This document shows positions 1-64,000 of a DNA stretch of 64,000 nucleotides, piece by piece. The notes below the pieces were generated by a model. That model saw only the letters and a program-made list of their open reading frames with translations. It was not told the DNA's origin and ran no database searches. A program made the position numbers and the translations under genes. The number at the start of each line of letters is the position of its first letter. Positions within the stretch are counted from its first letter, which is position 1. The DNA comes from Alkalihalobacillus sp. CinArs1 (GTDB lineage Bacteria > Bacillota > Bacilli > Bacillales > Guptibacillaceae). The stretch covers positions 620,001 to 684,000 of the forward strand of contig NZ_CANDOB010000002.1 of the NCBI RefSeq assembly GCF_947387515.1, in the 5' to 3' direction.

Positions 1-230
1 TACTAGTCTACTGTAAAGGATTGAAGATGACTAGCTTAGTAGTACTAACCTCTGAGGGGAACGAGAGAAGCTGTGAAAACAGGAGTGAGGCGGCCCTAGC
101 TAATCAAAAAGCAATATGTTTGCGGGGTTTTTGTCGTATATTGCAAAATTTGAATCGATACGGGGTTTTTTAATTGTTTACAAACGTGACACCGAGGAGT
201 AGACTATGTCTCATTAAGATATTAGTTTAA
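1..230. other. Unassigned leader region upstream of the riboswitch
   Basis: No coding frame is convincing here. The stretch carries a possible hairpin made by GCAATAT near 112 and ATATTGC near 138. Two copies of a CGGGGTTTTT sequence (near 122 and 161) look like the ends of transcription terminators. It may hold the 3' end of an upstream transcript or a second structured leader element. I do not recognise it as a known RNA family. Confidence 0.3.
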
Positions 231-396
231 AAGTTTCTCATTCGAAATCGCTTAATCCAATCGGAGCGGACGACCCAATGATTGATGCAGTAAAGTTACT
301 GCTAGGGGTGAATCCTGTTTAACAGGTAGGGCTACTTCTATGGCCCGAATCCGACAGCTAAGTCCGTAAGCGTTATGGGAGAGGACGGTGAAACTT
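231..396 (+). ncRNA. c-di-AMP riboswitch (ydaO/yuaA type)
   Basis: The conserved blocks of the ydaO/yuaA class appear in order: an ATCGCTTAATCC block near 247, GGAGCGGACGACCCA near 262, GGGGTGAATC near 305, and GGCCCGAATCCGACAGCT followed by GTAAGCG around 341-372. A closing stem is visible between AAGTTTC (231-237) and GAAACTT (390-396). This class binds cyclic di-AMP and switches off potassium uptake and osmolyte genes when the ligand is high. The next gene encodes a Ktr potassium channel subunit, which fits the known regulon. Confidence 0.93.
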
Positions 397-410
397 GTGA
401 TCTAGCAATC

Positions 411-445
411 GGCCACAGGTTTAGTTACCTGTGGTCTTTTTGTGT
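411..445 (+). terminator. Riboswitch expression-platform terminator
   Basis: CCACAGGT (413-420) pairs with ACCTGTGG (427-434), followed by a U-rich run. It lies just after the aptamer and before the ribosome site of the potassium channel gene, so it is probably the ligand-controlled intrinsic terminator of the c-di-AMP riboswitch. Confidence 0.85.
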
Positions 446-474
446 TCGATTTTTTTAATATGGAGTGTAATAAA

Positions 475-1803
475 ATGACGATTCGGTCAAAACGGTTTAA
501 ACGGCTAGAACCTCTACAGGTGCTCATTCTTGTGTTTGGCTGTTTTATTTTAATTGGAGCAGCGTTATTGAAGCTTCCTTTCGCAACAACGGAAGAAATA
601 GGCTGGATCGATGCTTTGTTTACCTCAACTTCTGCGATGACGGTGACGGGACTCGTTGTGGTAGACACCGGTCAGGCATTCACGCTGTTTGGAGAACTTG
701 TTATCGCCTCCCTCATTCAACTCGGTGGACTTGGAATCATGACGTTTGCGGTCATCACGTTCATGATGTTAGGAAAAAAGATTGGGATGAAGCAGAGGCT
801 TCTTGTGCAGCAAGCCACAAACCAGAATTCACCTGGAGGCGTCATTCGATTAGTAAAGACAATCTTCCTTTTTTCTTTAACGGTCGAGGCGATCGGCATG
901 ATCATTCTCGCATTCAGATGGGTACCAGAATTAGGAGTGAAAGATGGCCTTTACGCGAGCTTCTTTCATTCGATCTCAGCTTTCAACAATGCGGGGTTCT
1001 CCATCTGGTCTGATAGCTTGATGGGCTATGTTGGAGATCCTGTCGTAAACATTGTTATCTCTGCCCTTTTTATTGTGGGAGGGATCGGATTTACGGTATT
1101 AGACGACCTTGTTAGAACAAAGCGGCTGCGTTCGCTCGCGCTTCACTCGAAGATCATGCTCATAGGGACGCTCGTTATCAATGTAGTTGCGATGTTTGGC
1201 TTTCTTTTCCTTGAATTTCATAACCCGAATACACTCGGAGACTTAACGATGTCAGAAAAGCTGTGGAGCTCGTATTTTCAAGGCGTAACGACGAGAACGG
1301 CGGGGTTTAACTCGGTGGATATTGGTGCGATTGGAACAGGGACCGCTTTTCTTATGTTTGTTTTAATGTTTGTAGGAGCGGGGAGTACTTCTACTGGCGG
1401 AGGGATTAAACTAACGACAGCGGTTGTGATCATTCTTGCCGCATTCACGTTCCTTAAGAGAAAAAGCGATCCTGTGTTGTATGGTCGCACCATTCGGAAG
1501 GAAGTTGTTCTGAAATCCTTAACTATCTCGATTATGAGTATCCTCTTGGTTTATCTGTCCATCTTCATTTTGGTTCAGACAGAAAACGCAGATGTGAATG
1601 CGATTATCTTTGAAGCAGTTTCTGCGTTTGGCACAGTCGGTTTATCGATGGGCTTAACGGGTGATCTTTCGCAAGTCGGCAGGATCGTGATTATTTTTCT
1701 CATGTTTCTCGGAAAAATTGGACCCCTTACCCTTGCGTTCTCACTTGCTCAGCCTGATCGATCTCGCATTCGCTATCCGAATGAGGACCTGTTAACAGGA
1801 TGA
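475..1803 (+). CDS. ktrB: Ktr-type potassium uptake channel subunit KtrB/KtrD
   Basis: Membrane-embedded, ion-translocating subunit of a Ktr K+ uptake system, about 442 residues. It shows the four repeated M1-P-M2 units of the family, with pore-loop glycines in TVTGLVVVD, FNNAGFSIW, TRTAGFNSVD and FGTVGLSMG. The start at 475 has GGAG nine bases upstream. The longer frame from GTG 442 would begin inside the terminator stem-loop and is rejected. No ktrA-like nucleotide-binding gene is adjacent, so like KtrD it may pair with a regulatory subunit encoded elsewhere. The c-di-AMP riboswitch in front should repress it when c-di-AMP is high. KtrB and KtrD cannot be told apart from this window. Confidence 0.93.
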   Translation: MTIRSKRFKRLEPLQVLILVFGCFILIGAALLKLPFATTEEIGWIDALFTSTSAMTVTGLVVVDTGQAFTLFGELVIASLIQLGGLGIMTFAVITFMMLGKKIGMKQRLLVQQATNQNSPGGVIRLVKTIFLFSLTVEAIGMIILAFRWVPELGVKDGLYASFFHSISAFNNAGFSIWSDSLMGYVGDPVVNIVISALFIVGGIGFTVLDDLVRTKRLRSLALHSKIMLIGTLVINVVAMFGFLFLEFHNPNTLGDLTMSEKLWSSYFQGVTTRTAGFNSVDIGAIGTGTAFLMFVLMFVGAGSTSTGGGIKLTTAVVIILAAFTFLKRKSDPVLYGRTIRKEVVLKSLTISIMSILLVYLSIFILVQTENADVNAIIFEAVSAFGTVGLSMGLTGDLSQVGRIVIIFLMFLGKIGPLTLAFSLAQPDRSRIRYPNEDLLTG

Positions 1804-1823
1804 GTTTTAAAAAAATTGAAAGT

Positions 1824-1858
1824 AAAAAAGCATGGATACGGAATCCATGCTTTTTTTA
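1824..1858. terminator. Bidirectional terminator between ktrB and catR
   Basis: GCATGGAT (1830-1837) pairs with ATCCATGC (1843-1850), with an A-run before and a T-run after. It therefore can end the potassium channel transcript on the plus strand and the HxlR regulator transcript on the minus strand. Confidence 0.85.
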
Positions 1859-2170
1859 TTCTTTTTCTAACCAGTTCTGAGACCAGTCTTCAATGTTTTT
1901 CATTAAGGGTTCAAGGGCATACCCTTTATCAGTTAGCGCATACTCGATTCTAACAGGGGTTTCTGGATAGACGTGGCGTTTAACGATGCCTTCTTCTTCA
2001 AGGTCTTTTAACCGTTCTGAAAGGAGTCTGCCGCTTATTCCGATCGATTCTTTAATCGTGCAGTTTCGCTGGGGACCGGACAGTAGTTGATAGATGATCA
2101 GTCCTGTCCATCGTTGACTAAGAATCGTAATGGCTTTTTCAAACCTCGGACATATCTCTGATTGATTCAC
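1856..2170 (-). CDS. catR: HxlR/DUF24-family redox-sensing repressor, CatR-like
   Basis: Winged-helix regulator of the HxlR (DUF24) family, about 104 residues. GTG at 2170 is chosen because AAAGGAGG lies six bases upstream; the longer frame from 2206 has no such site. With this start the single N-terminal cysteine falls at residue 7 (sequence SEICPRFEKA), the position of the redox-active Cys in YodB and CatR of Bacillus subtilis. Those proteins sense quinones and diamide and repress catDE. Here the gene is divergent from catD-catE and separated by a region with operator-like inverted repeats. Assignment as CatR rather than another HxlR member rests on this context. Confidence 0.85.
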   Translation of the reverse strand: MNQSEICPRFEKAITILSQRWTGLIIYQLLSGPQRNCTIKESIGISGRLLSERLKDLEEEGIVKRHVYPETPVRIEYALTDKGYALEPLMKNIEDWSQNWLEKE

Positions 2171-2232
2171 TTTAAACTCCTCCTTTCCAATAATAGTATA
2201 CCACACATAATAATTAATAATAAATTATTTAC

Positions 2233-2279
2233 TTGACGTAATAAAGTTACTTGTTTATATTTAGTTACATAAAGTAACT
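2233..2279 (+). promoter_or_regulatory. catD-catE promoter with HxlR-type operators
   Basis: A sigma-A promoter is readable: TTGACG at 2233-2238, a 17-base spacer, and TATATT at 2256-2261. An inverted repeat AGTTAC-N5-GTAACT covers 2263-2279, just past the -10 box. A third half-site AGTTAC lies inside the spacer at 2245-2250. This layout suits repression by the adjacent CatR-like protein. Binding is inferred, not shown. Confidence 0.75.
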
Positions 2280-2315
2280 TAGTTAATAAAAATAATTAAA
2301 GGGGAGTTGCAGAGA

Positions 2316-2732
2316 ATGGTTTCAGAAAAAATTGGCGTGCTCTTACTAAGGATCGTACTAGGCACAACATTTATGATTCATGGGTTCGCAAAGTTTCAAG
2401 GAGGAATTGAGAATACCGTTGGATTTTTCCAATCGGTCGGCTTACCGGGGTTTGCAGCGTATGTCGTAGCACTCATCGAATTAATAGGCGGAATTGCAAT
2501 CATACTCGGACTCGGAACAAGAATTGTTGCAAGGTTATTCGCAATCATCATGATCGGAGCAATTTTTACAGTGAAGTTAAGTGCTGGATTTTTAGGCGGT
2601 GAAACGGCGGGCTATGAATTAGATCTTTTATTACTTGTCCTATCATTTTATTTCGTTACGAGAAAACCGGTCGATCTTTCACTAGATCACATGCTGTTCT
2701 CGAATAAAGGAGTGCGATCAGATGTTTCATAA
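2316..2732 (+). CDS. catD: DoxX-family membrane protein, CatD-like
   Basis: Small integral membrane protein of about 138 residues with four predicted hydrophobic helices and the DoxX start (LRIVLGTTFMIHGFAKF). Start at 2316 follows AAAGGGGAG at a nine-base spacing. In B. subtilis CatD (YfiD) is co-transcribed with the catechol dioxygenase CatE and is induced by quinones and catechols. Here it overlaps the start of the dioxygenase gene by 11 bases, so the two are translationally linked. It probably helps membrane-associated quinone or thiol-stress detoxification, but the chemistry of DoxX proteins remains poorly defined. Confidence 0.87.
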   Translation: MVSEKIGVLLLRIVLGTTFMIHGFAKFQGGIENTVGFFQSVGLPGFAAYVVALIELIGGIAIILGLGTRIVARLFAIIMIGAIFTVKLSAGFLGGETAGYELDLLLLVLSFYFVTRKPVDLSLDHMLFSNKGVRSDVS

Positions 2733-3576
2733 AGCACCGAGCACGTATGTTGGAGGAGTCACATTGAACGTCATGGACATTGACCGATCACTCCAATTTT
2801 ATAAAGAAATGATCGGTTTTCAAGTTTTGAATCATCGTTCAGGTGCGGTAGAGCTTACGGCGGATGGTGTAACACCATTACTTACGTTGTACCAACCTGA
2901 AGAAGCACAGCCTAAGCAAATGCATACGACAGGTTTGTTTCACTTTGCACTCTTATTGCCGAAACGAGCTGATTTAGGAAGAGTTCTCCATCATCTTGCA
3001 GAAAAGAGGGTCCCGATCGGTTCTTCAGATCATCTCGTTAGTGAAGCGATCTATTTAAATGATCCTGATGGAAATGGTATTGAGATTTACTACGATAAAC
3101 CTTCTTCTACTTGGACGTGGCAAGGTGAACAGGTAAAGATGTCCGTAGATCCGCTCGATACGAAGGCGGTATTAGAAGAAGGAAGAGGGGAAGCGTGGAA
3201 TGAGCTGCCAAAGGACACTGTAATGGGGCATATCCACCTGCAAGTTAGTGAACTAAGAGAGGTTGAAACATTTTACACTGAAGGTCTAGGGTTTGAAGTT
3301 GTCAATCGGTTTGGAAATCAAGCGCTTTTTCTATCAACAGAAGGCTACCATCATCATATCGGTCTCAATACGTGGAATAGCCTTGGCGGCTCAAAGCCTT
3401 CAGAAAAAAGTGTTGGGTTGCAATCGTTCGAACTGATTTATCCAAGTAACGAAAAGCTTCAAGAAACTGTTTTTAACTTAAGAAAGGTCGGAGCAGAGGT
3501 TGTTGAAGAAGGTGCGATTGTAAGAACAGAAGATCCTTCTGGAAATCGGATGTATTTAAAAGTAGCGTTCGTCTGA
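2722..3576 (+). CDS. catE: Catechol 2,3-dioxygenase-like VOC protein, CatE-like
   Basis: Vicinal-oxygen-chelate fold protein of 284 residues, made of two tandem modules at about 8-130 and 165-280. The second module contains the histidine expected for metal binding (MGHIHLQVSEL), and each module ends with an acidic motif (NGIEIYYD and the SGNRMYL region). Length and position match CatE (YfiE) of B. subtilis, an extradiol dioxygenase that opens catechol rings. ATG at 2722 lies inside the end of catD with AAAGGAGTG in front. Regulation is expected from the catR/catD intergenic operator. Confidence 0.88.
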   Translation: MFHKAPSTYVGGVTLNVMDIDRSLQFYKEMIGFQVLNHRSGAVELTADGVTPLLTLYQPEEAQPKQMHTTGLFHFALLLPKRADLGRVLHHLAEKRVPIGSSDHLVSEAIYLNDPDGNGIEIYYDKPSSTWTWQGEQVKMSVDPLDTKAVLEEGRGEAWNELPKDTVMGHIHLQVSELREVETFYTEGLGFEVVNRFGNQALFLSTEGYHHHIGLNTWNSLGGSKPSEKSVGLQSFELIYPSNEKLQETVFNLRKVGAEVVEEGAIVRTEDPSGNRMYLKVAFV

Positions 3577-3636
3577 TAAAAAAAGTTTTCGAGTAAATAA
3601 TAGTAGCAGTTCACATTGGGAAGGTAAGGTGCAAGA

Positions 3637-4302
3637 ATGGGCTTTTTAGAAAAAATCTTTGGGAAATCACCTGAAAAGGAGCAAAATAAAATGGAAAACG
3701 TTAAAGTCGCAATTATTTATTACAGTTCTACAGGTACAAATTATAAGATGGCTAAGTGGGCAGAGGAGGGCTTGAAAGATACCGGTGCTGAAGTAAAGGT
3801 ACTTAAAGTTCCGGAACTAGCTCCAAAGGAAGCGATCGAATCGAACGATGCGTGGAAAGCGCATTTGGAAGAAACGAAGGATGTGCCTGAAGTGACGCTT
3901 GATGATTTGGAGTGGGCAGATGCGTATATCTTTAGTATTCCGACTCGTTTTGGTAACTTGCCTGGTCAAGTGAAGCAGTTCCTCGATACAACGGGCGGAC
4001 TGTGGTTTAATGGTAAGCTTGCGAATAAGGTTGTAAGTGCGATGTCTTCAGCGAGCAATGCACACGGTGGTCAGGAGCAAACGATCCTATCGCTCTACAC
4101 GACCATGTTCCACTGGGGAGCGATCGTAGCGAGTCCAGGATATACAGACGAATCGATCTTCGCTGCTGGAGGGAACCCTTATGGTACGAGTGTTACAGTT
4201 GGTCAGGACGGGAAGATGCAGGAAAACGTCGAACCGGCTGTGAAGCATCAAGCAAAACGAACAGCAACGGTAGCGGAGTGGGTTAAGAACGGAAATCGTT
4301 AA
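3637..4302 (+). CDS. wrbA: WrbA-type NAD(P)H:quinone oxidoreductase (flavodoxin-like)
   Basis: Flavodoxin-fold protein with the FMN phosphate loop SSTGTNYKMA near the start, the WrbA signatures FSIPTRFGNLPGQ and FLDTTGGLW, and the SSASNAHGGQE region. It likely carries out two-electron reduction of quinones, complementing catD-catE upstream. Two starts are possible. ATG 3637 gives 221 residues with a short amphipathic lead (FLEKIFGK). ATG 3691 has a better ribosome site, AAAAGGAG, and gives 203 residues, the usual WrbA size. A gap of about 60 bases from catE leaves open whether it shares that promoter. Confidence 0.85.
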   Translation: MGFLEKIFGKSPEKEQNKMENVKVAIIYYSSTGTNYKMAKWAEEGLKDTGAEVKVLKVPELAPKEAIESNDAWKAHLEETKDVPEVTLDDLEWADAYIFSIPTRFGNLPGQVKQFLDTTGGLWFNGKLANKVVSAMSSASNAHGGQEQTILSLYTTMFHWGAIVASPGYTDESIFAAGGNPYGTSVTVGQDGKMQENVEPAVKHQAKRTATVAEWVKNGNR

Positions 4303-4318
4303 TTACGGAATATTGTTA

Positions 4319-4348
4319 GGTCGATTCAATACTTGAATCGACCTTTTG
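4319..4348 (+). terminator. Terminator after the quinone oxidoreductase gene
   Basis: GGTCGATTCAA (4319-4329) pairs with TTGAATCGACC (4333-4343), followed by a TTTTG run. Confidence 0.85.
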
Positions 4349-4385
4349 TTATGCATACGATCGATAAGCGAATAGCGATGATCAT

Positions 4386-4423
4386 AAATAAATGCGAGCC
4401 CACCACAATAGTGATGGGCTCGC
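4386..4423 (-). terminator. Terminator of the TRAP/M20 operon
   Basis: On the minus strand GCGAGCCCA and TGGGCTCGC form a nine-base-pair stem followed by an AT-rich tail. It lies just past the last gene of the minus-strand operon. Confidence 0.75.
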
Positions 4424-4437
4424 ATGGTTGTGGAGCT

Positions 4438-5736
4438 TTAGCTTTCTTTATAACCTGATAAAATCTTCCCAATCGTTCGTTCCATCACAAGAATGCCGTC
4501 TAAGCATTCTGTTAACGATGTCCATTCTTCAGGGGTATGACTTTTCCCGTTCTTACTCGGAACAAAAATCATACCTGTAGGAATTTTTTTGCCGACAAGC
4601 ATGGCATCATGTCCAGCGCCGCTTGGCATTCTACGATACGTTAAGTTTAATTCGTTCGTTGATTCTTCAATCATATTCGTCATCTCATCGTTCATATGAA
4701 CAGGCTCAACGCGGATGCTGTTTGACGTTTCAAGTCGGAGTCCTCTTGTTTTTGCGATAGAAGATGCACGCTCTTTAATCGCATCGATCAGGTTTTCTCT
4801 TGCGTCTCGGTCGATGTCTCGAATATCAACCGTTACCGTTGTTTTTCCTGCGATGACGTTCGTTCCATTTGGAGAGTTGGTGATCTTTCCAACTGTTGCA
4901 ACGGCGGTGTCGCTGTATTTGGCAGGAAGCTGTTCGATCGACGTGATGAGTTCACTTGCGCCGATCAGGGCATCTTGCCTCATGTTCATCGGCGTATTTC
5001 CTGCGTGATCTGCGCTTCCGATAAACGTAAACGTTTCTCTGGCAGGACCCGCGATTCCTTCTACAACACCGATCTGCTGCTTGTTTGTTTCTAACACGAG
5101 ACCTTGTTCGATGTGGAGCTCGAGGTAGCCGATAAACTCGTCCATGTCTCGTTCAGCGCTTTTTAATCCATCAGGATTCAAACCGTCCGCTGTCATTGCT
5201 TCACTGAGCGTCGTATCTTCATCATCACGGTATGTGAGGAGCGCTTCTTCGTCGATTTCACCGATCATCGCACGGCTTCCTAACAAACCATGGTTGAAGC
5301 GTGATCCTTCTTCGTCGGCAAAAACAGCGACTTCGATCGACCACTTTGGCATTCCGTTTCGTTCGATGAACGATTCAACTGCTGTTAAAGCGGATAGCAC
5401 GCCCAACAGGCCATCGAACATGCCACCGTTCGGAACTGTATCGATGTGAGAGCCTAGCATGAGGCTTTTATGTGTATGGATGCCTTTAATTTTTCCATAA
5501 ACATTGCCGATCGCGTCCTCCTGAACGGACATTCCGATTTCCCTCATCCATTTCTTAACCCATTCGATCGCTTCTCTGTATTCAGAAGTATAGGGGAAGC
5601 GGCTATTGCCGCCGGCTTCCGTTGCTCCAATACTATTGACGGCATCGAAATAGGTGATGAAATGATTCATAGGTAAGTGGGTGTGACGAGGCAGAGGCTT
5701 ATATTCCTCCTTCCATCGTCTGACTCGGTTATCCAT
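4438..5736 (-). CDS. M20-family Zn-dependent amidase (N-carbamoyl-amino acid hydrolase / allantoate amidohydrolase type)
   Basis: About 432 residues, related to N-carbamoyl-L-amino acid hydrolases and allantoate amidohydrolases of peptidase family M20. Visible metal-site motifs are GSHIDTVPNGGMFDG, FADEEGSRF and the late SGAGHDAM histidine, with a LHIEQG segment characteristic of this subgroup. ATG 5736 is preferred over 5754 because GAGGAGGG lies just upstream. It overlaps the stop of the preceding M20 gene by eight bases, so the two are translationally coupled. It probably removes a carbamoyl or acyl group from a nitrogen compound imported by the TRAP system. The exact substrate cannot be told. 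Confidence 0.88.
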   Translation of the reverse strand: MDNRVRRWKEEYKPLPRHTHLPMNHFITYFDAVNSIGATEAGGNSRFPYTSEYREAIEWVKKWMREIGMSVQEDAIGNVYGKIKGIHTHKSLMLGSHIDTVPNGGMFDGLLGVLSALTAVESFIERNGMPKWSIEVAVFADEEGSRFNHGLLGSRAMIGEIDEEALLTYRDDEDTTLSEAMTADGLNPDGLKSAERDMDEFIGYLELHIEQGLVLETNKQQIGVVEGIAGPARETFTFIGSADHAGNTPMNMRQDALIGASELITSIEQLPAKYSDTAVATVGKITNSPNGTNVIAGKTTVTVDIRDIDRDARENLIDAIKERASSIAKTRGLRLETSNSIRVEPVHMNDEMTNMIEESTNELNLTYRRMPSGAGHDAMLVGKKIPTGMIFVPSKNGKSHTPEEWTSLTECLDGILVMERTIGKILSGYKES

Positions 5737-6913
5737 CTGAAACACCCTCCTCATGACTAACTTCGATCAATTTGATGAACATCTTACTCGCTTGTAGCAT
5801 CGCTGTTTCTTCAATATCGAAGTTCGGATGGTGGTGGGGATAAGCGTCTTTATGACCTGCTCCAGTAAAGAAGAACGCACCTGGTTTATCTAACAAATAA
5901 TAAGCGAAATCTTCTCCACCCATCATAGGATCCATCTCCAGTGAGTGTTCAGCTCCAAATAAGTCTTCAGCAGCGCGCTTTACATACGTCGTTTCTTTCT
6001 CATGGTTGAATAGGGCTGGATAGCCTTCTTCATAGTTCAGAGAACACGTAGCGCCGTATGCTTTTCCTGTATGTTCGACGATTTCAGTCATCCGCTTTTT
6101 CACGGAAACCTGAACGTCTCGTGAAAACGTACGAACCGTTCCTAAAATACTCGCGTGAGACGGGATGACGTTAAAGGGGCCACCTGACTCAAATGCGCCT
6201 AGTGAAAGCACCGCTGACTCTAGTGGATTAACGTTTCGACTAACAACCTGCTGGAGATTTTGAACAACGGCTGATCCACAGACGATCGGATCAATCGTTT
6301 CGTGAGGAAGAGCACCATGCCCGCCTTTTCCGTCGATTTCAATCGTGAATCGATCGGACGATGCCATCAGTGGACCGCTTTTTGTGAAAACAGATCCTAC
6401 TGGGAACATCGACCATAAGTGAGTTCCGTACACTTCATCGACACCTTCGAGGCACCCTGCTTCGATCATAGGCTTTGCACCGCCTGGTGTTTGTTCTTCA
6501 GCGAACTGATGGATCAGAACGATCGTTCCGTTAAGGTGTTCGCGATTATCGTGAAGAACTTTTGCTGTATGAAGCAGCGTCGAGGTATGAGCGTCGTGTC
6601 CGCAGGCATGCGAAACACCATCCACTTTTGATTTATACGGTACGTCTTTAGCATCCTGAATGGGGAGAGCATCGAAATCTGCTCGAAGTGCGATCGTTTT
6701 ACCGGGAAGACCTCCGTGAATCTTCGCGACGATTCCTCGTCCACCTACGCCTTCTTCGATTTCTTCGATCCCGATGTCTCGTAAAAAACCTGCAATTTTC
6801 TTAGGTGTTTCGACTTCTTGAAACGAAAGCTCTGGATTTTCATGGAAGTAACGGCGCCATTCGACCATTTGTGGGTATTCTGTTTCTAGTTGTTCGATCA
6901 TTTTTCCGTACAT
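5729..6913 (-). CDS. M20-family amidohydrolase (N-acyl-amino acid deacylase type)
   Basis: About 394 residues, amidohydrolase subfamily of M20 (YxeP, HipO and IAA-amino acid hydrolase relatives). Motifs seen are RYFHENPELSFQE, RADFDALP, SHACGHDAHT, HQFAEEQTPGG and MMGGEDFAYY, which include the conserved metal-binding Cys-His pair of the CGHDAHT motif, Glu and His residues. ATG 6913 has AAAGGACG upstream; the longer frame from 6937 lacks a suitable site. It lies 16 bases after dctM and overlaps the second M20 gene. It likely deacylates an N-acylated amino acid or conjugate after uptake. Confidence 0.9.
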   Translation of the reverse strand: MYGKMIEQLETEYPQMVEWRRYFHENPELSFQEVETPKKIAGFLRDIGIEEIEEGVGGRGIVAKIHGGLPGKTIALRADFDALPIQDAKDVPYKSKVDGVSHACGHDAHTSTLLHTAKVLHDNREHLNGTIVLIHQFAEEQTPGGAKPMIEAGCLEGVDEVYGTHLWSMFPVGSVFTKSGPLMASSDRFTIEIDGKGGHGALPHETIDPIVCGSAVVQNLQQVVSRNVNPLESAVLSLGAFESGGPFNVIPSHASILGTVRTFSRDVQVSVKKRMTEIVEHTGKAYGATCSLNYEEGYPALFNHEKETTYVKRAAEDLFGAEHSLEMDPMMGGEDFAYYLLDKPGAFFFTGAGHKDAYPHHHPNFDIEETAMLQASKMFIKLIEVSHEEGVSDG

Positions 6914-6929
6914 GAACAACGTCCTTTCT

Positions 6930-8201
6930 TTAATCAAATAGACTTGGAATCCATAGCGTCAAACTTGGAATGTATGCGATCAGTAGGATTGCGATGATTC
7001 CAGTGATGAAGAATGGAAATATATCTTTAATTGTATTTTCAATTTTAACTCGAGCGATGTGGCACGAGATGAATAGGGTAGAGCCTACTGGTGGTGTGAA
7101 TAGTCCCAATGCGAATGAACAAAGCATCACGATTGAGAAGTGGGTAGGGTCCATTCCGACACCAGTTGCGATCGGGAAAAATACCGGAATAAAGATAAAC
7201 AAGTTTGGAACAAGTTCCATCACCATTCCAGCACCAAGCATGATGACGATCAACAGTAAGATCACGAGTCCATCAGAAAGGCCAAGACCTAAAATCCAGT
7301 TTGAAATCAAGTTTGGAATGCCTTCTGAGATCAGCGCATAAGTGAAGATCATCGACGTACAGATCATGAGCATCACGACCGTTGTACCGTAAACGGTTTC
7401 TTTTAATGATTCATAAACCCCTTTGAACGATAGCGAGCGATAGACGAATTTCCCGATAAGGAACGCGTAGATCGCCGCTAGGGCAGCTGCTTCTGTAACG
7501 GTTGCGATTCCGAATACGATGGCTCCGATCAAGAAGATAGGAAGGACGAGTGCCCAGAAAGCTTTGAAAAGACTTACGAAAAACTCCTTAAAAGAAGGCA
7601 TCGATTCACGCGGATAACCACGTTTAACGGAAATGATGACTGTCGTGATGAGATACGTTAACCCGATTAAAATTCCTGGGATCACACCTGCTAGGAACAT
7701 TTCTGCAACAGAAAGGTTTGCTAGCCATGCGATGATGATCATCGTGCTACTCGGTGGGATGATGATTCCAACTACAGAGCTCGATGCGTTGATCGCAGCT
7801 GAGAAGGAAGAAGAGTATCCTTTCTTTTTCATAGAAGGAATCAACACACTACCTGTTGAAGCGGCGTCTGCGACAGAAGAACCAGAAACGCCTGCCATTC
7901 CCATACTCGTGATGACGGATACGCAGCCAAGACCACCTGGCAGTTGGCGAACCATCGAATCTGCGACTTTGATGATTCGTTGAGCGATATTACCATGGAT
8001 CATTAAGTTTCCGGCAAAAATAAAGAATGGAATCGCTAGGAATGCGAATGATTGCGTGTTTGAAAAGAAACGCTGAGCTGCTAGTTCCATCGGAATACCG
8101 TCGACGATAAAGAAAAGAACGGCCGACATACCCATGGAGAACGCAATTGGGACTCCGAGTAAGAGCATAACGAAAAAGCTGATAATCATTATGGCGATCA
8201 T
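6930..8201 (-). CDS. dctM: TRAP transporter large permease (DctM type)
   Basis: Hydrophobic protein of about 423 residues with roughly 12 membrane segments. It has the DctM/SiaM family hallmarks: LGVPIAFSMG near the N-terminus, AGNLMIHG, GVSGSSVADAASTGS and IIIPPSSTMI. It is the sodium- or proton-coupled translocation subunit. ATG 8201 is preferred, with GGAGGAG eight bases upstream, and it overlaps the end of dctQ by four bases. Together with DctQ and the DctP lipoprotein it forms a binding-protein-dependent secondary transporter. Confidence 0.95.
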   Translation of the reverse strand: MIAIMIISFFVMLLLGVPIAFSMGMSAVLFFIVDGIPMELAAQRFFSNTQSFAFLAIPFFIFAGNLMIHGNIAQRIIKVADSMVRQLPGGLGCVSVITSMGMAGVSGSSVADAASTGSVLIPSMKKKGYSSSFSAAINASSSVVGIIIPPSSTMIIIAWLANLSVAEMFLAGVIPGILIGLTYLITTVIISVKRGYPRESMPSFKEFFVSLFKAFWALVLPIFLIGAIVFGIATVTEAAALAAIYAFLIGKFVYRSLSFKGVYESLKETVYGTTVVMLMICTSMIFTYALISEGIPNLISNWILGLGLSDGLVILLLIVIMLGAGMVMELVPNLFIFIPVFFPIATGVGMDPTHFSIVMLCSFALGLFTPPVGSTLFISCHIARVKIENTIKDIFPFFITGIIAILLIAYIPSLTLWIPSLFD

Positions 8202-8704
8202 TGGGTTTCTCCTCCTTCCATCCACGTACTTTTATTTCGAATAAGTAAACTGATTTGAAGAATTAAAAGGATTGCAACTAAAGCAAACGATACGGTTACA
8301 GAGATGTATAGCCACGACTTTGAAATCTGCAGCATCGGTAGAGGCTGCATGCGAACAGCATCTGCTAGTAAGTAACTTGCATAAACCATATAAACCGAGA
8401 ACAGGAGCATGATGACTTTTGCGAATATCTGTAGCACCCACTGAACGCCTCGGCCGAATTTCTCTTGTAAAACGGTAATTTTCAAATGATCTTCATTCTT
8501 CGTAACGGCGATCGTTCCGAGGAAGATCATCCAAGGGAAGAAGATTTGCGTCAACTCAGTAGAAGATGAAATAGGATAGTCGAAAACATATCTTGATAGG
8601 ACTTCTGCAAACACGACGAGGGTAAGCAGAACCATAAGGATACTTGCGATGATTTCAGTAACCTTCACAAACCTCGATGTGATTTTTTCTAGCATTTCGT
8701 TCAC
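8198..8704 (-). CDS. dctQ: TRAP transporter small permease (DctQ type)
   Basis: About 168 residues with four membrane helices and the DctQ-type motif EVLSRYVFDYPISSSTEL followed by FFPWMIFLGTI. GTG 8704 is chosen because AGGAGA ends six bases before it; TTG 8707 is the next codon upstream. The four-base overlap with dctM indicates coupled translation. A hairpin separates it from dctP, as is common in TRAP operons where the binding protein is needed in excess. Confidence 0.92.
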   Translation of the reverse strand: MNEMLEKITSRFVKVTEIIASILMVLLTLVVFAEVLSRYVFDYPISSSTELTQIFFPWMIFLGTIAVTKNEDHLKITVLQEKFGRGVQWVLQIFAKVIMLLFSVYMVYASYLLADAVRMQPLPMLQISKSWLYISVTVSFALVAILLILQISLLIRNKSTWMEGGETQ

Positions 8705-8720
8705 CAACTTTCTCCTATAA

Positions 8721-8755
8721 TGAAAATTCAGCGAGCAGAAGACCTGCTCGCTGAA
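8721..8755 (-). terminator. Intercistronic hairpin between dctP and dctQ
   Basis: TTCAGCGAGCAG and CTGCTCGCTGAA form a 12-base-pair stem, followed on the minus strand by AATTTT. It probably acts as a partial terminator or 3' stabiliser, making more DctP than DctQM. Confidence 0.7.
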
Positions 8756-8762
8756 TGATGTG

Positions 8763-9788
8763 TTATTGTTCAGAGCGGTATTCTTCTAGGAATGTTTGAA
8801 CCTCGTTCATGATTTCAGGTGACATTCTTTCTTCCATTTTTCCGTAAACAGGCTCTACTGCTTTTTGGAATGGTTCTACGTCAGGTTCAGTGATTTCCAC
8901 GAAAGAATCTTGCATTTTATCTAACATTTCTTTATCTTTGCTTGCTGTGAACTCATAAGATGCATCACGTGCTGCATTCGATGCTTTTTGTACGATTTCT
9001 TGAAGCTCGGGCTCAAGGCCGTCAAACGTGCCCTGGTTCATGATGAAGTATGAATAGTAGTAAGTGAAGTTCAGGATCGCAAGGTGATCTTGTACTTCAT
9101 GGAACTTGGTTTCATAAATCGCATCGAGCGGGTTGAACTGACCATCGACTACTCCTTGGGATAGTGCAAGGTAAACTTCAGTAAACGGCATCGTTGAAAC
9201 AGAGCTTCCTAGTGTCTTGAATGTTTCGATCAACGTTACGTCGTTCGGTGAACGCATCTTTAAGCCTTCTAGATCTTCTGGAGTATTGATCGGGTGATCG
9301 TTGTTCGTGATTTGAGCAAAGCCAAGTTCAACATCAGACAATACTTTCAATCCTTGCTCAGAACCGAGTTCTTTCAATTTATCGCCAGTTTCACTTTCAA
9401 GTACTGCATGTGCTTCATCGAAGTTTTTAACTAAGAAAGGAAGCGATAGCGTCGCGTATTCAGGAATCGTGTTCGCCATCATGTTGGCACCAGCGATCTG
9501 CATGTCTAGTGCACCGACTTGTACCGATTCGATCATTTCTTGCGCGCTGCCGAGCTCTTCGTTAGGGTAGATTTCAACTGTGACTGCGCCGTCTGTTTCT
9601 TCTTCTACAACTTCTTTAAACTTCTTAGCAGCGACATCGCGGACAGAGCCTTCAACTGTGTTAAAGCCAACTTTCCACGTTCTTTCTTCAAAACTTCCGT
9701 CTCCTGAATTAGAAGCAGAATCGCTGCCGCTTCCACATGCACCGAGGAAAACAGTTAGTGTTAATAGTAAAACAAGTAATCGTTTCAT
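8763..9788 (-). CDS. dctP: TRAP transporter substrate-binding lipoprotein (DctP type)
   Basis: Extracytoplasmic binding protein of about 341 residues. A lipoprotein signal is clear: basic start, a hydrophobic stretch and lipobox FLGAC with the lipidated Cys at residue 18. The body has DctP/SiaP features, including LKMRSPNDVTLIETFKTLG, which holds the Arg that binds the substrate carboxylate, and the SQGVVDGQFNPLDAI segment. ATG 9788 follows AAGGAG; GTG 9797 would overlap that site. The conserved Arg suggests a carboxylate ligand, consistent with N-acyl or N-carbamoyl amino acids handled by the M20 enzymes downstream. That link is inference. Confidence 0.93.
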   Translation of the reverse strand: MKRLLVLLLTLTVFLGACGSGSDSASNSGDGSFEERTWKVGFNTVEGSVRDVAAKKFKEVVEEETDGAVTVEIYPNEELGSAQEMIESVQVGALDMQIAGANMMANTIPEYATLSLPFLVKNFDEAHAVLESETGDKLKELGSEQGLKVLSDVELGFAQITNNDHPINTPEDLEGLKMRSPNDVTLIETFKTLGSSVSTMPFTEVYLALSQGVVDGQFNPLDAIYETKFHEVQDHLAILNFTYYYSYFIMNQGTFDGLEPELQEIVQKASNAARDASYEFTASKDKEMLDKMQDSFVEITEPDVEPFQKAVEPVYGKMEERMSPEIMNEVQTFLEEYRSEQ

Positions 9789-9916
9789 CTCACGCACTCC
9801 TTATTTTTATAATGTTTTTTGAATATTTAAAACCATTGTATCGGACATGCGCCTTCTTTTTATTGTGTGTTTTAACAAAAAAATAATAATTTTACTGAAG
9901 TTTAAACAAATAGGTG

Positions 9917-11992
9917 TTAAGAACGGAAGAGCCACTCTTCTTTTGTTCCTAATAAATTTATAATGTTCCACGCCATACGGAGGTGGAAGATGACCTCGGC
10001 ATCTCGGATATCGACCGATAGGATATCGCTGATTCGTCTTAGTCGATAGTTGAGCGTATTGCTATGAAGGTGTAACGCATCCGCAACTTCTTTTAGGTGC
10101 TGATGATTGAATAAGTAATGTTCGAGTGTATCGAGTAGCTCGCGCTTATTCTGTTTTGTGTAATCCATCAACGGCTTCACTTGATCGATGACAAATTGGT
10201 AGAGCTCTTCTTCCGAACTGTTCATCATCATCTTCGCAACGCCGACTTCTCGATACGTCATCCGCTGATTGGGGCGTTTATGCCGGTTAAAAATCTCGAT
10301 GCAGTACCACACATCTTTATAGGACGTCCTGATTTCTTCTAGGGAGGTTAATCTTCCTAACGCATAGGAAAACGTTCTTTTCTCGAAATGTCTACGGATA
10401 TACAGGTCTAGCTGATCGATGAACGTATCCATCTGACTTCGTACAGACTCTTCAGTTGTATCAGGTGGAAATCCAATGATGCCTCGGAGGCCGTTGTTTC
10501 GTTTGAAGATGATGTTGCTGTTGTAGTAGTGTGCGATAAACTTCTCAACGATGTGGTGAAGACTCTTCGTTTCTTTGACGCTCCATTCGTTTTGCTGTTG
10601 ATCGATATGAAGTCCGAAGAACAGGTAGTTTTCTCGATCACTTAAACCGAGAAGCTTTGCCTGATCGATCAATACGCTGATGTCCACTTTTCCTTGAATA
10701 TCCTCTAGAAACTCTCCCTGAATTCGCTGTTTCGTTTCGTAAACCGCTTCTTGTTTTAAAAGCTCGATGGAAATGATGTTCTGCGCTTCTTCGATAAGCA
10801 TTTTTTCAAGATGGTCGAGAGGAAGCTCCTTGTTTGAGATTGCGAGGAAACCTCTAGGTTCCCTTCTTGTGATAATCGGAATGACGACGACGTCGTAGGT
10901 ATCTAGATGAACCGGCTTCAACAAGTCAGGCGTCAATGTATCTAGAAATGGTGGGATCGCAGCTTCGAACGGAACACCGTCTTTTTCATACGATGACACG
11001 AGCTGTCTGAACTCATCGTACATAAATACCGAGGCGTTTAACCGCTCGCTGAGGAAAGCGATGATCGGATCCATTCCCTGCTGGTCGATCGCGATCTTCA
11101 TCAATTCATTATGATTGTGCTGCGTCTGTTCGAGTGTCTGGTTTTTTAGCTGGATGTCATGATTCAGCTTCATCAATTTATCCGCTTGGTTTTCTAGTTC
11201 AGTGAAGAGGTACCCTCGATGAACAGCGAACGCTGCCTGGTTACAAATCGCTTTTAGGAGATCGAGGTCTTCATCTGTGAAATGCCCTGTCTGGCGGAAC
11301 GAATTGATGCTCACGACACCGATACAGTCGTTTTGAATCATAAGAGGACAACACATCGCGCTTTGTGCTTTCATCCTTTCGCCGCCTTCGATCGGCGTCG
11401 ACTCCTCGAAGTGCTTCCAGTTTTCCTTCGACATCGACTCCATCCCTTGATAAACCTCATCAGTGTGATGGAAGATCTGCGGGCGCTTCGATTGAAACGT
11501 GAACCCTGTTAACGATTCGCCCGGCTTAAAACGAATATGCTGCAGATGCTTCCATTTAAAACCGCGCGTCACCCGTGGAATCAGGATATCTTCCTTAGCA
11601 TCATATATGTATAGACTGCATGAATCGGATAGTGGGAGAACTTCCATCGCCATGTCCATGATTCTTCTCAGGATTTCATCGAGCCGTTGATAGAGCGCGA
11701 GCGTTCTTGAAAGGTTTAGGAGGAGATCCTTGCCTTTTTGTTCAACTCCTACGGTCGTGGACATGAGCTCGCTTTGCTTTTTGACGAAATCGGTGAGGTC
11801 AGAGGATTCTTGTTCTGCTTTGATCACGATCGTATAGCGGTCATTCTCAATCTTGGTAGTCGCACCGCCATTTGTGTCGAATTGTTTTGTGAACACGTTC
11901 GTTTGTTTGTAAAAAATAGTGATTTCGGATAGTGGTAAAGCAATTGCTTTTGCATATTGGATAATTGAGTCGGCGAGTAAAGGATAGACCAT
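9917..11992 (-). CDS. GAF-domain PucR/CdaR-type transcriptional regulator
   Basis: About 691 residues. An N-terminal segment (1-100) is unassigned. A GAF domain covers about 105-265 (CSLYIYDAKEDILIPRVTRGF ... AVHRGYLF), followed by a short coiled coil near 265-300 and a middle sensory region. The C-terminus (about 625-680) has the PucR/CdaR-type helix-turn-helix, with LLDTLEHYLFNHQHLKEVAD followed by a conserved NTLNYRLRRI. Such proteins usually activate nearby catabolic genes in response to a metabolite. It precedes dctP in the same direction, about 130 bases upstream, so it probably controls the TRAP/M20 operon. The ribosome site (GGAGG) is spaced rather far (12 bases) from ATG 11992. Confidence 0.87.
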   Translation of the reverse strand: MVYPLLADSIIQYAKAIALPLSEITIFYKQTNVFTKQFDTNGGATTKIENDRYTIVIKAEQESSDLTDFVKKQSELMSTTVGVEQKGKDLLLNLSRTLALYQRLDEILRRIMDMAMEVLPLSDSCSLYIYDAKEDILIPRVTRGFKWKHLQHIRFKPGESLTGFTFQSKRPQIFHHTDEVYQGMESMSKENWKHFEESTPIEGGERMKAQSAMCCPLMIQNDCIGVVSINSFRQTGHFTDEDLDLLKAICNQAAFAVHRGYLFTELENQADKLMKLNHDIQLKNQTLEQTQHNHNELMKIAIDQQGMDPIIAFLSERLNASVFMYDEFRQLVSSYEKDGVPFEAAIPPFLDTLTPDLLKPVHLDTYDVVVIPIITRREPRGFLAISNKELPLDHLEKMLIEEAQNIISIELLKQEAVYETKQRIQGEFLEDIQGKVDISVLIDQAKLLGLSDRENYLFFGLHIDQQQNEWSVKETKSLHHIVEKFIAHYYNSNIIFKRNNGLRGIIGFPPDTTEESVRSQMDTFIDQLDLYIRRHFEKRTFSYALGRLTSLEEIRTSYKDVWYCIEIFNRHKRPNQRMTYREVGVAKMMMNSSEEELYQFVIDQVKPLMDYTKQNKRELLDTLEHYLFNHQHLKEVADALHLHSNTLNYRLRRISDILSVDIRDAEVIFHLRMAWNIINLLGTKEEWLFRS

Positions 11993-12184
11993 TCTTCTAC
12001 GATTCCTCCGTTACAAGTTTTTATCTCTATCTTATCATGTCGAATTATCTCGAAACTTAACAGAAAGACAACTTTCTATAGAAGGAAGAGAGGAATTTAG
12101 ATAGAGAAAGGCTAGAGGATTGTCGGACTTTCGAGGAGAATAACATAGAGTAGATAGCTAAATATGGAAAAATGAGGTGGAGTC

Positions 12185-13231
12185 ATGGTGGCATGGCGTC
12201 TTGATACAAAACATTACGTTTTATCGATGCTTCTCGTTTTTGTGCTCGCAGCAAATTTCCTTGTCTACAGGTTTCCAGTCTCACAGCCGGTTCCTCGAGA
12301 GGCCCAGCTGCTCGTGATGGCTTCGATCGTTGACCTAGCCATCGTCTCGCCTATTTTCATACTAGCGATTGTAGGAGCGTTTTCTGTGAAGCGGCTGCTC
12401 CTCATGATGGTGGGTGGACTCCTTCTCGTCAGATGGGTTATTCCTCAAGAATATCTTGCTTCTGTTTTTAACATGACTCAAATCGATATGGCGTTAGGAG
12501 TCCTTGTTTTCGTGCTTGAAATCGGATTGCTAATCGCGCTGATCCGCTATGTTCCTTCTATTGTTAGAGGAGTGAAACAAAGTAAAGAAACCTTTTTATT
12601 TTCTTTTCCAGTTGCTATGGAACAAAACGTTCGTGATCATTCCGTCATCCGCATCTTCGTCTCAGAAATCCTCATGTTCTATTATGCGTTTTTCTCATGG
12701 AAAAAGAGTGCGGATGAAACAAACTTTACGTTACATAAAAAATCAAGTCTTATCATGATTCACATCATGACGATCCACGCGATCGCGATCGAAACGATCG
12801 GACTTCATTGGTGGTTACATGAGCAGTCAGCGAGCATTTCTCTCGTGTTACTCATCTTAAATGTGTATTCCATCGCCTTCCTCGTTGGAGAAATCCAGGC
12901 GATTCGCTTAAACCCAGCAAGAATAGAAAGTGAAAGACTTTACTTATCTCTTGGTTTAACGAAACGAATGATCGTTTCCTTGGATGAAATTGAGTCAATT
13001 ACGGTTGATCGTGCTTCATTGGATAGCGCGATCGACAAGAAGACAACCATCGCATTCATCGCAAAAGATTTTGAAGAAGTAAAGCCAGAACTAATTTTAG
13101 AACTAAAAAATCCTTGTAAGGCAACGCACCTCTTCGGGATCCAAAAGTCTTATACGAGAGTTGCGTTACGTATCGATGAGCATCACGAGTTTCTGAATAG
13201 ATTAGTTGATCAATTGGAGGGACAGGCGTGA
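12185..13231 (+). CDS. Uncharacterised membrane protein with C-terminal soluble domain
   Basis: About 348 residues. Residues 1-130 contain four hydrophobic helices, two more lie near 160-240, and the C-terminal 110 residues are soluble and rich in beta-strand-like patterns (IVSLDEIESITVDRA, TTIAFIAKDF), perhaps a PH-like or YdbT-like domain. I do not recognise the family. ATG 12185 follows GAGGTGGAG. The stop overlaps the start of the methyltransferase gene by four bases, so the two are probably co-translated. Confidence 0.75.
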   Translation: MVAWRLDTKHYVLSMLLVFVLAANFLVYRFPVSQPVPREAQLLVMASIVDLAIVSPIFILAIVGAFSVKRLLLMMVGGLLLVRWVIPQEYLASVFNMTQIDMALGVLVFVLEIGLLIALIRYVPSIVRGVKQSKETFLFSFPVAMEQNVRDHSVIRIFVSEILMFYYAFFSWKKSADETNFTLHKKSSLIMIHIMTIHAIAIETIGLHWWLHEQSASISLVLLILNVYSIAFLVGEIQAIRLNPARIESERLYLSLGLTKRMIVSLDEIESITVDRASLDSAIDKKTTIAFIAKDFEEVKPELILELKNPCKATHLFGIQKSYTRVALRIDEHHEFLNRLVDQLEGQA

Positions 13232-14010
13232 ACAACATAGAGGAGCAGTATAAGAAATCGACGAACTTACGTACACGCATCAGTATTCACGAGCGATTCA
13301 GCACAAACAAAGAAGATTGGCATCGATGGCTCTTCGACCGATACAATCTTCCTGATGAAAGATTGCGCATTTTAGAAATCGGATGTGGAGATGCAACATT
13401 CTGGGTGAAAAATCGCGAGCGGGTATCAGAGCGATGGAGCATCACGCTGTCTGACTTTTCAAGAGGTATGGTGGAGGCAGCCAAAACGAACGTGAGCAGG
13501 CTGGCAAACATTCATGTAGAGCAAATGAAGATCGAAAACATTCCTTATGAAGAGAACCTTTTTGATGTCGTTATTGCGAATCATATGCTTTACCACGTTC
13601 CTGATCGTAACAAAGCGTTATCTGAAGTGCGGAGAGTGTTGAAAGATGGTGGTACGTTTTTTTCTTCTACAATTGGAGAAGAGCACATGAGGGGATTTGG
13701 AGACCTTTTAAAAGGGTTTTCTCCTCAACTGGATTATCCATCCGCCACCGTACACGCAAAGGAGTTTGGATTAGAAAATGGAGCGGATCAATTGAGATGT
13801 TTCTTTGATAATGTCGATCTCATCAATTTTCCAGGTGACCTCAGCATCACCGATGAGCACGCCATCATCGACTATTTGCACTCAACGAATGTACACCGAT
13901 TTGGTGAGGAAGAAGTGGGAGGTTTTCTAAAGTATTTACAGGAAGTAAAGGAAGCGAACGGTGGTGCGATTCCGATTACGAAATCTACTGGATTGTTTGT
14001 TTCGCAGTAA
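13228..14010 (+). CDS. Class I SAM-dependent methyltransferase
   Basis: About 260 residues with a Rossmann-fold methyltransferase core. Motif I is LRILEIGCGDATFW at about 45-58. The acidic end of beta-2 is TLSDFSRGMVEAAK, the motif IV region is FDVVIANHMLYHV, and RRVLKDGGTFF is the post-motif loop. This is the Methyltransf_11/25 pattern seen in small-molecule methyltransferases. GTG 13228 has GGAGGGA upstream and overlaps the previous gene. The methyl acceptor is unknown. The next gene is a phosphotransferase 17 bases downstream, so they may form an operon. Confidence 0.88.
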   Translation: MNNIEEQYKKSTNLRTRISIHERFSTNKEDWHRWLFDRYNLPDERLRILEIGCGDATFWVKNRERVSERWSITLSDFSRGMVEAAKTNVSRLANIHVEQMKIENIPYEENLFDVVIANHMLYHVPDRNKALSEVRRVLKDGGTFFSSTIGEEHMRGFGDLLKGFSPQLDYPSATVHAKEFGLENGADQLRCFFDNVDLINFPGDLSITDEHAIIDYLHSTNVHRFGEEEVGGFLKYLQEVKEANGGAIPITKSTGLFVSQ

Positions 14011-14027
14011 TAGAAAGGAGAGAGCTT

Positions 14028-14777
14028 ATGCGAGACCAAGAAGAAATTTTAGAAGGTGGAAACGTGTCGAACGTCTATCGATCAGGTCAAACGGTGAGAC
14101 GAGAATTGAAGGAAGGCAGCTACAGAATTCATGCGCTGCTCGATCACCTCGAACGTAAGGGATATCTTCATTCACCGAGATTTCTATGTATCGATGAGCA
14201 AGGGAGAGAAGTGCTGACTTTTATTAAGGGAGAGGCGGGAAACTACCCTCTAAAAGAGTACATGCTTTCAGACGATTCACTTGTCGAGATCGCGCGGATG
14301 CTTCGCACGTATCATGATGCTGTGAGTGACTACGCCTACGATCCCGACTGGCCACCGTTAGATCATACACCTCCACATCATGAAGTGATCTGTCACAATG
14401 ATTTTGCCATCTATAACATTATTTTTCACGATAAAGAACCAGTTGGAATCATCGATTTCGATATGGCGGCACCAGGTCCAAGAATCTGGGATATCGCTTA
14501 TACCCTTTACACGTGCGTCCCTTTGAGCAGGTTCATGGTTAAGGAAGGTTCTGACATCAAGAGGCGGGTATCCATGTTCTTCGAAGCGTATGGCGAAACG
14601 TTTGAAGACGATTGGGTAGAGGTTGTGGTGGATCGATTAGAAGGTCTCTGTCAGACCATTACGAGAAAAGCGTCAGAAGGTGACAAGGCGTTTCAAAAAA
14701 TGATCGAGGAGGGGCATGTCACACATTACAAGGAAGAAATCGCGTTTATTAAAAACCATGGGCATGCGTGGAAGTAA
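14028..14777 (+). CDS. APH-family phosphotransferase
   Basis: About 249 residues of the aminoglycoside/choline phosphotransferase fold. The catalytic loop is CHNDFAIYNIIF and the metal-binding segment is VGIIDFDMAAPGPRIWDIAY. These family motifs include the catalytic Asp. The start follows GAAAGGAGAG. The substrate is unknown; many such Bacillus proteins act on small alcohols or antibiotics but are unproven. It lies directly behind the methyltransferase and ends before two hairpins. Confidence 0.87.
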   Translation: MRDQEEILEGGNVSNVYRSGQTVRRELKEGSYRIHALLDHLERKGYLHSPRFLCIDEQGREVLTFIKGEAGNYPLKEYMLSDDSLVEIARMLRTYHDAVSDYAYDPDWPPLDHTPPHHEVICHNDFAIYNIIFHDKEPVGIIDFDMAAPGPRIWDIAYTLYTCVPLSRFMVKEGSDIKRRVSMFFEAYGETFEDDWVEVVVDRLEGLCQTITRKASEGDKAFQKMIEEGHVTHYKEEIAFIKNHGHAWK

Positions 14778-14789
14778 CCGCTTCGTTTA

Positions 14790-14881
14790 CAAGAATTTCT
14801 AATCGTGTTAGAATTTTTAAAAAATGATGCCGTGCAGCTTCACAGATAATCTCGTCCCAAAGCGAGGGGCGGGATTTTTTT
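14790..14881 (+). terminator. Two terminator-like hairpins after the phosphotransferase gene
   Basis: The first hairpin is formed by TTCTAA and TTAGAA around 14797-14815, followed by TTTTTA. The second, at 14849-14875, pairs ATCTCGTCCC with GGGGCGGGAT through some G-U pairs and ends in seven T residues. The second lies just before the ribosome site of the next acetyltransferase, so it may also act as an attenuator for that gene. Confidence 0.7.
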
Positions 14882-14905
14882 ATGTTAGCGAAAGGGGGGA
14901 CCGTG

Positions 14906-15451
14906 ATGCAGCCACTAGATTCAGATCGAATCACATTAAGACCATTTGAAATGGAAGATGCACCTCGCATCCAGCAGTTAGCCAACCATAAAGATGTGGC
15001 GAACATCATTGGCTTACCTTATCCGTATCGCTTGGAGCATGCGGAGGAGTGGATCAAGATTCAGCCGGAATTGATTCGAAGCGGCACAGAGTACCCGCTC
15101 GTTATGTACTCTAAGGATCACGATGAACTGATTGGGACGATCTGTATACGTGTTGACAAGAAAAACCATCGAGGTGAGCTCGGGTATTGGATCGGAAGGT
15201 CATACTGGGGAGAGGGTTTTGCGACAGAAGCCGTCAAACGAATGATCACATTTGGATTTACTGACCTTGAACTAAACAAGGTGTGGGCAACAGCGATCAC
15301 TCGGAACAAAGGATCGATCAAGGTGCTGCAGCATGCTGGGATGGTACGAGAAGGCGTCCTGAGAGAGGATCGAATCGTGTTAGGAACCTATGAAGATGCT
15401 GAAGTGTACGGGATGTTGAGAAGTGAGTTTGATAGGTCGCGGAATTGCTAA
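14906..15451 (+). CDS. GNAT N-acetyltransferase, RimJ/RimL type
   Basis: About 181 residues. Features of the RimJ/L-like GNAT group are ITLRPFEMEDAPRIQQLA at the start, the acetyl-CoA loop GYWIGRSYWGEGFATEAV, and the later NKGSIKVLQHAGMVREG helix. ATG 14906 is favoured since AAAGGGGGGA lies about five bases upstream; the earlier ATG 14882 precedes that site. The acceptor is unknown. It begins a run of independent small enzymes on this strand. Confidence 0.88.
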   Translation: MQPLDSDRITLRPFEMEDAPRIQQLANHKDVANIIGLPYPYRLEHAEEWIKIQPELIRSGTEYPLVMYSKDHDELIGTICIRVDKKNHRGELGYWIGRSYWGEGFATEAVKRMITFGFTDLELNKVWATAITRNKGSIKVLQHAGMVREGVLREDRIVLGTYEDAEVYGMLRSEFDRSRNC

Positions 15452-15510
15452 TCTATCAATATAAAAACAACTGCGATTTTGCGCTCGAGTTTTGAAAGGG
15501 GGAGATCACG

Positions 15511-15990
15511 TTGCACGTGCGGAACGTGAGAAGTTCAGATTATGACCAGCTTGCACCTTTGATCAACGAGTGGTGGGGTGGCAGACAGATGTCAGACCTT
15601 TTACCAAAACTGTTTTTTGATCATTTTCAACCTACTAGTTTTGTAATAGAAAAAGAGAATAATATCATCGGCTTCCTCATCGGATTTCTTTCTCAATCGA
15701 ACTTAAAGGAAGCATACATACACTTTGTTGGCGTCCATCCGGAATTTCGGCAACATAACGTGGGTAGTTCGCTTTACGAGCGATTTTTTAAAGCAGTAAC
15801 ATTCGAAAATCGAGATACTGTAAGAGCGGTGACGTCCCCGGTAAACAAAGCTTCCATCGCTTATCATACGAAGATGGGTTTCGAGATCGTTAAAGGGGAT
15901 CGATTGGTCGATCGGGTACCGGTTCATTCAAACTATGATGGAGAAGGAAAAGATCGAGTGTTATTCGTAAAGAAACTACGTGATGAATAG
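15511..15990 (+). CDS. GNAT N-acetyltransferase
   Basis: About 159 residues. The central beta-4/alpha-3 core reads HFVGVHPEFRQHNVGSSLYERF, the acetyl-CoA pyrophosphate loop of GNAT enzymes, followed by TSPVNKASIAYHTKMGFE. Start is TTG at 15511 with AAAGGGGGA seven bases upstream; a GTG six bases later is an alternative. The acceptor cannot be predicted. It ends nine bases before the next gene. Confidence 0.87.
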   Translation: MHVRNVRSSDYDQLAPLINEWWGGRQMSDLLPKLFFDHFQPTSFVIEKENNIIGFLIGFLSQSNLKEAYIHFVGVHPEFRQHNVGSSLYERFFKAVTFENRDTVRAVTSPVNKASIAYHTKMGFEIVKGDRLVDRVPVHSNYDGEGKDRVLFVKKLRDE

Positions 15991-15999
15991 AGGGGTAGC

Positions 16000-16569
16000 A
16001 TGGAGAGAGCTTACTTTATCGGCATCGTACCGCCGGAAGATTATTTAAAAAGAATACAGCATTTCCAGCAAAAGTGGAATGAACATACAGGTGTTGAGCC
16101 TCACGTTACGTTAAAAGCGCAAGGTGGCTTAACTGGTGATCGAGAGTGGATCGAAAAAGTGAAGGAAGTGTGTTCGAAAAGTACGCCGTTTCAACTAACG
16201 CTCGAGGGTCCTGCGTATTTTGGAGATATCGTTTTATACTTACAAGTTCGTTCACATGAATTGATCCAACTGCACCATCAGCTTGTGAGGGCGGTTTCTC
16301 CATCAAACGAGATGATCAAGCAGTATTTTGAAGGTGAGGATTTTGTCCCACACTTAACGCTAGCAAAAGAGACGTATGGTGGCGGTATTTCTAAAGGTGT
16401 CTCAAGATCTGATCTTAAGGAAATGGAGAAAAAAGTAAAGGGAGAACTGACGCCTTATCCAACGTTTGACGTGACGTTCATTCGGATTTATGAGTTAAAC
16501 GTCGATGAGCGTAAGTATGAGCCGTTACTGGATGTGCCTTTGGGTGAGGTGATGGAGAGTGGAGGATAA
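16000..16569 (+). CDS. 2'-5' RNA ligase / cyclic phosphodiesterase superfamily protein (YjcG-like)
   Basis: About 189 residues with the two HxTx motifs of the 2H phosphoesterase superfamily, HVTL near residue 35 and HLTL near residue 112. Bacillus YjcG belongs here. These enzymes act on 2'-5' or 2',3'-cyclic phosphate bonds, but the natural target in Bacillus is not established. The start follows GAGGGGTAGC. The gene overlaps the upstream region of the following zinc-ribbon gene. Confidence 0.85.
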   Translation: MERAYFIGIVPPEDYLKRIQHFQQKWNEHTGVEPHVTLKAQGGLTGDREWIEKVKEVCSKSTPFQLTLEGPAYFGDIVLYLQVRSHELIQLHHQLVRAVSPSNEMIKQYFEGEDFVPHLTLAKETYGGGISKGVSRSDLKEMEKKVKGELTPYPTFDVTFIRIYELNVDERKYEPLLDVPLGEVMESGG

Positions 16570-16573
16570 AGGA

Positions 16574-16756
16574 ATGAAGAATTGTTTGAGGTGTGATTCG
16601 AAGATGGTGGAAGCAAAATTAGATAGCTCGCCTATTCGCGTTTATAAAGCTTCAGTGAAGCCGAATAAAGAGACGATGAGCAGTGTCGAGGCTTATGCAT
16701 GTCCAAAGTGTGGCTATATTGAGCTTTATGCATCTTCTCCAGAGAAGTTATCCTGA
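16574..16756 (+). CDS. Small zinc-ribbon protein
   Basis: About 60 residues with two CxxC knuckles, NCLRCDSK near residue 3 and ACPKCGYIELYA near residue 43, typical of a zinc ribbon that could bind nucleic acid or protein. ATG 16574 has GGAGG at eight bases; the earlier GTG 16559 overlaps that site. Its stop overlaps the next start by one base, which suggests coupling with the histidine phosphatase gene. Function unknown. Confidence 0.8.
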   Translation: MKNCLRCDSKMVEAKLDSSPIRVYKASVKPNKETMSSVEAYACPKCGYIELYASSPEKLS

Positions 16757-17280
16757 TGATTTACGTCATTCGTCATGGTCAAACTGAGCTGAACAAGGAG
16801 AGAAGACTGCAAGGAAGACATGGTTTGCCACTGAATGAAGTTGGTGTTCATCAAGCAGAACGTGTGAAGGAGAAACTTCATGATGTTGAGTTTGATCTCG
16901 TGTACTCCTCACCGCAGGAACGTGCTGTTCAAACTGCAGAAATAGTGGCAGGGAAAAAAGCCACGCTCGATGATCGATTGAATGTGTTCGACCTTGGGGC
17001 AACTGATTCCTTAGTGGTTAGCGAAGTGAAAAGAGTGAATGGAATTCCTGACCCTTCTATCTACAATGGAGTAGAAGATCCCCGGCTATTTATGAAACGG
17101 GTGTTTCATTTTATGAGCGAGCTCGAGACGAACTTTACCGATAAGCAAATTCTTATTGCGGGCCACCGATGTACCACGGGAGGAATCGGTGCTTATTTTA
17201 AAGGGATTCCTGAAGATGAAAACATCTTACAATACTCTTCTGATAATGGAGATTATAGGGTTTATGAATTTAAGATTTAA
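16756..17280 (+). CDS. Histidine phosphatase family protein
   Basis: About 174 residues. The catalytic RHG motif is VIRHGQTELN at residues 4-13, and further family motifs are LVYSSPQERAVQTAEIV and the second His in LIAGHRCTTGG. This is the phosphoglycerate-mutase-like phosphatase fold with a covalent phosphohistidine. The substrate is unknown; many small members act on sugar phosphates or cofactor precursors. ATG 16756 overlaps the stop of the zinc-ribbon gene. Confidence 0.9.
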   Translation: MIYVIRHGQTELNKERRLQGRHGLPLNEVGVHQAERVKEKLHDVEFDLVYSSPQERAVQTAEIVAGKKATLDDRLNVFDLGATDSLVVSEVKRVNGIPDPSIYNGVEDPRLFMKRVFHFMSELETNFTDKQILIAGHRCTTGGIGAYFKGIPEDENILQYSSDNGDYRVYEFKI

Positions 17281-17322
17281 GAAACGATTCTGACCAATGA
17301 GAGGTGAAAGATCATATCTAAA

Positions 17323-17817
17323 TTGAATTTAGTGAAGTTTCAAAAGGATGATTTTGAAGACTATTATCGGCTTGTTTCCAATGAAAGCGTGATGGCTCAA
17401 ATCACCGAGCGTGCGATTCCGTTAGAAGAAGCGCGGTCGAATTATGAGAAGGTATTATTGAGTAACAAACGTAGTGATTTACTAGGCTCTTATAAGATCA
17501 TGAGTGAGGACCAATTCCTAGGTCTTGGTCACGTCACGTTGAAAGAAGCTTACGAAGCTGAAATCGGTTATATGCTGCTGCCGCCATTTTGGGGGAGAGG
17601 ATATGGAACTGAAGTGGCAAGAATGCTGATCGAGCTTGCTGAACAAACAGATGTGAAAAAGCTCATGGCGACGATTGATCCAAATAATATAGCTTCTAGA
17701 AAAATTTTGGTCAATCAGCAGTTTGTATCAGAAAAAGTTTGTGAAATAGACGGATTACCAGGTGAAATTCTGAGCAGACGTTTATCGGAATCTATTTTGG
17801 AAGAGATCGAACAATGA
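17323..17817 (+). CDS. GNAT N-acetyltransferase with doubtful start codon
   Basis: About 164 residues with the GNAT acetyl-CoA loop EIGYMLLPPFWGRGYGTEVARM and the following ATIDPNNIASRKILVNQQF region. The only canonical start is TTG 17323, but the ribosome site GAGGTG (17301-17306) lies 16 bases from it, too far for normal use. An in-frame TGA at 17305 blocks any earlier start. ATA at 17314, seven bases after the ribosome site, or ATC at 17311, are better placed, so initiation at a non-canonical codon is possible. It overlaps the next small gene by four bases. Confidence 0.82.
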   Translation: MNLVKFQKDDFEDYYRLVSNESVMAQITERAIPLEEARSNYEKVLLSNKRSDLLGSYKIMSEDQFLGLGHVTLKEAYEAEIGYMLLPPFWGRGYGTEVARMLIELAEQTDVKKLMATIDPNNIASRKILVNQQFVSEKVCEIDGLPGEILSRRLSESILEEIEQ

Positions 17818-18002
17818 AAAACAAAGAGAACGTATTGAATGGGGTAGGGGTCGTCTTTTTCTTTTTATTGTTTGTCGTGAGCATGTCTCTCTTAAATGAG
17901 ATGCCGCTCTTAACGATTACTGGTATCTTAGGATTAAGCGGTGTTTCGTATTTTGTTTATCGGTTTGTTTCAATACAGATTAAAAAAAGCGTAGTAAAAT
18001 GA
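17814..18002 (+). CDS. Small two-helix membrane protein
   Basis: 62 residues with two hydrophobic segments (about 10-30 and 33-50) and a basic C-terminus (IKKSVVK). It overlaps the acetyltransferase by four bases (ATGA), a sign of translational coupling. No family is recognised. The overlap and sensible composition support it as real. Confidence 0.65.
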   Translation: MKNKENVLNGVGVVFFFLLFVVSMSLLNEMPLLTITGILGLSGVSYFVYRFVSIQIKKSVVK

Positions 18003-18035
18003 AGCTGAGATCGTTATTAAGGTTAGGGTGGTAGG

Positions 18036-18458
18036 ATGTCTATAACGGGTATAAATCATCTTTTATTTTCGGTTTCTAACTTGGAACATTCTATTACGTT
18101 TTACAAGAACGTATTTAACGCTAAATTGTTAGTGAAAGGTAAAACAACAGCATATTTTGATCTAAATGGAATGTGGCTTGCTCTCAATGAAGAAAAGGAC
18201 ATTCCTCGAAATGAAATAACGCAATCCTATACACACATTGCCTTTTCGGTAGATGAAGGCGACTTCGAAGATATGGTTACTAAACTAGTCGATCTTGAAG
18301 TGACGATTTTACCTGGCCGTCCAAGAGCGAATGAAGATAAGAAATCGATTTATTTCACTGATCCAGATGGCCATAAATTTGAATTTCATTCAGGAACGAT
18401 GAAGGACAGGTTAGATTATTACAGAAAAGAAAAAACACATATGGAATTCTATGATTAA
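18036..18458 (+). CDS. fosB: Metallothiol transferase FosB (fosfomycin resistance)
   Basis: 140 residues that closely follow Bacillus FosB along the whole length ([56 protein letters not shown]). The metal ligands are His8, His67 and Glu116. FosB adds bacillithiol (or cysteine) to fosfomycin with a divalent metal and inactivates it. The start has GGTGGTAGG upstream. It is usual as a stand-alone chromosomal gene in Bacillaceae and is not evidence of transfer. Confidence 0.97.
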
Positions 18459-18478
18459 AGAAAGGTGACTTGTATTTG

Positions 18479-18835
18479 ATGACTAGCGCAGAAGCCAAAG
18501 AGATGTCCATTAAATCGCTGGAGTCCACTTACAATAAACTTTCAAATGCTTATAAAAGCATAAGCGAAAAAGGTTCAAATACGACGCTCGTCTTAAAGAG
18601 ACTTAACGCCGTAGAAATCGGTATAAAAAGTTTAAAAGACAATTGGAACAGTGAGGGGTTCTTTTATGACGAAGAACCAATAAGGAATTCTAAAGAAGTT
18701 CTAGAAGGCATTATTCCATCTATTGAAAAACAGATTGAACGAGCAAAAAAAGGTAGTGCGCAAAAAACAATAAATGAGCGCCGTTTAACTGCGCTAAAAC
18801 TAGCAATCGAATCATTGGAGCAACGTCTAAACTAA
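18479..18835 (+). CDS. Hypothetical alpha-helical protein
   Basis: About 118 residues, predicted almost wholly helical, with two similar segments: an N-terminal KSLESTYNKLSNAYKSISEK...LKRLNAVEIGIKSL and a C-terminal IEKQIERAKKGS...ERRLTALKLAIESLEQRL. The shared pattern RLxAxxxxIxSL suggests internal duplication. ATG 18479 is preferred, with AAAGGTGA ten bases upstream. Function unknown. It follows fosB by about 20 bases and could be co-transcribed. Confidence 0.7.
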   Translation: MTSAEAKEMSIKSLESTYNKLSNAYKSISEKGSNTTLVLKRLNAVEIGIKSLKDNWNSEGFFYDEEPIRNSKEVLEGIIPSIEKQIERAKKGSAQKTINERRLTALKLAIESLEQRLN

Positions 18836-18875
18836 ACCGTCCCTTAACCGTTTTAGAAAAAAGAGCTAAAAACCT

Positions 18876-18924
18876 ATAAAAAAATAACGATCAGAGGCAT
18901 TTGGCCCGCTGACCGTTATTTTTG
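18876..18924. terminator. Bidirectional terminator
   Basis: AATAACGATCAG and CTGACCGTTATT form a stem with one A-C mismatch, with A-run before and T-run after. It lies between convergent genes. Confidence 0.8.
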
Positions 18925-18947
18925 CGATTTTACGGTATATGTTTCAT

Positions 18948-20756
18948 TTACTCAAGCGCATTATTCTCGATGATAGCATCTGATAAGCGCAGTTGCTCCG
19001 CTGACTTCTCAATTTGTTCCTCACACTTACTATGGGAAACTGCCTTTTCCGAAGAGACAGAGTAACATGTTCCCTCTCCAGACGCTTCCGTTAAATTTGC
19101 TTTGTAATAAAGGTCTTGATAGCGGAACGATCCATCTCTGAAAACGGTCATGTTTTCTTTGTCATCGAGAAGTGAATTTCCAAGCATGAATGTTGGTTCG
19201 ATGTCTAATACATCCAGAATGGTAGGTGCAATATCGATCTGTCCTCCGTTTCCTTCCATCACTTTTCCACCGTCTGCATTTGGCAGCTTGATGAATAATG
19301 GAACTTGTCGGTCGAGTTCGAACGCATCGACATCGTTCTCAACGTTTGCTTCTTCTGCCATTTCATCGCCTGGCATCGTTAGCCCGCTGTCGTGATCTCC
19401 ATAAAAGATGACGAGTGCATCGTTCCACATATTCTTCTGCTTCAGCTCCTCGATCATCACCCCAACTGCTTTATCAACAAAATGAACCGTCTGATAATAC
19501 TTCTTCAGCTGCTCGTCTTTATAGCCTTCAAGGTTAAGTTCTCGCTTCTCTTTTGGAATATCGTAAGGCGTATGACTCGAAAGAGCGACCATGAAAGCGA
19601 AAAAAGGCTTTTTCAACTTTTCCATCTTATCGATCGATGAGGTGAAGAAGGTCTGGTCGTTCAACGCCATCCCCACTTTATCACCGTCTGGATAATCTTT
19701 CTCACTGTAAAAGTGATCAAATCCAACGTTCTCATACACATCATCCCTGTTCCAAAATCCTTCCTTAAAGGCATGCATCGCTGCCGTTTCATAGCCGTAG
19801 TTCTTAAGAAGGTCAGGGAGCGCTTTGTATTCGTTCGTTGGAAAGCGCGTGTAAACGGACCCTGATTTCAGCGGGTAAAGTGATGTTATTGTCGTGAACT
19901 CAGAATCCGATGTTCGCCCTTCATGGGTTTGGTGATAGAAAGATGGAAAGTACATTGATTCTTTTTTCAACTCGTTTAGATTCGGTGTTAACACTTGGTC
20001 GTTCACGAATTGGTCGATGACAGAATCCTGAAACGATTCGAGCTGCACAAGGATGATGTTTGGCTTATCAGTTACCTTCTTAGGGTCTGTCTCTTTGTTG
20101 AGAGACTTTTTAATATCTGATTTCACTTCGCTCGAAACGTTCGGTTCGTCGTCGATTTGCCGCTTTACTTCAGTAACAACATCCAGTCCATGATAGCCCC
20201 AGAACCCAAGCTGGTAATACTCGCGCATGTTCGAAATCGATTCATCCATCAGCCATTTTTCTTTATTAACGAAACTCATAACGAGCGGTGTCGCAAAAAT
20301 AACGATTGCCGCGGATAACGAAAGGCCAGCGATCAAGCGCTTTTTCTTTTTTGGTAGTGGATTATCTTTATGACGTAATAGAAAAATTACGACTCCAAAG
20401 ATGATGAGATCAGTGAAGATGAGAAAATCCTTCACCATGATGAGCTCCATAAATGCACCACCAACGTCACTCATCTGAAGCATCTGTGAGATCAACGCGA
20501 CCGACAACAGGTCGTCGAAGTAGCGGTAGTACCAGAGGTCAGAGAGAATGAGCGTACTATGTAAAAAGAGAAGGATGAAGAGAATCCATCGTCTTTTTTT
20601 GGGTTTTAACAACAGTGTCCAGAACGAGATCATCACCATGCCTGCTACATTCACAAGGAGGAAATCAAACTGAAACGCTGTGTTTGTATATAAACTAAAT
20701 AGAAACAATTTTAAAAGTGATAGTATGAGATAAATCCAATAATCGAGCGTTTCCAT
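18948..20756 (-). CDS. LtaS-family lipoteichoic acid synthase-like protein
   Basis: 602 residues: five N-terminal membrane helices (about 1-165), a linker, and an extracellular sulfatase-like domain (about 230-560). Catalytic features are present: Glu240 (VQLESFQ), nucleophile Thr282 (EGRTSDSEF), His395 (SSHTPY) and Asp454-His455 (YGDHDSG). Family enzymes polymerise or prime glycerol phosphate chains from phosphatidylglycerol on the outer membrane face. It is somewhat shorter than the main LtaS and lacks the usual TGQGKTSD wording, so it may be a YvgJ/YqgS-like paralogue. It stands alone. Confidence 0.9.
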   Translation of the reverse strand: METLDYWIYLILSLLKLFLFSLYTNTAFQFDFLLVNVAGMVMISFWTLLLKPKKRRWILFILLFLHSTLILSDLWYYRYFDDLLSVALISQMLQMSDVGGAFMELIMVKDFLIFTDLIIFGVVIFLLRHKDNPLPKKKKRLIAGLSLSAAIVIFATPLVMSFVNKEKWLMDESISNMREYYQLGFWGYHGLDVVTEVKRQIDDEPNVSSEVKSDIKKSLNKETDPKKVTDKPNIILVQLESFQDSVIDQFVNDQVLTPNLNELKKESMYFPSFYHQTHEGRTSDSEFTTITSLYPLKSGSVYTRFPTNEYKALPDLLKNYGYETAAMHAFKEGFWNRDDVYENVGFDHFYSEKDYPDGDKVGMALNDQTFFTSSIDKMEKLKKPFFAFMVALSSHTPYDIPKEKRELNLEGYKDEQLKKYYQTVHFVDKAVGVMIEELKQKNMWNDALVIFYGDHDSGLTMPGDEMAEEANVENDVDAFELDRQVPLFIKLPNADGGKVMEGNGGQIDIAPTILDVLDIEPTFMLGNSLLDDKENMTVFRDGSFRYQDLYYKANLTEASGEGTCYSVSSEKAVSHSKCEEQIEKSAEQLRLSDAIIENNALE

Positions 20757-20943
20757 TTAAACACCTCCTATAATTAGTCCTTGTACTAAGTTATCTCCTA
20801 AATTTCCTTTTTTAGTTAACTAGGAAACATTCGGATGTGCTTACAGAAAAGCATACGAGATTGTAGAAGGAGTATGGGTGAAGATGAGAAATAGTAGTAG
20901 TGAGACTTGAAGAGATGCACGATCTAAAAAGGAGTGTGTTCAA

Positions 20944-21525
20944 ATGGATGGTAGAAGTCGAAAAGTAGATGGTTTTCTTAAGAAAGCGAAGCAGTGGAAA
21001 GAAGAATTTGAAACGTTGCGAGAGATCATTTTAGACTGCGACTTAACAGAAGACATGAAATGGATGCACCCTTGCTACATGTATGATGATAAGAACATTG
21101 TGCTGATCCACGGATTCAATGAGTACTGCGCGATCCTTTTTCACAAAGGTGCGTTACTTAAGGATCCTCATGGCATCCTCATTCAGCAGACGGAAAATGT
21201 GCAGGCTGCACGTCAGGTTCGGTTTACGAACGTGAACGAAATTGTAGAATTAGCGCCGATACTGAAAGACTATATTAAGGAAGCGATCGAGGTGGAGAAA
21301 GCAGGGTTGAAGGTTGAAATGAACAAAGATATTCAAATTCCTGAAGAGCTTCAGCAAAAATTTAATGAGAGTCCACAATTGAAAAAAGCGTTCGAAGAAC
21401 TGACGCCAGGACGTCAGCGCGCGTATGGCTTTTACTTTTCAAAAGCGAAACAATCGAAGACAAGGGTTTCTCGCATTGAGAAATATGTGCCACATATTCT
21501 TGAAGGAAAAGGATTGAATGATTGA
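20944..21525 (+). CDS. ydeI: YdeI/OmpD-associated, DUF1801-family protein
   Basis: About 193 residues. The N-terminal part has the DUF1801 pattern (EDMKWMHPCYMYDDKNIVLI, YCAILFHKGALLKDP). The C-terminal part has the YdeI/OmpD-associated region (ELTPGRQRAYGFYFSKAKQS, SRIEKYVPHILEGKG). Bacillus YdeI has this architecture. Function is poorly known; a role in iron handling or stress is suggested only by related DUF1801 proteins. The start follows AAAAAGGAGTG. The final codons form part of the terminator stem. Confidence 0.88.
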   Translation: MDGRSRKVDGFLKKAKQWKEEFETLREIILDCDLTEDMKWMHPCYMYDDKNIVLIHGFNEYCAILFHKGALLKDPHGILIQQTENVQAARQVRFTNVNEIVELAPILKDYIKEAIEVEKAGLKVEMNKDIQIPEELQQKFNESPQLKKAFEELTPGRQRAYGFYFSKAKQSKTRVSRIEKYVPHILEGKGLND

Positions 21526-21546
21526 TTCATTCATTTCCTTTTTTCT
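21508..21546 (+). terminator. Terminator overlapping the end of ydeI
   Basis: GGAAAAGGATTGAATGA and TCATTCATTTCCTTTTTT form a stem with minor bulges, then a T-run. Confidence 0.75.
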
Positions 21547-21645
21547 GGGTAATTCGGTAAAATCTGAAACTTTTCTTGTTCTAGTCCGTAGAAAAGGTAA
21601 GGCAATTACATAGATTGCAAACCAAGAGAGGATGATGAACGGGAT

Positions 21646-23208
21646 ATGATGGAATTTATCGGACTGATTATTTCAGCGGTCATTTTGTTTTTCTTATTGA
21701 TCGCAGCCGGAATCGGCTTTTTTATTTTCAAAAAGCGGTATAAGACGGCAAGCTCCAATCAAGCGCTGATTATCACGGGGCCAAAACTTGGAGATGCAGA
21801 AAAAGACAATCGCATTTTCGTCGATGACAACGGCAGAAGCATGAAGATCGTGCGAGGTGGCGGTATTCGCCTCAAGATGTTCCAAACGAGTACGCCGATC
21901 GACCTTACGTCGTTCCAGCTCGAGATCGCTTCACCAAAAGCATACACGTCTGAAGGGGTACCGATTAAAGCGACGAGTGTTGCGGAGATCAGTATCGGAA
22001 GCAAGCTCGAGATCGTTGCGAACTATGCAGAGAAATTTCTCGGTAAGGAACAGAAGGAAAAAGAACGTGAGCTGAAGGAAGTTCTAGAAGGTCACCTTCG
22101 TGCGATCATTTCTTCCCTTACCGTCGATGAAATCTACAAAGATTTTAATTCAGTAAACAAAAAGGTTAAAAATATCGCAGAAGAAGATTTGAAGAACCTA
22201 GGTTTTGAGATCACATCGTTCGCGCTTAAAGAGTTAAAAGATGATGACGAAGAGAACGGCTATCTTGAAGCGCTAGGACGTCCAAGAATCGCAGAAGCAC
22301 GTAAAGATGCGGACATTGCTGAAGCGAACGCGAGACGTGAAACGCGTATGCATAAAGCAAAAACAGACCAAGAAGCAGAAGAAGATGAGATCAGACGTCA
22401 GATCGACATCGCGCAATCTCAAAAAGATAAAGATGTGAAAGAAGCGGAATATAAAGCAGAGGTTGAACGTGGACGTGCGCGTTCTGAGCAGTCTTACAAC
22501 CTCGAGCAAGCTACGCTTAACCAGAAGGTAAAAGAAGAAGAGATGCAGGTTCAATACATCGAGCGTAAGCGTCAGGTTGAACTAGAGCTTGAGGAACAGA
22601 AGCGTAGACGAGCACAAGCTGATGCGGACGCATACGATATCCGTGCGAGAGCAGAGGCGGAAGCTGAGAAAGATCGGATCGATGGTGAGACAAAAGCAGA
22701 AATCGAGAAGCAAAAAGGGCTTGCAGAAGCTGAGGTTATTCGCGAACGTGGTAAAGCCGAAGCGGAAGCAAAAGAACTGATGGCTCAGGCGATGGAGAAA
22801 TACGGAGAAGCAGCAATCATCGAAATGGTCGTCGAAATGCTGCCGAAGTATGCGCATGAAATTTCTCAGCCGCTTTCTCAAATTTCAGACATGAAAGTGA
22901 TCGATATGGGCGGAGGAAGTAGCAATGGCTCTGCGAAGATCACAGATAACGTAACGAAAACGATGACGGGACTTCAAGCGAGTCTTAAAGAGTCGACAGG
23001 TATGGACTTAAAAGCAATGCTTGAAAGCTTTGTATCGAGAGGAAACTATAATAGTTTCTCTTCAGAGGAGAAGAAGTCTGAAGCTGAAGAAACGGAAGAA
23101 GCTAGAGACGCTGAAGATGCTGAAGCGCACGAACGTGAGCAAAAGCAGTATGAAAGTGAAGTCGCTTCTGCGTATGAAGAAGAATTAGAGAAAGAACAGA
23201 AAGAGTAA
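21646..23208 (+). CDS. floT: Flotillin-like membrane scaffold protein FloT
   Basis: 520 residues. An N-terminal membrane-inserted hairpin (about 4-30) is followed by an SPFH/band-7 domain (about 30-200) and a long flotillin coiled coil rich in Glu-Ala repeats (about 205-400). The acidic tail after 480 extends beyond the usual Bacillus protein. It organises functional membrane microdomains. B. subtilis floT (yuaG) lies next to an NfeD-type gene (yuaF); none is adjacent here. Start ATG 21646 or 21649, with AGAGAGGATGATG upstream. Confidence 0.95.
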   Translation: MMEFIGLIISAVILFFLLIAAGIGFFIFKKRYKTASSNQALIITGPKLGDAEKDNRIFVDDNGRSMKIVRGGGIRLKMFQTSTPIDLTSFQLEIASPKAYTSEGVPIKATSVAEISIGSKLEIVANYAEKFLGKEQKEKERELKEVLEGHLRAIISSLTVDEIYKDFNSVNKKVKNIAEEDLKNLGFEITSFALKELKDDDEENGYLEALGRPRIAEARKDADIAEANARRETRMHKAKTDQEAEEDEIRRQIDIAQSQKDKDVKEAEYKAEVERGRARSEQSYNLEQATLNQKVKEEEMQVQYIERKRQVELELEEQKRRRAQADADAYDIRARAEAEAEKDRIDGETKAEIEKQKGLAEAEVIRERGKAEAEAKELMAQAMEKYGEAAIIEMVVEMLPKYAHEISQPLSQISDMKVIDMGGGSSNGSAKITDNVTKTMTGLQASLKESTGMDLKAMLESFVSRGNYNSFSSEEKKSEAEETEEARDAEDAEAHEREQKQYESEVASAYEEELEKEQKE

Positions 23209-23211
23209 CAG

Positions 23212-23245
23212 TAAGCGCGTCGAATTCGTTCGGCGCTCTTTCTTT
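23212..23245 (+). terminator. Terminator after floT
   Basis: AGCGC followed by CGAA pairs with TTCGGCGCT, then a CTTTCTTT tail. Confidence 0.65.
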
Positions 23246-23295
23246 ATACATGCGACCAACATTAAGATAATCGTTACGATCGATAAGGAGAGTGT

Positions 23296-23448
23296 ATATC
23301 TATCAAAAGTCTCTTAAGTAGCGGATTATTCATTATCACTTTTATTGTGGTGACGACCTTAGAATCTTTAACGCCTTTATACAACATGTTGCTTTGTTGT
23401 GTGTTACTGTATGTGATCTATCAAAGTGATGAGAAGTTATCTCCATGA
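23296..23448 (+). CDS. Small membrane protein with apparent AUA start
   Basis: A 50-codon open frame encodes a hydrophobic peptide with a membrane helix (GLFIITFIVVTTLE) and a second hydrophobic stretch (MLLCCVLLYVIY), ending in a charged tail (QSDEKLSP). The ribosome site AAGGAG (23285-23290) lies five bases before ATA 23296. An in-frame TAA at 23284 means no ATG, GTG or TTG can precede the frame except internal GTG codons inside the first helix. Start at AUA, or AUC at 23302, is therefore inferred. It could also be a decayed gene whose start codon mutated. Function unknown. Confidence 0.5.
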   Translation: MSIKSLLSSGLFIITFIVVTTLESLTPLYNMLLCCVLLYVIYQSDEKLSP

Positions 23449-23543
23449 AAAGTAAATGTCATAGCTAATGCTATGTAAGTTGATCGTCTTTCGATAACAG
23501 TATTGCGGCATATGGAATAGTTTGGAATAATTAGGAGTAGAGT

Positions 23544-23774
23544 ATGTTTTACGCCTTAGGAGGAACGTTGAGCAGAATGAACACAGACGAAAAGATTCTA
23601 GAAGAATTGAAAGAAATAAACCATCGATTAGGGAAGATGGAAGAGGCAAGTGAAGAACAACCATCAAACCTTGTTTTTAGTATGATAAAGTCGCTGTTGA
23701 CCGGTCTATTGTTCGGTGGTGTGATTGCTGTAGGATTTGGATTGGTTCAAATCATCGCAAGTTGGATCATGTAA
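23544..23774 (+). CDS. Small single-pass membrane protein (DUF5665-like)
   Basis: Up to 76 residues: a short coiled-coil start (DEKILEELKEINHRLGKMEE), then a C-terminal membrane region with glycines (SLLTGLLFGGVIAVGFGLVQII). This resembles the small DUF5665 group. Three starts are possible: ATG 23544 with AGGAG six bases upstream; TTG 23568 with AGGAGG five bases upstream; and ATG 23577. The shorter forms agree better with the coiled-coil start. Function unknown. Confidence 0.68.
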   Translation: MFYALGGTLSRMNTDEKILEELKEINHRLGKMEEASEEQPSNLVFSMIKSLLTGLLFGGVIAVGFGLVQIIASWIM

Positions 23775-23800
23775 CGTTTTTTAAAAGGGGAAATTCATAA

Positions 23801-24262
23801 ATGAATTACGAATTTATCGTGATGACACAAAATCAAGCTGAGGAAATCGCGCGCAACTGGCACTATGATGGGCAGTACGCCTTTTATGATATGGAAGCAG
23901 ATGAAGAGGATCTTGCTGAATTCCTTGATCCAAATGCGCGGGGAGAATCGATGTACGCTGTGACGAATAACGATGAACTGATCGGGTTCTTTAGTGCGAA
24001 CGAGATTGCTGACACGATCGACATCGGATTAGGGATGAGGCCAGACCTTACTGGAAGAGGACATGGAAAAGCGTTTTTGGAGGCTGGCATTTCTTACGTA
24101 AAATCTACATATGAACCAAAATACATCACGCTTGCTGTAGCGACCTTTAATCAGCGAGCGATTTCGTTGTATCGAAAGCTAGGCTTTCAAGATGTAGAAA
24201 CGTACATGCAGGATACGAATGGGAGTACATATGAATTTTTGAAGATGCGTTATGAGTGCTGA
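23801..24262 (+). CDS. GNAT N-acetyltransferase
   Basis: About 153 residues with the acetyl-CoA loop LGMRPDLTGRGHGKAFLEAG and the late NQRAISLYRKLGFQDVETY motif typical of GNAT enzymes that act on small amines or amino acids. The start follows AAAGGGGAAATTC. The neighbours are small membrane proteins, so no operon role is suggested. Confidence 0.88.
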   Translation: MNYEFIVMTQNQAEEIARNWHYDGQYAFYDMEADEEDLAEFLDPNARGESMYAVTNNDELIGFFSANEIADTIDIGLGMRPDLTGRGHGKAFLEAGISYVKSTYEPKYITLAVATFNQRAISLYRKLGFQDVETYMQDTNGSTYEFLKMRYEC

Positions 24263-24364
24263 GGCTAACGGTGGAAACACTTTACAGTATTAGAGCAGCC
24301 CAGCGGATAGTTCAGTGTACGACAACGGTTTTGGAACTCAAGATTGAAAGGAGACTGTTTTTGT

Positions 24365-24571
24365 ATGACGATAAGTAAGAACCGTAACTATACAATTTTC
24401 TTCCTCATGCTCGCACCTGCCTTCATCGCAGGTGGTATGGCATTAAGTGACATTGTTCCTTTCTCATCTGTGATCGGTTGGCTATTGGCACTCGCGAGTC
24501 AGGTCACTGCGATCGTCTTCGCAGTTAGACGAAATCGAATCCATCGCACTAATCAGAACTTGCCTTGTTAG
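24365..24571 (+). CDS. Small two-helix membrane protein
   Basis: About 68 residues: two hydrophobic helices (TIFFLMLAPAFIAGGMAL and IGWLLALASQVTAIVFAV) with a basic tail (RRNRIHRTNQ). ATG 24365 is taken, with AAAGGAGA ten bases upstream. The last codons form part of the terminator. Family not recognised. Confidence 0.62.
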   Translation: MTISKNRNYTIFFLMLAPAFIAGGMALSDIVPFSSVIGWLLALASQVTAIVFAVRRNRIHRTNQNLPC

Positions 24572-24585
24572 GGAAGTTCTTTTTA
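24556..24585 (+). terminator. Terminator overlapping the end of the small membrane gene
   Basis: GAACTT-CC and GG-AAGTTC form a stem around CTTGTTA, followed by TTTTTA. Confidence 0.7.
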
Positions 24586-24667
24586 TTTGCATCAATATAG
24601 TCGTAAAGCCCTTAACCTTTCGCATAGGCTGATAGTAATAGCGTATCGATGAAGGGTGGGAATTTTA

Positions 24668-25156
24668 TTGAAAAGTGGACTACCTTTATTAACTTGCGGA
24701 AAAACGTTCGCTCCGGATTTGCCAGAACAGCTTGATCGAAGTGAGCCTCCGATCACCATTGCCGAGGTTTTCGTCGATTCGAAATCGATACAAACCCCTT
24801 GTGTGCTAACAAAGTATTCAGAGTTTATCCAGTTTACGCTATTCGGATTGAATCCGAAGCTGCGTATTTGTTACCGACTGATTAGAGTAGGGGTTAGAGA
24901 CGCACAAATTTTACAAGAATGGGAGTTTCTATACGATGCTACCGATCGAGTGGGGTTCGGAAATATAAATGCGATACAACCGACGGTTCTCAATAACTGT
25001 GATTGCTTGAAGAAGGGAAGAAGGAAGCTCGTATATCACATTCAAATCATTGAGATTGAGACGAATGGCGTTCGGAGCTATCGTCTTCAAAATCAAAGCT
25101 TTACTGCGACTGCCATCACAGGTGAGTCTCAGCATGAAAGGAAGGGAGCTCGATGA
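24668..25156 (+). CDS. DUF4489-like protein, copy 1
   Basis: About 162 residues. The pattern resembles DUF4489: a short Cys motif at the start (LLTCGKTF), a Pro-rich lead (EPPITIAEVFVDSKSIQTPCV), beta-strand-rich middle, and a conserved NNCDC near residue 115. Start TTG 24668 is chosen because GAAGGGTGG lies about seven bases upstream; the GTG at 24656 lies inside that site. It overlaps copy 2 by four bases. The members are known only as Firmicutes proteins of unknown role; a spore or surface function is speculative. Confidence 0.75.
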   Translation: MKSGLPLLTCGKTFAPDLPEQLDRSEPPITIAEVFVDSKSIQTPCVLTKYSEFIQFTLFGLNPKLRICYRLIRVGVRDAQILQEWEFLYDATDRVGFGNINAIQPTVLNNCDCLKKGRRKLVYHIQIIEIETNGVRSYRLQNQSFTATAITGESQHERKGAR

Positions 25157-25686
25157 GAAAAAAGCGTCCTTCAGTTGTTAAGTCGTATAAGCCTGTCCCA
25201 AACGTGAAGTCCGAAGAGCAACGATACGTAAACCCTTTTATTGCTTGCGGGAAAGTATTTAATCCAGTGTTACCTTTTGAACTTTCTCAAGATGATCGAC
25301 CTGTACCATTAACGCGTGTATCGATCACTGTGAAGAGTTCGCTACCTACAAATGTTCTTATTAATTTCTCTTGTTTTATCACATCAGCTCTAAGAGAAGC
25401 TGGGGCATTCAACAACCTTGTGTTTCGTCTGGTCCGTGAATGTTCCTCAATGAAAGTACCGTTAAGAGAGTATTCGTTTCAAAGGCAGCTGCCATCTCCT
25501 ACTGATATAAAGGAGCCGCTCGTCTACAATTTTTGTGATGAGAATCCGCCGATGAGGACGTGTACGTATACACTTTTTCTTGTAAAAGCAAATGTATCGA
25601 AATCATCCTTTTACGATATTACGAACAAGAGCATGACGGGACTCGTTTTTCCTGCCCCGATTAAAAGGGAGGATGAAAGGATATGA
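25153..25686 (+). CDS. DUF4489-like protein, divergent copy 2
   Basis: About 177 residues. It keeps the layout of its neighbours: FIACGKVFNPVLPFELS, then a PVPLTRVSITVKSS strand and a CTYTLFLVKANV segment. It carries an extra basic N-terminal 30 residues (MRKKRPSVVKSYKPV). The middle motif is FCDENPPMRTC instead of NNCDC. Start and stop overlap copies 1 and 3 by four bases each (ATGA), so the three are one operon. It is the most diverged of the set. Function unknown. Confidence 0.72.
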   Translation: MRKKRPSVVKSYKPVPNVKSEEQRYVNPFIACGKVFNPVLPFELSQDDRPVPLTRVSITVKSSLPTNVLINFSCFITSALREAGAFNNLVFRLVRECSSMKVPLREYSFQRQLPSPTDIKEPLVYNFCDENPPMRTCTYTLFLVKANVSKSSFYDITNKSMTGLVFPAPIKREDERI

Positions 25687-26156
25687 AGGAATTTGGCATT
25701 CCAACATTAGCGTGCGGTGAGATTCTTAATAAAAAAATTCCTTCTGAGCTCTCGAGAAAAAATCCACCGATCACGCTCGCAAAAGTTGTGGTGAATCCTC
25801 GCACCGTTTCGTCTCCTTGCGTGCTATTGAATTATTCGTTGAATATAAGGTTCGTTACTGAGGGTATTGAGCCTATTATTAGCCTCCGTTTCCAGTTGGT
25901 AAGAACACCGAAAGCCACAAAGAAGACGACCGTACTCGAAGAATGGCAGTTCGAAGGTGCTGAAATTATTCCGACTGATGTTCCGAGTACGAAGACGATC
26001 GAACCGATTGTCTTTAACAACTGCGATTGCAATCATTTTTCTAGTCCAGTTATGTATCGCATGCAGCTCGTTGAAATCGTGACGAATAACGTGCGTTTTG
26101 TGATCGATGATGAGGAGTTTTCAGCCATTGTGATGAGTGGAATGGATCAACGCTAG
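25683..26156 (+). CDS. DUF4489-like protein, copy 3
   Basis: About 157 residues and the closest relative of copy 1: LACGEILNKKIPSELSRKNP matches its TCGKTFAPDLPEQLDRSEP, VVNPRTVSSPCVLLNYS matches VDSKSIQTPCVLTKYS, and NNCDC is kept. The overlap with copy 2 and the shared fold indicate tandem duplication followed by divergence, perhaps to form a hetero-oligomer. Function unknown. Confidence 0.75.
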   Translation: MKEFGIPTLACGEILNKKIPSELSRKNPPITLAKVVVNPRTVSSPCVLLNYSLNIRFVTEGIEPIISLRFQLVRTPKATKKTTVLEEWQFEGAEIIPTDVPSTKTIEPIVFNNCDCNHFSSPVMYRMQLVEIVTNNVRFVIDDEEFSAIVMSGMDQR

Positions 26157-26170
26157 CGTAAAGGATATGG

Positions 26171-26220
26171 ATATCCGCGAATATCAAATTATATCCGCTA
26201 AAACGAGTTTTTATCCGCGA
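26171..26220 (+). repeat. Three-unit 20-base tandem repeat
   Basis: TATCCGC occurs three times with exact 20-base spacing at about 26172, 26192 and 26212, with imperfect intervening sequence. It lies just after the DUF4489 operon and before its terminator. Similar short arrays occur between genes in related bacilli, in my recollection; the role is unknown. Confidence 0.6.
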
Positions 26221-26249
26221 AACGAAATTCCCTACTATATTCAATACGA

Positions 26250-26280
26250 ATGAAGGCACCTATTTAGGTGCCTTCACTTT
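26250..26280 (+). terminator. Terminator after the DUF4489 operon
   Basis: GAAGGCACCT (26252-26261) pairs with AGGTGCCTTC (26266-26275), followed by ACTTTA. Confidence 0.75.
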
Positions 26281-26288
26281 ATGAAATC

Positions 26289-26375
26289 TTACCATTTACA
26301 GTAAGCAGTACCAACGATGATCAACAAAATGAACAATACCACGATCAACGCGAAGTTTTTGTTGTATCCTGACAT
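26289..26375 (-). CDS. YjcZ-family sporulation protein, 28 residues
   Basis: A very short gene. The product begins MSGYNKNFALIVVLF and ends in a hydrophobic helix and TAYCKW. The FALIVVLFILLIIVG core is shared almost exactly with the 62-residue gene at 26975 and is the YjcZ-family signature. GGGAGGG lies six bases before the ATG at 26375. YjcZ-type proteins are tiny membrane proteins expressed in sporulation in Bacillus. Confidence 0.87.
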   Translation of the reverse strand: MSGYNKNFALIVVLFILLIIVGTAYCKW

Positions 26376-26477
26376 GAATATCCCTCCCAAATCCTAAATA
26401 AGAGGAAATTCCCTCTCTTACTACTAGATTATGTAGAAGTTTGAAAGATGTGAAGACAAGCTAAAACTAGTTTTATA

Positions 26478-26516
26478 AAAAAAAGAAACCTCTCGGATCC
26501 TGATCCGGGAGGTGAG
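26478..26516 (-). terminator. Terminator of the small LSm-like gene
   Basis: On the minus strand ACCTCCCGGATC and GATCCGAGAGGT form a stem followed by TTTCTTTTTTTT. Confidence 0.85.
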
Positions 26517-26563
26517 GGGTGCGACGAATAGGTCTATCTAATCTACTAAAGGCTACTTCTAGA

Positions 26564-26803
26564 TTACCAGAAGAAAGGTCCGTAGCTAAAAGCAGCGATC
26601 GAAGCGAATGCTACTGCGATAAGAGCAGCACCGAAGAAAAAGTAGCTTCCATACCCTGGACCACTGTCTCCGCCGTCTAATGGACGAAGGTAGACGTGGT
26701 TGTTGTCGCAGTGATCAACATATCCGCGATGTACTTTTCCATCATGACAGCGAATTTCTACGCATCTGCCAACGTTACTACCGAAATGATCTTGATAAGA
26801 CAT
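26564..26803 (-). CDS. Small protein with LSm-like start and C-terminal membrane helix
   Basis: 79 residues. The first 45 (SNVGRCVEIRCHDGKVHRGY followed by VYLRPLD) resemble the small beta-barrel pattern of LSm/YlzJ-like proteins, with several His and two Cys. The rest is glycine-rich and then a membrane helix (FFFGAALIAVAFASIAAF). ATG 26803 with AGAGGTGA upstream is clearly better than the longer frame from 26890. Its place between two YjcZ-type genes suggests a spore-associated role, which is inference. Confidence 0.75.
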   Translation of the reverse strand: MSYQDHFGSNVGRCVEIRCHDGKVHRGYVDHCDNNHVYLRPLDGGDSGPGYGSYFFFGAALIAVAFASIAAFSYGPFFW

Positions 26804-26974
26804 AATTTCACCTCTTCTATAATTCGTAGTATTCGGTACTAGTTTATGTAACCAAGCCATCATTCGCATGGACGGGTAGCCGGTATTCAATTAAAAATAT
26901 AAATTTGCTGAGTGCCCGAACAAACCATTCACCCATTTCATACGCTGTAAAGAAATGAAAAGGGGGGAATCAGA

Positions 26975-27163
26975 ATGAGTGAAAAGTGTGATGTTCAAGG
27001 AGCTTACAGAGGTGGAGCTGGAAAAGGCTTTGCTTTGATCGTTGTATTGTTTATCCTTCTAATCATCGTAGGTGCAGCTGCACTTGGCGGTGCTTATGGA
27101 TGTAACAATGTAGCGCCTGCATATGGAAAAGGCTGCGGATACGGTGGCGGATACGGCTACTAA
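26975..27163 (+). CDS. YjcZ-family sporulation protein
   Basis: 62 residues. A glycine-rich N-terminus (CDVQGAYRGGAGKG) is followed by the hallmark helix FALIVVLFILLIIVGAAAL and a Gly-Tyr-rich tail (GYGGGYGY). AAAAGGGGGG lies upstream. This family consists of tiny membrane proteins made during sporulation, with unknown molecular function. It shares its helix with the minus-strand gene at 26289. Confidence 0.88.
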   Translation: MSEKCDVQGAYRGGAGKGFALIVVLFILLIIVGAAALGGAYGCNNVAPAYGKGCGYGGGYGY

Positions 27164-27202
27164 TCGCCGGAAGAATCGGACCAAACATACAAAAAGGTCC
27201 GT

Positions 27203-27240
27203 ACAAAAAGAGGGTGCCAGTGGCGCCCTCTTTTTATATA
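27203..27240 (+). terminator. Terminator after the YjcZ gene
   Basis: AGAGGGTGCC and GGCGCCCTCT form a strong stem, followed by TTTTTATAT. Confidence 0.88.
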
Positions 27241-27326
27241 AAAAAACCTTGAATTCAAATATCTTTAGTTTGAGTTTTTCGGAATAGGGAATTTATCAAA
27301 GTATTCGGTACCTAGGAGGAGTAAAA

Positions 27327-27605
27327 ATGATTTCAGATCTTGATCTGATCACGCGCATCATGAATAAGGAGAAGGACGCACTAACACTCCTCTATGATCA
27401 ATATGATACCCATCTCTATCGAATCGCCGTAAACATGGGATTCGATGAAGCGGTAATCGAGGCAACGATAACAGATTTTTATCGAACGATATGGAGATCG
27501 CCTGATATCCTTTTGAGTAAGAAAACACTTTCTTACACCATGACCCATCTTTACATAGAGATTTGTTTAAAAAGAGATAAAAACAAAAAAGCAATTACTG
27601 TTTAA
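27327..27605 (+). CDS. Sigma-70 region 2-like fragment protein
   Basis: 92 residues resembling sigma-70 region 2 of ECF type: LITRIMNKEKDALTLLYDQY, YRIAVNMG, then a helix ending WRSPDILL. There is no region 4 (-35 recognition) and the gene ends with a proper stop. It could be a truncated sigma factor, a two-part sigma, or a sigma-like regulator. TAGGAGGAG lies six bases before the ATG, a very strong ribosome site, so it is likely translated. It lies just behind spore-type genes. Confidence 0.68.
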   Translation: MISDLDLITRIMNKEKDALTLLYDQYDTHLYRIAVNMGFDEAVIEATITDFYRTIWRSPDILLSKKTLSYTMTHLYIEICLKRDKNKKAITV

Positions 27606-27614
27606 AGGCATAAA

Positions 27615-28082
27615 CTATAACTTTAATCCACTCCTGCTCTTAAACCTTCTCAGCAAGATATGCGATTCCACTCTTGTAATTCCCTCAAGTGCATATAATT
27701 CATTGTTTACAAACGACTCCAATTCAATGAAATCCTGTACAAGTACGTGCATATGAAGGGTGCTTGGTCCAGTCATCTGGTAACAGCTCGCAACATATGG
27801 ATTGTTTGCCAGGTTTTCTGCCACCTCAACGAGCGCCCTCGGTTCACAATCCACCTCGAAAAAGGCTGACACCCCTTTACCTACTTTTTCACTGTTTACC
27901 ACACATGAAAATTTCTCGATCACCCCACATTCCATAAGCTGATTCACACGAGACCTCACCGAGACCCGGGAGAGGTCTAATTCTTTTCCGATGTCCGCGT
28001 AAGACATACGGCCATCCGCTACGAGCAGTTCGATGATTCGCTTATCGATGTCATCGATCTTGAGCTTACCGTCCTCTTTCAT
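27615..28082 (-). CDS. Lrp/AsnC-family transcriptional regulator (YwrC-like)
   Basis: About 155 residues: an N-terminal helix-turn-helix (DIDKRIIELLVADGRMSYAD then LDLSRVSVRSRVNQLME) and a C-terminal ligand-binding RAM domain. ATG 28082 is preferred over 28118; the AGGATG site upstream is modest. It is divergent from a gamma-glutamyltransferase gene followed by a chromate transporter pair. B. subtilis has the same set as ywrA, ywrB, ywrC and ywrD, where YwrC represses the chromate genes. So it is probably a repressor of the neighbours. Confidence 0.88.
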   Translation of the reverse strand: MKEDGKLKIDDIDKRIIELLVADGRMSYADIGKELDLSRVSVRSRVNQLMECGVIEKFSCVVNSEKVGKGVSAFFEVDCEPRALVEVAENLANNPYVASCYQMTGPSTLHMHVLVQDFIELESFVNNELYALEGITRVESHILLRRFKSRSGLKL

Positions 28083-28287
28083 CGTTTCACATCCTAACTC
28101 GATTTTTGTAACGACCATTTTATAAAAAAGGATTCAATTTTCAAAACATTTCATCTATAATTGGGAGTATCCGTTTGTTAATTAAAATAACATATTTGAT
28201 TAACAAAAAGTATAGATATATGAACAACTATAATCAAATTGAAAATAAGTGAATGAGCAAACAGAGAATGAAAGGAGCTTATTAACG

Positions 28288-29898
28288 ATGACTACCGACT
28301 ATCTTCACCATCCTTATACATCTCAACGAATGACGACCGTCGCCAACAAAGGCATGGTCGCAACGTCTCAGCCACTTGCAGCTCAAGCGGGTCTGGATAT
28401 TTTGAAAAAAGGGGGCAATGCGATCGATGCTGCGATTGCAACGGCTGCAACGCTTACTGTTGTTGAACCGACATCGAACGGAATCGGTGGTGACGCTTTT
28501 GCGCTTGTTTGGACGAAAGGAAAACTTTACGGTCTGAACGGGAGCGGTCCTGCGCCAGCATCGATTTCAATCGATTCCTTAAAAAGTAGAGGCTATGATG
28601 AAATTCCAAAGTATGGATGGATGCCTGTCACCGTTCCGGGAGCTCCGGGAACATGGGCTGAGCTATCTCGCGAGTTCGGAAAGCTCTCTCTTAAAGAGAC
28701 GCTCGAACCTGCAGTACGCTATGCAGAAGAAGGATATCCGTTATCACCGGTATTAGCGAAGTTCTGGAAGAACGCGTTCGAACAGTTTCGAGAAACGCTG
28801 ACAGATAAAGAGTTCGAGCATTGGTTCGAAACGTTTGCACCGAATGGTAGAGCACCTGAAGTAGGTGATGTGTGGAGGTCTCAAGGTCACGCAGACACTT
28901 TAAGAAAAATTGGCGAAACGAACGCGGAATCGTTTTATAAAGGTGAACTTGCTGATAAGATCGCATCTTTTTCAAAAAAATATGATGGATACCTCACGAA
29001 GGATGATCTCGCTTCATATAAACCAGAGTGGATTGACCCGATTTCTGTTAACTATAAGGGCTATGATGTGTGGGAGATCCCTCCAAACGGCCAAGGGTTG
29101 ATCGCACTATCTGCACTTAATATCTTGAACGGATTCGAGTTCAATCATAAAGACTCGGTGGAAACATACCATAAGCAGATCGAAGCGCTGAAGCTTGGAT
29201 TTGCAGATGGACAGAAATATATCACAGAACAACGTGAAATGTCGGTTTCAGTTCAAGGGTTGTTATCAAAGAAGTATGGTGATGAACGTAGGAAGCTCAT
29301 CAATGACGAAGCGCTGATGCCAGCACCAGGAGAGCCGCCAAAAGGAGGAACGGTTTATTTATCGACGGCTGATTCAGAAGGCAATATGGTGTCCTTCATT
29401 CAAAGTAACTATATGGGCTTCGGTTCAGGGTTGGTCGTACCAGGTACAGGAATTGCTCTGCAAAATCGTGGGCATAATTTTTCTATGGATCAAGAGCACG
29501 ACAACGCGCTTAAAGGCGGTAAGCGTACGTACCACACGATTATCCCAGGATTTCTTACGAAGGATGGGAATGCCGTCGGACCGTTTGGTGTCATGGGTGG
29601 CTTTATGCAGCCGCAAGGTCATGTACAGGTCGTTTCAAATCTACTCGACTTTCATTTAAATCCACAGGCTGCACTCGATGCCCCGAGGTGGCAATGGACA
29701 GAAGGGAAGAAGGTATGGGTTGAATCTACATTCCCACCATACCTTGCGGAATCACTAAGAAGAAAAGGGCACGAGATCGACGTTCAGCTCGAAAAAGGTG
29801 CGTTTGGAAGAGGGCAAATTATTTGGCGCGACCACCAAACTGGTACACTGTACGGTGGAACCGAATCTCGAACAGATGGTTCAATCGCAGCTTACTAA
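28288..29898 (+). CDS. Gamma-glutamyltransferase-family protein (YwrD-like)
   Basis: About 536 residues of the Ntn-hydrolase fold. Family motifs are MVATSQPLAAQAGLDILKKG, GGNAIDAAIA, EPTSNGIGGDAFA and AVGPFGVMGGFMQPQGHVQV. The autoprocessing threonine is Thr355 in KGGTVYLSTADSEGN. No secretion signal is seen, so unlike secreted Ggt it is probably cytoplasmic, as for YwrD. ATG 28288 with AAAGGAGC is preferred over 28249. It likely hydrolyses or transfers gamma-glutamyl or acylated compounds. It sits in front of the chromate transporter pair. Confidence 0.92.
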   Translation: MTTDYLHHPYTSQRMTTVANKGMVATSQPLAAQAGLDILKKGGNAIDAAIATAATLTVVEPTSNGIGGDAFALVWTKGKLYGLNGSGPAPASISIDSLKSRGYDEIPKYGWMPVTVPGAPGTWAELSREFGKLSLKETLEPAVRYAEEGYPLSPVLAKFWKNAFEQFRETLTDKEFEHWFETFAPNGRAPEVGDVWRSQGHADTLRKIGETNAESFYKGELADKIASFSKKYDGYLTKDDLASYKPEWIDPISVNYKGYDVWEIPPNGQGLIALSALNILNGFEFNHKDSVETYHKQIEALKLGFADGQKYITEQREMSVSVQGLLSKKYGDERRKLINDEALMPAPGEPPKGGTVYLSTADSEGNMVSFIQSNYMGFGSGLVVPGTGIALQNRGHNFSMDQEHDNALKGGKRTYHTIIPGFLTKDGNAVGPFGVMGGFMQPQGHVQVVSNLLDFHLNPQAALDAPRWQWTEGKKVWVESTFPPYLAESLRRKGHEIDVQLEKGAFGRGQIIWRDHQTGTLYGGTESRTDGSIAAY

Positions 29899-29924
29899 CG
29901 CGAGAAGTAGAAAGGTGGTACTTC

Positions 29925-30485
29925 ATGAAACAGTGGCAGCTATTCCTAGCCTTTTTTAGAGTGGGGATGCTTGGATATGGAGGCGGGCCATCTTCTATTC
30001 CTCTTGTGCATAAAGAAGTGGTCGAAAAGTATAAATGGCTTAGTGATGATGAGTTTGCGGATATTCTAGCTCTAGGTAATTCGCTACCTGGGCCGATCGC
30101 AACGAAGATGGCCGGCTACATCGGTCACCGCGTTGCCGGAATCACCGGAATGATGAATGCCGTTCTGGCAACGATCGTACCAACGATCACGATCATGATC
30201 GTCCTCTTAACCTTTTTGTCCAGTTTCCGTGACAAAGCCTGGGTTGAGGGAATGACGCAGGCGGTTGTTCCTGTTGTCGGTGTGATGCTTGCCGTATTAA
30301 CGTATGACTTCTTTCGTAAAGCACAGGGGAAATTGGGGTGGGTCCTTACGTTAGTGATGACGTTCGTTTCGTTTGTAGTAATTGAAATCGCAGGCGTTCA
30401 CCCTGGACTCGTCATCGGAGTGTTGTTGCTTTATGCGCTTCTTAAGCCTTCAAAGAAGGATGAAGAAGGAGGGGATGAGTCATGA
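29925..30485 (+). CDS. chrA: Chromate transporter, N-terminal-type half (ChrA short chain)
   Basis: 186 residues and about five or six membrane helices. ChrA signatures are GYGGGPSSIPLVHKEVVEKY and LGNSLPGPIATKMAGYIG. Short-chain ChrA proteins work as pairs that insert in opposite orientation; the partner gene overlaps by four bases. ATG 29925 has AAAGGTGG upstream; the longer frame from 29823 lies inside the preceding gene. B. subtilis YwrA/YwrB act as such a pair in chromate resistance. Confidence 0.92.
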   Translation: MKQWQLFLAFFRVGMLGYGGGPSSIPLVHKEVVEKYKWLSDDEFADILALGNSLPGPIATKMAGYIGHRVAGITGMMNAVLATIVPTITIMIVLLTFLSSFRDKAWVEGMTQAVVPVVGVMLAVLTYDFFRKAQGKLGWVLTLVMTFVSFVVIEIAGVHPGLVIGVLLLYALLKPSKKDEEGGDES

Positions 30486-31012
30486 TTTATTGGGAAATCT
30501 TCGTCGCCTTTTTCATACCAGGGATTCTTGGCTATGGTGGAGGCCCTGCTTCGATCCCTCTCGTCGAAAATGAAGTAGTCGGACGCTTCGGTTGGATGAG
30601 TGTGAACGAGTTCAGTGAGATGCTCGCGATGGCGAACGCGTTACCCGGGCCAATCGCGACAAAGATGGCAGGTTATATCGGTTTTCAACAGGGAGGCGTT
30701 CTCGGTGCGTTCGTAGGCGTATTCGCGACGGTTGCTCCGTCGCTCATCTTAATGGTCGTCTTATTGAGCATCCTCTATAAATTTAAGGATTCACCGAAGG
30801 TCAAGCTGATGACAGCGCTCATCAGACCTACGATTGCCATCCTACTCGGCGTTATGGCGTTTCAATTCTTTGCAAGCTCTTACGAAGGAGCGGGCTTCTT
30901 GCAAACGATCTTTCTCATCGCCGCCAGCTTCATACTGATGGAACGGATGAAGGTACACCCTGCCTTCGTAATCGTGGGCTCCCTTGTATATGGCGCCGTG
31001 TTCTTAGGGTGA
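30482..31012 (+). CDS. chrA: Chromate transporter, partner half (ChrA short chain)
   Basis: 176 residues, homologous to the preceding gene: GYGGGPASIPLVENEVVGRF and MANALPGPIATKMAGYIG. Start ATG 30482 overlaps the partner (ATGA). The last codon GGG and the stop TGA lie inside the family B repeat (GGTGACAGG), so the native 3' end appears to have been replaced or capped by that repeat. The function is as for its partner. Confidence 0.9.
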   Translation: MIYWEIFVAFFIPGILGYGGGPASIPLVENEVVGRFGWMSVNEFSEMLAMANALPGPIATKMAGYIGFQQGGVLGAFVGVFATVAPSLILMVVLLSILYKFKDSPKVKLMTALIRPTIAILLGVMAFQFFASSYEGAGFLQTIFLIAASFILMERMKVHPAFVIVGSLVYGAVFLG

Positions 31013-31045
31013 CAGGTACCACCCGGTTTTAGTCAAAGAATGTCG
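31007..31045 (+). repeat. Family B repeat, copy 1
   Basis: Core GGTGACAGGTACCACCC followed by GGTTTTAGTC and TGTCG. The TGA in GGTGA is the stop codon of the second chromate transporter gene. Confidence 0.85.
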
Positions 31046-31048
31046 GAT

Positions 31049-31085
31049 TGAAGGAGGTTCTCATCTTGAGAGCCTCCATATTTGT
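31049..31085 (+). terminator. Terminator after the chromate transporter genes
   Basis: GGAGGTTCTCA (31052-31062) pairs with TGAGAGCCTCC, followed by an AT-rich tail ATATTTG. Moderate quality. Confidence 0.6.
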
Positions 31086-31219
31086 TTCTATCGTCTCTTT
31101 TTCAATACTACTCAATTTCTAGTTGAGTTATGTAACGTCTATCACTCAAGCAGAAGTTGATAGGCAGACCTCTATGAAAACGATACGATGAATCTATACT
31201 AATCAAAGAGGTGATTCAT

Positions 31220-32146
31220 ATGTTCGACATGAAGAAGGTAGGAAAGCAAATTGCGTTTTTAAGGAAAGAAAGCAACATAACTCAGATGGCACTAGCAGAC
31301 AGGTTAGGAGTAAGTTACCAAGCGATCAGTAACTGGGAGCGAGGGCTAACGATGCCTGATATCTCAAAACTTCCTGAGCTGGCTAGTGAGTTTGGTGTTA
31401 CAATCGATCACATTTTGCAAGGGGATATTGGAACGGAACTAGTTAAGACTATTGCTGAAAGTGACACCCTCATCATACACTCGGTGGAAAAAGAAGAGTT
31501 GTTGAATGCAGCACCTCTTCTTACGACAGATCAAGCAGAGAGTGTGTATCAGCAGCTAAACAGTGAATTTTCAATAGATGATATCTCTCATATCGCCCCT
31601 TATATTAGCCAGGCGTCTATCGATACGCTCGTAAAGAAGCATATGGAATCTAGTGGTCTTGAAGGGTTGTCTTCTGTTGCGCCTTATTTAAGTGATGAAA
31701 CGATTGATTACATTGCCGTAAAGGGTTTTGAACAGGATGGTCTTCATTCGATCACTTCAATCGTCCCATTTGTAAGCCTGGAGATTCTTGAGGAATTAGC
31801 AGGGAAAGAACTTGAGCATAAAGGGATAAAGACATTATCATCGGTCGCCGCATTTTTAAACAAAGAGTTTATCGACGAGTGTGCTAGAAGGGAATACGAA
31901 TTACGCGGCGTACAACACTTACCGGCACTCGCACCATTTATGAGTGAAGCAGCTTTGAGTGAGCTTGCGAAGAGGAGTGTTGAAATAAATGGAGTGGACT
32001 CCATCACAGCAATCGCCCCATTCTTGAAGAAAGAGCTGTTAAATCGTATTGCGTTAGAAGCTATAGCGAATGGAGGCTTAAAAGAAGTGAATGCGATCAT
32101 GCCATTCATCGACCTAACTGCCATCGAGGAACGAATGAGGAAGTAG
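31220..32146 (+). CDS. XRE-type HTH protein with six 28-residue repeats
   Basis: About 308 residues. Residues 1-70 are a clear XRE/Cro helix-turn-helix (MALADRLGVSYQAISNWERG). From about 140 to the end there are six tandem units of 28 residues, each starting Gly-hydrophobic and reading like GLEGLSSVAPYLSDETIDY or GVQHLPALAPFMSEAALSEL. A Pro-aromatic pair recurs in each unit. The repeats probably form a helical solenoid that senses or binds a partner. ATG 31220 has GAGGTGAT upstream and is preferred to GTG 31211. No operon partner is clear. It ends at a family B repeat. Confidence 0.85.
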   Translation: MFDMKKVGKQIAFLRKESNITQMALADRLGVSYQAISNWERGLTMPDISKLPELASEFGVTIDHILQGDIGTELVKTIAESDTLIIHSVEKEELLNAAPLLTTDQAESVYQQLNSEFSIDDISHIAPYISQASIDTLVKKHMESSGLEGLSSVAPYLSDETIDYIAVKGFEQDGLHSITSIVPFVSLEILEELAGKELEHKGIKTLSSVAAFLNKEFIDECARREYELRGVQHLPALAPFMSEAALSELAKRSVEINGVDSITAIAPFLKKELLNRIALEAIANGGLKEVNAIMPFIDLTAIEERMRK

Positions 32147-32190
32147 TGGTGACAGGTACCACCCGGTTTAGCTCGATTGGTGTCGACTAG
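32147..32190 (+). repeat. Family B repeat, copy 2
   Basis: GGTGACAGGTACCACCC then GGTTTAGCTCGATTGGTGTCGA. It starts directly after the TAG stop of the HTH-repeat gene and precedes that gene's terminator. Confidence 0.85.
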
Positions 32191-32192
32191 TT

Positions 32193-32228
32193 TTATTGCC
32201 CTGTGCATTAGCACAGGGTAATTTTTTG
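32193..32228 (+). terminator. Terminator after the HTH-repeat gene
   Basis: TTGCCCTGTGC and GCACAGGGTAA form an 11-base-pair stem with loop ATTA, followed by TTTTTT. Confidence 0.88.
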
Positions 32229-32332
32229 AGTTTGGTAGATTGCTAATGGTTACTTCCTATTTTATTCATAAAAGAATCCTTGATTATGGTAAAATGTGGT
32301 TGAAAGATAAACTGAACTTATAGGTGATGAAG

Positions 32333-32740
32333 ATGGCGATCATACAAAAATCTGATGTAGGGAACACACCGTTCCAAAAGCTTCTAGGACATAATCCTGA
32401 TGTGATGAAGGCATGGTCAGCGTTAGGAGATGAACTTGAAAACGATGGTGTCCTTACTTCAACGTTAAAAGAACAAGTAAGAAGAACGTTGGCTCAACAG
32501 AATGGCTGCGAATATTGTAAAGCGAAAGGGAAACCAGATCCATCCCTTTTCGATGAGAAAACCTCTCTTGCGGCCGGCTTTGCTGAAGTATACTTAAAAC
32601 AAAACGGAGATGTGTCTTCCTCCATAATCAATGTATTAAAGGAGTCTTTTTCTGAGGAAGAGATAAGCGAGCTCTTCGCGTTTATCTGCTTCACCACTGC
32701 TCAACAGCACTTCGGAGCGTTAATGAAATTGCAGCCTTAA
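32333..32740 (+). CDS. Carboxymuconolactone decarboxylase/AhpD-like family protein
   Basis: About 135 residues. The AhpD-like CxxC motif is visible in QQNGCEYCKAKGK near residue 60, and a conserved His lies near the C-terminus (QQHFGALMK). These proteins often act as thiol-disulfide peroxidase partners. ATG 32333 is preferred, with TAGGTGATG upstream; GTG 32324 and ATG 32327 are alternatives. It is not next to an obvious peroxiredoxin. Redox function is inferred from the CxxC only. Confidence 0.82.
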   Translation: MAIIQKSDVGNTPFQKLLGHNPDVMKAWSALGDELENDGVLTSTLKEQVRRTLAQQNGCEYCKAKGKPDPSLFDEKTSLAAGFAEVYLKQNGDVSSSIINVLKESFSEEEISELFAFICFTTAQQHFGALMKLQP

Positions 32741-32824
32741 ACGAAGAGTGGACAAGGTTCGCGAACTGTGGTGTGAAAACAGTGTTGCGGTCTACAAAAC
32801 TATTAAAAATGAGGAAGAGACATT

Positions 32825-33073
32825 ATGAAAAAGTATTACCTTGCTGTGACCTATGATGTTTGTGAACACAATGATTTATTTATTGATATGAATGAGTATC
32901 CTATTGATTTGCCGACAGAAATGGAAGCTCAGGTAAAGGATTTCGCGAAGCAAGATGTTGCTCCATTGGTAAGAGTGTATGAGTCAGAGACGAGTGACTT
33001 TAAAAACATCACGTTACATAGAGAATTTACGTTCAAAGAGTATGAGTGTTGTTGTGAGTCAGATAGCATGTGA
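32825..33073 (+). CDS. Hypothetical small protein
   Basis: 82 residues with a beta-strand-rich start (KKYYLAVTYDVCEHNDLFID) and four Cys, three of them in ECCCES at the C-terminus. GAGGAAGAGA lies upstream. It stops eight bases before the next gene, so they may be co-transcribed. No family is recognised; the Cys cluster could bind metal or be redox active. Confidence 0.62.
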   Translation: MKKYYLAVTYDVCEHNDLFIDMNEYPIDLPTEMEAQVKDFAKQDVAPLVRVYESETSDFKNITLHREFTFKEYECCCESDSM

Positions 33074-33081
33074 GGTGAAAC

Positions 33082-33528
33082 ATGAGTGAAGATGTCTTAA
33101 AGAAAATCAGGCTTGTTCTTTTCTACATAGGATTTTTAATTATTGCGGTTTCAGTGTCTTATTTTATTGCATATCCGGTTGGGTTCGCACCTAATGGTTA
33201 CGAATTGATAGAATCAACAGAAGACAAAGCGACCCTACAAACTTATACAATAATGGGAATGAAAGATGAAGAGATCACCTACCGCCCGGAAGAAGAAAAT
33301 GAGTGGAAGATTACTTTCCTGAGTGAGCGAATCGATCAACTGCCACAAGACTATTTCTTTTTCTTCACATCGGTGACCGTGGCGATTTTTTGGGCAGGAA
33401 TCGACTTTATTAGAAGGCGTTCCCTTAAAAGGAGCTTGCTTCAGGCAGGGGCATTTATGCTATTTCCTACTTTAACGTTGGTTGGGAGCATCAATGACAT
33501 TAAGGACGTTATACAGCATTCACTCTAG
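33082..33528 (+). CDS. Membrane protein with three helices
   Basis: 148 residues with membrane segments near 10-32, 95-112 and 120-140, and an exposed loop of about 60 residues rich in Glu. GAGGTGAAAC lies upstream of ATG 33082. No family is recognised. It forms a small cluster with the genes before and after it. Confidence 0.65.
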   Translation: MSEDVLKKIRLVLFYIGFLIIAVSVSYFIAYPVGFAPNGYELIESTEDKATLQTYTIMGMKDEEITYRPEEENEWKITFLSERIDQLPQDYFFFFTSVTVAIFWAGIDFIRRRSLKRSLLQAGAFMLFPTLTLVGSINDIKDVIQHSL

Positions 33529-33568
33529 GGTTCGGGTATGTGATCGATGACAAGTTAGGAGGTATACG

Positions 33569-33820
33569 ATGGATCAAGATAAGCTTCGAGCTGCCTTGAT
33601 TTTAGGTTCATTAGTAGGATTGATTGGCATCATCATGCTTTTCTTTAGTGTGGATTTCGGTACAGAGATAGCTGAGAACTGGTTAGCTGAAGAAGGAGGG
33701 GCAAATATGGAGTATTACCATATTGCTGTCCAGGGCTTTATCAACAACTTTATAGTCGCTGGAGGAATTATGTTTGCTTTTGGACTAATCGTGACATCGG
33801 TTGCTCTGTACTTCAGGTGA
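33569..33820 (+). CDS. Two-helix membrane protein ending in a family B repeat
   Basis: 83 residues with two membrane helices (ILGSLVGLIGIIMLFF and FIVAGGIMFAFGLIVTSVAL) separated by an acidic extracytoplasmic loop. TTAGGAGG lies before the ATG. The last codon AGG and the TGA belong to the family B repeat. Function unknown. Confidence 0.68.
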   Translation: MDQDKLRAALILGSLVGLIGIIMLFFSVDFGTEIAENWLAEEGGANMEYYHIAVQGFINNFIVAGGIMFAFGLIVTSVALYFR

Positions 33821-33857
33821 CAGGTACCACCCGTTTTAGCTCGATTGATGTCGAACC
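33815..33857 (+). repeat. Family B repeat, copy 3
   Basis: AGGTGACAGGTACCACCC then GTTTTAGCTCGATTGATGTCGA. The TGA in AGGTGA is the stop of the preceding membrane protein gene. It is nearly identical to copy 2. Confidence 0.85.
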
Positions 33858-33883
33858 CCGTCATGTAAGGGTTTAGCGTACGT

Positions 33884-33920
33884 ATGTAAAATGTCCTGTA
33901 TATCAATACAGGGCATTTTT
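33884..33920 (+). terminator. Terminator upstream of the MHYT-GGDEF-EAL gene
   Basis: ATGTCCTGTAT and ATACAGGGCAT form a stem, followed by TTTTTGT. The region from here to 34168 holds a possible extended -10 box (TATGGTAGAAT near 33931) and no other clear feature. Confidence 0.8.
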
Positions 33921-34168
33921 GTATGCTTTAGTATGGTAGAATATGGGTTGGTGAGTGTTTGTGTTAAGGACCGTTCCAATCGTCCTATTGGAAGATTCGT
34001 CAACGGATGAAAACACATTTGCTTCACCTACAAAATAGTCGTTATACAAAACTAATGATAAGATTAACTACTAGCAACCTACAAGGGGAGAACGTTCATC
34101 CATCTTATAAGGGAGTTAGGTTGGTTACAACATATCGAAAAACGTCGTTAGGGATTAGGGAGAGATGG

Positions 34169-36628
34169 ATGATGGGGGATCAGTTTAGTCAGTATAATGT
34201 TTGGTTGGTATCATTGTCTTTCGCAATTGCGGTCCTATCTGCTTTTACATCGTTACATATTGCGAGCCGCTTGCTAGGTTCGAAAGGGAACGATCGTATC
34301 GTTTGGGTATCGATAGGGAGTTTTACGCTGGGTGCTGGGATTTGGTCCATGCATTTTGTGGGAATGCTCGCTTATGACACCCACATGACGGTAACCTACG
34401 ACCCGTTATTGATGTCCATCAGTATTCTTTTCTCCATCGTCTCAAGTGCGATCGCGTTTTACGTGATCAGTATAGAGGTTAATAAAACGAGTACCTATTT
34501 ACTTGGTTCTGGTCTTATCGGAATGGGGATCATTTCGATGCACTATATTGGGATGGCTGCGATGCAGATGCCAGCAGCCATTACATACAATGGGAAGTTA
34601 GTAGCACTCTCTGTCTGTATTGCATTTATTGCTTCTTATACTGCGTTAAAACTTTTTCTTTCTTATGCTCAAGCAGCTAGTTGCAAGTGGAGGCTATGGA
34701 CGAGTGCGTGCGTCATGGGAGTCGCGATCACAGGGATGCATTATACAGGGATGGCAGCGGCTTCCTTCGACGGAATGAGCGTAGCTATTCTTCCTCAAAT
34801 GGATTCAAGCATCGATCAAGATACATTAGGCTATCTAGTCGTTGGTGGCGTTTTATTAATCATGGCGTTTACGGTCATCGTCATTAAATACCAGGCAAGG
34901 ATTGAAGATAGCAATCATCGTTTCGCGATTATTGACCGTATGCATCGTTCGATCATTGAATCCGCGAATGATGCCGTCATAACTGCTGACCATGATGGGA
35001 ACATCTTATCTTGGAATAAAGCTGCGGAGAGAATTTTTGGGTATCATTCGAAGGAAGTCATCGAGGCACCTCTTGAGAAAATCTTGCCAACTGGTTTTCA
35101 AAATGCGCACCAGGATCAGGGAGAGGGAAACGATGAACGAACAGGTCAAACCGTAGAACTAGAAGGTATACATAAATCAGGCCGCGCATTTCCGATCGAA
35201 CTTTCTTTATCAACGATCAAAGATGGAGCGAATGTTTACTTTACAGGAATCATTCGAAATATCACGGAACGAATCGAAAGCCAAAAGCGAATTGAAGAGC
35301 TCGTCTATCGTGACGACTTAACGCATTTGCCAAACAGAAGGATGCTGTATGATCACTTATCTTCATGTATTGAAGAAGCAGCTGATCGTGCTCAAACCAT
35401 CGCTGTTATGTTTTTAGATTTAGACCGTTTTAAGCAAATAAATGATGTTTATGGTCATCGCGTTGGAGATCATTTTTTAAAAAAGGTTGCGAGGCGAACG
35501 CAGTCTTGCCTCACTTCAAACGATTTATTAGCAAGACAAAGCGGAGATGAATTCGTGATCGTATTAACGGAAACGAGTGAGGATGAGGTTAGAAACGTTG
35601 CGAAGGAAATCATTCAAGCAATCGCTGAACCTTTCTTTATCGATAATTTAGAACTCTATACATCAACATCTGTTGGCATCAGCTTATATCCCAAGGACGG
35701 TACGGATGCGGACACGTTGTTAAAGCATGCGGATACCGCTATGTATGAAGCGAAGAAGGAAGGCGGGAATCAGTATTCCTTTTTTACGAACGAGCTCGAC
35801 CAAGTGATTTCAAGGAAAATGATGATTGAAACAGGCCTTCGTAAGGCGATCGAACGAGAAGAACTGGAAGTCTATTATCAACCGCAGGTCAATGTGGCCA
35901 CACAGAAGGTTATAGGATTTGAAGCACTCGTTCGCTGGAATCATCCTGTGCTCGGTCTCGTCTCACCAGGAGAATTTATTCCTCTCGCTGAAGAAGCAAA
36001 CTTAATCATTCCGATGGGAGAGTGGATCCTACGGGAAGCTTGCCTTAAATTTAAGGAATGGGTAGATGACGATCATACATTGACTCATATTTCAGTGAAC
36101 ATTTCTGCCATCCAGTTTAAACAACCAAACTTTCCTGACATCGTCAAGGCGACTTTGAAAGAAACCAATTTAGATCCATCTTATTTGGAGCTTGAACTAA
36201 CAGAAAGTAGTGTCCAAGAACCTGAACGCGCAATTCCTACCATGCATCGTTTGAAAATGATGGGCGTCAAGCTATCACTTGATGATTTTGGAACAGGTTA
36301 TTCTTCTCTTAGTTATTTAAAAGATTTCCCATTAGATACATTGAAAATCGATCGATCGTTCACGCAGGCCATTCATGAGAATCAAAGGGACAAGGCAGTT
36401 GTGGAGACAATCGTGCATATGGCTCTGAAGCTTGGTTTGAATGTGATCGCGGAAGGTATTGAAACGCCTGAGCAGTTGAATAAGATCATTGAAAGTAAAT
36501 GCCATGAGTATCAGGGGTATCTGTGTAGTCCGCCTTTGCCGCAGCATCAGATCGCAGCGAAGTTTATTAAAAAGGAATTGAGCTTAAACATACAAAAGGA
36601 GCCTCTCAATCAAGAGGCCTCCAGTTAA
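34169..36628 (+). CDS. dgcW: MHYT-PAS-GGDEF-EAL cyclic di-GMP protein (DgcW/YkoW-like)
   Basis: About 819 residues. Order: an MHYT sensor with six to eight helices (1-250) carrying MHFVGM, MHYIGM and MHYTGM; a PAS domain (about 275-390); a GGDEF domain (about 395-560), its A-site read as SGDEF; and an EAL domain (about 570-805) with FEALVRWNHP and DDFGTGYSSL. Both cyclase and phosphodiesterase motifs look intact, so it could make or break c-di-GMP. The same architecture occurs in B. subtilis YkoW (DgcW). MHYT is thought to sense gases or metals. The start at 34169 or 34172 has GGGAGAG upstream; the longer frame from 34007 is unlikely. Confidence 0.92.
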   Translation: MMGDQFSQYNVWLVSLSFAIAVLSAFTSLHIASRLLGSKGNDRIVWVSIGSFTLGAGIWSMHFVGMLAYDTHMTVTYDPLLMSISILFSIVSSAIAFYVISIEVNKTSTYLLGSGLIGMGIISMHYIGMAAMQMPAAITYNGKLVALSVCIAFIASYTALKLFLSYAQAASCKWRLWTSACVMGVAITGMHYTGMAAASFDGMSVAILPQMDSSIDQDTLGYLVVGGVLLIMAFTVIVIKYQARIEDSNHRFAIIDRMHRSIIESANDAVITADHDGNILSWNKAAERIFGYHSKEVIEAPLEKILPTGFQNAHQDQGEGNDERTGQTVELEGIHKSGRAFPIELSLSTIKDGANVYFTGIIRNITERIESQKRIEELVYRDDLTHLPNRRMLYDHLSSCIEEAADRAQTIAVMFLDLDRFKQINDVYGHRVGDHFLKKVARRTQSCLTSNDLLARQSGDEFVIVLTETSEDEVRNVAKEIIQAIAEPFFIDNLELYTSTSVGISLYPKDGTDADTLLKHADTAMYEAKKEGGNQYSFFTNELDQVISRKMMIETGLRKAIEREELEVYYQPQVNVATQKVIGFEALVRWNHPVLGLVSPGEFIPLAEEANLIIPMGEWILREACLKFKEWVDDDHTLTHISVNISAIQFKQPNFPDIVKATLKETNLDPSYLELELTESSVQEPERAIPTMHRLKMMGVKLSLDDFGTGYSSLSYLKDFPLDTLKIDRSFTQAIHENQRDKAVVETIVHMALKLGLNVIAEGIETPEQLNKIIESKCHEYQGYLCSPPLPQHQIAAKFIKKELSLNIQKEPLNQEASS

Positions 36629-36849
36629 TATAACGGCTGTTGGTTCTGACAAGGTGGAAAACCATTGATATCCTGAATCATCGAAAAATCGTATTGTTTC
36701 AGGGCGAATTGGGCTTGATACAAATATTCCATCACTAACACTTTACCTTGTGACGTACCGCATAACACGCCAGACGTCCCTTGGCCATTCGTTAATGAGA
36801 TACCAACAGGGTGACCGATTAAATATTGAATCTTCTGATGCCAAGGCAT
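36625..36849 (-). CDS. Small protein, YuzF-like
   Basis: About 74 residues: WHQKIQYLIGHPVGISLTNG, a strand-rich middle, a hydrophobic-aromatic segment and a Pro-Pro-Cys end. This resembles YuzF/DUF2642-like Bacillus proteins, which are small beta-barrel-like. AAGGAG lies seven bases before ATG 36849. It overlaps the end of the MHYT-GGDEF-EAL gene by four bases in convergent orientation. Function unknown. Confidence 0.7.
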   Translation of the reverse strand: MPWHQKIQYLIGHPVGISLTNGQGTSGVLCGTSQGKVLVMEYLYQAQFALKQYDFSMIQDINGFPPCQNQQPLY

Positions 36850-36986
36850 AGGCAACACTCCTTCACATCATCTTATTGAAAGTGGAAGAATAGGTGCATG
36901 TCTAAATACAAGAAGGAGTAGCGGTCTTTTTATTGAATAAGTGGAAGTGAACCATCGTTAAAATACGTATTACATAAGGAGGAACT

Positions 36987-37358
36987 ATGAATTTAGGAGC
37001 ATTCTCGATCAGTTTAACGGTAAAAGACCTTGAGAAGTCAAAGGCATTTTATGAGAAACTTGGCTTTAGTGACATGGGCGGAGATATGTCTCATAATTAC
37101 CTCATCATGAAGAATGGAAATTGCATCATCGGCTTATTTCAGGGCATGTTCGATAAGAATATCCTCACGTTCAATCCAGGATGGGATGAAAATGCGGAGA
37201 ACTTGGATTCCTTCACGGATATCCGCGAGTTGCAGAAGCATCTGAAAGAAAGCGGCATCGAATTGATTTCTGAAGCGGATGAATCTGGTGAAGGTCCTGC
37301 AAGCATCACCCTCGAAGATCCTGATGGAAATCCAATTCTTCTCGATCAGCATCGATAA
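36987..37358 (+). CDS. VOC-family (glyoxalase-like) protein
   Basis: 123 residues forming one vicinal-oxygen-chelate domain: [23 protein letters not shown] at the start, a middle strand region, and [16 protein letters not shown] at the end. It may be a glyoxalase, a dioxygenase or a resistance protein. AAGGAGGAACT precedes ATG. It stands alone. Confidence 0.85.
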
Positions 37359-37364
37359 ATTCTA

Positions 37365-37418
37365 AGCAGTTCAGAAAAGGTATATCGTACGCGGTATCCT
37401 TTGCGAACTGCTTTTCAT
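37365..37418 (+). terminator. Terminator after the VOC gene
   Basis: GCAGTTC and GAACTGC form the base of a long hairpin that also pairs an inner AAAGGTAT-type arm; a TTTTC run follows. Confidence 0.7.
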
Positions 37419-37462
37419 TTGCACGTTTATTAAAAAAGCTACTCCAATAGGAGGTTGAGTAG

Positions 37463-37573
37463 ATGGGCTTGTTATACATCGGTGCATTTTTTGCAGGGTT
37501 AGGTATTTTTTTCATTGGGATTGCCTCTCTATGGGGGGTATCGCTTTATGATAAGAATGTGCGTCGTAACTAG
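37463..37573 (+). CDS. Small single-helix membrane protein, 36 residues
   Basis: A short gene whose product starts MGLLYIGAFFAGLGIFFIG, continues as one membrane helix, and ends in a basic tail (DKNVRRN). AGGAGG lies about seven bases before the ATG. A terminator follows directly, which supports it as a separate transcript. Family unknown. Confidence 0.65.
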   Translation: MGLLYIGAFFAGLGIFFIGIASLWGVSLYDKNVRRN

Positions 37574-37577
37574 AATG

Positions 37578-37612
37578 AAAGAAGCCCCTCGCATAGGGGC
37601 TTCTTTTGCCGG
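37578..37612. terminator. Terminator between the 36-residue gene and pepF
   Basis: AGAAGCCCCT and AGGGGCTTCT form a strong stem with T-run on the plus strand; an A-rich start gives some use on the minus strand as well. Confidence 0.82.
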
Positions 37613-37614
37613 AG

Positions 37615-39399
37615 TTACTCCTTTACATACTTATCTGTTAGTTCGATAAACTGATCGATTGCGTCGTTGATCGGTTGAAGAGACTGTTTCCAGAATTCAC
37701 TTTTAGTAAGATCCTCGTTAAGAAACGTTGCGCCTAGCTCTTCGATCGACATTTTACCTGTGTGTCGAAGAAGCTCTACATACTCGTCGGAAAAACCTTC
37801 GCTCTCTTGCTTCGATTGTACGTAGATTCCGTTGCTGAAAAGGTATCCTACCGTATACGAAAGGGTGTAGAACGGCTTTTCAGGAGAGTAGTAATGTGAA
37901 ATCGTCATCCAATTGTATGGATTGTATTCCGCTAACGCATGATTTGTCCAGCGCTTTTCCGTTTCAACCATAAGGTCTGAAAGCTCGTCAGCACTGAGCT
38001 TGTTTAATTTGCGCTTTTCATAAAACTGCTTTTCAAAGTCGAATGTGTAAGGGATGTTAGAGATGTATTTATTTCCATTCGTAATCTTCATTTCGAGAAG
38101 TGACAGTTGATCTTTGACTTTCTCGGCATGTTGGATGGCAGCGTCTAGAACAAGGTTTTCAGCGAACGTTGACGCGCTCTCGGCAAGGGCAGAACCGGTT
38201 TCTTGTGAAAATGCCTCTTCCTTTTGTAGGATCGAGTTGTGATAAGCATGCCCGAGTTCGTGTGCTAGCGTTACGACATCTTGATAATCACCGTTAAAAG
38301 AAAGCAGGATACGACTTTGATCCTCTAGCGGCATTGTGGCACAGAATGCACCAAAATTCTTTGTCTTCCTCTTCTCGGAATCGATCCACTGTTCATCAAA
38401 CGCACGCTCTGCGAACCTCCCCATATCCTCACTAAACAGATGAAACTGCTTTTTCACGATTTCTGCCGCTTGTTCATAGTCGATGCTTGCTTTCGAAGAA
38501 AAGTACGGGACGTCTATATCGTAGTAACTGAGTTTCTCAAGGCCCATAAGCTCCGCTTTTCTTTGTAAAAAACGCTGTTCCTTCTCATTGTGTTCTCGAA
38601 GAGCATTCATCATGCTTGTGATCGCTTCTTCGCCGATCCGATTCTTTTCATAGAATTCAGCTTGCGTCTTTTCGTAGCCTTTTAAAGCGTATGTATCGAG
38701 GCGAAACCCAGCAAAGTGATTGAAGATCGACGCAAAGGTATCTTTTTGTTGCTCGAACACCTCACGGATCGCTTTACTAGCAGATTCCCTTTTGTCCCGG
38801 TTTTGATCAAAATGAGATTGGATGAATGCTTCGTATAGTGATAGATTCTTCGTTTCATCTCCTTCAGAAAGAGGCACTTCTAGCTTGTATAAAAGCTGTT
38901 CGAAATGATCTTCCCAACCATGAATGCCGTTAATCGAGAGCGTGTTGATCGCATTTTCAATTGACTGTGGCAGCTTCTTGCTTTGTTTTTTCTGTAAAAG
39001 GTAAGGCTTAACGGATTGAAGCGAATCACATTCCAATAACTGATGCCATTCTTCTTTGTTTAGTTTCGAGAACAAGCCATCAAGCTCCGCTTTTAACTTT
39101 TTCACTTTCGTTTGAAGCTTCGTGCTTCGCTCCGTTAATTTCATTGATTCTTGATCATGTGTATCTTGTGAAGAAAGGCAAATGCAATACTCATCGATTT
39201 GAAAAGCCTTCAAGATGATGTGTTGAACCTTTTGTAAAAGCTGCTCAATCTCTTTCGTAGGGAGAGGCCAATGCATCTGATCGATTAAAACTGGTATCTC
39301 GCTCTCTAGTTCATTGAAGTGCTGGTGTAGTTTGTCTGAGTGTTTTCCACCTGGATAAATACTGTCTAAATCCCATCGTTTTGTTAATGTATGTTCCAA
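37615..39399 (-). CDS. pepF: Oligoendopeptidase F-family M3 metallopeptidase
   Basis: About 594 residues of peptidase family M3. The zinc motif HEXXH is in TLAHELGHAYHN, and a downstream GSALAESASTFAE segment supplies the third ligand Glu. Other family features include YDIDVPY and the C-terminal GYLFSNGIY. TTG 39399 is preferred because AAAGGGGGA lies about seven bases upstream; the longer frame from 39459 has a hydrophobic, basic lead unlike the family. It is a cytoplasmic enzyme that cleaves short peptides. Confidence 0.93.
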   Translation of the reverse strand: MEHTLTKRWDLDSIYPGGKHSDKLHQHFNELESEIPVLIDQMHWPLPTKEIEQLLQKVQHIILKAFQIDEYCICLSSQDTHDQESMKLTERSTKLQTKVKKLKAELDGLFSKLNKEEWHQLLECDSLQSVKPYLLQKKQSKKLPQSIENAINTLSINGIHGWEDHFEQLLYKLEVPLSEGDETKNLSLYEAFIQSHFDQNRDKRESASKAIREVFEQQKDTFASIFNHFAGFRLDTYALKGYEKTQAEFYEKNRIGEEAITSMMNALREHNEKEQRFLQRKAELMGLEKLSYYDIDVPYFSSKASIDYEQAAEIVKKQFHLFSEDMGRFAERAFDEQWIDSEKRKTKNFGAFCATMPLEDQSRILLSFNGDYQDVVTLAHELGHAYHNSILQKEEAFSQETGSALAESASTFAENLVLDAAIQHAEKVKDQLSLLEMKITNGNKYISNIPYTFDFEKQFYEKRKLNKLSADELSDLMVETEKRWTNHALAEYNPYNWMTISHYYSPEKPFYTLSYTVGYLFSNGIYVQSKQESEGFSDEYVELLRHTGKMSIEELGATFLNEDLTKSEFWKQSLQPINDAIDQFIELTDKYVKE

Positions 39400-39522
39400 C
39401 GATAATCCCCCTTTTTTCACTCTACGTACTAGGTTACTAGAAAAAGGAAAAAAATTCATGTATTTGAGAGAAAATTATGATAGTTTTGTATGTAGTGTAA
39501 AATGAAGGTGTGAGGTGAGAGT

Positions 39523-40080
39523 ATGAAAGAATTTAGTCCGATTCAAAGTGCAAGATTAGCATTAAGACCATTCAAAGAGTCCGATCTCGATGAGTTCGTC
39601 GCGTACCGCGCTGATCCTGACGTCGCGCGATATCAATCGTGGGACGATTATACGAAAGAAGATGGCATCGCGTTCTTTGAAGAGATGGCGAATGCTCGTT
39701 TCGATGCACCCGGTGAGTATTATCAAATTGCATTCGAGCTCATGGAAACGAATGATTTGATCGGAGATTGCGTTGTGCATCCTTTAGCAGAAGATCCACG
39801 TCAGGTTGAGATCGGATTTACACTAGCACGCAAGTTTCAAGGAAAAGGGTATGCTTACGAAGCGTTAACAACGCTTTTAGACTATTTATTTGTAGACCTT
39901 AAGAAGCACCGCGCATTCGCTGTTTCGGATGTGAAAAATGAAGGGTCGGTAAGGTTATTAGAAAACCTCGGAATGAGAAGAGAAGGTCATTTTGTTCAAA
40001 ACATCTGGTTTAAAGGTGAGTGGGGAAGCGAATATTTGTATGCGATCTTGAATAAGGAATGGAGTCGCGGAAGGAGGTAA
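39523..40080 (+). CDS. GNAT N-acetyltransferase, RimJ/RimL type
   Basis: 185 residues: ARLALRPFKESDLDEFVAYR at the start, acetyl-CoA loop GFTLARKFQGKGYAYEAL, and VKNEGSVRLLENLGMRREGH at the end. This is typical of RimJ/L-like enzymes that acetylate proteins or small amines. GAGGTGAGAG precedes ATG. It is followed by NUDIX and P-loop genes at close spacing, so they may be one operon. Confidence 0.9.
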   Translation: MKEFSPIQSARLALRPFKESDLDEFVAYRADPDVARYQSWDDYTKEDGIAFFEEMANARFDAPGEYYQIAFELMETNDLIGDCVVHPLAEDPRQVEIGFTLARKFQGKGYAYEALTTLLDYLFVDLKKHRAFAVSDVKNEGSVRLLENLGMRREGHFVQNIWFKGEWGSEYLYAILNKEWSRGRR

Positions 40081-40084
40081 ATCA

Positions 40085-40537
40085 TTGGATTATGTAAAAG
40101 AATTAAGAGAGCTCGTAGGTCATAGACCGCTCATCTTACCTGGGTCTGTTGTGATTATCCTTAATGATAAGGATGAACTGCTGCTTCAGCATCGAACAGA
40201 TGGAGGATGGGGACTGCCTGGTGGCATTATGGAACTCGGTGAGAGTCTTGAAGAAACTGCAAGAAGAGAAGTGAAAGAAGAGACCGGATTAACGGTAGGG
40301 AGCCTGCAGCTCGTGGATGTCTTTTCGGGATCGGATTATTACCTCAAGGTTTCAAACGGTGATGAACTGTATTCGGTCACAGCGGTTTATGTAACGAGGG
40401 ATGTTAAGGGTACGATTACGATGGATGAGTCGGAGTCCTTAGACATGCGCTACTTTTCCGTAGAGAATCTCCCAGATGGTTTAACGAATGAGTACCGTCA
40501 TTACATCGAAACGTATGTACGGAAGAGCGGCGTATGA
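40085..40537 (+). CDS. NUDIX hydrolase
   Basis: 150 residues. The NUDIX box is complete: GGIMELGESLEETARREV followed by KEETGL. A WGLPGG lead precedes it. The substrate is unknown; nucleoside diphosphate derivatives are typical. TTG 40085 is used, with GGAAGGAGG upstream. It overlaps the following P-loop gene by four bases. Confidence 0.9.
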   Translation: MDYVKELRELVGHRPLILPGSVVIILNDKDELLLQHRTDGGWGLPGGIMELGESLEETARREVKEETGLTVGSLQLVDVFSGSDYYLKVSNGDELYSVTAVYVTRDVKGTITMDESESLDMRYFSVENLPDGLTNEYRHYIETYVRKSGV

Positions 40538-41091
40538 AGTTTGTCTTGATATTCGGACCGCAGGCCGTTGGGAAAATGACGGTCGGAGCTGAGTTAGCGA
40601 AGCTAACGGGACTGAAACTTTTTCATAACCATATGACCATCGATCCACTCGCGCCGCTATTTGGGTTCAGTTCAGAAATGTGGCGACTCTCATCATTGTT
40701 TCGCGAGGAGATATTTAAAACGTTCGCGCGCAGCGAGCAATATGGCATGATTTTTACATACGTATGGGCGTTTGATGAGAAGAAGGATTGGGATAGTGTG
40801 GAGAAGATGTGTACTATTTTTACCTCAGAAGGCGCAGAGCTATACTTCGTAGAATTAGAAGCGAATGTTGAAGAACGGTTAAAACGTAACCGTACTCCAT
40901 ATCGTCTTGAACAAAAGCCTACGAAAAGAAACATCGAACAATCTGAACACAACCTGCTTGAAACGTTGAAGACAAACAGGTTAAATTCGTATGAAGGTGA
41001 GATCGATCAACAGCATTATCTTCGGATCAATAATGAAAACCTGAAACCAGAAGAAGTGGCACGTATGATAAAGGAACGGTTCATGTTATAG
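40534..41091 (+). CDS. P-loop kinase-like ATPase
   Basis: 185 residues. The Walker A motif is FGPQAVGKMTVGAEL at residues 7-21. Then come a short lid region and an Arg-rich KRNRTPYRLEQKPTKR loop. It looks like shikimate-kinase or adenylylsulfate-kinase-like AAA proteins of bacilli with unknown substrate. It is translationally coupled to the NUDIX gene. The terminator follows directly. Confidence 0.83.
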   Translation: MKFVLIFGPQAVGKMTVGAELAKLTGLKLFHNHMTIDPLAPLFGFSSEMWRLSSLFREEIFKTFARSEQYGMIFTYVWAFDEKKDWDSVEKMCTIFTSEGAELYFVELEANVEERLKRNRTPYRLEQKPTKRNIEQSEHNLLETLKTNRLNSYEGEIDQQHYLRINNENLKPEEVARMIKERFML

Positions 41092-41094
41092 AGA

Positions 41095-41130
41095 AAAGAG
41101 AGCGAATCGATGTGATTCGCTCTCTTTTAC
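41095..41130. terminator. Bidirectional terminator between the P-loop gene and egtD
   Basis: GAGAGCGAATC and GATTCGCTCTC form an 11-base-pair stem, with flanking A and T runs. Confidence 0.85.
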
Positions 41131-41142
41131 TAGATTGAGAAG

Positions 41143-42108
41143 TTATTCAACCTTAAGATAGTGGATGCTGAACAATTGATCGTCATCTGTCCAGATCGCT
41201 TCAGACAGAAACCCTGAACGCAATGCGAGGTTCTTAAACTCATCGATACTATATTTATAGGAGTTCTCGGTATGAATCGTCTCATGCTCTCTGAAAGGAA
41301 TCGTTTCGTCTCCAATCGTAACGGTCTGCTCGATCATGCTGACGAGATGCATCTCGACCCGTCCCATCGGCGCGTTGTAATACGCATAGTGTTTAAACGT
41401 ATCGAGGTTAAAATCGGCGTCGAGCTCACGGTTTAAGTGTTCAAGCATATTGAGGTTAAAACGTGATGTCACACCTTTTCTATCATTATAAGCATCATGG
41501 AGAACGGAAGGATCTTTCTTTGTATCGACTCCGATCAGTAACCCATCTCCTGGCAATAGTAGATTCGCGATAGTTGATAGAAAGCTTTCCGCTTCTTTTT
41601 TCTCAAAATTTCCGATCGTCGAGCCTGGAAAGAAGACGGTTTTTTTCTTTGAAGGATCAAGGATTTCTTGAGGGAGCTTCAGCTCTCCGGTATAGTCGGC
41701 CACGATTCCGGTAATATCGACGTTAGGATAATCAGAAGCAAGCTGCTCTGAAGATTCCTTAAGGAACGATTTTGCGATGTCGATCGGTACGTATTCAGAA
41801 ATCAAACCTGACTCGAGCAACAGACGGATCTTTCGACTCGCGCCGCTACCAAACTCGATGATTGTGGAACCCGTTCCGATGAGACGCATCATCTCATCGA
41901 GCGATTCTTCCATAATCGAGAGTTCTGTTCGAGTAGGATAATATTCTTCAAGCTTCGTGATCTGTTCGAACAACTCTGATCCCGTCTGGTCATAGAGAAA
42001 CTTAGGATGCAGGGTTTTCTTTTGTGCTGTTAAGCCTTCGAGAGCTTCATGAAAACGATCGGGCTGTGTAGTGAGCTGGTCGATGATTCGGAGGCTCGCG
42101 TTGATCAT
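41143..42108 (-). CDS. egtD: L-histidine N-alpha-methyltransferase EgtD
   Basis: 321 residues. Family marks are FLYDQTGSELFEQITKLEEY near residue 38, EFGSGASRKIRLLL as the SAM loop, FFPGSTIGNF and a NAPMGRVEMHLVS segment. EgtD trimethylates histidine to hercynine, the first step of ergothioneine synthesis. The start overlaps the end of egtB by four bases, so the pair is co-translated on the minus strand. No egtA, egtC or egtE is adjacent, which would fit the short cysteine route found in some bacteria, but that is not proven here. Confidence 0.94.
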   Translation of the reverse strand: MINASLRIIDQLTTQPDRFHEALEGLTAQKKTLHPKFLYDQTGSELFEQITKLEEYYPTRTELSIMEESLDEMMRLIGTGSTIIEFGSGASRKIRLLLESGLISEYVPIDIAKSFLKESSEQLASDYPNVDITGIVADYTGELKLPQEILDPSKKKTVFFPGSTIGNFEKKEAESFLSTIANLLLPGDGLLIGVDTKKDPSVLHDAYNDRKGVTSRFNLNMLEHLNRELDADFNLDTFKHYAYYNAPMGRVEMHLVSMIEQTVTIGDETIPFREHETIHTENSYKYSIDEFKNLALRSGFLSEAIWTDDDQLFSIHYLKVE

Positions 42109-43388
42109 GTCTGGTCTCCTGCAAGGCGAATGCCTGTAAACTGCCAGCGTTTGTCAGGTCCGAAGAAGTTTCGGTACGTTGGACGTATATGAGACGCAGA
42201 TGTAACGCAAGACCCGCCGCGCAGTACCATCTGACTGCTCATGAACTTTGCGTTGTATTCACCGAGCGCGCCGTCTAGAGGTTTGTTTCCTGGGTACGCC
42301 ATGTATGGACTTTTCGTCCACTCCCACACGTCGCCGTACGCTTTTTTGATCTGGCCTTCGTCGTCTTTAATAGAGGCGACTGGATGATAGATACCGTCTT
42401 CAACAAAGTTTCCTGAAATCGGTTGATCTCGGACGGCAACTTCCCATTCCGCTTCAGTTGGAAGACGTTTCCCTGCCCAGCTTGCGTATGCTTCTGCTTC
42501 ATAGTAGCTGACGTGTGTGACGGGATCTTCTTTGTTAAGGGGAACGAAGCCATGCAGTGTGAACGTGTACCATTCTCCATTTCGCTCTTCCCAATGAAGC
42601 GGTGCCTTCCATTGTTGATTCTTTACCGTTGCCCAGCCGTCTGACAGCCAGAATTCAGCTCGTTCATACCCGCCGTCTTCTATAAAAGCAAGGAACTCTC
42701 CGTTCGTAACCGTTCTTGTCGCTAGTTCAAACGGGTTTAGCCAAACCTTATGTACCGGCCGTTCGTTATCGAACGAAAAACGCTCTCCTTCATCGATTCC
42801 GATCTCAAAAAGTCCACCTTCAAAACGTGCCCATTCGAGCGGAGGTGCTACGTCTTTTGTGGTCGTTTCGAGTTCAAGGTAAATTGGCTTCAACGGATTG
42901 ATCGAGAAATTGTATTTAACATCCGTCATAAGAAGTTCCTGATGCTGCTGCTCATGATGCAGTCCGATTTCAATTAAATTCGCTATTTCACGTAATTTCT
43001 TTTCGTCGAGTTCTTCAATCAATAGAGAGATCTCGGAATCGATATCAGACCGATACTGCTTTACCTTTTCAACGCCTGGTCGACTTAATAGTCCTCTTGA
43101 ATGTCTCGGAAAGAAGCTGCCGACGCTTTCGTAGTAGGAGTTGAACAAATACTCAAACTCCTCATGAAAGGAAACGTAGTTTTCACGGTAGTCTTTTAAA
43201 ATAAATGTCTCAAAAAACCATGTCGTATGTGCCATATGCCACTTAGGAGGGCTGACATCAGGGTGCGACTGGATCACATAATCTTCTGTTTCGAGTGGTT
43301 GAACGAGCTTCATCGTCATCTCTCTAACGTCTCTATAAGACTTTCGCAAATGATTTCGTAACTCAGTGGATTCAATGTGTTGTAACAT
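42105..43388 (-). CDS. egtB: Ergothioneine biosynthesis sulfoxide synthase EgtB
   Basis: About 427 residues: an N-terminal DinB-like domain with iron ligands His51 (KWHMAHTTW) and the HHEQQH cluster near residues 144-149, then a C-terminal formylglycine-enzyme-like (FGE-sulfatase) domain with WAGKRLPTEAEWEVA and RGGSCVT. EgtB joins hercynine with a thiol (cysteine or gamma-glutamylcysteine) using oxygen. ATG 43388 is preferred, with GAGGAGG upstream. With EgtD it makes the core of an ergothioneine pathway. Which thiol donor is used cannot be read from the sequence. Confidence 0.94.
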   Translation of the reverse strand: MLQHIESTELRNHLRKSYRDVREMTMKLVQPLETEDYVIQSHPDVSPPKWHMAHTTWFFETFILKDYRENYVSFHEEFEYLFNSYYESVGSFFPRHSRGLLSRPGVEKVKQYRSDIDSEISLLIEELDEKKLREIANLIEIGLHHEQQHQELLMTDVKYNFSINPLKPIYLELETTTKDVAPPLEWARFEGGLFEIGIDEGERFSFDNERPVHKVWLNPFELATRTVTNGEFLAFIEDGGYERAEFWLSDGWATVKNQQWKAPLHWEERNGEWYTFTLHGFVPLNKEDPVTHVSYYEAEAYASWAGKRLPTEAEWEVAVRDQPISGNFVEDGIYHPVASIKDDEGQIKKAYGDVWEWTKSPYMAYPGNKPLDGALGEYNAKFMSSQMVLRGGSCVTSASHIRPTYRNFFGPDKRWQFTGIRLAGDQT

Positions 43389-43580
43389 GTGTTCCTCCTC
43401 GAATCGGTTATGGTTTATCAAAGCAAATACTTTCCTGCATTCTTACAATTACACACCGTCTCTTAAAAATCCTGTTTTTCAAGTGTGATGTGCGATAATC
43501 TATTATTCTGTTGCTCTAGTTGGATAAGTTTGGAATAATAAAGTGGGAATTGCCAAACTTGGATGGAGTGAAGAAACAGT

Positions 43581-43889
43581 ATGAATGATGTATATGAGCC
43601 AATGTATATTCCTATTTTGTTGCTTTTGTTAGGAATCGGTTATCTTGTTGTATTATCGACGGTCGTGATGAAATACCGGTTCGCGCTTTCTGGGAAGATT
43701 CTCATCTCGATTTCTGTAATGATTTATCTTCTTGTTGGCATGTATATGATTGGTGGTGGTTATTACACCGATGGCCATAATGAAGGACCGATGCTCTTCG
43801 GAATTGGATTTCTTGAGATGATCATTCTTTCGTTTGCGTATATTTTCATTGGATTAGCGGTTGGGATAGGGAAGCGGGATTCGAGATAA
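43581..43889 (+). CDS. Small membrane protein with three helices
   Basis: 102 residues with hydrophobic segments near 8-28, 35-55 and 75-97. It resembles many DUF-type small membrane proteins of bacilli but is not assigned. The start has TGGAGTGAAG upstream. It ends just before the NUDIX gene, 15 bases away. Confidence 0.68.
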   Translation: MNDVYEPMYIPILLLLLGIGYLVVLSTVVMKYRFALSGKILISISVMIYLLVGMYMIGGGYYTDGHNEGPMLFGIGFLEMIILSFAYIFIGLAVGIGKRDSR

Positions 43890-43904
43890 GAGGATGGTGA
43901 TGAG

Positions 43905-44399
43905 GTGTTAACATCTACGGTCGTAACATGGGGGAAGTCACGTCTAACGTTAACGTGGAGACCGGGCAGTGAGCTTCCCGAACGTGAGCTCATTACGAGC
44001 GTACACGGCTTTTGTTTTAAGGATGGTGAGCTTCTTCTTGTGAATCTGAATGATAGAGGATGGGATTTCCCGGGCGGGCACATTGAAGAGGGAGAAACAG
44101 CTGAGACATGTTTTCGACGAGAAGCTTTTGAAGAGGGGTATGTGTCTGGAAACTGTACGCTACTCGGCTCTATCGTCGTCGATCACAGTGAAAATGAACA
44201 GTGGAATGAGTCGAGCCGCTATCCTAAAGTAGGTTATCAAGTGTTCTACAGCATGGAAATCACGGACGTTCATCCTTTTGGCGGTGAGTATGAATCAAGT
44301 GAAAGGCGCTTCATCTCCCCGGAAAAAGTAAGTGCCTACTATCCGAAATGGAATGCCGTGTACCAAGAGATCATTCATGAAATCGAGAGAAAGTCTTAA
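43905..44399 (+). CDS. NUDIX hydrolase
   Basis: 164 residues with the NUDIX box GGHIEEGETAETCFRREAF followed by EEGYV. The last residue group differs slightly from the classical REXXEEXGU. The start is GTG 43905, with AGGATGGTGAT in front. Substrate unknown. It is probably co-transcribed with the small membrane protein before it. Confidence 0.85.
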   Translation: MLTSTVVTWGKSRLTLTWRPGSELPERELITSVHGFCFKDGELLLVNLNDRGWDFPGGHIEEGETAETCFRREAFEEGYVSGNCTLLGSIVVDHSENEQWNESSRYPKVGYQVFYSMEITDVHPFGGEYESSERRFISPEKVSAYYPKWNAVYQEIIHEIERKS

Positions 44400-44775
44400 T
44401 GCTGGTAACCTTTGAACGGTTATCAGCTGTTTTATTTTACACTGAAAATAAAATAGGTAAAATCTACCTAAAAAGTATTCCTAAATTTCAGATAGTTCAT
44501 TATAATCGGATTAGGAGGTGTGAAAATATTCCAGAAATTGAAAAAGGAGTTGGCAGTCCTCGTGTTCGCATGAGGGTTTTGAAGTGTGCAATTTTTGATG
44601 TCGATAGGAGGATGGACTGGTACATAAGAGACCTCTGAATGCAGTTCCTGGTAAGAGTACATTCAGAGGCGTAGCTGGTTTAAGAAACCAACTTTCATAA
44701 GTATACCGCTTCTTAACCATAAGTGGAACTGAAATGGGTGTTCCTGAACAATATACTGAAGGGGATAAAAAGAGA
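44400..44775 (+). other. Gap upstream of comK, with an open frame and a strong hairpin
   Basis: About 375 bases. A strong ribosome site AGGAGGTG (44513-44520) stands seven bases before an ATT at 44528, which opens a 36-codon frame ending at 44638 (IPEIEKGVGSPRVRMRVLK and onward). The frame also runs open upstream to 44399, so the ATT start is only suggested. A hairpin CCTCTGAATG / CATTCAGAGG covers 44630-44669, overlapping the stop. It might be a leader or regulatory RNA for comK. No known RNA family is recognised. Confidence 0.4.
44628..44669 (+). promoter_or_regulatory. Strong hairpin in the comK upstream region
   Basis: CCTCTGAATG pairs with CATTCAGAGG, ten base pairs with a 20-base loop. 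There is no clear T-run. It could be a partial terminator, a protein-binding stem or part of a leader. Confidence 0.55.
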
Positions 44776-45258
44776 ATGACAATTTTATGCGAAGAAATGG
44801 TTTTAGAGTACGAAATCAGCCGTACAACGGAAGCGTTGCTACCGGCAAAAGAACTTGTGAACGAAACGAGAATCTACGATCGATCAGGCGTTTATTTATC
44901 GAAACGAACTCAGATCGATTTGATTCGAGATGCTTGCCTTGAAGGGGGATCTACATATGAAGGACGACGAAAAGCGATGGTGTATCATCTGAAATATGAG
45001 CACCAAACACCAATCGTCATCTCTACCTCAAACGGAATATGCGCCTTTCCTACTGAATCCCCTGATAATCTTGAGTGTTCCTGGATCTTCTATCACCATG
45101 TGAGGAACATGACATCACTAACTAAGAATTCGTCGATGGTCCATTTTCATAGTGGTTTAAAGCTAGAAGTCCCCGTATCGCTTTCGAGGCTTCAGAAACA
45201 AATGGAAAGGATGGGACGGTGTATCAGTCACTACTCAAATAATCCGGTCTATTGTTAG
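44776..45258 (+). CDS. comK: Competence transcription factor ComK-like protein
   Basis: About 160 residues. It shares the ComK landmarks: a long N-terminal strand region, DRSGVYLSKRTQIDLIRDAC, GGSTYEGRRKAMVYHLKYEH, TPIVISTSNGICAFPT and CSWIFYHHVRNM. ComK activates DNA-uptake genes in Bacillus. The C-terminal part, used for dimer or tetramer contacts and MecA binding in B. subtilis, is shorter here (that protein has 192 residues), so degradation control may differ. ATG 44776 with GAAGGGG upstream is preferred to 44734, but 44734 remains possible. Confidence 0.85.
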   Translation: MTILCEEMVLEYEISRTTEALLPAKELVNETRIYDRSGVYLSKRTQIDLIRDACLEGGSTYEGRRKAMVYHLKYEHQTPIVISTSNGICAFPTESPDNLECSWIFYHHVRNMTSLTKNSSMVHFHSGLKLEVPVSLSRLQKQMERMGRCISHYSNNPVYC

Positions 45259-45346
45259 CACAAAAAAGTCGTACATTCCTCTCTGTCCGAATATACATTT
45301 AGTTGTAGCTTGCAAATCATCAATGTGAGACAGAGGAGGAATCGCG

Positions 45347-45697
45347 ATGAGCTGGTATTTGAAGGTGCTAAAGGATTATGTGAATTTTAAAGGAAGAGCT
45401 CGACGGAAAGAGTATTGGATGTTTTTTCTTGTTCACGTCATCATTTGTGTTCTTCTTTCATGGATTCAAACTGCAGCGGATATGGGGGTTGCGCTCACTT
45501 CTATCTATACACTCGCCGTTTTCCTGCCATCGTTAGCCGTCACCGTTAGACGCTTGCATGATACCGGTAAAAGTGGTTGGTGGGTACTGATTTCACTCAT
45601 CCCGATCATTGGTTCGATCATTTTGATCGTTTTCCTAGTACTCGATAGTGAGGATGAAAACAAGTACGGTTCAAGTCCTAAACTTGCTGAGATTTAA
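45347..45697 (+). CDS. DUF805-family membrane protein
   Basis: 116 residues. The start YLKVLKDYVNFKGRARRKEYWMFFL is characteristic of DUF805 proteins, followed by three or four hydrophobic helices and a VRRLHDTGKSGWW motif, common in this family. The role is unknown. GAGGAGGAATCGCG precedes ATG. Confidence 0.88.
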   Translation: MSWYLKVLKDYVNFKGRARRKEYWMFFLVHVIICVLLSWIQTAADMGVALTSIYTLAVFLPSLAVTVRRLHDTGKSGWWVLISLIPIIGSIILIVFLVLDSEDENKYGSSPKLAEI

Positions 45698-45698
45698 T

Positions 45699-45736
45699 GA
45701 AAACTGCCAGTGCTTCGGTACTGGCGGTTTTTTTAT
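45699..45736 (+). terminator. Terminator after the DUF805 gene
   Basis: AACTGCCAGTGC and GTACTGGCGGTT form a stem with a UUCG-type loop (CTTCGG), followed by TTTTTTT. Confidence 0.9.
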
Positions 45737-45803
45737 GAAATGGATAGTATTTTCTAATATAAGTAAAATAAAGAATGACTGATAAATAGAAGGTGTTTAA
45801 AAC

Positions 45804-46592
45804 ATGGACAGTTATTCGAACGACAATACAGCAAGGCGCTATAGGGCACATGTAAGTACGTGGGGAACCACTCAACTTCATTTGCGGAATCCGTATGTAA
45901 TGGCATGGTGGTCAGCAGCGTTTCCCGGATTTGGTCATTTGCTGCTTTCAAAGTATATACGAGGGTTCATGTTATTTGCTTGGGAAGTCATCGTAAATAT
46001 GAATGCTCATGTCAATACTGCTATGATTTATTCATTTCAAGGTGAAATACAGCAGGCAAAGGAAGTATTGGATACAAGGTGGTTACTTATCTACATACCA
46101 GTCTACCTTTTTGCGATATGGGATACTTACCGAACGACCGTAGATATGAATAAAGTGTATATTTTAGCTGATATGGAGGATCATCGAATCAATACATTTA
46201 GTATGGGTGCGTTTGAGGTGAACTATTTGGATAAACGGAGTCCATTCATGGCTGCATTATGGTCTTTCTTAATGCCGGGCCTAGGGCAATTGTATATACA
46301 CCGCATTTTCACAGCCTTTTTTATTGTTGTATGGGGGGTAACGTTCTTCTACTTTTCACAAGCTCTTGAGGCTATTTCCTTGCTTTTCTTAGGTGAAACG
46401 AGTAAAGCGACTTCAGTAATAAAGCCTGATTGGCTGTTGATGCTTCCTTCTCTTTATGGCTTTGCGATTTTCGATGCATATATAAATACTGTAGAAAATA
46501 ATAAGCTTTATAAAAAAGAACAAAGAAGATATCTCCTAAAGACGTATCAGTCTCCAAGTTTCATTATTAAGAAAGGAACGAAGATGTCATGA
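45804..46592 (+). CDS. TM2-like membrane protein with internal duplication
   Basis: 262 residues with two related halves. Each has a Gly-Pro turn motif, MAWWSAAFPGFGHLLLSKYIRG near residue 33 and MAALWSFLMPGLGQLYIHR near residue 150. These resemble the TM2 domain motif and are followed by long hydrophobic segments. The duplication is clear from the matching order and spacing. AAGGTG precedes ATG. It is coupled to the following gene by four bases (ATGA). Function unknown. Confidence 0.72.
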   Translation: MDSYSNDNTARRYRAHVSTWGTTQLHLRNPYVMAWWSAAFPGFGHLLLSKYIRGFMLFAWEVIVNMNAHVNTAMIYSFQGEIQQAKEVLDTRWLLIYIPVYLFAIWDTYRTTVDMNKVYILADMEDHRINTFSMGAFEVNYLDKRSPFMAALWSFLMPGLGQLYIHRIFTAFFIVVWGVTFFYFSQALEAISLLFLGETSKATSVIKPDWLLMLPSLYGFAIFDAYINTVENNKLYKKEQRRYLLKTYQSPSFIIKKGTKMS

Positions 46593-47065
46593 AGCGTGTA
46601 CAACTATTCTCCACGTTCGAGAATCATTCCTATCTTGAAATTGCAATCTCAAACCTTGAAAAGCAGGGCATCCCACGTGAAAAAATATACGCAGTGCCGC
46701 TTGACAAACGAGCAGAAACGAAAAAGCTTTTTGATACACTTCACAGCTCTGATGGTATATCCCTTATCGACATTGGCTTGCCGTTAGCTACTGCATTTTC
46801 CGTCATTACTGCAAGTATCGGATTTGAGTTAGCATGGGGACCGATCTATTGGGGACTGATCGGAGCGGGGGCAGGTTTCGTATTAGGCGTTATCATCAGG
46901 TTAATCATCTTTTGGCAAACAGAGAAGGGGCAGAAAAGAGTGAGGCGAAAACAAGCGGATTTGATTTTGATCGTAGAGTGTGAGGCATCCATTAGTGAAA
47001 AGGTAGAGAAGATCTTATGGGAACATTTTGCGATGGGACTAGCAAAAGTTGAAAGTGGAACGTAA
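46589..47065 (+). CDS. Hypothetical membrane protein coupled to the TM2-like gene
   Basis: 158 residues: an N-terminal soluble alpha/beta segment (1-55, FSTFENHSYLEIAISNLEKQ), a hydrophobic Gly-rich region of two helices (65-110), and a C-terminal soluble part (120-158). The first part resembles the N-terminus of stress-induced DUF1269-like proteins, weakly. ATG overlaps the previous stop. Function unknown. Confidence 0.68.
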   Translation: MKRVQLFSTFENHSYLEIAISNLEKQGIPREKIYAVPLDKRAETKKLFDTLHSSDGISLIDIGLPLATAFSVITASIGFELAWGPIYWGLIGAGAGFVLGVIIRLIIFWQTEKGQKRVRRKQADLILIVECEASISEKVEKILWEHFAMGLAKVESGT

Positions 47066-47067
47066 CA

Positions 47068-47101
47068 AGAAAGGCTGTAGAGATGTTCTCTACAGCCTAA
47101 T
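47068..47101. terminator. Terminator between convergent genes
   Basis: GGCTGTAGAGA and TCTCTACAGCC form an 11-base-pair stem. Short tails on each side give moderate termination in both directions. Confidence 0.75.
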
Positions 47102-47102
47102 A

Positions 47103-47954
47103 TTATTCTTCATTTTCCATGTCTGTACTATTTGTCATTGCCTGAGCAAGGTTCGATGTGATGTTCACTGATCCGAAGTCGATACCGAGCTGTACGGCGG
47201 TTTGAGCGATCTCAGGGCGAATACCTGAAAGTGTAGTTGATACACCGATGAGCTTGAGACCTGTGAGCAATTGGAAGATTTGTTGAGCGACCATCGTGTC
47301 GACCATGTAGACGCCTGACAGATCTAAGAACAAATGATTGACGCCTTTTTCAATACAGCCTGTCAGCGTGTTATCGATGATGGCTGAAGCACGTTCATCG
47401 TCGATGTCGCCGATGATCGGAAGGAGTGCCTGTCCCTTTTGTAAAGAGATGAGCGGGGAACTTAAGTCGTTGATCGTTTTCTGCTGCTCTTCAATTCTCT
47501 TGTTGAGATGCTCCGCCTTTCCTTCAAACACACGCATCATGACGATATCAAACGAGTCATAGATCACCGTTTTCCAAAGATCGATCTTTTCTTGTGGAAT
47601 CGGGTAGTCTTGCTGGTTGATAAATTCTTGTATGTACGTAAGGTACTGCTCACGAACCCTTAAAAACTCCCTCATAATCAAATGGGTAGGGGTTTTAATG
47701 TGCTCTGCATCCGTAGCAATCTCCATGATCCATTCATCAAATTCTTTGAAAAACTGTTCTTTTTCCATCACAAATATTTTGCAAAGATGGTGATGAAACG
47801 CCATGTTCTGAGCTTTAAGGTTCTCGATCACCTTCGGATCATTTGATGAGTAAACGCCCTCTGGATCTGATTTATCAAGTGATTGGTACCATTCTTCGTT
47901 TAGCTGCTCTGCTTTACTTAACAGAAAATCATGGAGCTCTATATTCCGTTGCAT
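47103..47954 (-). CDS. RsbR-family STAS protein (stressosome-type)
   Basis: About 283 residues: an N-terminal non-heme globin-like region (1-150) and a C-terminal STAS domain (about 165-275) with LFLDLSGVYMVDTMVAQQIFQ. This is the RsbR/YqhA layout. The conserved phospho-site area reads DLSSPLISLQKGQALLPIIG, with Ser where RsbRA has Thr, and the second site GDIDDERA lacks the Thr. So it may be an RsbRD-like (YqhA) member or non-phosphorylated. ATG 47954 with AGAGGAGA is preferred. Stressosome proteins feed the sigma-B response. Confidence 0.87.
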   Translation of the reverse strand: MQRNIELHDFLLSKAEQLNEEWYQSLDKSDPEGVYSSNDPKVIENLKAQNMAFHHHLCKIFVMEKEQFFKEFDEWIMEIATDAEHIKTPTHLIMREFLRVREQYLTYIQEFINQQDYPIPQEKIDLWKTVIYDSFDIVMMRVFEGKAEHLNKRIEEQQKTINDLSSPLISLQKGQALLPIIGDIDDERASAIIDNTLTGCIEKGVNHLFLDLSGVYMVDTMVAQQIFQLLTGLKLIGVSTTLSGIRPEIAQTAVQLGIDFGSVNITSNLAQAMTNSTDMENEE

Positions 47955-48130
47955 ATCATTTTCTCCTCTCAAACCTTCTCGATCTCGTATCTGATTTAAC
48001 CTTAGGTCTAGATGTACAGTGGTATATCATTCAATAGAAGACAAAATGAGCGTGCATTCGTCAAAAGATTGCATCATTCCTTCTCATGTTACTGAAGAAA
48101 ATGGAGAAGTGCAAACATTAAATAGTAAAA

Positions 48131-48156
48131 GGGAGTTAGGCGCGTGCCTGGCTCCC
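48131..48156 (-). repeat. Family A palindrome, copy 1
   Basis: GGGAGTTAGGCGCGTGCC followed by TGGCTCCC, a near-perfect 26-base palindrome. On the minus strand it encodes the last residues of the TetR gene, QARA, and the TAA stop. Confidence 0.85.
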
Positions 48157-49023
48157 TATAATAATCTTTTCTACTTTCTCAAGGTCGCGAGAAACAGAGG
48201 AGGGAATAGAAGATTGAAGTGTTGTGAGGGCGCTCTTCATCAAGTGATGACGAGGGTCTTTCGACTGCGTGAATTCGTCTCTAATAAATTCAAGAAGCTC
48301 ATTGTATTTAGAATAATCATTTGAAGATTTTAGTTTCTTCTTTATACATAGGATCGCGTCGTTCAGTAACTCTTTCCGAGATTGGTCTTTAAGCTCTGCA
48401 TCAGGAAGCCAGTTTTTGAGATCATCTGGTTCGATCAATTGTTCACCGCTCTCAGTTACTTCTTTCACGATTCTCTCAATTCGGTTGACCGTGTAGTTCA
48501 CGACGAGCTGAATGTTCACGGTAGAACCGTGGGTACGCGCGTAATATTTTGTGTTGTGATGAAGAATGCCTAGGAACATAATCGCACAATCGAGTAAGTA
48601 AGGTTTAGCATCCACGCTGAACAAATCCTCAAAACGATGATAAACCCACTGCAGCATCCTCGCCTGACTTTCCTTGATGTACTCTTTAATCTCTTCATCT
48701 GGTGATAGAACAACTTCTTCAAAAAGCGTGAGAAGGCGGTTCTTTCGATTCGTGTTCATTTGTGTTTCGATCTGCTTCTTAAAAACTTCGATATTTGCAG
48801 AATCTTTTCCAGTTAATAAGCGATCGCGCTTTGCCTCCATTTCATTCAATAACGTTTTGAAGAGTGCGATCAAAAGCTCGTTCTTTGATGAAAAGTAGTT
48901 ATAAAACGTTCCTTTTGAAATACCTGTATAGTCGAGAATATCTTGAATCGACGTTGCGTGAAAGCCTCTGTCGATGAAAAGTTCATGAGATTTAATGATT
49001 ACCTGTTGTTTTCGATCGTTCAC
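48136..49023 (-). CDS. TetR-family regulator with QARA tail
   Basis: 295 residues, longer than the usual 190-220. The N-terminal helix-turn-helix is clear (HELFIDRGFHATSIQDILDY then TGISKGTFYNYFSSKNELL). The C-terminus ends IIIGSQARA, where QARA and the stop are encoded by a family A palindrome. It is divergent from a DHA2-type exporter with 188 bases between, which carries three direct repeats. It probably represses that exporter. Start GTG 49023 with AGGGTGAT upstream. Confidence 0.88.
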   Translation of the reverse strand: MNDRKQQVIIKSHELFIDRGFHATSIQDILDYTGISKGTFYNYFSSKNELLIALFKTLLNEMEAKRDRLLTGKDSANIEVFKKQIETQMNTNRKNRLLTLFEEVVLSPDEEIKEYIKESQARMLQWVYHRFEDLFSVDAKPYLLDCAIMFLGILHHNTKYYARTHGSTVNIQLVVNYTVNRIERIVKEVTESGEQLIEPDDLKNWLPDAELKDQSRKELLNDAILCIKKKLKSSNDYSKYNELLEFIRDEFTQSKDPRHHLMKSALTTLQSSIPSSVSRDLEKVEKIIIGSQARA

Positions 49024-49133
49024 TGTATCATCACCCTGTGTATTAATGTACTACCTGTATAAATTTGATAATACATCATTTTCTGATAAAGAACAAATGC
49101 CTATGTAGAAGGAGATACAAAGGTATTGATTAA

Positions 49134-49198
49134 AATGAACCGATGGTATAAAATAGTCGTAGTGAACTTATAGTATAAAAAATGAACTGGTAGTATAG
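49134..49198 (+). promoter_or_regulatory. Triple direct repeat TGAAC-N5-GTATA upstream of the exporter
   Basis: The 15-base motif TGAAC-N5-GTATA is exact in three places: 49136-49150, 49163-49177 and 49183-49197. The last is just before the ribosome site. The arrangement suggests binding sites for the divergent TetR regulator or for another activator. The GTATAA parts also resemble -10 boxes. Confidence 0.65.
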
Positions 49199-49210
49199 GA
49201 GAGGATCAAC

Positions 49211-50698
49211 ATGAATGCAGCAGTTAATGAAACACCTCGTCCACAGTATGGCGTTCTTGCTGTACTCATCGTCGGAGCGTTCATTGCATTTTTAAATAAT
49301 ACACTTTTGAATATCGCGCTTCCGTCCATTATGGCGGATTTACAAATCGGTACAGCTACCGTTCAGTGGCTGACGACTGGATTTATGCTCGTGAATGGAA
49401 TCCTGATTCCTGCCACAGCTTTTTTAATTGAAAAATTTTCTGTACGACGCTTGTTTCTAGTAGCGATGGGATTGTTCTCAATCGGAACGATTATTGCTGG
49501 GATGGCAGATGTATTTCCTGTTCTGTTAGGAGGTAGAATGCTGCAAGCGTCAGGATCAGCAATCATGATGCCGCTACTGATGAACGTAATGCTCGTTAGC
49601 TTTCCGATCGAAAAGCGCGGCGCAGCGATGGGGGTTTTCGGCTTAATCTTGATGGCAGCACCAGCAATCGGCCCAACCCTATCAGGGTGGATCATCGAAC
49701 ATTACGACTGGAGAATGCTGTTTCACTTCGTCACTCCGATCGCAATCAGTGTGTTACTGCTAGGTTTCTTCTTATTAAAGGATAAAAAAGAGAAAGTAAC
49801 GTTAAAGCTCGATCTTCTGTCACTCGTTCTATCGAGTGCAGGTTTCGGAGGCATCCTTTATGGATTCAGTTCTGCAGGCAGCAAAGGGTGGGAAAGCCCG
49901 CACGTGACGGTAACACTTGCAGTAGGCGTCATTTCACTCGTTACCTTTATCGTCAGACAGTCGAAACTAGAACGACCGATGCTGAACTTTACAATTTTTA
50001 AATATCCAATGTTCGCCTTATCGTCTTCGATTACGATGGTGATCAATATGGCACTGTTTTCCGGCATGCTGCTATTGCCGATTTATGTTCAGACCATTCG
50101 TGGGATCTCGCCGTTTGATGCTGGACTCATGATGTTACCAGGTGCGCTCGTGATGGCACTCATGTCACCGATAACCGGTAAACTTTTTGATAAATACGGT
50201 GGTCGCATCCTGGCGATGACCGGTCTAACGATTACGGTAGCGACTACTTACTTATTTAGCACGCTATCGTTCGAAACGACCTACACGTATTTAATGATTC
50301 TTCATGCCGTACGAATGTTTGGAATGTCGATGGTGATGATGCCTGTCTCAACGAATGGGCTGAATCAGCTGCCAGCGAAGTTCTATCCGCACGGCACAGC
50401 GATGAACAACACGTTGAATCAGGTTTCTGGTGCGATCGGTACGGCACTGCTCGTTACGGTGATGTCGACTCGAACCGAATCAACAGCTTCTGAGCTAGCT
50501 GTTTCGGGAGTGAGTGAGCAGCAGATCATGATGAAAGCGATGCTTGAAGGCATTAACTTTGCTTTCTTCGTCGCAACATTTATAGCGGGTGTCGCACTGC
50601 TGCTAGCATTCTTCATTAGGAGACCAGGAAGAGTCGAAGAGCAATCAGACAAACAATCAGACGAAACGATCATCGTAAGGGGTCAGGCGCGTGCCTGA
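49211..50698 (+). CDS. DHA2-family MFS multidrug exporter with QARA tail
   Basis: 495 residues with 14 predicted membrane helices. The EmrB/QacA family signs are LNNTLLNIALPSIMADL in the first helix, ATVQWLTTGFMLVNGILIPAT and GRMLQASGSAIMMPLLM. It probably exports drugs or hydrophobic compounds using the proton gradient. The last residues RGQARA and TGA lie inside a family A palindrome. The divergent TetR gene and triple repeats upstream suggest ligand-inducible control. TATAGGAGAGG precedes ATG. Confidence 0.92.
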   Translation: MNAAVNETPRPQYGVLAVLIVGAFIAFLNNTLLNIALPSIMADLQIGTATVQWLTTGFMLVNGILIPATAFLIEKFSVRRLFLVAMGLFSIGTIIAGMADVFPVLLGGRMLQASGSAIMMPLLMNVMLVSFPIEKRGAAMGVFGLILMAAPAIGPTLSGWIIEHYDWRMLFHFVTPIAISVLLLGFFLLKDKKEKVTLKLDLLSLVLSSAGFGGILYGFSSAGSKGWESPHVTVTLAVGVISLVTFIVRQSKLERPMLNFTIFKYPMFALSSSITMVINMALFSGMLLLPIYVQTIRGISPFDAGLMMLPGALVMALMSPITGKLFDKYGGRILAMTGLTITVATTYLFSTLSFETTYTYLMILHAVRMFGMSMVMMPVSTNGLNQLPAKFYPHGTAMNNTLNQVSGAIGTALLVTVMSTRTESTASELAVSGVSEQQIMMKAMLEGINFAFFVATFIAGVALLLAFFIRRPGRVEEQSDKQSDETIIVRGQARA

Positions 50699-50704
50699 TC
50701 CTTT
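50677..50704 (+). repeat. Family A palindrome, copy 2
   Basis: GGGTCAGGCGCGTGCCTGATC with A and T flanks. It supplies the last five residues (GQARA) and the TGA of the exporter gene, and because a T-rich tail follows it can also act as the terminator. Confidence 0.88.
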
Positions 50705-50732
50705 CTTTATTTTCTATTGCTGTTTCTCACAC

Positions 50733-50778
50733 ATTACTGTATGATACATAGTATAGATAGTGTACGACATACAGTAAT
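50733..50778 (+). promoter_or_regulatory. PadR-type operator region
   Basis: Inverted repeat ATTACTGTATG (50733-50743) and CATACAGTAAT (50768-50778) with a central TATAGAT that could be a -10 box. It lies before the PadR gene and is probably its own operator. Confidence 0.65.
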
Positions 50779-50794
50779 AGAAAGCAGTGATGGT

Positions 50795-51139
50795 ATGACG
50801 TTGTTGAATTCTTTAGTAACCGAGCTTAGAAGGGGGACATTAACCCTTGCTGTGCTCAGTCAGTTGAGATCTCCGCAGTATGGGTATTCACTCGTTCAGT
50901 CTCTTGAAAAGTCAGGGGTCACGATCGAACAAAGCACGTTATATCCACTTCTACGAAGGCTAGAAAAGCAAGAGCTTGTCACGAGCAGTTGGGATACGAC
51001 GGAGAAGAGACCAAGAAAGTATTATGTACTGAGTGAATTTGGAACAGAAATTTATGGACAATTAAAGGAAGAGTGGGAGAAGACTTCTGCGGAACTTCAC
51101 TCCCTTCTGAAAGGAGACGAATCGCGTGAAGTTGATTGA
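50795..51139 (+). CDS. PadR-family transcriptional regulator
   Basis: About 114 residues. The winged helix has the PadR signature: LRRGTLTLAVLSQL, YGYSLVQSLEKSG, QSTLYPLLRRLEKQ and RKYYVLSEFG. ATG 50795 is taken because the longer frame from 50717 runs through the operator region. The next gene overlaps it by 14 bases and encodes an HAAS-type membrane protein, a common PadR partner. It probably senses a compound linked to that protein and autoregulates via the upstream inverted repeat. Confidence 0.88.
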   Translation: MTLLNSLVTELRRGTLTLAVLSQLRSPQYGYSLVQSLEKSGVTIEQSTLYPLLRRLEKQELVTSSWDTTEKRPRKYYVLSEFGTEIYGQLKEEWEKTSAELHSLLKGDESREVD

Positions 51140-52085
51140 AGCGTATATTGGAGAAGTGACGAGAAGGCTGCCAGAAAAGGAGCGGGAAGATATCGCCCTA
51201 GAACTAAGGTCAACGATCTATGATACGCTGCCTGAAGATTACAGTGAAGAAGAGGAGAAGGCTGCATTACGTGAACTTGGAAGTCCGTTTATGTTGGCGA
51301 ACGGTTATAAAAATTGGCCCATGCATCTTATTGGGCCGAAGTATTTTGAGTCGTACGTTTCGCTATTGAAAATTCTTCTGCCAATCGTCCTCCTCATCTC
51401 CTTTCTGTCGTTATTAACCGTGGATTTCATTGAGCATTCCGGAGTCATTTCGGTCATCGAAATCTTCTGGATGGCGATAGGAAATGCGTTCGCTGTCTTC
51501 TTTGATGTTACGCTCCAGGTCCTCTTTTGGGTGACGCTTGGGTTTGTGATTTTCGAAAGAACAGAGCATAAAAAAGAAACGATAAAGAAATGGTCACCTG
51601 ACGACTTGAAAAAATCACCGAGTTATTTAACTGAGAAAGCTGTTAAGAAGATGGAGATCTTTTGGGATCTTTTTTGGATGGCTGTACTTGCGGCACTTTA
51701 TTTCAACGCTTCGAATCTTATGGGTGTGATTCAAGATGGAGAAATGGTAGCACCTCTATTCAATAACGACGTGCTCCTGTCTTATTGGCCGCTTGTCGTG
51801 GCTGCTTTGATCGGTGAGGTTCTCCTCGCAGCGTATAAGCTAGTGGCTGGGGTTTGGACGAAGCGAATGGCGATTCTAAATACGCTTCAACTTGCCTTTT
51901 CGACAACCGTCTTCCTCTTGATCATTTTTAATAACAACATTATTCATTCCAAGATCGCAACTTATTTTCCATTACCGGAAAGTTATCTAGAACGTACTCT
52001 TACCATCACTGCGATTGTGGTGGTTGGGATCAACGCATACGAAGCTTGGAAAGGATTCAAAAGAGGGGGGCAGGCACGTGCCTGA
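51126..52085 (+). CDS. HAAS-domain membrane protein with QARA tail
   Basis: 319 residues. The N-terminal HAAS (formerly DUF1700-like) segment is LIEAYIGEVTRRLPEKERED followed by LRELGSP. Then come about six membrane helices. HAAS proteins are typically encoded next to PadR regulators, as here. The start is GTG 51126 with AAAGGAGA upstream. The protein ends GFKRGGQARA, where the tail and TGA are encoded by a family A palindrome. Function unknown, perhaps envelope stress. Confidence 0.85.
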   Translation: MKLIEAYIGEVTRRLPEKEREDIALELRSTIYDTLPEDYSEEEEKAALRELGSPFMLANGYKNWPMHLIGPKYFESYVSLLKILLPIVLLISFLSLLTVDFIEHSGVISVIEIFWMAIGNAFAVFFDVTLQVLFWVTLGFVIFERTEHKKETIKKWSPDDLKKSPSYLTEKAVKKMEIFWDLFWMAVLAALYFNASNLMGVIQDGEMVAPLFNNDVLLSYWPLVVAALIGEVLLAAYKLVAGVWTKRMAILNTLQLAFSTTVFLLIIFNNNIIHSKIATYFPLPESYLERTLTITAIVVVGINAYEAWKGFKRGGQARA

Positions 52086-52090
52086 CTCCT
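52063..52090 (+). repeat. Family A palindrome, copy 3
   Basis: GAGGGGGGCAGGCACGTGCC followed by TGACTCCT. It supplies GGQARA and the TGA of the HAAS gene, and a CTTTCTGTTTC tail follows. Confidence 0.87.
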
Positions 52091-52148
52091 TTCTGTTTCT
52101 ATATGATAAACTAACTAACGTAATCAAACTTAAAACTGAGGTGCAACA

Positions 52149-53312
52149 ATGAATACATTTCTACAATACAATCCAACAAAGCTTTATTTTGGTAAAGGTC
52201 AGATGGAGCAGCTATCATCTGAAATCAAAAAGCAATCGAACGTGCTCGTCGTATACGGAGGCGGAAGCATTAAGAAAAACGGTGTTTACGATAAAGTGAT
52301 GGAGCAGCTCTATTCTGTAGGTGCAGAGATTCATGAGCTATCAGGCGTAGAGCCAAACCCGCGGTTAACCACAGTTCGTAAAGGGGTCGAGATCTGTAAA
52401 AATGAAGGAATCGATTTTCTTTTAGCAGTAGGTGGAGGTAGCGTGATCGACTGTACGAAGGCAATCGCAATCGGTGCGAAGTATGATGGAGATGTGTGGG
52501 AGCTCATCACGCAAAAAGCGCCGATTGAGGATGCACTACCAATCGGAACGGTACTTACGCTAGCCGCTACAGGTTCAGAAATGAACTCCGTATCAGTAAT
52601 CACCAACTGGGAAACGAAAGATAAGCTCGGCTGGGGATCTGTGCATGTTTATCCTACGTTTTCGATTCTAGACCCGGAGAATACATTCTCAGTACCAGAA
52701 AATCAGACGGTGTACGGTATTGTCGACAGCATGTCTCATGCACTCGAGCACTACTTCCATCGAACGGAGAACACGCCGATGATCGATGGGTTCATCGAAT
52801 CTCTATTACGTACTGCGATCGAAACTGGGCCGAAGCTCGTAAACGACCTTCACTCGTATGAGCATCGAGAAACGATGATGTACATCAGTACGACAGCATT
52901 TAATGGTACGCTGATGAACGGTACTGACGGTGGGGACTGGGCGACACACCGCATCGAGCATGCGATTTCAGCTGTGTACGATATCCCGCACGGTGGAGGA
53001 CTTGCGATCCTATTCCCAAACTGGCTCGAACATGTGCTTGAAGAAGACCCATCTCGTGTGAAGCAGCTTGCGGTTAACGTGTTGGATGTAGATCCATCAG
53101 GCAAGAGCGATGAAGAGGTTGCACGTGAAGGGGCGCGCAAACTTCGAGCGTTCTGGAACTCGATCGGAGCACCGAGCACGTTGCGTGATTATGACATCGA
53201 TGACAGTGAGTTCGAAACGATCGTAGAAAAGACGTTCATCAAGCCAGGGGTAGGGACGTATAAAGAGCTTGATGGTGAAAGTGTAATGGATATATTGAAT
53301 CGTTCGAAGTAA
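52149..53312 (+). CDS. yugJ: Iron-containing alcohol dehydrogenase (butanol dehydrogenase-like, YugJ type)
   Basis: 387 residues. Family signatures are [10 protein letters not shown] at the start, [18 protein letters not shown] (dinucleotide-binding), [17 protein letters not shown] and the metal-binding region with [14 protein letters not shown] and the later [14 protein letters not shown]. These residues fit the conserved Asp and His iron ligands. It reduces aldehydes or oxidises alcohols with NAD(P). It is an independent gene with a strong terminator. Confidence 0.93.
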
Positions 53313-53319
53313 TGAATAG

Positions 53320-53370
53320 CTTTGAGCCACACCCTAATCTACTAAGATTCAGAGTGTGGCTCATTTTTAT
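53320..53370 (+). terminator. Terminator after yugJ
   Basis: TGAGCCACACCCT and AGTGTGGCTCA form a stem of about 11 base pairs with an inner CTAATCT-type arm, then TTTTTA. Confidence 0.85.
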
Positions 53371-53511
53371 TCGGTTAGATTCTGCACGTTCATGACGTAG
53401 ATACTTCTTACCATTTTTATGGAAATTAAGCCCTATCGTGTGACTTTCCAATTTATGGGTGGTAGTATGGCGGTGGGATGATTTAGAAAATTCTGAACAA
53501 GGAGGAGTTTT

Positions 53512-53958
53512 ATGAAGAAGGTAGTATCTACAGTCGTTACGCTTTTGATGGTGTTTGGTTTTGCTAACATTGGTTTTGCAGAAACTGACAAAGATTGTGG
53601 AGATTTTAGCACATGGCAAGAAGCCCAAACATTTTTTAACAACAATGACCCAGCAAACGATCCACATGACTTAGATCGAGATGATGACGGCATTGTGTGC
53701 GAAAGTTTAAGTGGCTATGACAGTACATACGTCGCTGGCACACCGGTAAATGGATCTGACGACGCAACGTCAGAGGAATCTTCTGATGAAGCTTCAGACG
53801 ATTCAGTAACGGATGATACAACAGAAGCAAGTGACTCTGAAGAACAAGGTGATGCAATGCCAGACACTGCTACGAACTACCCTGCCTTTATGCTTTTAGG
53901 AATGCTCATTATCGCGATTGGTGCATTACTTTTTGTTAAACGTAAAGCTCATGAATAA
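53512..53958 (+). CDS. Excalibur-domain protein with sortase anchor
   Basis: 148 residues. Residues 1-23 are a signal peptide (MKKVVSTVVTLLMVFGFANI ending before ETD). Residues 27-65 are an excalibur calcium-binding domain, DCGDFSTWQEAQTFF and DPHDLDRDDDGIVCE. Then follows a Ser/Asp/Glu-rich linker. The C-terminus has a sorting signal MPDTA (116-120), a membrane helix and KRKAHE. This matches YhcS-type sortase substrates (LPDTS/LPDTA). It is probably cell-wall anchored. AAGGAGGAG precedes ATG. Confidence 0.88.
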   Translation: MKKVVSTVVTLLMVFGFANIGFAETDKDCGDFSTWQEAQTFFNNNDPANDPHDLDRDDDGIVCESLSGYDSTYVAGTPVNGSDDATSEESSDEASDDSVTDDTTEASDSEEQGDAMPDTATNYPAFMLLGMLIIAIGALLFVKRKAHE

Positions 53959-53978
53959 AGTGTAAATCATCCCAAATC

Positions 53979-54007
53979 AAAGACAGGCTAGCGCCTGTCT
54001 TTTTTTG
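53979..54007 (+). terminator. Terminator after the excalibur gene (resembles family A)
   Basis: AAAGACAGGC and GCCTGTCTTT flank a CTAGC centre, followed by TTTTTT. The GACAGGC/GCCTGTC arms resemble family A, but it lies after the stop. Confidence 0.88.
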
Positions 54008-54013
54008 TGGGAT

Positions 54014-54045
54014 CCGTCACAGGTACCACCCGTTTTTTGTCGAAG
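54014..54045 (+). repeat. Family B repeat, copy 4
   Basis: CGTCACAGGTACCACCC then GTTTTTTGTCGAA. It lies between genes and supplies no stop codon. It is the most diverged copy. Confidence 0.75.
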
Positions 54046-54093
54046 GGAATGTGGAATAAGAAAGAGAAATGTTAGTTATAGGAGCGTGAAGGT

Positions 54094-54897
54094 ATGATTC
54101 AATTCCAGAAGAAGAATGTAACCGTGTTTCAAAGTTCGTTATATATGACGACCTCAGCAGTGATCGAGACAGATGATGCCGTGATCATGACGGATCCGAA
54201 CTGGCTGCCGGTCGAGGTAGAGGGGATTAAGAAATACGTTGAAAGTATTCTCGGCAGCAAGCAGCTTTATATCATCTACACACATAACGACTATGACCAT
54301 ATCATTGGAGCGGGTGCCTTTCCTAATGCGGTCGTTATCGCTTCTGAAGCGTTCGCTACGTATCCAGATAAAGAGAAAATCGTTCAAGAAAACCGAGAGT
54401 TTGATGAAGCGCGTTATTTAGAACGCTCGTATGAGCATGTTTATCCTGAAGTCGATGTGGTCGTAACACATGATGAACAGAAGCTTGAAGTGGGAGACGT
54501 CACGTTAACGTTTTACAAAGCACCGGGACACACAGACGATGGGATTTTCACCGTCGTCGAACCGTACGGCATCTTTCTGTCGGGTGATTACTTATCAGAC
54601 GTCGAATTTCCTTTCATAACAGGCAGCTATCTCGATTATGTTCGGACGATCGAGAAAGCTGAGACGATTTTTTCTCGATACGATATCAAGCTGCATGTGC
54701 CAGGACACGGTCGAACAACGGAAGAGAAGCGTGAAATGGAGAGCCGCCTCGACTTTACGAAGCACTACCTTCAACAATTACCAAATGAAGATGATGGATT
54801 ACGAGAACACATGAAGGAGAAGTTTACGTTCTTCAATTTTATGAGTGGTGTTCATGATGATAATAAAATGGTCGCTAAGCGGGAGCTCGGAAAGTGA
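54094..54897 (+). CDS. Metallo-beta-lactamase-fold hydrolase
   Basis: 267 residues. The first metal motif reads THNDYDH at 63-69, so the usual second His is Asp66. Later ligands are PGHTDDG, FLSGDYL and HVPGHGR. The fold is clear, but the substrate is unknown; Glyoxalase II-like or lactonase activities are possible. The start has AGGAGCGTGAAGGT upstream. It is probably a stand-alone gene between a family B repeat and NAT. Confidence 0.88.
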   Translation: MIQFQKKNVTVFQSSLYMTTSAVIETDDAVIMTDPNWLPVEVEGIKKYVESILGSKQLYIIYTHNDYDHIIGAGAFPNAVVIASEAFATYPDKEKIVQENREFDEARYLERSYEHVYPEVDVVVTHDEQKLEVGDVTLTFYKAPGHTDDGIFTVVEPYGIFLSGDYLSDVEFPFITGSYLDYVRTIEKAETIFSRYDIKLHVPGHGRTTEEKREMESRLDFTKHYLQQLPNEDDGLREHMKEKFTFFNFMSGVHDDNKMVAKRELGK

Positions 54898-54991
54898 AGC
54901 GTCTAGATACAAAGTCTAAGGTGAATTTCCTCCTTTAGAAGGCTGAACGATGAGTCTTTTTGAAATAAGATAGAAGACAGAGAGGAGGAAC

Positions 54992-55846
54992 ATGATGACA
55001 TTACCGTATTGGGCACAGAGATATCTAGAACGATTAGGGATCGAACAGGAGCCGCCAACATTATCTTTTCTTGAAAAAGTGTGTCGTGCACATCTAAACG
55101 CTGTCCCCTTTGAAAACATTAGTAAGCTTCTTTATTTGAGAGATTTTGAGAAGAATGGCTTTCATATTCCGCCGATCGACGTATATGTAGAAAACATGTT
55201 TCAGTTCGATTATGGCGGCACGTGTTACACAAACAATTCTCATGCATTGACTCTATTAAAAGAGTTAGGATTCATAGGCTATCACGTACAGTTAGGGTCT
55301 TCTCATATCGGTATTATCATCGAGCTCGATGGAGAAAGGTGGTATGCAGATTTTGGTTCTGCCTCTCCTTTTTTCAAGCCGGTTAACTTTGAGAAAGATC
55401 ATGATAATCTCACCGCATATGATATAGAGGAAATAAGAATTGTTCCGGACCCTAACCAAGAAGGCTTTTATCGCTTCGTACGCTATCGAGATGGCAAGGT
55501 TGTGAAAGATGACTGGGACTTCAAGCCGGATGAAGGGAAGGAGTTTGGAGAGTTCACTGAAACGGTTGCTCAGTCCAATAAACCAGGTGCTTTCTTTCTT
55601 ACTCATTTACGCTGTCACCACTATCAGTTAGAACAAAACCGGACGCTTTCTCTCATCAACAACAAGCTGTCGATCAAGTATGACGACCAGCGCGTGGAAG
55701 AAGTAATGTTAACTACGCGAGAAGAAGTCAAGGAAGTGATGGAGAAAGAGTTTCACCTCCCTAACCTTCCTGTAAAAGAAGCGATCGATGTCCTGGGTGA
55801 ATTAGGAGTCGATGTATTTAATAGAGAGAACGCGACGAAAGTTTAA
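54992..55846 (+). CDS. Arylamine N-acetyltransferase
   Basis: 284 residues. The catalytic triad is Cys78 (YGGTCYTNN), His105 (GSSHIGIII) and Asp120 (YADFGSASPF). The N-terminal YLERLGIEQEPPTLSFLEKV and VPFENISKLL regions also match. It acetylates arylamines or hydrazines from acetyl-CoA and could inactivate drugs. The motif around the Cys differs from the common RGGxCxELN. AGAGAGGAGG lies before ATG. Confidence 0.93.
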   Translation: MMTLPYWAQRYLERLGIEQEPPTLSFLEKVCRAHLNAVPFENISKLLYLRDFEKNGFHIPPIDVYVENMFQFDYGGTCYTNNSHALTLLKELGFIGYHVQLGSSHIGIIIELDGERWYADFGSASPFFKPVNFEKDHDNLTAYDIEEIRIVPDPNQEGFYRFVRYRDGKVVKDDWDFKPDEGKEFGEFTETVAQSNKPGAFFLTHLRCHHYQLEQNRTLSLINNKLSIKYDDQRVEEVMLTTREEVKEVMEKEFHLPNLPVKEAIDVLGELGVDVFNRENATKV

Positions 55847-55913
55847 TAAGTTTATGTTAATCCCAGAATATGGTAAAATTAAAGATGAACACTGCATGAA
55901 AGGAGGGAGTGCG

Positions 55914-56021
55914 GTGGGATTCATCATTGCCCTTTTAACGATCCTATCATCTGCAGGCTTCCTTTATTACATGGGGAAGTCAGGACAAAAGTGGGACATG
56001 AGTGAGGGTGAAGAAGAGTAA
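55914..56021 (+). CDS. Small single-helix membrane protein
   Basis: About 35 residues. The protein starts at GTG 55914 (GFIIALLTILSSAGFLYYMG) and ends in an acidic tail (DMSEGEEE). AAAGGAGGG lies six bases before. An open frame reaches back into the NAT gene, but this start is clearly favoured by the ribosome site. A -10-like TATGGTAAAAT is seen upstream near 55870. Family unknown. Confidence 0.68.
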   Translation: MGFIIALLTILSSAGFLYYMGKSGQKWDMSEGEEE

Positions 56022-56071
56022 CCGCTTCTCTTTTGATCGTGTTGTTAAGGGGTTTAACAAGTTGGTTAGGA

Positions 56072-56106
56072 AAGCACATTCCAAGCTAAGGAATGTGCTT
56101 TTTTAC
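56072..56106 (+). terminator. Terminator after the small membrane gene
   Basis: AGCACATTCC and GGAATGTGCT form a strong stem, then TTTTTTA. Confidence 0.88.
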
Positions 56107-56211
56107 GTTTTCTAAAGAGCATATTCTTGGGAAAGAAGACGAATTACAGTTATTATGTTAACATGGTACCTGTTGTAATTTTAGGGAATTAAAGGTTGAG
56201 GAGGGATTATA

Positions 56212-56865
56212 TTGGATAAATGGTTGAAGTTTCTTGAGATTAATGCACCGCGAATCTTTGATTTAACGATAGAGCATGCCATCTTGGTCGGAGCAGCGAT
56301 CCTTGTTGCACTATTAATCGGAGTTCCTCTTGGCATTTATTTAACAACGAATGATTATCTGGCCGAGACGGTTCTTCAGATTGCGTCAGTCATGTTGACG
56401 ATCCCGAGTATCGCGCTATTCGGCGTCATGATTCCGATCTTTTCGATTGTGAATCTTGGTATTGGGTTCGTGCCAGCTTTCGTTGCGCTAGTGTTATACG
56501 CGCAGCTACCCATTATACGGAATACATATACCGCAATCCGTAACGTAGATCCTGAGATGAGAGATGCAGCGATCGGGCTTGGGATGAAGCCGATTCAGAG
56601 GCTGTTTCGCGTCGAAATACCGAACGCTTTCCCTGTCATAATGGCAGGTATTCGAACGGCAGTCGTGATCAATATTGGTATCGGTGTAATCGCAGCTTAT
56701 ATCGGTGCAGGGGGTCTCGGCGTTCTGATCACGCAGGGAATCACGCGTGGAGATAATTACTTAATCATAACTGGGTCTGTTGCAGTAGCGATTTTAGCAA
56801 TGATCGCAGATGGATTCTTAATGTGGATTCAAAAAAGGTACACACCAAAAAGCATTGCGAATTAA
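56212..56865 (+). CDS. opuCB: Osmoprotectant ABC transporter permease (OpuCB type)
   Basis: 217 residues with about six membrane helices. The EAA-like loop is MRDAAIGLGMKPIQRLFRVEIPNAFPV, typical of OpuC/ProW permeases. The start is TTG 56212 with GAGGAGGGA upstream. It heads a four-gene operon: permease, ATPase, permease, binding protein. It takes up glycine betaine, choline or carnitine for osmoprotection. The order differs from B. subtilis opuC, where the ATPase gene is first. Confidence 0.92.
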   Translation: MDKWLKFLEINAPRIFDLTIEHAILVGAAILVALLIGVPLGIYLTTNDYLAETVLQIASVMLTIPSIALFGVMIPIFSIVNLGIGFVPAFVALVLYAQLPIIRNTYTAIRNVDPEMRDAAIGLGMKPIQRLFRVEIPNAFPVIMAGIRTAVVINIGIGVIAAYIGAGGLGVLITQGITRGDNYLIITGSVAVAILAMIADGFLMWIQKRYTPKSIAN

Positions 56866-56881
56866 AGAGTGAGGTGCAGAG

Positions 56882-57874
56882 ATGATAACATTCGATAAAA
56901 CGACGAAAACATACGATGGCGGCGTCACTGCTGTTAAAGGTGTGGATTTTACAGTTGAAAAAGGAGAAATCGTTGTGTTGCTCGGACCATCTGGGTGTGG
57001 GAAAACGACGCTGCTCCGGATGGTAAACCGTCTGGAATCGATATCTGATGGGAAGATCATGATCGATGGGGAAGATTCGATGTCACTAGATTCGATCGAA
57101 TTACGAAGAAAGATCGGGTACGTGATTCAAAGTAACGGATTGTTCCCCAACATGACGATCGAAGAAAACGTCATGATCGTTCCAGATCTTCTAGGATGGA
57201 GCAAAAAGGATAAGAAAGAACGATTCAAAAAGTTAATGAACATGATCAGCATGGATAGTGAGAAGTTCGGTAAACGTTACCCGCATGAACTCTCTGGTGG
57301 ACAGCAACAGCGAATCGGCGTCATCCGTGCGCTCGCTGCAGATCCTCCCGTTATGCTCATGGATGAACCGTTCGGTGCGCTCGATCCGATCATTCGTGAA
57401 AAGATTCAAGATGAATTTCTACAGATTCAAAAAGAAGTGAAGAAAACGATTCTTTTCGTTAGTCATGATATCGATGAAGCGATCAGAATGGCTGATAAAA
57501 TCGTGCTACTACGTGGAGGCGAGCTGATGCAGTACGACACGCCATCCGAAATGCTCGTTCGACCGAAGAGTGAATTCGTGCGAGAATTTTTTGGGAAGGA
57601 CCGTGCGATCAAGAGCTTGAGCCTCCATACCATCCGTGAGCTGCAAGACATCATCGGGCTTGCGGAGTTTGATGAGGGCATCACGGATACGATCACAATC
57701 AATGTGAACCATGACCTTCGTAATACGCTCTCGATGCTATTAAACCAGGAAGCCGATCAGGTGATCGTTGTCGATGATGAAGGAAATAAGCTCGGTGCGA
57801 TCACGATCGATATCGTGCAGAAGTATCTACACTTCGAAATCAAAGCGAAGCCGACCCTGGTAGAGAAAGGGTGA
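56882..57874 (+). CDS. opuCA: Osmoprotectant ABC transporter ATPase with CBS domains (OpuCA type)
   Basis: 330 residues. Walker A is GPSGCGKTTLL, the signature motif is LSGGQQQR, Walker B is PPVMLMDEPFGALDP, and the H-loop is VSHDIDEA. The C-terminal 90 residues carry a CBS-like region (EFDEGITDTITINVNHDLR, VVDDEGNKLGAITID), which in OpuA-type ATPases senses ionic strength or nucleotides. The gap before is 16 bases, so it is in the same operon. Confidence 0.95.
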   Translation: MITFDKTTKTYDGGVTAVKGVDFTVEKGEIVVLLGPSGCGKTTLLRMVNRLESISDGKIMIDGEDSMSLDSIELRRKIGYVIQSNGLFPNMTIEENVMIVPDLLGWSKKDKKERFKKLMNMISMDSEKFGKRYPHELSGGQQQRIGVIRALAADPPVMLMDEPFGALDPIIREKIQDEFLQIQKEVKKTILFVSHDIDEAIRMADKIVLLRGGELMQYDTPSEMLVRPKSEFVREFFGKDRAIKSLSLHTIRELQDIIGLAEFDEGITDTITINVNHDLRNTLSMLLNQEADQVIVVDDEGNKLGAITIDIVQKYLHFEIKAKPTLVEKG

Positions 57875-57878
57875 TGGT

Positions 57879-58616
57879 ATGAATAAGAAGAAGGTTATTA
57901 GTCAAATCGTTCGCTATTCTGTTTATGGACTGGTCGCTTTGTTCTTTTTCTACGCGATCAGTAACAATTATTTCGGCTATATTTTCAGTGAAACATCGAC
58001 GTTTCTATTACTTGTGAAGCAGCATATGCAGCTTGTCTTACTCTCTTCTGGACTCGCTTTGATCGTAGCGATCCCTGTTGGCATTCTTGTTACGAGGAAA
58101 AGCTTTCGACGAGCTGAGTGGATCGTCTCGAATACGGTGAACCTCGGTCAGACGATTCCGAGTCTCGCTGTACTCGCTTTGATGATCAGTATCCTTGGTA
58201 TCGGATTTCAGACAGCGGTTTTCGCCCTGTTCGTTTATTCACTGTTACCGATGTATCGAAATACGGTAGCTGGCATCGACTCGATCGATGAGAATTTAAT
58301 TGACGCTGCGAGAGGGATGGGGATGAAGCCCCTTCAAATTCTTTTAAGAATCGAACTTCCGAATGCGGCGTACTCGATTTTAGCTGGAGTACGAACGGCG
58401 ATCGTATTGAACATCGGTACGGCAGCCCTTGCCTATGTTGTTGGAGGCGGAGGTCTTGGCGTTTGGATCTTCACTGGAATTCAACTTTTCGATAACGGCT
58501 ACTTAATATCAGGGGCGATCCCTGTCACGCTACTCGCCATTTTTGTTGACTACTTACTGCGTCTACTCGAGCGACGAATCGTGCCAGAAGGGTCTCGTCC
58601 ACCGCAAGAATTGTAA
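57879..58616 (+). CDS. opuCD: Osmoprotectant ABC transporter permease (OpuCD type)
   Basis: 245 residues with about six helices and a loop LIDAARGMGMKPLQILLRIELPNAAYSI homologous to the first permease. It starts four bases after the ATPase stop. The second permease of the heterodimeric membrane core. Compared with OpuCB it has an extra N-terminal helix. Confidence 0.92.
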   Translation: MNKKKVISQIVRYSVYGLVALFFFYAISNNYFGYIFSETSTFLLLVKQHMQLVLLSSGLALIVAIPVGILVTRKSFRRAEWIVSNTVNLGQTIPSLAVLALMISILGIGFQTAVFALFVYSLLPMYRNTVAGIDSIDENLIDAARGMGMKPLQILLRIELPNAAYSILAGVRTAIVLNIGTAALAYVVGGGGLGVWIFTGIQLFDNGYLISGAIPVTLLAIFVDYLLRLLERRIVPEGSRPPQEL

Positions 58617-58639
58617 CGGTAATGACAGGAGGTGTTTTT

Positions 58640-59548
58640 ATGAAGAGAAAATTTATGAGCGGCGTCCTTCTCGTCGCGATCATTTCGATGCTGACCTCAT
58701 GCTCCACGCTCGGAATCGGTGGGAAGCAAGTTTCTGTTGGGGGTAAGAACTTTACTGAACAGTACCTTCTTTCTGAAATGACGACGTTTCTTTTGGAGAA
58801 AGAGGGGTTTGATGTGAAGCAGATGAACAACCTTGGAAGCTCGGTTGTTCGAAAGGCACTCGAAAACGAACAGGTCGATTTGATGTGGGAATATACCGGA
58901 ACAGCTCTCATCACGTACATGGGACAAGATAAGATCTCTGATCCAGTTAAGGCGTTCGATAAGGTAAAAGAACTCGATAAGAAGAATGAGATCGAGTGGA
59001 CGAACATGTCTAACGTGAACAATACGTATGCGATTGCGATGAAAGAAGAGAAGGCAAAGAAACTCGGAATCCAATCGATCAGTGATCTCGCAGCGTATAT
59101 CAATGAGAACCCAGGAAAGCTTTCGATCGCTTCCGATGCAGAGTTCGCAAACCGACCGGACGGTATTCCTGGCGTAGAAAAAACGTATGGGTTTGAATTT
59201 GATTCGAGTCAAATCAAGCAGATGGACATCGGATTAACGCAACGAGCGCTTGATAATGGTCAGGTTGATCTCTCGGTTGCTTATGAAACGGATCCAACGA
59301 TCGTAAAATACGGCTTGGTTACATTAGAAGATGATAAGAATTTCTTCCCGCCGTACCGAGCAGCTCTAACGATGAATAAAGAAATCTATGAAAAATACCC
59401 AGAGATCGAGGAAATTACTGCACCACTAGCTGAAGAATTAAACAGTGACATCATGCGTGAGTTGAACTACAAAGTGGATATTGAAGGAAACCCTGTTTCG
59501 ATCGTTGCACACGATTGGCTTGTGGAAAATGGATTATTAGAGGAATAG
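58640..59548 (+). CDS. opuCC: Osmoprotectant-binding lipoprotein (OpuCC type)
   Basis: 302 residues. The lipoprotein signal ends in lipobox LTSC with the lipidated Cys at 21. The OpuAC-type fold follows: VGGKNFTEQYLLSEMTTFLL, GSSVVRKALENEQVDLMWEY and TGTALITYMG, with aromatic residues for a betaine or choline cage. ATG 58640 with AGGAGGTG is the right start rather than 58622. The operon may also be induced by osmotic stress. A strong terminator follows. Confidence 0.95.
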   Translation: MKRKFMSGVLLVAIISMLTSCSTLGIGGKQVSVGGKNFTEQYLLSEMTTFLLEKEGFDVKQMNNLGSSVVRKALENEQVDLMWEYTGTALITYMGQDKISDPVKAFDKVKELDKKNEIEWTNMSNVNNTYAIAMKEEKAKKLGIQSISDLAAYINENPGKLSIASDAEFANRPDGIPGVEKTYGFEFDSSQIKQMDIGLTQRALDNGQVDLSVAYETDPTIVKYGLVTLEDDKNFFPPYRAALTMNKEIYEKYPEIEEITAPLAEELNSDIMRELNYKVDIEGNPVSIVAHDWLVENGLLEE

Positions 59549-59549
59549 G

Positions 59550-59588
59550 GAGAAGGTGGCAGACATCAGCGTCTGTCACCTTTTTTAT
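59550..59588 (+). terminator. Terminator of the opuC operon
   Basis: AAGGTGGCAGAC and GTCTGTCACCTT form a strong stem with loop ATCAGC, followed by TTTTTA. The stem resembles family A. Confidence 0.88.
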
Positions 59589-59658
59589 GAGATGGGGGAA
59601 AGCTGTTACGCGTTCGTTTTTCTAGAATAAGATAAAGAAGGTGAGGAGCGTGTGTAGA

Positions 59659-60288
59659 ATGGAGGGGAACGGCGAAGGATTAATCGTCTCAGGAGCATGG
59701 ATTCAAACGATCGGGGCAGCGGTGGCTGCGATCGGGAACACGATTGCTGCTATGGATAGAAGCGAAGAAGATGAACGAGTCAGCAGCGAACTTTATATTC
59801 TAGGTAACGCAGTCGAAGCGACGGGAAATTCCCTCCAAGCGGTCGGTCAAACGAAAATTCAGGAAAGTGAAGAAGAAACGCTCGGGATTGTAGGAGACTG
59901 GTTTCAGGCTGCTGGAAATATTGCAAACGTAGTCGGCGGGACGATCGTACTCAATGACGATGTGGAGGAAGGACTGAGCATCGATATTCTTGGTGACGTC
60001 ATCCAATCGATCGGTGCGAGCTTCGAAGCTCATAGTTCTAGTCTGCTAGATTCTGATTATGCGGCTCTGATTGCAGCAGGCCAGAGGGTGCAGTCGATCT
60101 CTGTTGCGATCGAGGCGATTGGCCTCGTGTATATAATGAAAGGAAAAGATAAGGTAGGACAGCAGCTGATCGCGATCGGAAGCTATGGACAAACAGCTGG
60201 TGCCGCGCTTTCTGCAATCGGGTATACGAAAGAGTACAACCGACCGCGGTTATTCCATGATTGGAATAGCGGATATTATTATTTGTAG
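59659..60288 (+). CDS. Glycine-rich repetitive protein (DUF6944-like)
   Basis: 209 residues made of about six imperfect helical repeats of some 35 residues, each with a G-x-x-x-Q-x-x-G-x-x-x-x-x-x-G pattern such as SGAWIQTIGAAVAAIGNTI, LGNAVEATGNSLQAVGQ and VGDWFQAAGNIANVVGG. It fits the DUF6944 group of repetitive proteins in bacilli. It may bundle into a helical pore or scaffold. ATG 59659 is preferred to GTG 59641, which lies in the ribosome site. The C-terminus is Tyr-rich (GYYYL). Function unknown. Confidence 0.72.
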   Translation: MEGNGEGLIVSGAWIQTIGAAVAAIGNTIAAMDRSEEDERVSSELYILGNAVEATGNSLQAVGQTKIQESEEETLGIVGDWFQAAGNIANVVGGTIVLNDDVEEGLSIDILGDVIQSIGASFEAHSSSLLDSDYAALIAAGQRVQSISVAIEAIGLVYIMKGKDKVGQQLIAIGSYGQTAGAALSAIGYTKEYNRPRLFHDWNSGYYYL

Positions 60289-60370
60289 GTATTGCCATTA
60301 TGAGAAAAAATGGAACTTCATGCGTTTCAAATTCGTACATAGTAGTAGCGCTGCTTTTGGAGGTGGTCTA

Positions 60371-60671
60371 GTGGAGCTGCTCGTGATCGGGTTAGGCTTT
60401 TTATTCTTTTCATATTTGGTCGGAGTGAAGAAGCAAACATACCTTCAGGGTTTAACGAAAAACAATAAAAGACAAGTCGCTGCTAGGAACGGTAGTAGGA
60501 GGATGGTTACTCCTCCCGTTAGATCTCATCTTCATTTTACATCGTTTTATAGACTATCCTTATGAGGGGATTGTGGTTGGAAGTGCGATGGTGCTTCTCT
60601 TAACTTGCGTATATGTGTTATCAACAGAAAGCTGTGACCGGAGGTGTTTTATTGATTGCAGAGATGTTTAA
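60371..60671 (+). pseudogene. Frameshifted small membrane protein gene
   Basis: GTG 60371, with TGGAGGTGG upstream, starts MELLVIGLGFLFFSYLVGVK. After the run of five A at 60458-60462 the natural continuation is in the +1 frame: KTIKDKSLLGTVVGG then LLLPLDLIFILHRFIDYPYEG and a second helix, ending at TAA 60669. The joined protein resembles DUF3784-like membrane proteins. In the reading frame as given, the protein instead runs into a basic, unlikely tail and stops at 60565. One extra A in the homopolymer explains this. It could be a true pseudogene, a sequencing error or a slippage site. Confidence 0.72.
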
Positions 60672-61467
60672 GCGTAGAGAAAAATACGCGTATTTAGGTT
60701 TGATTGTCGTCACCGTTTTTAGCGGTGTTTTTCTTGCTTTTAATTTGCCAAAGACAAACGGTGAGTGGGCAGAAATGATCGTGCTGCTGCTTCCGATCCT
60801 ATTTCTCGCCTTCATCGCATTAATCAGTCGTAAGAAATATAACGAGGTGAAGGGAGTTGATTTTCCTCAATCGCATTCATCCCTTCTCGCGTGTGATCAC
60901 CTTATTTTAAAACAAGATGCTGCTATGATGCCTAGGCTTCTTTCGTTTGAGAAAGATGGAAGTTTTGTTGGAAGGTATCAGTTGGTCGATGTTAAGTGGT
61001 GGCTTTACCCCATCGCTCTTTTTCAGTCTTCTATGCTTTCTCTCATTCCGCATCGGGTCGCTTTTTTATCGAACGAAGGTAAAAAGGTATTCTCTTTCAG
61101 GCGGGAAGGATTCAAGAAAACAAAGGTCACGATTTATGATCATGAAGATCAGGTGATCGGTACATATGAACAAGAAGAGTTTAAGAGTTTGGTTAATCTG
61201 AACGGAGAATTAAAGGATGAGAATGGATCAGTCATTTTACCGGTGAAAGTTGCTGGGTTCTCTGGAGATTTTCATTTAATAGATGAGGATGGACATCGGT
61301 GGGCATATTTTTACAATGGGCGATTTCCGCATGAGTATACAAAGATTTTTAAAGATATGGACAATGATATCGTTGAGGTTTCAAATCGGCTATCTGAAAG
61401 AGATAAAGTCCGCCTGCTTAGCTTCATAGGCTTTATTTTTATGGAGCGGAGTTTTAAGGGACGATAG
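60652..61467 (+). CDS. Membrane-anchored protein, possibly tubby/LURP-like
   Basis: About 271 residues: two N-terminal membrane helices (10-55) and a large beta-rich C-terminal domain (FSFRREGFKKTKVTIYDHED, GDFHLIDEDGHRW) that loosely resembles LURP-one/tubby-type folds. TTG 60652 with GGAGGTG five bases before is chosen; ATG 60613 is unlikely. It overlaps the end of the frameshifted gene, so they may share an operon. Function unknown. Confidence 0.65.
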   Translation: MIAEMFKRREKYAYLGLIVVTVFSGVFLAFNLPKTNGEWAEMIVLLLPILFLAFIALISRKKYNEVKGVDFPQSHSSLLACDHLILKQDAAMMPRLLSFEKDGSFVGRYQLVDVKWWLYPIALFQSSMLSLIPHRVAFLSNEGKKVFSFRREGFKKTKVTIYDHEDQVIGTYEQEEFKSLVNLNGELKDENGSVILPVKVAGFSGDFHLIDEDGHRWAYFYNGRFPHEYTKIFKDMDNDIVEVSNRLSERDKVRLLSFIGFIFMERSFKGR

Positions 61468-61485
61468 TATGGAGCGGCTATTTAA

Positions 61486-62733
61486 ATGAAGAAAAGCTGG
61501 GTGATCTCAACGTGTCTTACTATTGTCCTGATCTTCTCATCCATTCTTGCTACATGGAAACCGATCGCAGAAGAACTGAAACTTGGCCTCGATCTGCAAG
61601 GTGGATTTGAAATTCTTTATGAAGTTCAAGACCCGTATGAAGGAAGAGGCATTGAAAAAGAGAAACTAGTAAAGCAGACCGCATCGATCATGAGAGATCG
61701 CATCAATCTATTAGGGATAAGTGAACCTATAATCCAAGTCGAAGATGAAGAACGCATTCGCGTTCAGCTCCCTGGCGTGCAGGATCAGAACGAGGCGCGT
61801 GATATCTTATCGATCGGAGGGAACATCACGATTCGGGATACGGATAACGATCTTATCTTATCTTCAGAAGAGTTTTCTTCTATTAAAATCGTAGAGGTAC
61901 CAGGGGGTGCACCACCTCAGGTCACCATGGAGTTTCGTGAAGACGTAGATATGCAGCGCATTACAGAGAAGTACATGGGCGAGACGCTTGTCCTTTGGCT
62001 CGATTATGTAAAAGGAGAATCTTACAGCGCGTCTCACCCTAACGTTATTTTTGATGGTCCTGTGTCGATGACGTGGTCTTACGACGGGGTAGCTCTCTCA
62101 AGTGATTTTACGAACGAAGAGGCGAATAAACTTGCGAAAGTACTTAGTACGGGTGACTTACCTGCTCCGATCGAAGAGATTTACTCGCGCTCAGTTGGAA
62201 GTCAGCTCGGTGAGAAGGCACTGAACAATACGATGTTGTCATGCGGAATCGCGATACTATTGATCTTTTTGTATATGGTTTGGAATTACCGTTATCTGGG
62301 GATGATTTCGGTTCTTTGCATGGTAAGCTACCTGTATTTGACGTTCGCCATCTTTTTATTCTTAGAAGGTGTGTTCACGCTAACAGGATTGGCAGCGTTT
62401 ATTCTTGGCCTCGGGATGGCGGTCGATGCGTCGATCCTAACGTTTGAGCGTTTGCGGGAAATCAAGAGAAGGGGAGCTTCGTTCGAAACGCTCGTGATGG
62501 AAGCCTCGAACCGTTCGTTTACAACGATTGGGGATGCACAAGTAACGACCGCGATTGCTGCTTGTGGACTGTTTATCTTTGGTGTTGGCGCTGTAAAAGG
62601 GTTTGCGGTCATGCTATTCATCTCAATTGTTGCTGGGTTCTTAACCTGTTATGCATTGTTAAGACTGCTACTCTACATGATTGGTGAAGCGAGAATCGTA
62701 GAGTGGTATGAGAGAAGAAATAGAAAGGGTTGA
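61486..62733 (+). CDS. secD: SecD-like protein without SecF partner
   Basis: 415 residues. The SecD landmarks are LKLGLDLQGGFEILYEV near residue 30, the two P1-type motifs, a periplasm-side domain, and six C-terminal helices with GMAVDASILTFERLREI. The last part is the SecD/SecF (RND) helix bundle. Bacillus normally has a fused SecDF elsewhere; here only the SecD half is present and no SecF gene follows. It may be a paralogue with a special role or need SecDF. ATG 61486 is used; no strong ribosome site was noted. Confidence 0.88.
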   Translation: MKKSWVISTCLTIVLIFSSILATWKPIAEELKLGLDLQGGFEILYEVQDPYEGRGIEKEKLVKQTASIMRDRINLLGISEPIIQVEDEERIRVQLPGVQDQNEARDILSIGGNITIRDTDNDLILSSEEFSSIKIVEVPGGAPPQVTMEFREDVDMQRITEKYMGETLVLWLDYVKGESYSASHPNVIFDGPVSMTWSYDGVALSSDFTNEEANKLAKVLSTGDLPAPIEEIYSRSVGSQLGEKALNNTMLSCGIAILLIFLYMVWNYRYLGMISVLCMVSYLYLTFAIFLFLEGVFTLTGLAAFILGLGMAVDASILTFERLREIKRRGASFETLVMEASNRSFTTIGDAQVTTAIAACGLFIFGVGAVKGFAVMLFISIVAGFLTCYALLRLLLYMIGEARIVEWYERRNRKG

Positions 62734-62737
62734 AGGG

Positions 62738-63295
62738 ATGAAGGCATTATTTTTACTGTATGATGGCTATGTAGAATGGGAAATCAGTACGCTTAGCTAT
62801 ATTTTTAGTGAAACGGACGTCGATATCGAGACCACCGCTCTGTACCGTGAAGTGACGAATAGCGGGAAGTTTAATATACGTGTGAGCAAGACCGTGAGCG
62901 AGTGTTCACCAGACGACTATGATATTTTAGTTATCCCTGGTGGTGACCCAGAGCCACTATTAGAGGAAGAGAAGTTTTTGAACCTTATCCAGAGTTTTAA
63001 TGAGAAAAAGAAGTGGATCGCGGCGATATGTGGAGCTTCAACATTCCTCGGCGCGAGTTCAGTATTAGGTGAAAGGGAGTATTCGACTTCAATTGAAACA
63101 GAAGAGTTTCCGACGATCTTTGAGGTTGCAAACAAAAGCAAAGCGGACGTAACGGTTTGTGAAAACTTGATTACCGCTGAAGGAAATGCGTACATAGAAT
63201 TTGCGGTAGCAGTCGCAAAACAGCTAGATCTGTTTGAGGACCGTGAAGATGAATTGGAAACGGTCTTGTTCTTTAAGAATCAACTGAGAGGGTAG
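62738..63295 (+). CDS. DJ-1/PfpI-family protein
   Basis: About 185 residues. MKALFLLYDGYVEWEIS begins the flavodoxin-like fold, YDILVIPGG follows, and the nucleophile elbow is AAICGASTFLG with Cys near residue 110. Members act as glutamine amidotransferase-like enzymes, chaperones or deglycases. ATG 62738 is preferred to 62708, which lies within secD. Its role is unclear. Confidence 0.87.
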   Translation: MKALFLLYDGYVEWEISTLSYIFSETDVDIETTALYREVTNSGKFNIRVSKTVSECSPDDYDILVIPGGDPEPLLEEEKFLNLIQSFNEKKKWIAAICGASTFLGASSVLGEREYSTSIETEEFPTIFEVANKSKADVTVCENLITAEGNAYIEFAVAVAKQLDLFEDREDELETVLFFKNQLRG

Positions 63296-63319
63296 CGCTT
63301 TAGTAGAGGAGGGAACGGA

Positions 63320-63691
63320 GTGGAAACGTTTGAAGACTATCTTAGCAAAATCGAAGAGCCTGAGCACCGCGCTCGAATGGAGGAAGTGTTCGATTGGGTT
63401 GAGGAGAAGTATCCAAACTTAGAGCGAAGGATTGCATGGAACCAACCGATGTATACCGATCATGGCACATTTATTATCGCTTTTAGTAAGGCGAAGAAGC
63501 ACATGTCGGTCGCACCAGAGCGGGTCGTGATGGAGCGTTTCGCTGATGATATCGATGCAGCTGGATATGATGCCACAAAAGAGCTCGTGCGAATTCCGTG
63601 GAACAAACCGGTGAATTATGGGCTGCTTGAGAAGATGATCTCGTTTAATATTCGGGATAAAGCGGAATATACGAGTTTTTGGAGGAAGTGA
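63320..63691 (+). CDS. fra: Frataxin-like iron chaperone Fra/YdhG (DUF1801)
   Basis: 123 residues matching YdhG (Fra) of B. subtilis: FEDYLSKIEEPEHRARMEEV, ERRIAWNQPMYTDHGTFIIAFSKAKKHMSVAPE and VRIPWNKPVNYGLLEKMISF. Fra is reported as an iron chaperone that feeds Fe-S cluster assembly. The start is GTG 63320 with AGGAGGGAACGGA upstream. It belongs to the same DUF1801 group as ydeI at 20944. Confidence 0.9.
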   Translation: METFEDYLSKIEEPEHRARMEEVFDWVEEKYPNLERRIAWNQPMYTDHGTFIIAFSKAKKHMSVAPERVVMERFADDIDAAGYDATKELVRIPWNKPVNYGLLEKMISFNIRDKAEYTSFWRK

Positions 63692-63697
63692 CTGTGT

Positions 63698-63737
63698 TGC
63701 AAAAGACGCCTGCTATATGAGCAGACGTCTTTTTGTG
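63698..63737 (+). terminator. Terminator after fra
   Basis: AAAGACG and CGTCTTT form the base of the hairpin with an inner CTGCT / AGCAG arm; TTTTTGTG follows. Confidence 0.75.
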
Positions 63738-63750
63738 TACCTAGTTCTGT

Positions 63751-63790
63751 TCGACAGCCTTCGAGCTAATCCGGGTGGTACCTGTCACCG
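63751..63790 (-). repeat. Family B repeat, copy 5
   Basis: On the minus strand CGGTGACAGGTACCACCC then GGATTAGCTCGAAGGCTGTCGA. The TGA in CGGTGA is the stop of the partial gene at the window edge. Confidence 0.85.
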
Positions 63791-64000
63791 TAGCACCGTA
63801 GCGGTGCGGTGGTCAAAGACTCGCTTTGCTTTTCCTTCAGAGCGGGGAAGGGCGGACGGTTCTTTTAAGAAGACTTCCATCGAGACGAGTGCTTCGGTTT
63901 TCACCATCAACGCGATTCTTGACGTTAGCTCCTGTGCAGCTGGATGGCTGAAGGTTTGATCATTAAGAGACTTATAGAATTCTTCTGATACCTCCACATG
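63785..64000 (-). CDS. 3' part of an unidentified gene, cut by the window edge
   Basis: An open frame of at least 71 codons that runs off the right edge. The visible part (MEVSEEFYKSLNDQTF, SHPAAQELTSRIALMVKTEA) is helical, ending in a basic tail KRVFDHRTATVLR. The final codons and stop lie at a family B repeat, so the 3' end may be changed. Function not recognised. Confidence 0.5.
   Translation of the reverse strand, partial: HVEVSEEFYKSLNDQTFSHPAAQELTSRIALMVKTEALVSMEVFLKEPSALPRSEGKAKRVFDHRTATVLR

Follow-up and report, generated by a model that had tools for sequence, protein, structure and literature searches.

Three genes ending in one palindrome

The stretch of DNA analysed here (the window, 64,000 nucleotides of the Alkalihalobacillus sp. 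CinArs1 genome) carries three genes of unrelated families that end in the same four residues, QARA, each inside a copy of a palindrome referred to below as type A. The genes and palindromes are the following.

48131 to 48156, minus strand: degenerate type-A palindrome, providing QARA and a TAA stop to the TetR gene
48136 to 49023, minus strand: TetR-family regulator ending in ...IIGSQARA; its orthologues have other ends, longer by eye
49211 to 50698, plus strand: MFS exporter of the DHA2 type with the end ...IIVRGQARA; in many orthologues the end is ...KLAEN or similar
50677 to 50704, plus strand: type-A palindrome, providing QARA and TGA to the MFS gene; its predicted hairpin has 12 pairs and is terminator-like
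51126 to 52085, plus strand: HAAS-domain membrane protein ending in ...KGFKRGGQARA; an orthologue ends, for example, in ...KGFWKAKL
52063 to 52090, plus strand: type-A palindrome, providing QARA and TGA to the HAAS gene

Re-reading of the sequences bore out the preliminary description of these three ends. The last codons are CAG GCG CGT GCC TGA in the MFS gene, CAG GCA CGT GCC TGA in the HAAS gene and CAG GCA CGC GCC TAA in the TetR gene, all encoding QARA. The single core that had been proposed for the three copies stands for the MFS and HAAS palindromes, but one base of the TetR copy deviates from this 14-base core, and the stop it provides is TAA rather than TGA. Over 19 nt, the two other copies share 89% and 79% identity with the TetR copy. 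Allowing at most two mismatches, the core matches the 64-kb window four times (shuffle mean 0.23; 0 of 100 shuffles reached four). The fourth match, at 53984, is separate from the three QARA palindromes. Three exact copies of the core occur in the whole genome, with none for the reversed-pattern control; the third, outside the window, also terminates an ORF in QARA (77 aa, with the start chosen by the script).

A palindrome family linked to a RAYT-like gene

The type-A consensus, GGGGTCAGG-NNCGNN-CCTGACCCC, has a perfect or near-perfect palindromic core. We counted 323 copies across 14 of 14 genomes of one genus, probably Pseudalkalibacillus/Alkalihalobacillus, and a single match in 383 further genomes of the same order; one match lying within a coding frame (C2:232690), probably due to chance, was excluded from the count for its genome, G000. 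The hosts are marine Bacillus-like bacteria. The copies that were read are unevenly sampled, comprising the listed ones of G001, G002, G003 and G009, most of those of G010 and, elsewhere, mainly those in the neighbourhoods of CACGTG-like copies. Most of them are single. Six distinct doublets were found among them, spaced 143–145 nt apart, three of which lie upstream of a RAYT-like (REP-associated tyrosine transposase) gene.

The product of this gene matches PF01797 above the cut-off and NF047646 (REP_Tyr_transpos) with 61.4 bits, under the cut-off of 80. All 11 printed type-A RAYT sequences contain NHVH and YIHLNP, the HUH motif and the catalytic-tyrosine motif of a Y1 (IS200-like) transposase; with the PF01797 match, they mark the gene as encoding an enzyme of this type. 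A strict palindrome lies at most 350 nt upstream in 10 of the 11 fetched loci, and the eleventh has a one-mismatch copy, so that the repeat, as had been suspected, belongs to a RAYT-linked family. In some loci, palindromes were also seen on the downstream side, at a greater distance. With a threshold of at least 80% identity over 60 aa, 12 of the 14 genomes carry a type-A RAYT gene, and palindrome number is associated with its presence: genomes with the gene hold 16–34 copies, versus 3 and 4 in the two without it (one-sided Mann-Whitney, p 0.018). In Alkalihalobacillus sp. CinArs1, the gene is reduced to a dead relic. Analysis of the persistence of capped copies in this genome gave p 0.0026 with the three genes that prompted the study and 0.15 without them.

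Position of the palindrome and reading frame

Among the 176 type-A copies read, 23 terminate an ORF of 100 aa or more, and 83 follow the stop codon of an ORF this long by no more than about 60 nt. Together, 104 copies end or closely trail such an ORF, a raw share of the copies read, in agreement with the location near gene ends initially described. The palindrome contains a stop codon in exactly one frame and, because it is a palindrome, offers this stop on either strand.

Capping had been predicted to occur only in the right frame. Accordingly, the ORFs that enter the palindrome after 100 or more open codons number 23 in the stop frame and 0 in each of the two others, with end position unrestricted. 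When copies were grouped into position clusters (by single linkage, hence approximate), all 12 that have ORFs of 150 aa or more terminate at the palindrome stop, and none runs through ((1/3)^12 = 1.9e-6). Two antisense run-through ORFs (101 and 105 aa) were left out of the frame count as spurious, and an 80-aa ORF opposite a capped 131-aa gene was excluded as a host. The rule weakens for ORFs of at least 60 aa, with 29 copies in the stop frame versus 5 that are entered in one other frame after 60 or more open codons. Run-through ORFs of 60–105 aa account for 53 rows, mostly with fewer than 60 codons before the palindrome, and we take most of them to be spurious. Copies located after a stop display no frame preference (remainders 12/8/5, p 0.23); when each cluster is represented by a single copy, 24 of the 30 distances fall 4–27 nt past the stop.

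Hairpins predicted for the palindromes range from -16 to -21.6 kcal/mol. As initially proposed, the stem may also end transcription. A promoter and terminator scan of the region gave counts no higher than shuffles: two of its three terminator-like matches are QARA palindromes, and shuffles give 3.1.

Host genes and their native ends

Ends of the Q[AV]R[ATS] type were found in none of 79 exporter loci and none of 61 regulator loci (TetR matches below 35% identity being excluded from the tail count), besides the A. algicola locus L178, which itself carries the repeat. QARA ends in repeat-free orthologues, named beforehand as a refuting outcome, were thus not encountered, which supports the initial proposal that a short repeat provides the C-terminus and stop of unrelated proteins. 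Across hosts the cap reads Q-[A/V]-R-[A/T], with A or V as the second residue and A, T or S as the last. In GalE, a QVRT end is found in 12 of 13 orthologues of the genus and QVHT in the thirteenth, with spacer lengths that vary by whole codons. Of ten further capped hosts tested, eight exceed Pfam family cut-offs, indicating that capped hosts are real proteins. Out-of-frame TAG or TGA triplets, noted by eye directly before the cap in several hosts, may be relics.

No clean empty/filled pair was found among the loci compared, and the insertion event itself was not seen. Counterpart loci number 109 without and 330 with a strict palindrome; those listed among the former mostly contain decayed palindromes or altered arms, and the few truly lacking one match poorly in their flanks. 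A comparison of two close species yielded one site labelled empty, with no clean insertion.

Regarding constraint on the cap, minimum event counts showed no significant difference between capped sets (1 amino-acid-changing and 6 wobble) and free sets (16 and 28; p 0.40). Pairwise differences (1 amino-acid-changing versus 49 wobble over 51 capped pairs; 57 versus 76 over 117 free pairs) were not relied on, because they are dominated by GalE and non-independent.

A second repeat family

A second RAYT-linked family, type B (GGTGACAGGTACCACCCG...), is present in the same genomes and in the window, where it donates TGA stops to further genes.

31008 to 31046, plus strand: type-B repeat (GGTGACAGGTACCACCCG...) whose TGA is the stop of ORF 30482–31012 (176 aa)
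32148 to 32186, plus strand: type-B repeat, one base past the TAG stop of ORF 31211–32146 (311 aa)
33816 to 33854, plus strand: type-B repeat whose TGA is the stop of ORF 33569–33820 (83 aa)
54015 to 54053, plus strand: intergenic type-B repeat, by its sequence without TGA (GTCACAGG)
63772 to 63788, minus strand: type-B repeat whose TGA closes a 443-aa ORF extending beyond the window end

In the 111 distinct copies read, a subset of the places found, GTGA stands at the left side of 99, and in 27 the TGA terminates an ORF of 100 aa or more on the same strand. The arm left of GTGA is retained in 13 of these 27 capped copies versus 56 of 72 others (p 0.007). As read from the sequences, GTGA is able to pair inside the repeat stem, away from its foot. 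Type-B hosts have no peptide in common. Three ORFs of at least 100 aa run through the repeat: a same-strand one, whose copy carries TTCA in the position of GTGA, and two of 174 and 261 aa that run in the opposite direction, in which the element lacks a stop. With 14 type-A clusters and about 16 type-B families by eye, our count comes to roughly 30 gene families.

Discussion

We consider it probable, with appreciable room for doubt, that the type-A palindromes represent REP-like repeats belonging to a RAYT system of the genus and that in-frame caps survive where others are purged. The first part of this reading is based on their near-restriction to the genus, their position upstream of the RAYT-like gene, their scarcity in the two genomes without it and their location at gene 3' ends in over half of the copies read. 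For the second part, the hairpin would end the transcript just beyond the palindrome TGA, and translation of a gene fused in one of the two other frames would arrive at the mRNA end without meeting a stop. As the palindrome has a stop in one frame and the transcript would end right after it, a wrong-frame fusion would be a non-stop mRNA; selection would remove it and spare the in-frame fusions. With the native stop gone, the repeat would be locked in as the gene end and could outlast its transposase. The second RAYT/repeat pair gives genes a TGA near the left end of the repeat in a less strict manner. The two opposite-strand type-B run-throughs conflict with a strict filter, if that element ends transcripts in that direction.

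A rather less probable account is target choice, in which the repeat is attached by the RAYT-like enzyme at a short sequence holding the host's own stop, frame simply following target. In its favour are the left-hand GTGA of 99 of 111 type-B copies, with the TGA as host stop in 27, and the left arm being kept less often in capped copies (13/27 versus 56/72), as though these had joined at GTGA; in addition, a guide tetranucleotide picks sites in IS200/IS605 relatives (PMC8266576). However, the type-B GTGA can pair in the stem and is not at its foot. The type-A stop lies deep within the palindrome, whose left arm is retained by the capped copies displayed, and is therefore hard to regard as a pre-existing target; moreover, the capped MFS, TetR and HAAS ends are altered rather than native.

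Neutral lock-in, to which we give a similarly low likelihood, holds that free terminator-like repeats drift beside genes, native stops mutate away and the cap is useless, the missing frames reflecting small numbers and ORF calling. The distances of 4–27 nt past a stop, with no frame preference, the non-significant cap substitution test, the possible stop relics before several caps and the type-B run-throughs all fit this view. Nevertheless, it is hard to explain without any selection that all 12 clusters and all 23 copies use a single frame and that GalE is capped genus-wide in 12 of 13 orthologues.

A role of the QARA/QVRT end as a useful tag, for instance a protease signal or membrane anchor, would fit the recurrence of one type of four-residue end on many proteins, but is very improbable given the unrelated functions of the hosts, the variable second (A, V) and last (A, T, S) residues and the type-B hosts with no common peptide. 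The stability signal raised in the preliminary description is not supported in view of a last residue that changes with the host and of type-B stops that share no peptide. Chance convergence of ordinary terminators on one sequence, involving no mobile element, accounts for the gene-end position and the strong predicted hairpins (-16 to -21.6 kcal/mol) but is highly unlikely given 323 copies in 14 genomes of one genus versus one match in 383 others of the order, a copy number that tracks the RAYT-like gene and doublets spaced 143–145 nt.

Several known systems resemble type A. GTAG REPs and REPtrons with RAYT (TnpA-REP) likewise comprise short palindromes in large numbers, located close to the 3' ends of genes and accompanied by a Y1 HUH transposase-like gene (PMC3733652, PMC6006769, PMC8266576), and REP termini are reported to supply a TAG stop to adjoining ORFs in many cases (PMC3733652). 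Type A has no conserved GTAG foot, since GTA precedes the outer G run in 12 of 348 arm ends and GGA in 28 of 348 (the GTAG/GGAG hairpin foot). Its stop is inside a perfect palindrome and usable on both strands, and a constant C-terminal cap with a frame rule is its own; a classical GTAG REP is oriented, with one tagged end, whereas type A has no orientation. TIRYT/TIRtron elements combine a RAYT-like gene with non-GTAG inverted repeats bearing a GGGGWSAS motif, which the type-A GGGGTCAG fits, but their TIRs flank the transposase gene in inverted order, unlike a self-complementary palindrome scattered at gene ends (PMC3733652). Rickettsia palindromic elements (RPEs) also join proteins in frame as palindromic repeats; they are described as in-frame insertions inside ORFs (PMC3733652), whereas type A terminates the ORF. 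REPINs and BIMEs are palindrome doublets (PMC6006769), as are the type-A pairs of near-constant 143–145 nt spacing, but most type-A copies read are single and inverted order is indistinguishable in a palindrome.

The donation of stop codons by REPs is already known (PMC3733652); the internal stop, the constant Q[A/V]R[A/T] cap and the frame rule appear to be new. A literature search, mainly of titles and abstract openings, retrieved no earlier report of this case.

In Bacillus, intrinsic terminators can be located close to stop codons. There, the hairpin is at the stop codon, whereas the predicted type-A hairpin forms from a repeat that itself contributes a stop and coding residues.

These observations describe a concrete, recurrent way for mobile DNA to rewrite the C-termini of proteins, exemplified many times within one genus and following a clear frame rule. 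For annotators, identical C-termini in unrelated proteins may reflect a repeat rather than homology. The question of whether transcription end at a stop codon filters gene fusions is also made testable. Tentatively, and at a lower likelihood than the reading preferred for type A, the two RAYT/repeat systems could represent portable gene-ending modules, combining a stop with a probable transcription end. If true, mobile DNA and the ribosome-rescue barrier would jointly decide which genes receive new C-termini, and the caps could persist once the transposase is dead.

Palindromes at three gene ends

The preliminary description claimed that three genes in the window end in QARA inside a palindrome, and reading of the gene ends bore this out for the following:

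48136-49023, minus strand, TetR gene
49211-50698, plus strand, MFS exporter gene
51126-52085, plus strand, HAAS membrane protein gene

The claim that all three share the same core is exact for MFS and HAAS, both with a TGA stop, whereas the TetR copy is one base off and carries TAA. Four matches to the core with at most two mismatches lie in the 64-kb window (0.23 expected). The whole genome (G000) holds three exact copies (control, 0), the third of which, outside the window, likewise closes an ORF in QARA.

The palindromes belong to a repeat family, type A, with the pattern GGGGTCAGG-NNCGNN-CCTGACCCC. Across the genus (14 genomes), its strict form, GTCAGGNNCGNNCCTGAC, has 323 copies (reversed control, 0). 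Elsewhere in the order, 383 genomes gave a single match, which may be due to chance because the reversed control matches twice there. The classical REP foot is not conserved in type-A copies. On the chromosome of genome G009, about 31 of the 34 copies crowd into 1.33-1.44, 3.79-3.85 and 4.13-4.19 Mb, one of these regions sitting at the gene for a REP-associated tyrosine transposase (RAYT). In six distinct doublets (loci L107, L110, L121, L142 and L054), two type-A copies 143-145 nt apart enclose another hairpin, AAGTGTCC...GGACACTT. Of 174 type-A copies, 55 have a GTCC..GGAC hairpin no more than 70 nt away, versus 0.85 in shuffles.

Position and frame

Single linkage grouped the 176 type-A copies read (174 strict, plus two window copies off the strict pattern) into about 60 clusters by position. 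In 23 copies (14 clusters) the palindrome's own stop closes an ORF of at least 100 aa, and the stop of such an ORF lies within about 60 nt before the palindrome in 83 distinct copies (30 clusters); one or the other relation holds for 104 of the 176. Two ORFs of this class (101 and 105 aa) continue through the palindrome, each apparently antisense to a larger gene. At a cut-off of at least 150 aa, 19 copies (12 clusters) use their own stop, 74 (25 clusters) lie after a stop and none is run through.

The stop frame reads CAG G[C/T]N CGN [G/A]CC TGA. Counts of open codons ahead of the palindrome, made whatever the downstream extent of the ORF, reached 100 or more 23 times in this frame and never in the other two; for a threshold of 60, the numbers were 29, 5 and 0. 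Short ORFs do cross the palindrome in other frames. Among copies after a stop, no frame was favored (remainders 12/8/5, p = 0.23). Since these copies show no bias and long ORFs enter only in the stop frame, placement looks frame-blind, while the fusion of long genes is frame-strict.

Capped genes and their orthologues

The genes receiving their last residues and stop (the cap) from the repeat are of unrelated kinds: TetR, MFS, HAAS, rubrerythrin-like, CbiZ/ABC fusion, LuxR-type, polyketide-cyclase-like, lysylphosphatidylglycerol-synthase-like, nucleoside hydrolase, SIS-domain (N-acetylmuramic acid 6-phosphate etherase), deoxyribosyltransferase-like and GalE. Among ten further capped hosts tested against Pfam, eight scored above the cut-off and two had no match. 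The GalE cap is QVRT in 12 of 13 genus orthologues, the 13th ending in QVHT within an altered hairpin, and the spacer ahead of it differs by whole codons; G000 has only a 45% paralogue. In GalE of G001 (L284), presumed Alkalihalobacillus algicola AmN0-13, the gene ends in a hairpin, AAGCTTGATCAGGTACATACCTGATCAAGCTT, with a run of T after it, placing the stop within a terminator-like stem with different arms.

A Q[AV]R[ATS] end was found only at L178 (A. algicola, G001 sequence), both among 80 MFS loci and among 62 TetR loci (at least 35% identity). KLAEN or a similar sequence is a frequent end of MFS orthologues, TetR orthologues extend about ten residues further (by eye), and KGFWKAKL is one example of a HAAS orthologue end. 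The main refuting condition named in the preliminary description, repeat-free orthologues that also end in QARA, thus did not arise; L178, the one MFS and TetR locus with such an end, itself carries the repeat.

No clean type-A insertion site was seen among the loci compared, and constraint on cap substitutions was not significant (1:6 versus 16:28, p = 0.40). Capped copies are more frequent in G000 (5/8 versus 23/172, p = 0.0026), with p = 0.15 once the genes that prompted the finding are removed, so their apparent preferential survival rests on those genes.

RAYT-like genes

The type-A RAYT-like gene product is about 205 aa long. At 10 of the 11 loci read, a strict type-A copy lies within 350 nt upstream of the gene, and the 11th has a one-mismatch copy; the inner six bases of this palindrome vary between species. 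The gene occurs in 12 of 14 genomes. G000 and G006, from which it is missing, have the fewest type-A repeats (3 and 4 versus 16-34 elsewhere, one-sided p = 0.018). G000 holds a broken relic beside a dprA-like gene (TIGR00732, 183.9 bits; cut-off, 191.15), adjoined by a decayed palindrome. DprA is a DNA-uptake protein. At L044, L052, L117, L121 and L286, a dprA-like gene comes directly after the type-A RAYT-like gene or its relic, an arrangement that suggests vertical inheritance.

Upstream of the type-A RAYT gene, the outer palindrome arms at L110 2571 (G009) differ from those of the G010 counterpart, yet are complementary within each species. The flanks are closely alike (98 and 92% identity), and both arms seem to have been rewritten jointly. 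Other RAYT-like types at L088 (G000:C1:1353754), L108, L111 and L119 adjoin different short inverted repeats, GGGACAATGTACCTGTCCC and GGGAGAACCGTCCC or a close form.

A second family, type B

The type-B repeat, GTGACAGG[C/T]ACC[A/G]C[C/T]CG..., lies upstream of another RAYT-like gene type. GTGA is present in 99 of the 111 copies read. Counting same-strand ORFs of at least 100 aa, its TGA is the stop in 27 copies (about 16 families, by eye), 23 copies lie 3-68 nt after a stop, 60 have no such ORF nearby, and one, with TTCA replacing GTGA, is run through. The element offers no stop on its opposite strand; there, 36 copies follow a stop and two are run through (ORFs of 174 and 261 aa), giving three longer run-throughs in all. 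The opposite-strand cases, L327 (G000:C1:1290003, 261-aa ORF) and L331 (G002, 174-aa ORF), each lie near the end of the ORF and are candidate in-frame extensions without a repeat-borne stop. In G000, 7 of 12 copies give a stop to an ORF, one of 83 aa included (entries L295 and L296 are one place, counted once). Three of these have their elements in the window, where another element follows a stop:

Type-B elements at ORF ends in the window
31008, gives stop to ORF
32148, one base after TAG stop
33816, gives stop to ORF
63772, gives stop to ORF

Proposed mechanism

The type-A observations (a repeat family, its RAYT link, its position and its frame rule) could be explained as follows. The hairpin would end the transcript just past the TGA, so a gene entering the palindrome in another frame would yield an mRNA without a stop, and the fusion would then be lost. 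Type-A copies have strong predicted hairpins (-16 to -21.6 kcal/mol), but the region's terminator-like scores show no excess over shuffles. According to PMC4824070, a terminator in E. coli is repressed when a ribosome occupies a stop codon only a few bases before it. In Bacillus subtilis, RNA polymerase runs ahead of ribosomes (PMC13323073), so that overlap of stop and terminator could work there, as an argument rather than a proof.

REPs that lend stop codons to neighbouring ORFs have been reported (PMC3733652). In the literature searched, mostly at title and abstract level, we found no earlier report of a perfect palindrome that contains a stop, together with a cap held constant as Q[A/V]R[A/T], a frame rule and two such stop-lending families in one Bacillus-like genus. 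The short-ORF and type-B run-throughs slightly lower our confidence in the type-A explanation and in the wider reading. We nevertheless favor, as reasonably probable, type-A palindromes being REP-like repeats of a RAYT system, with wrong-frame fusions purged and in-frame caps locked in. Much more tentatively, the two RAYT/repeat systems might be portable gene-ending modules, bringing a stop and a probable transcription end together.
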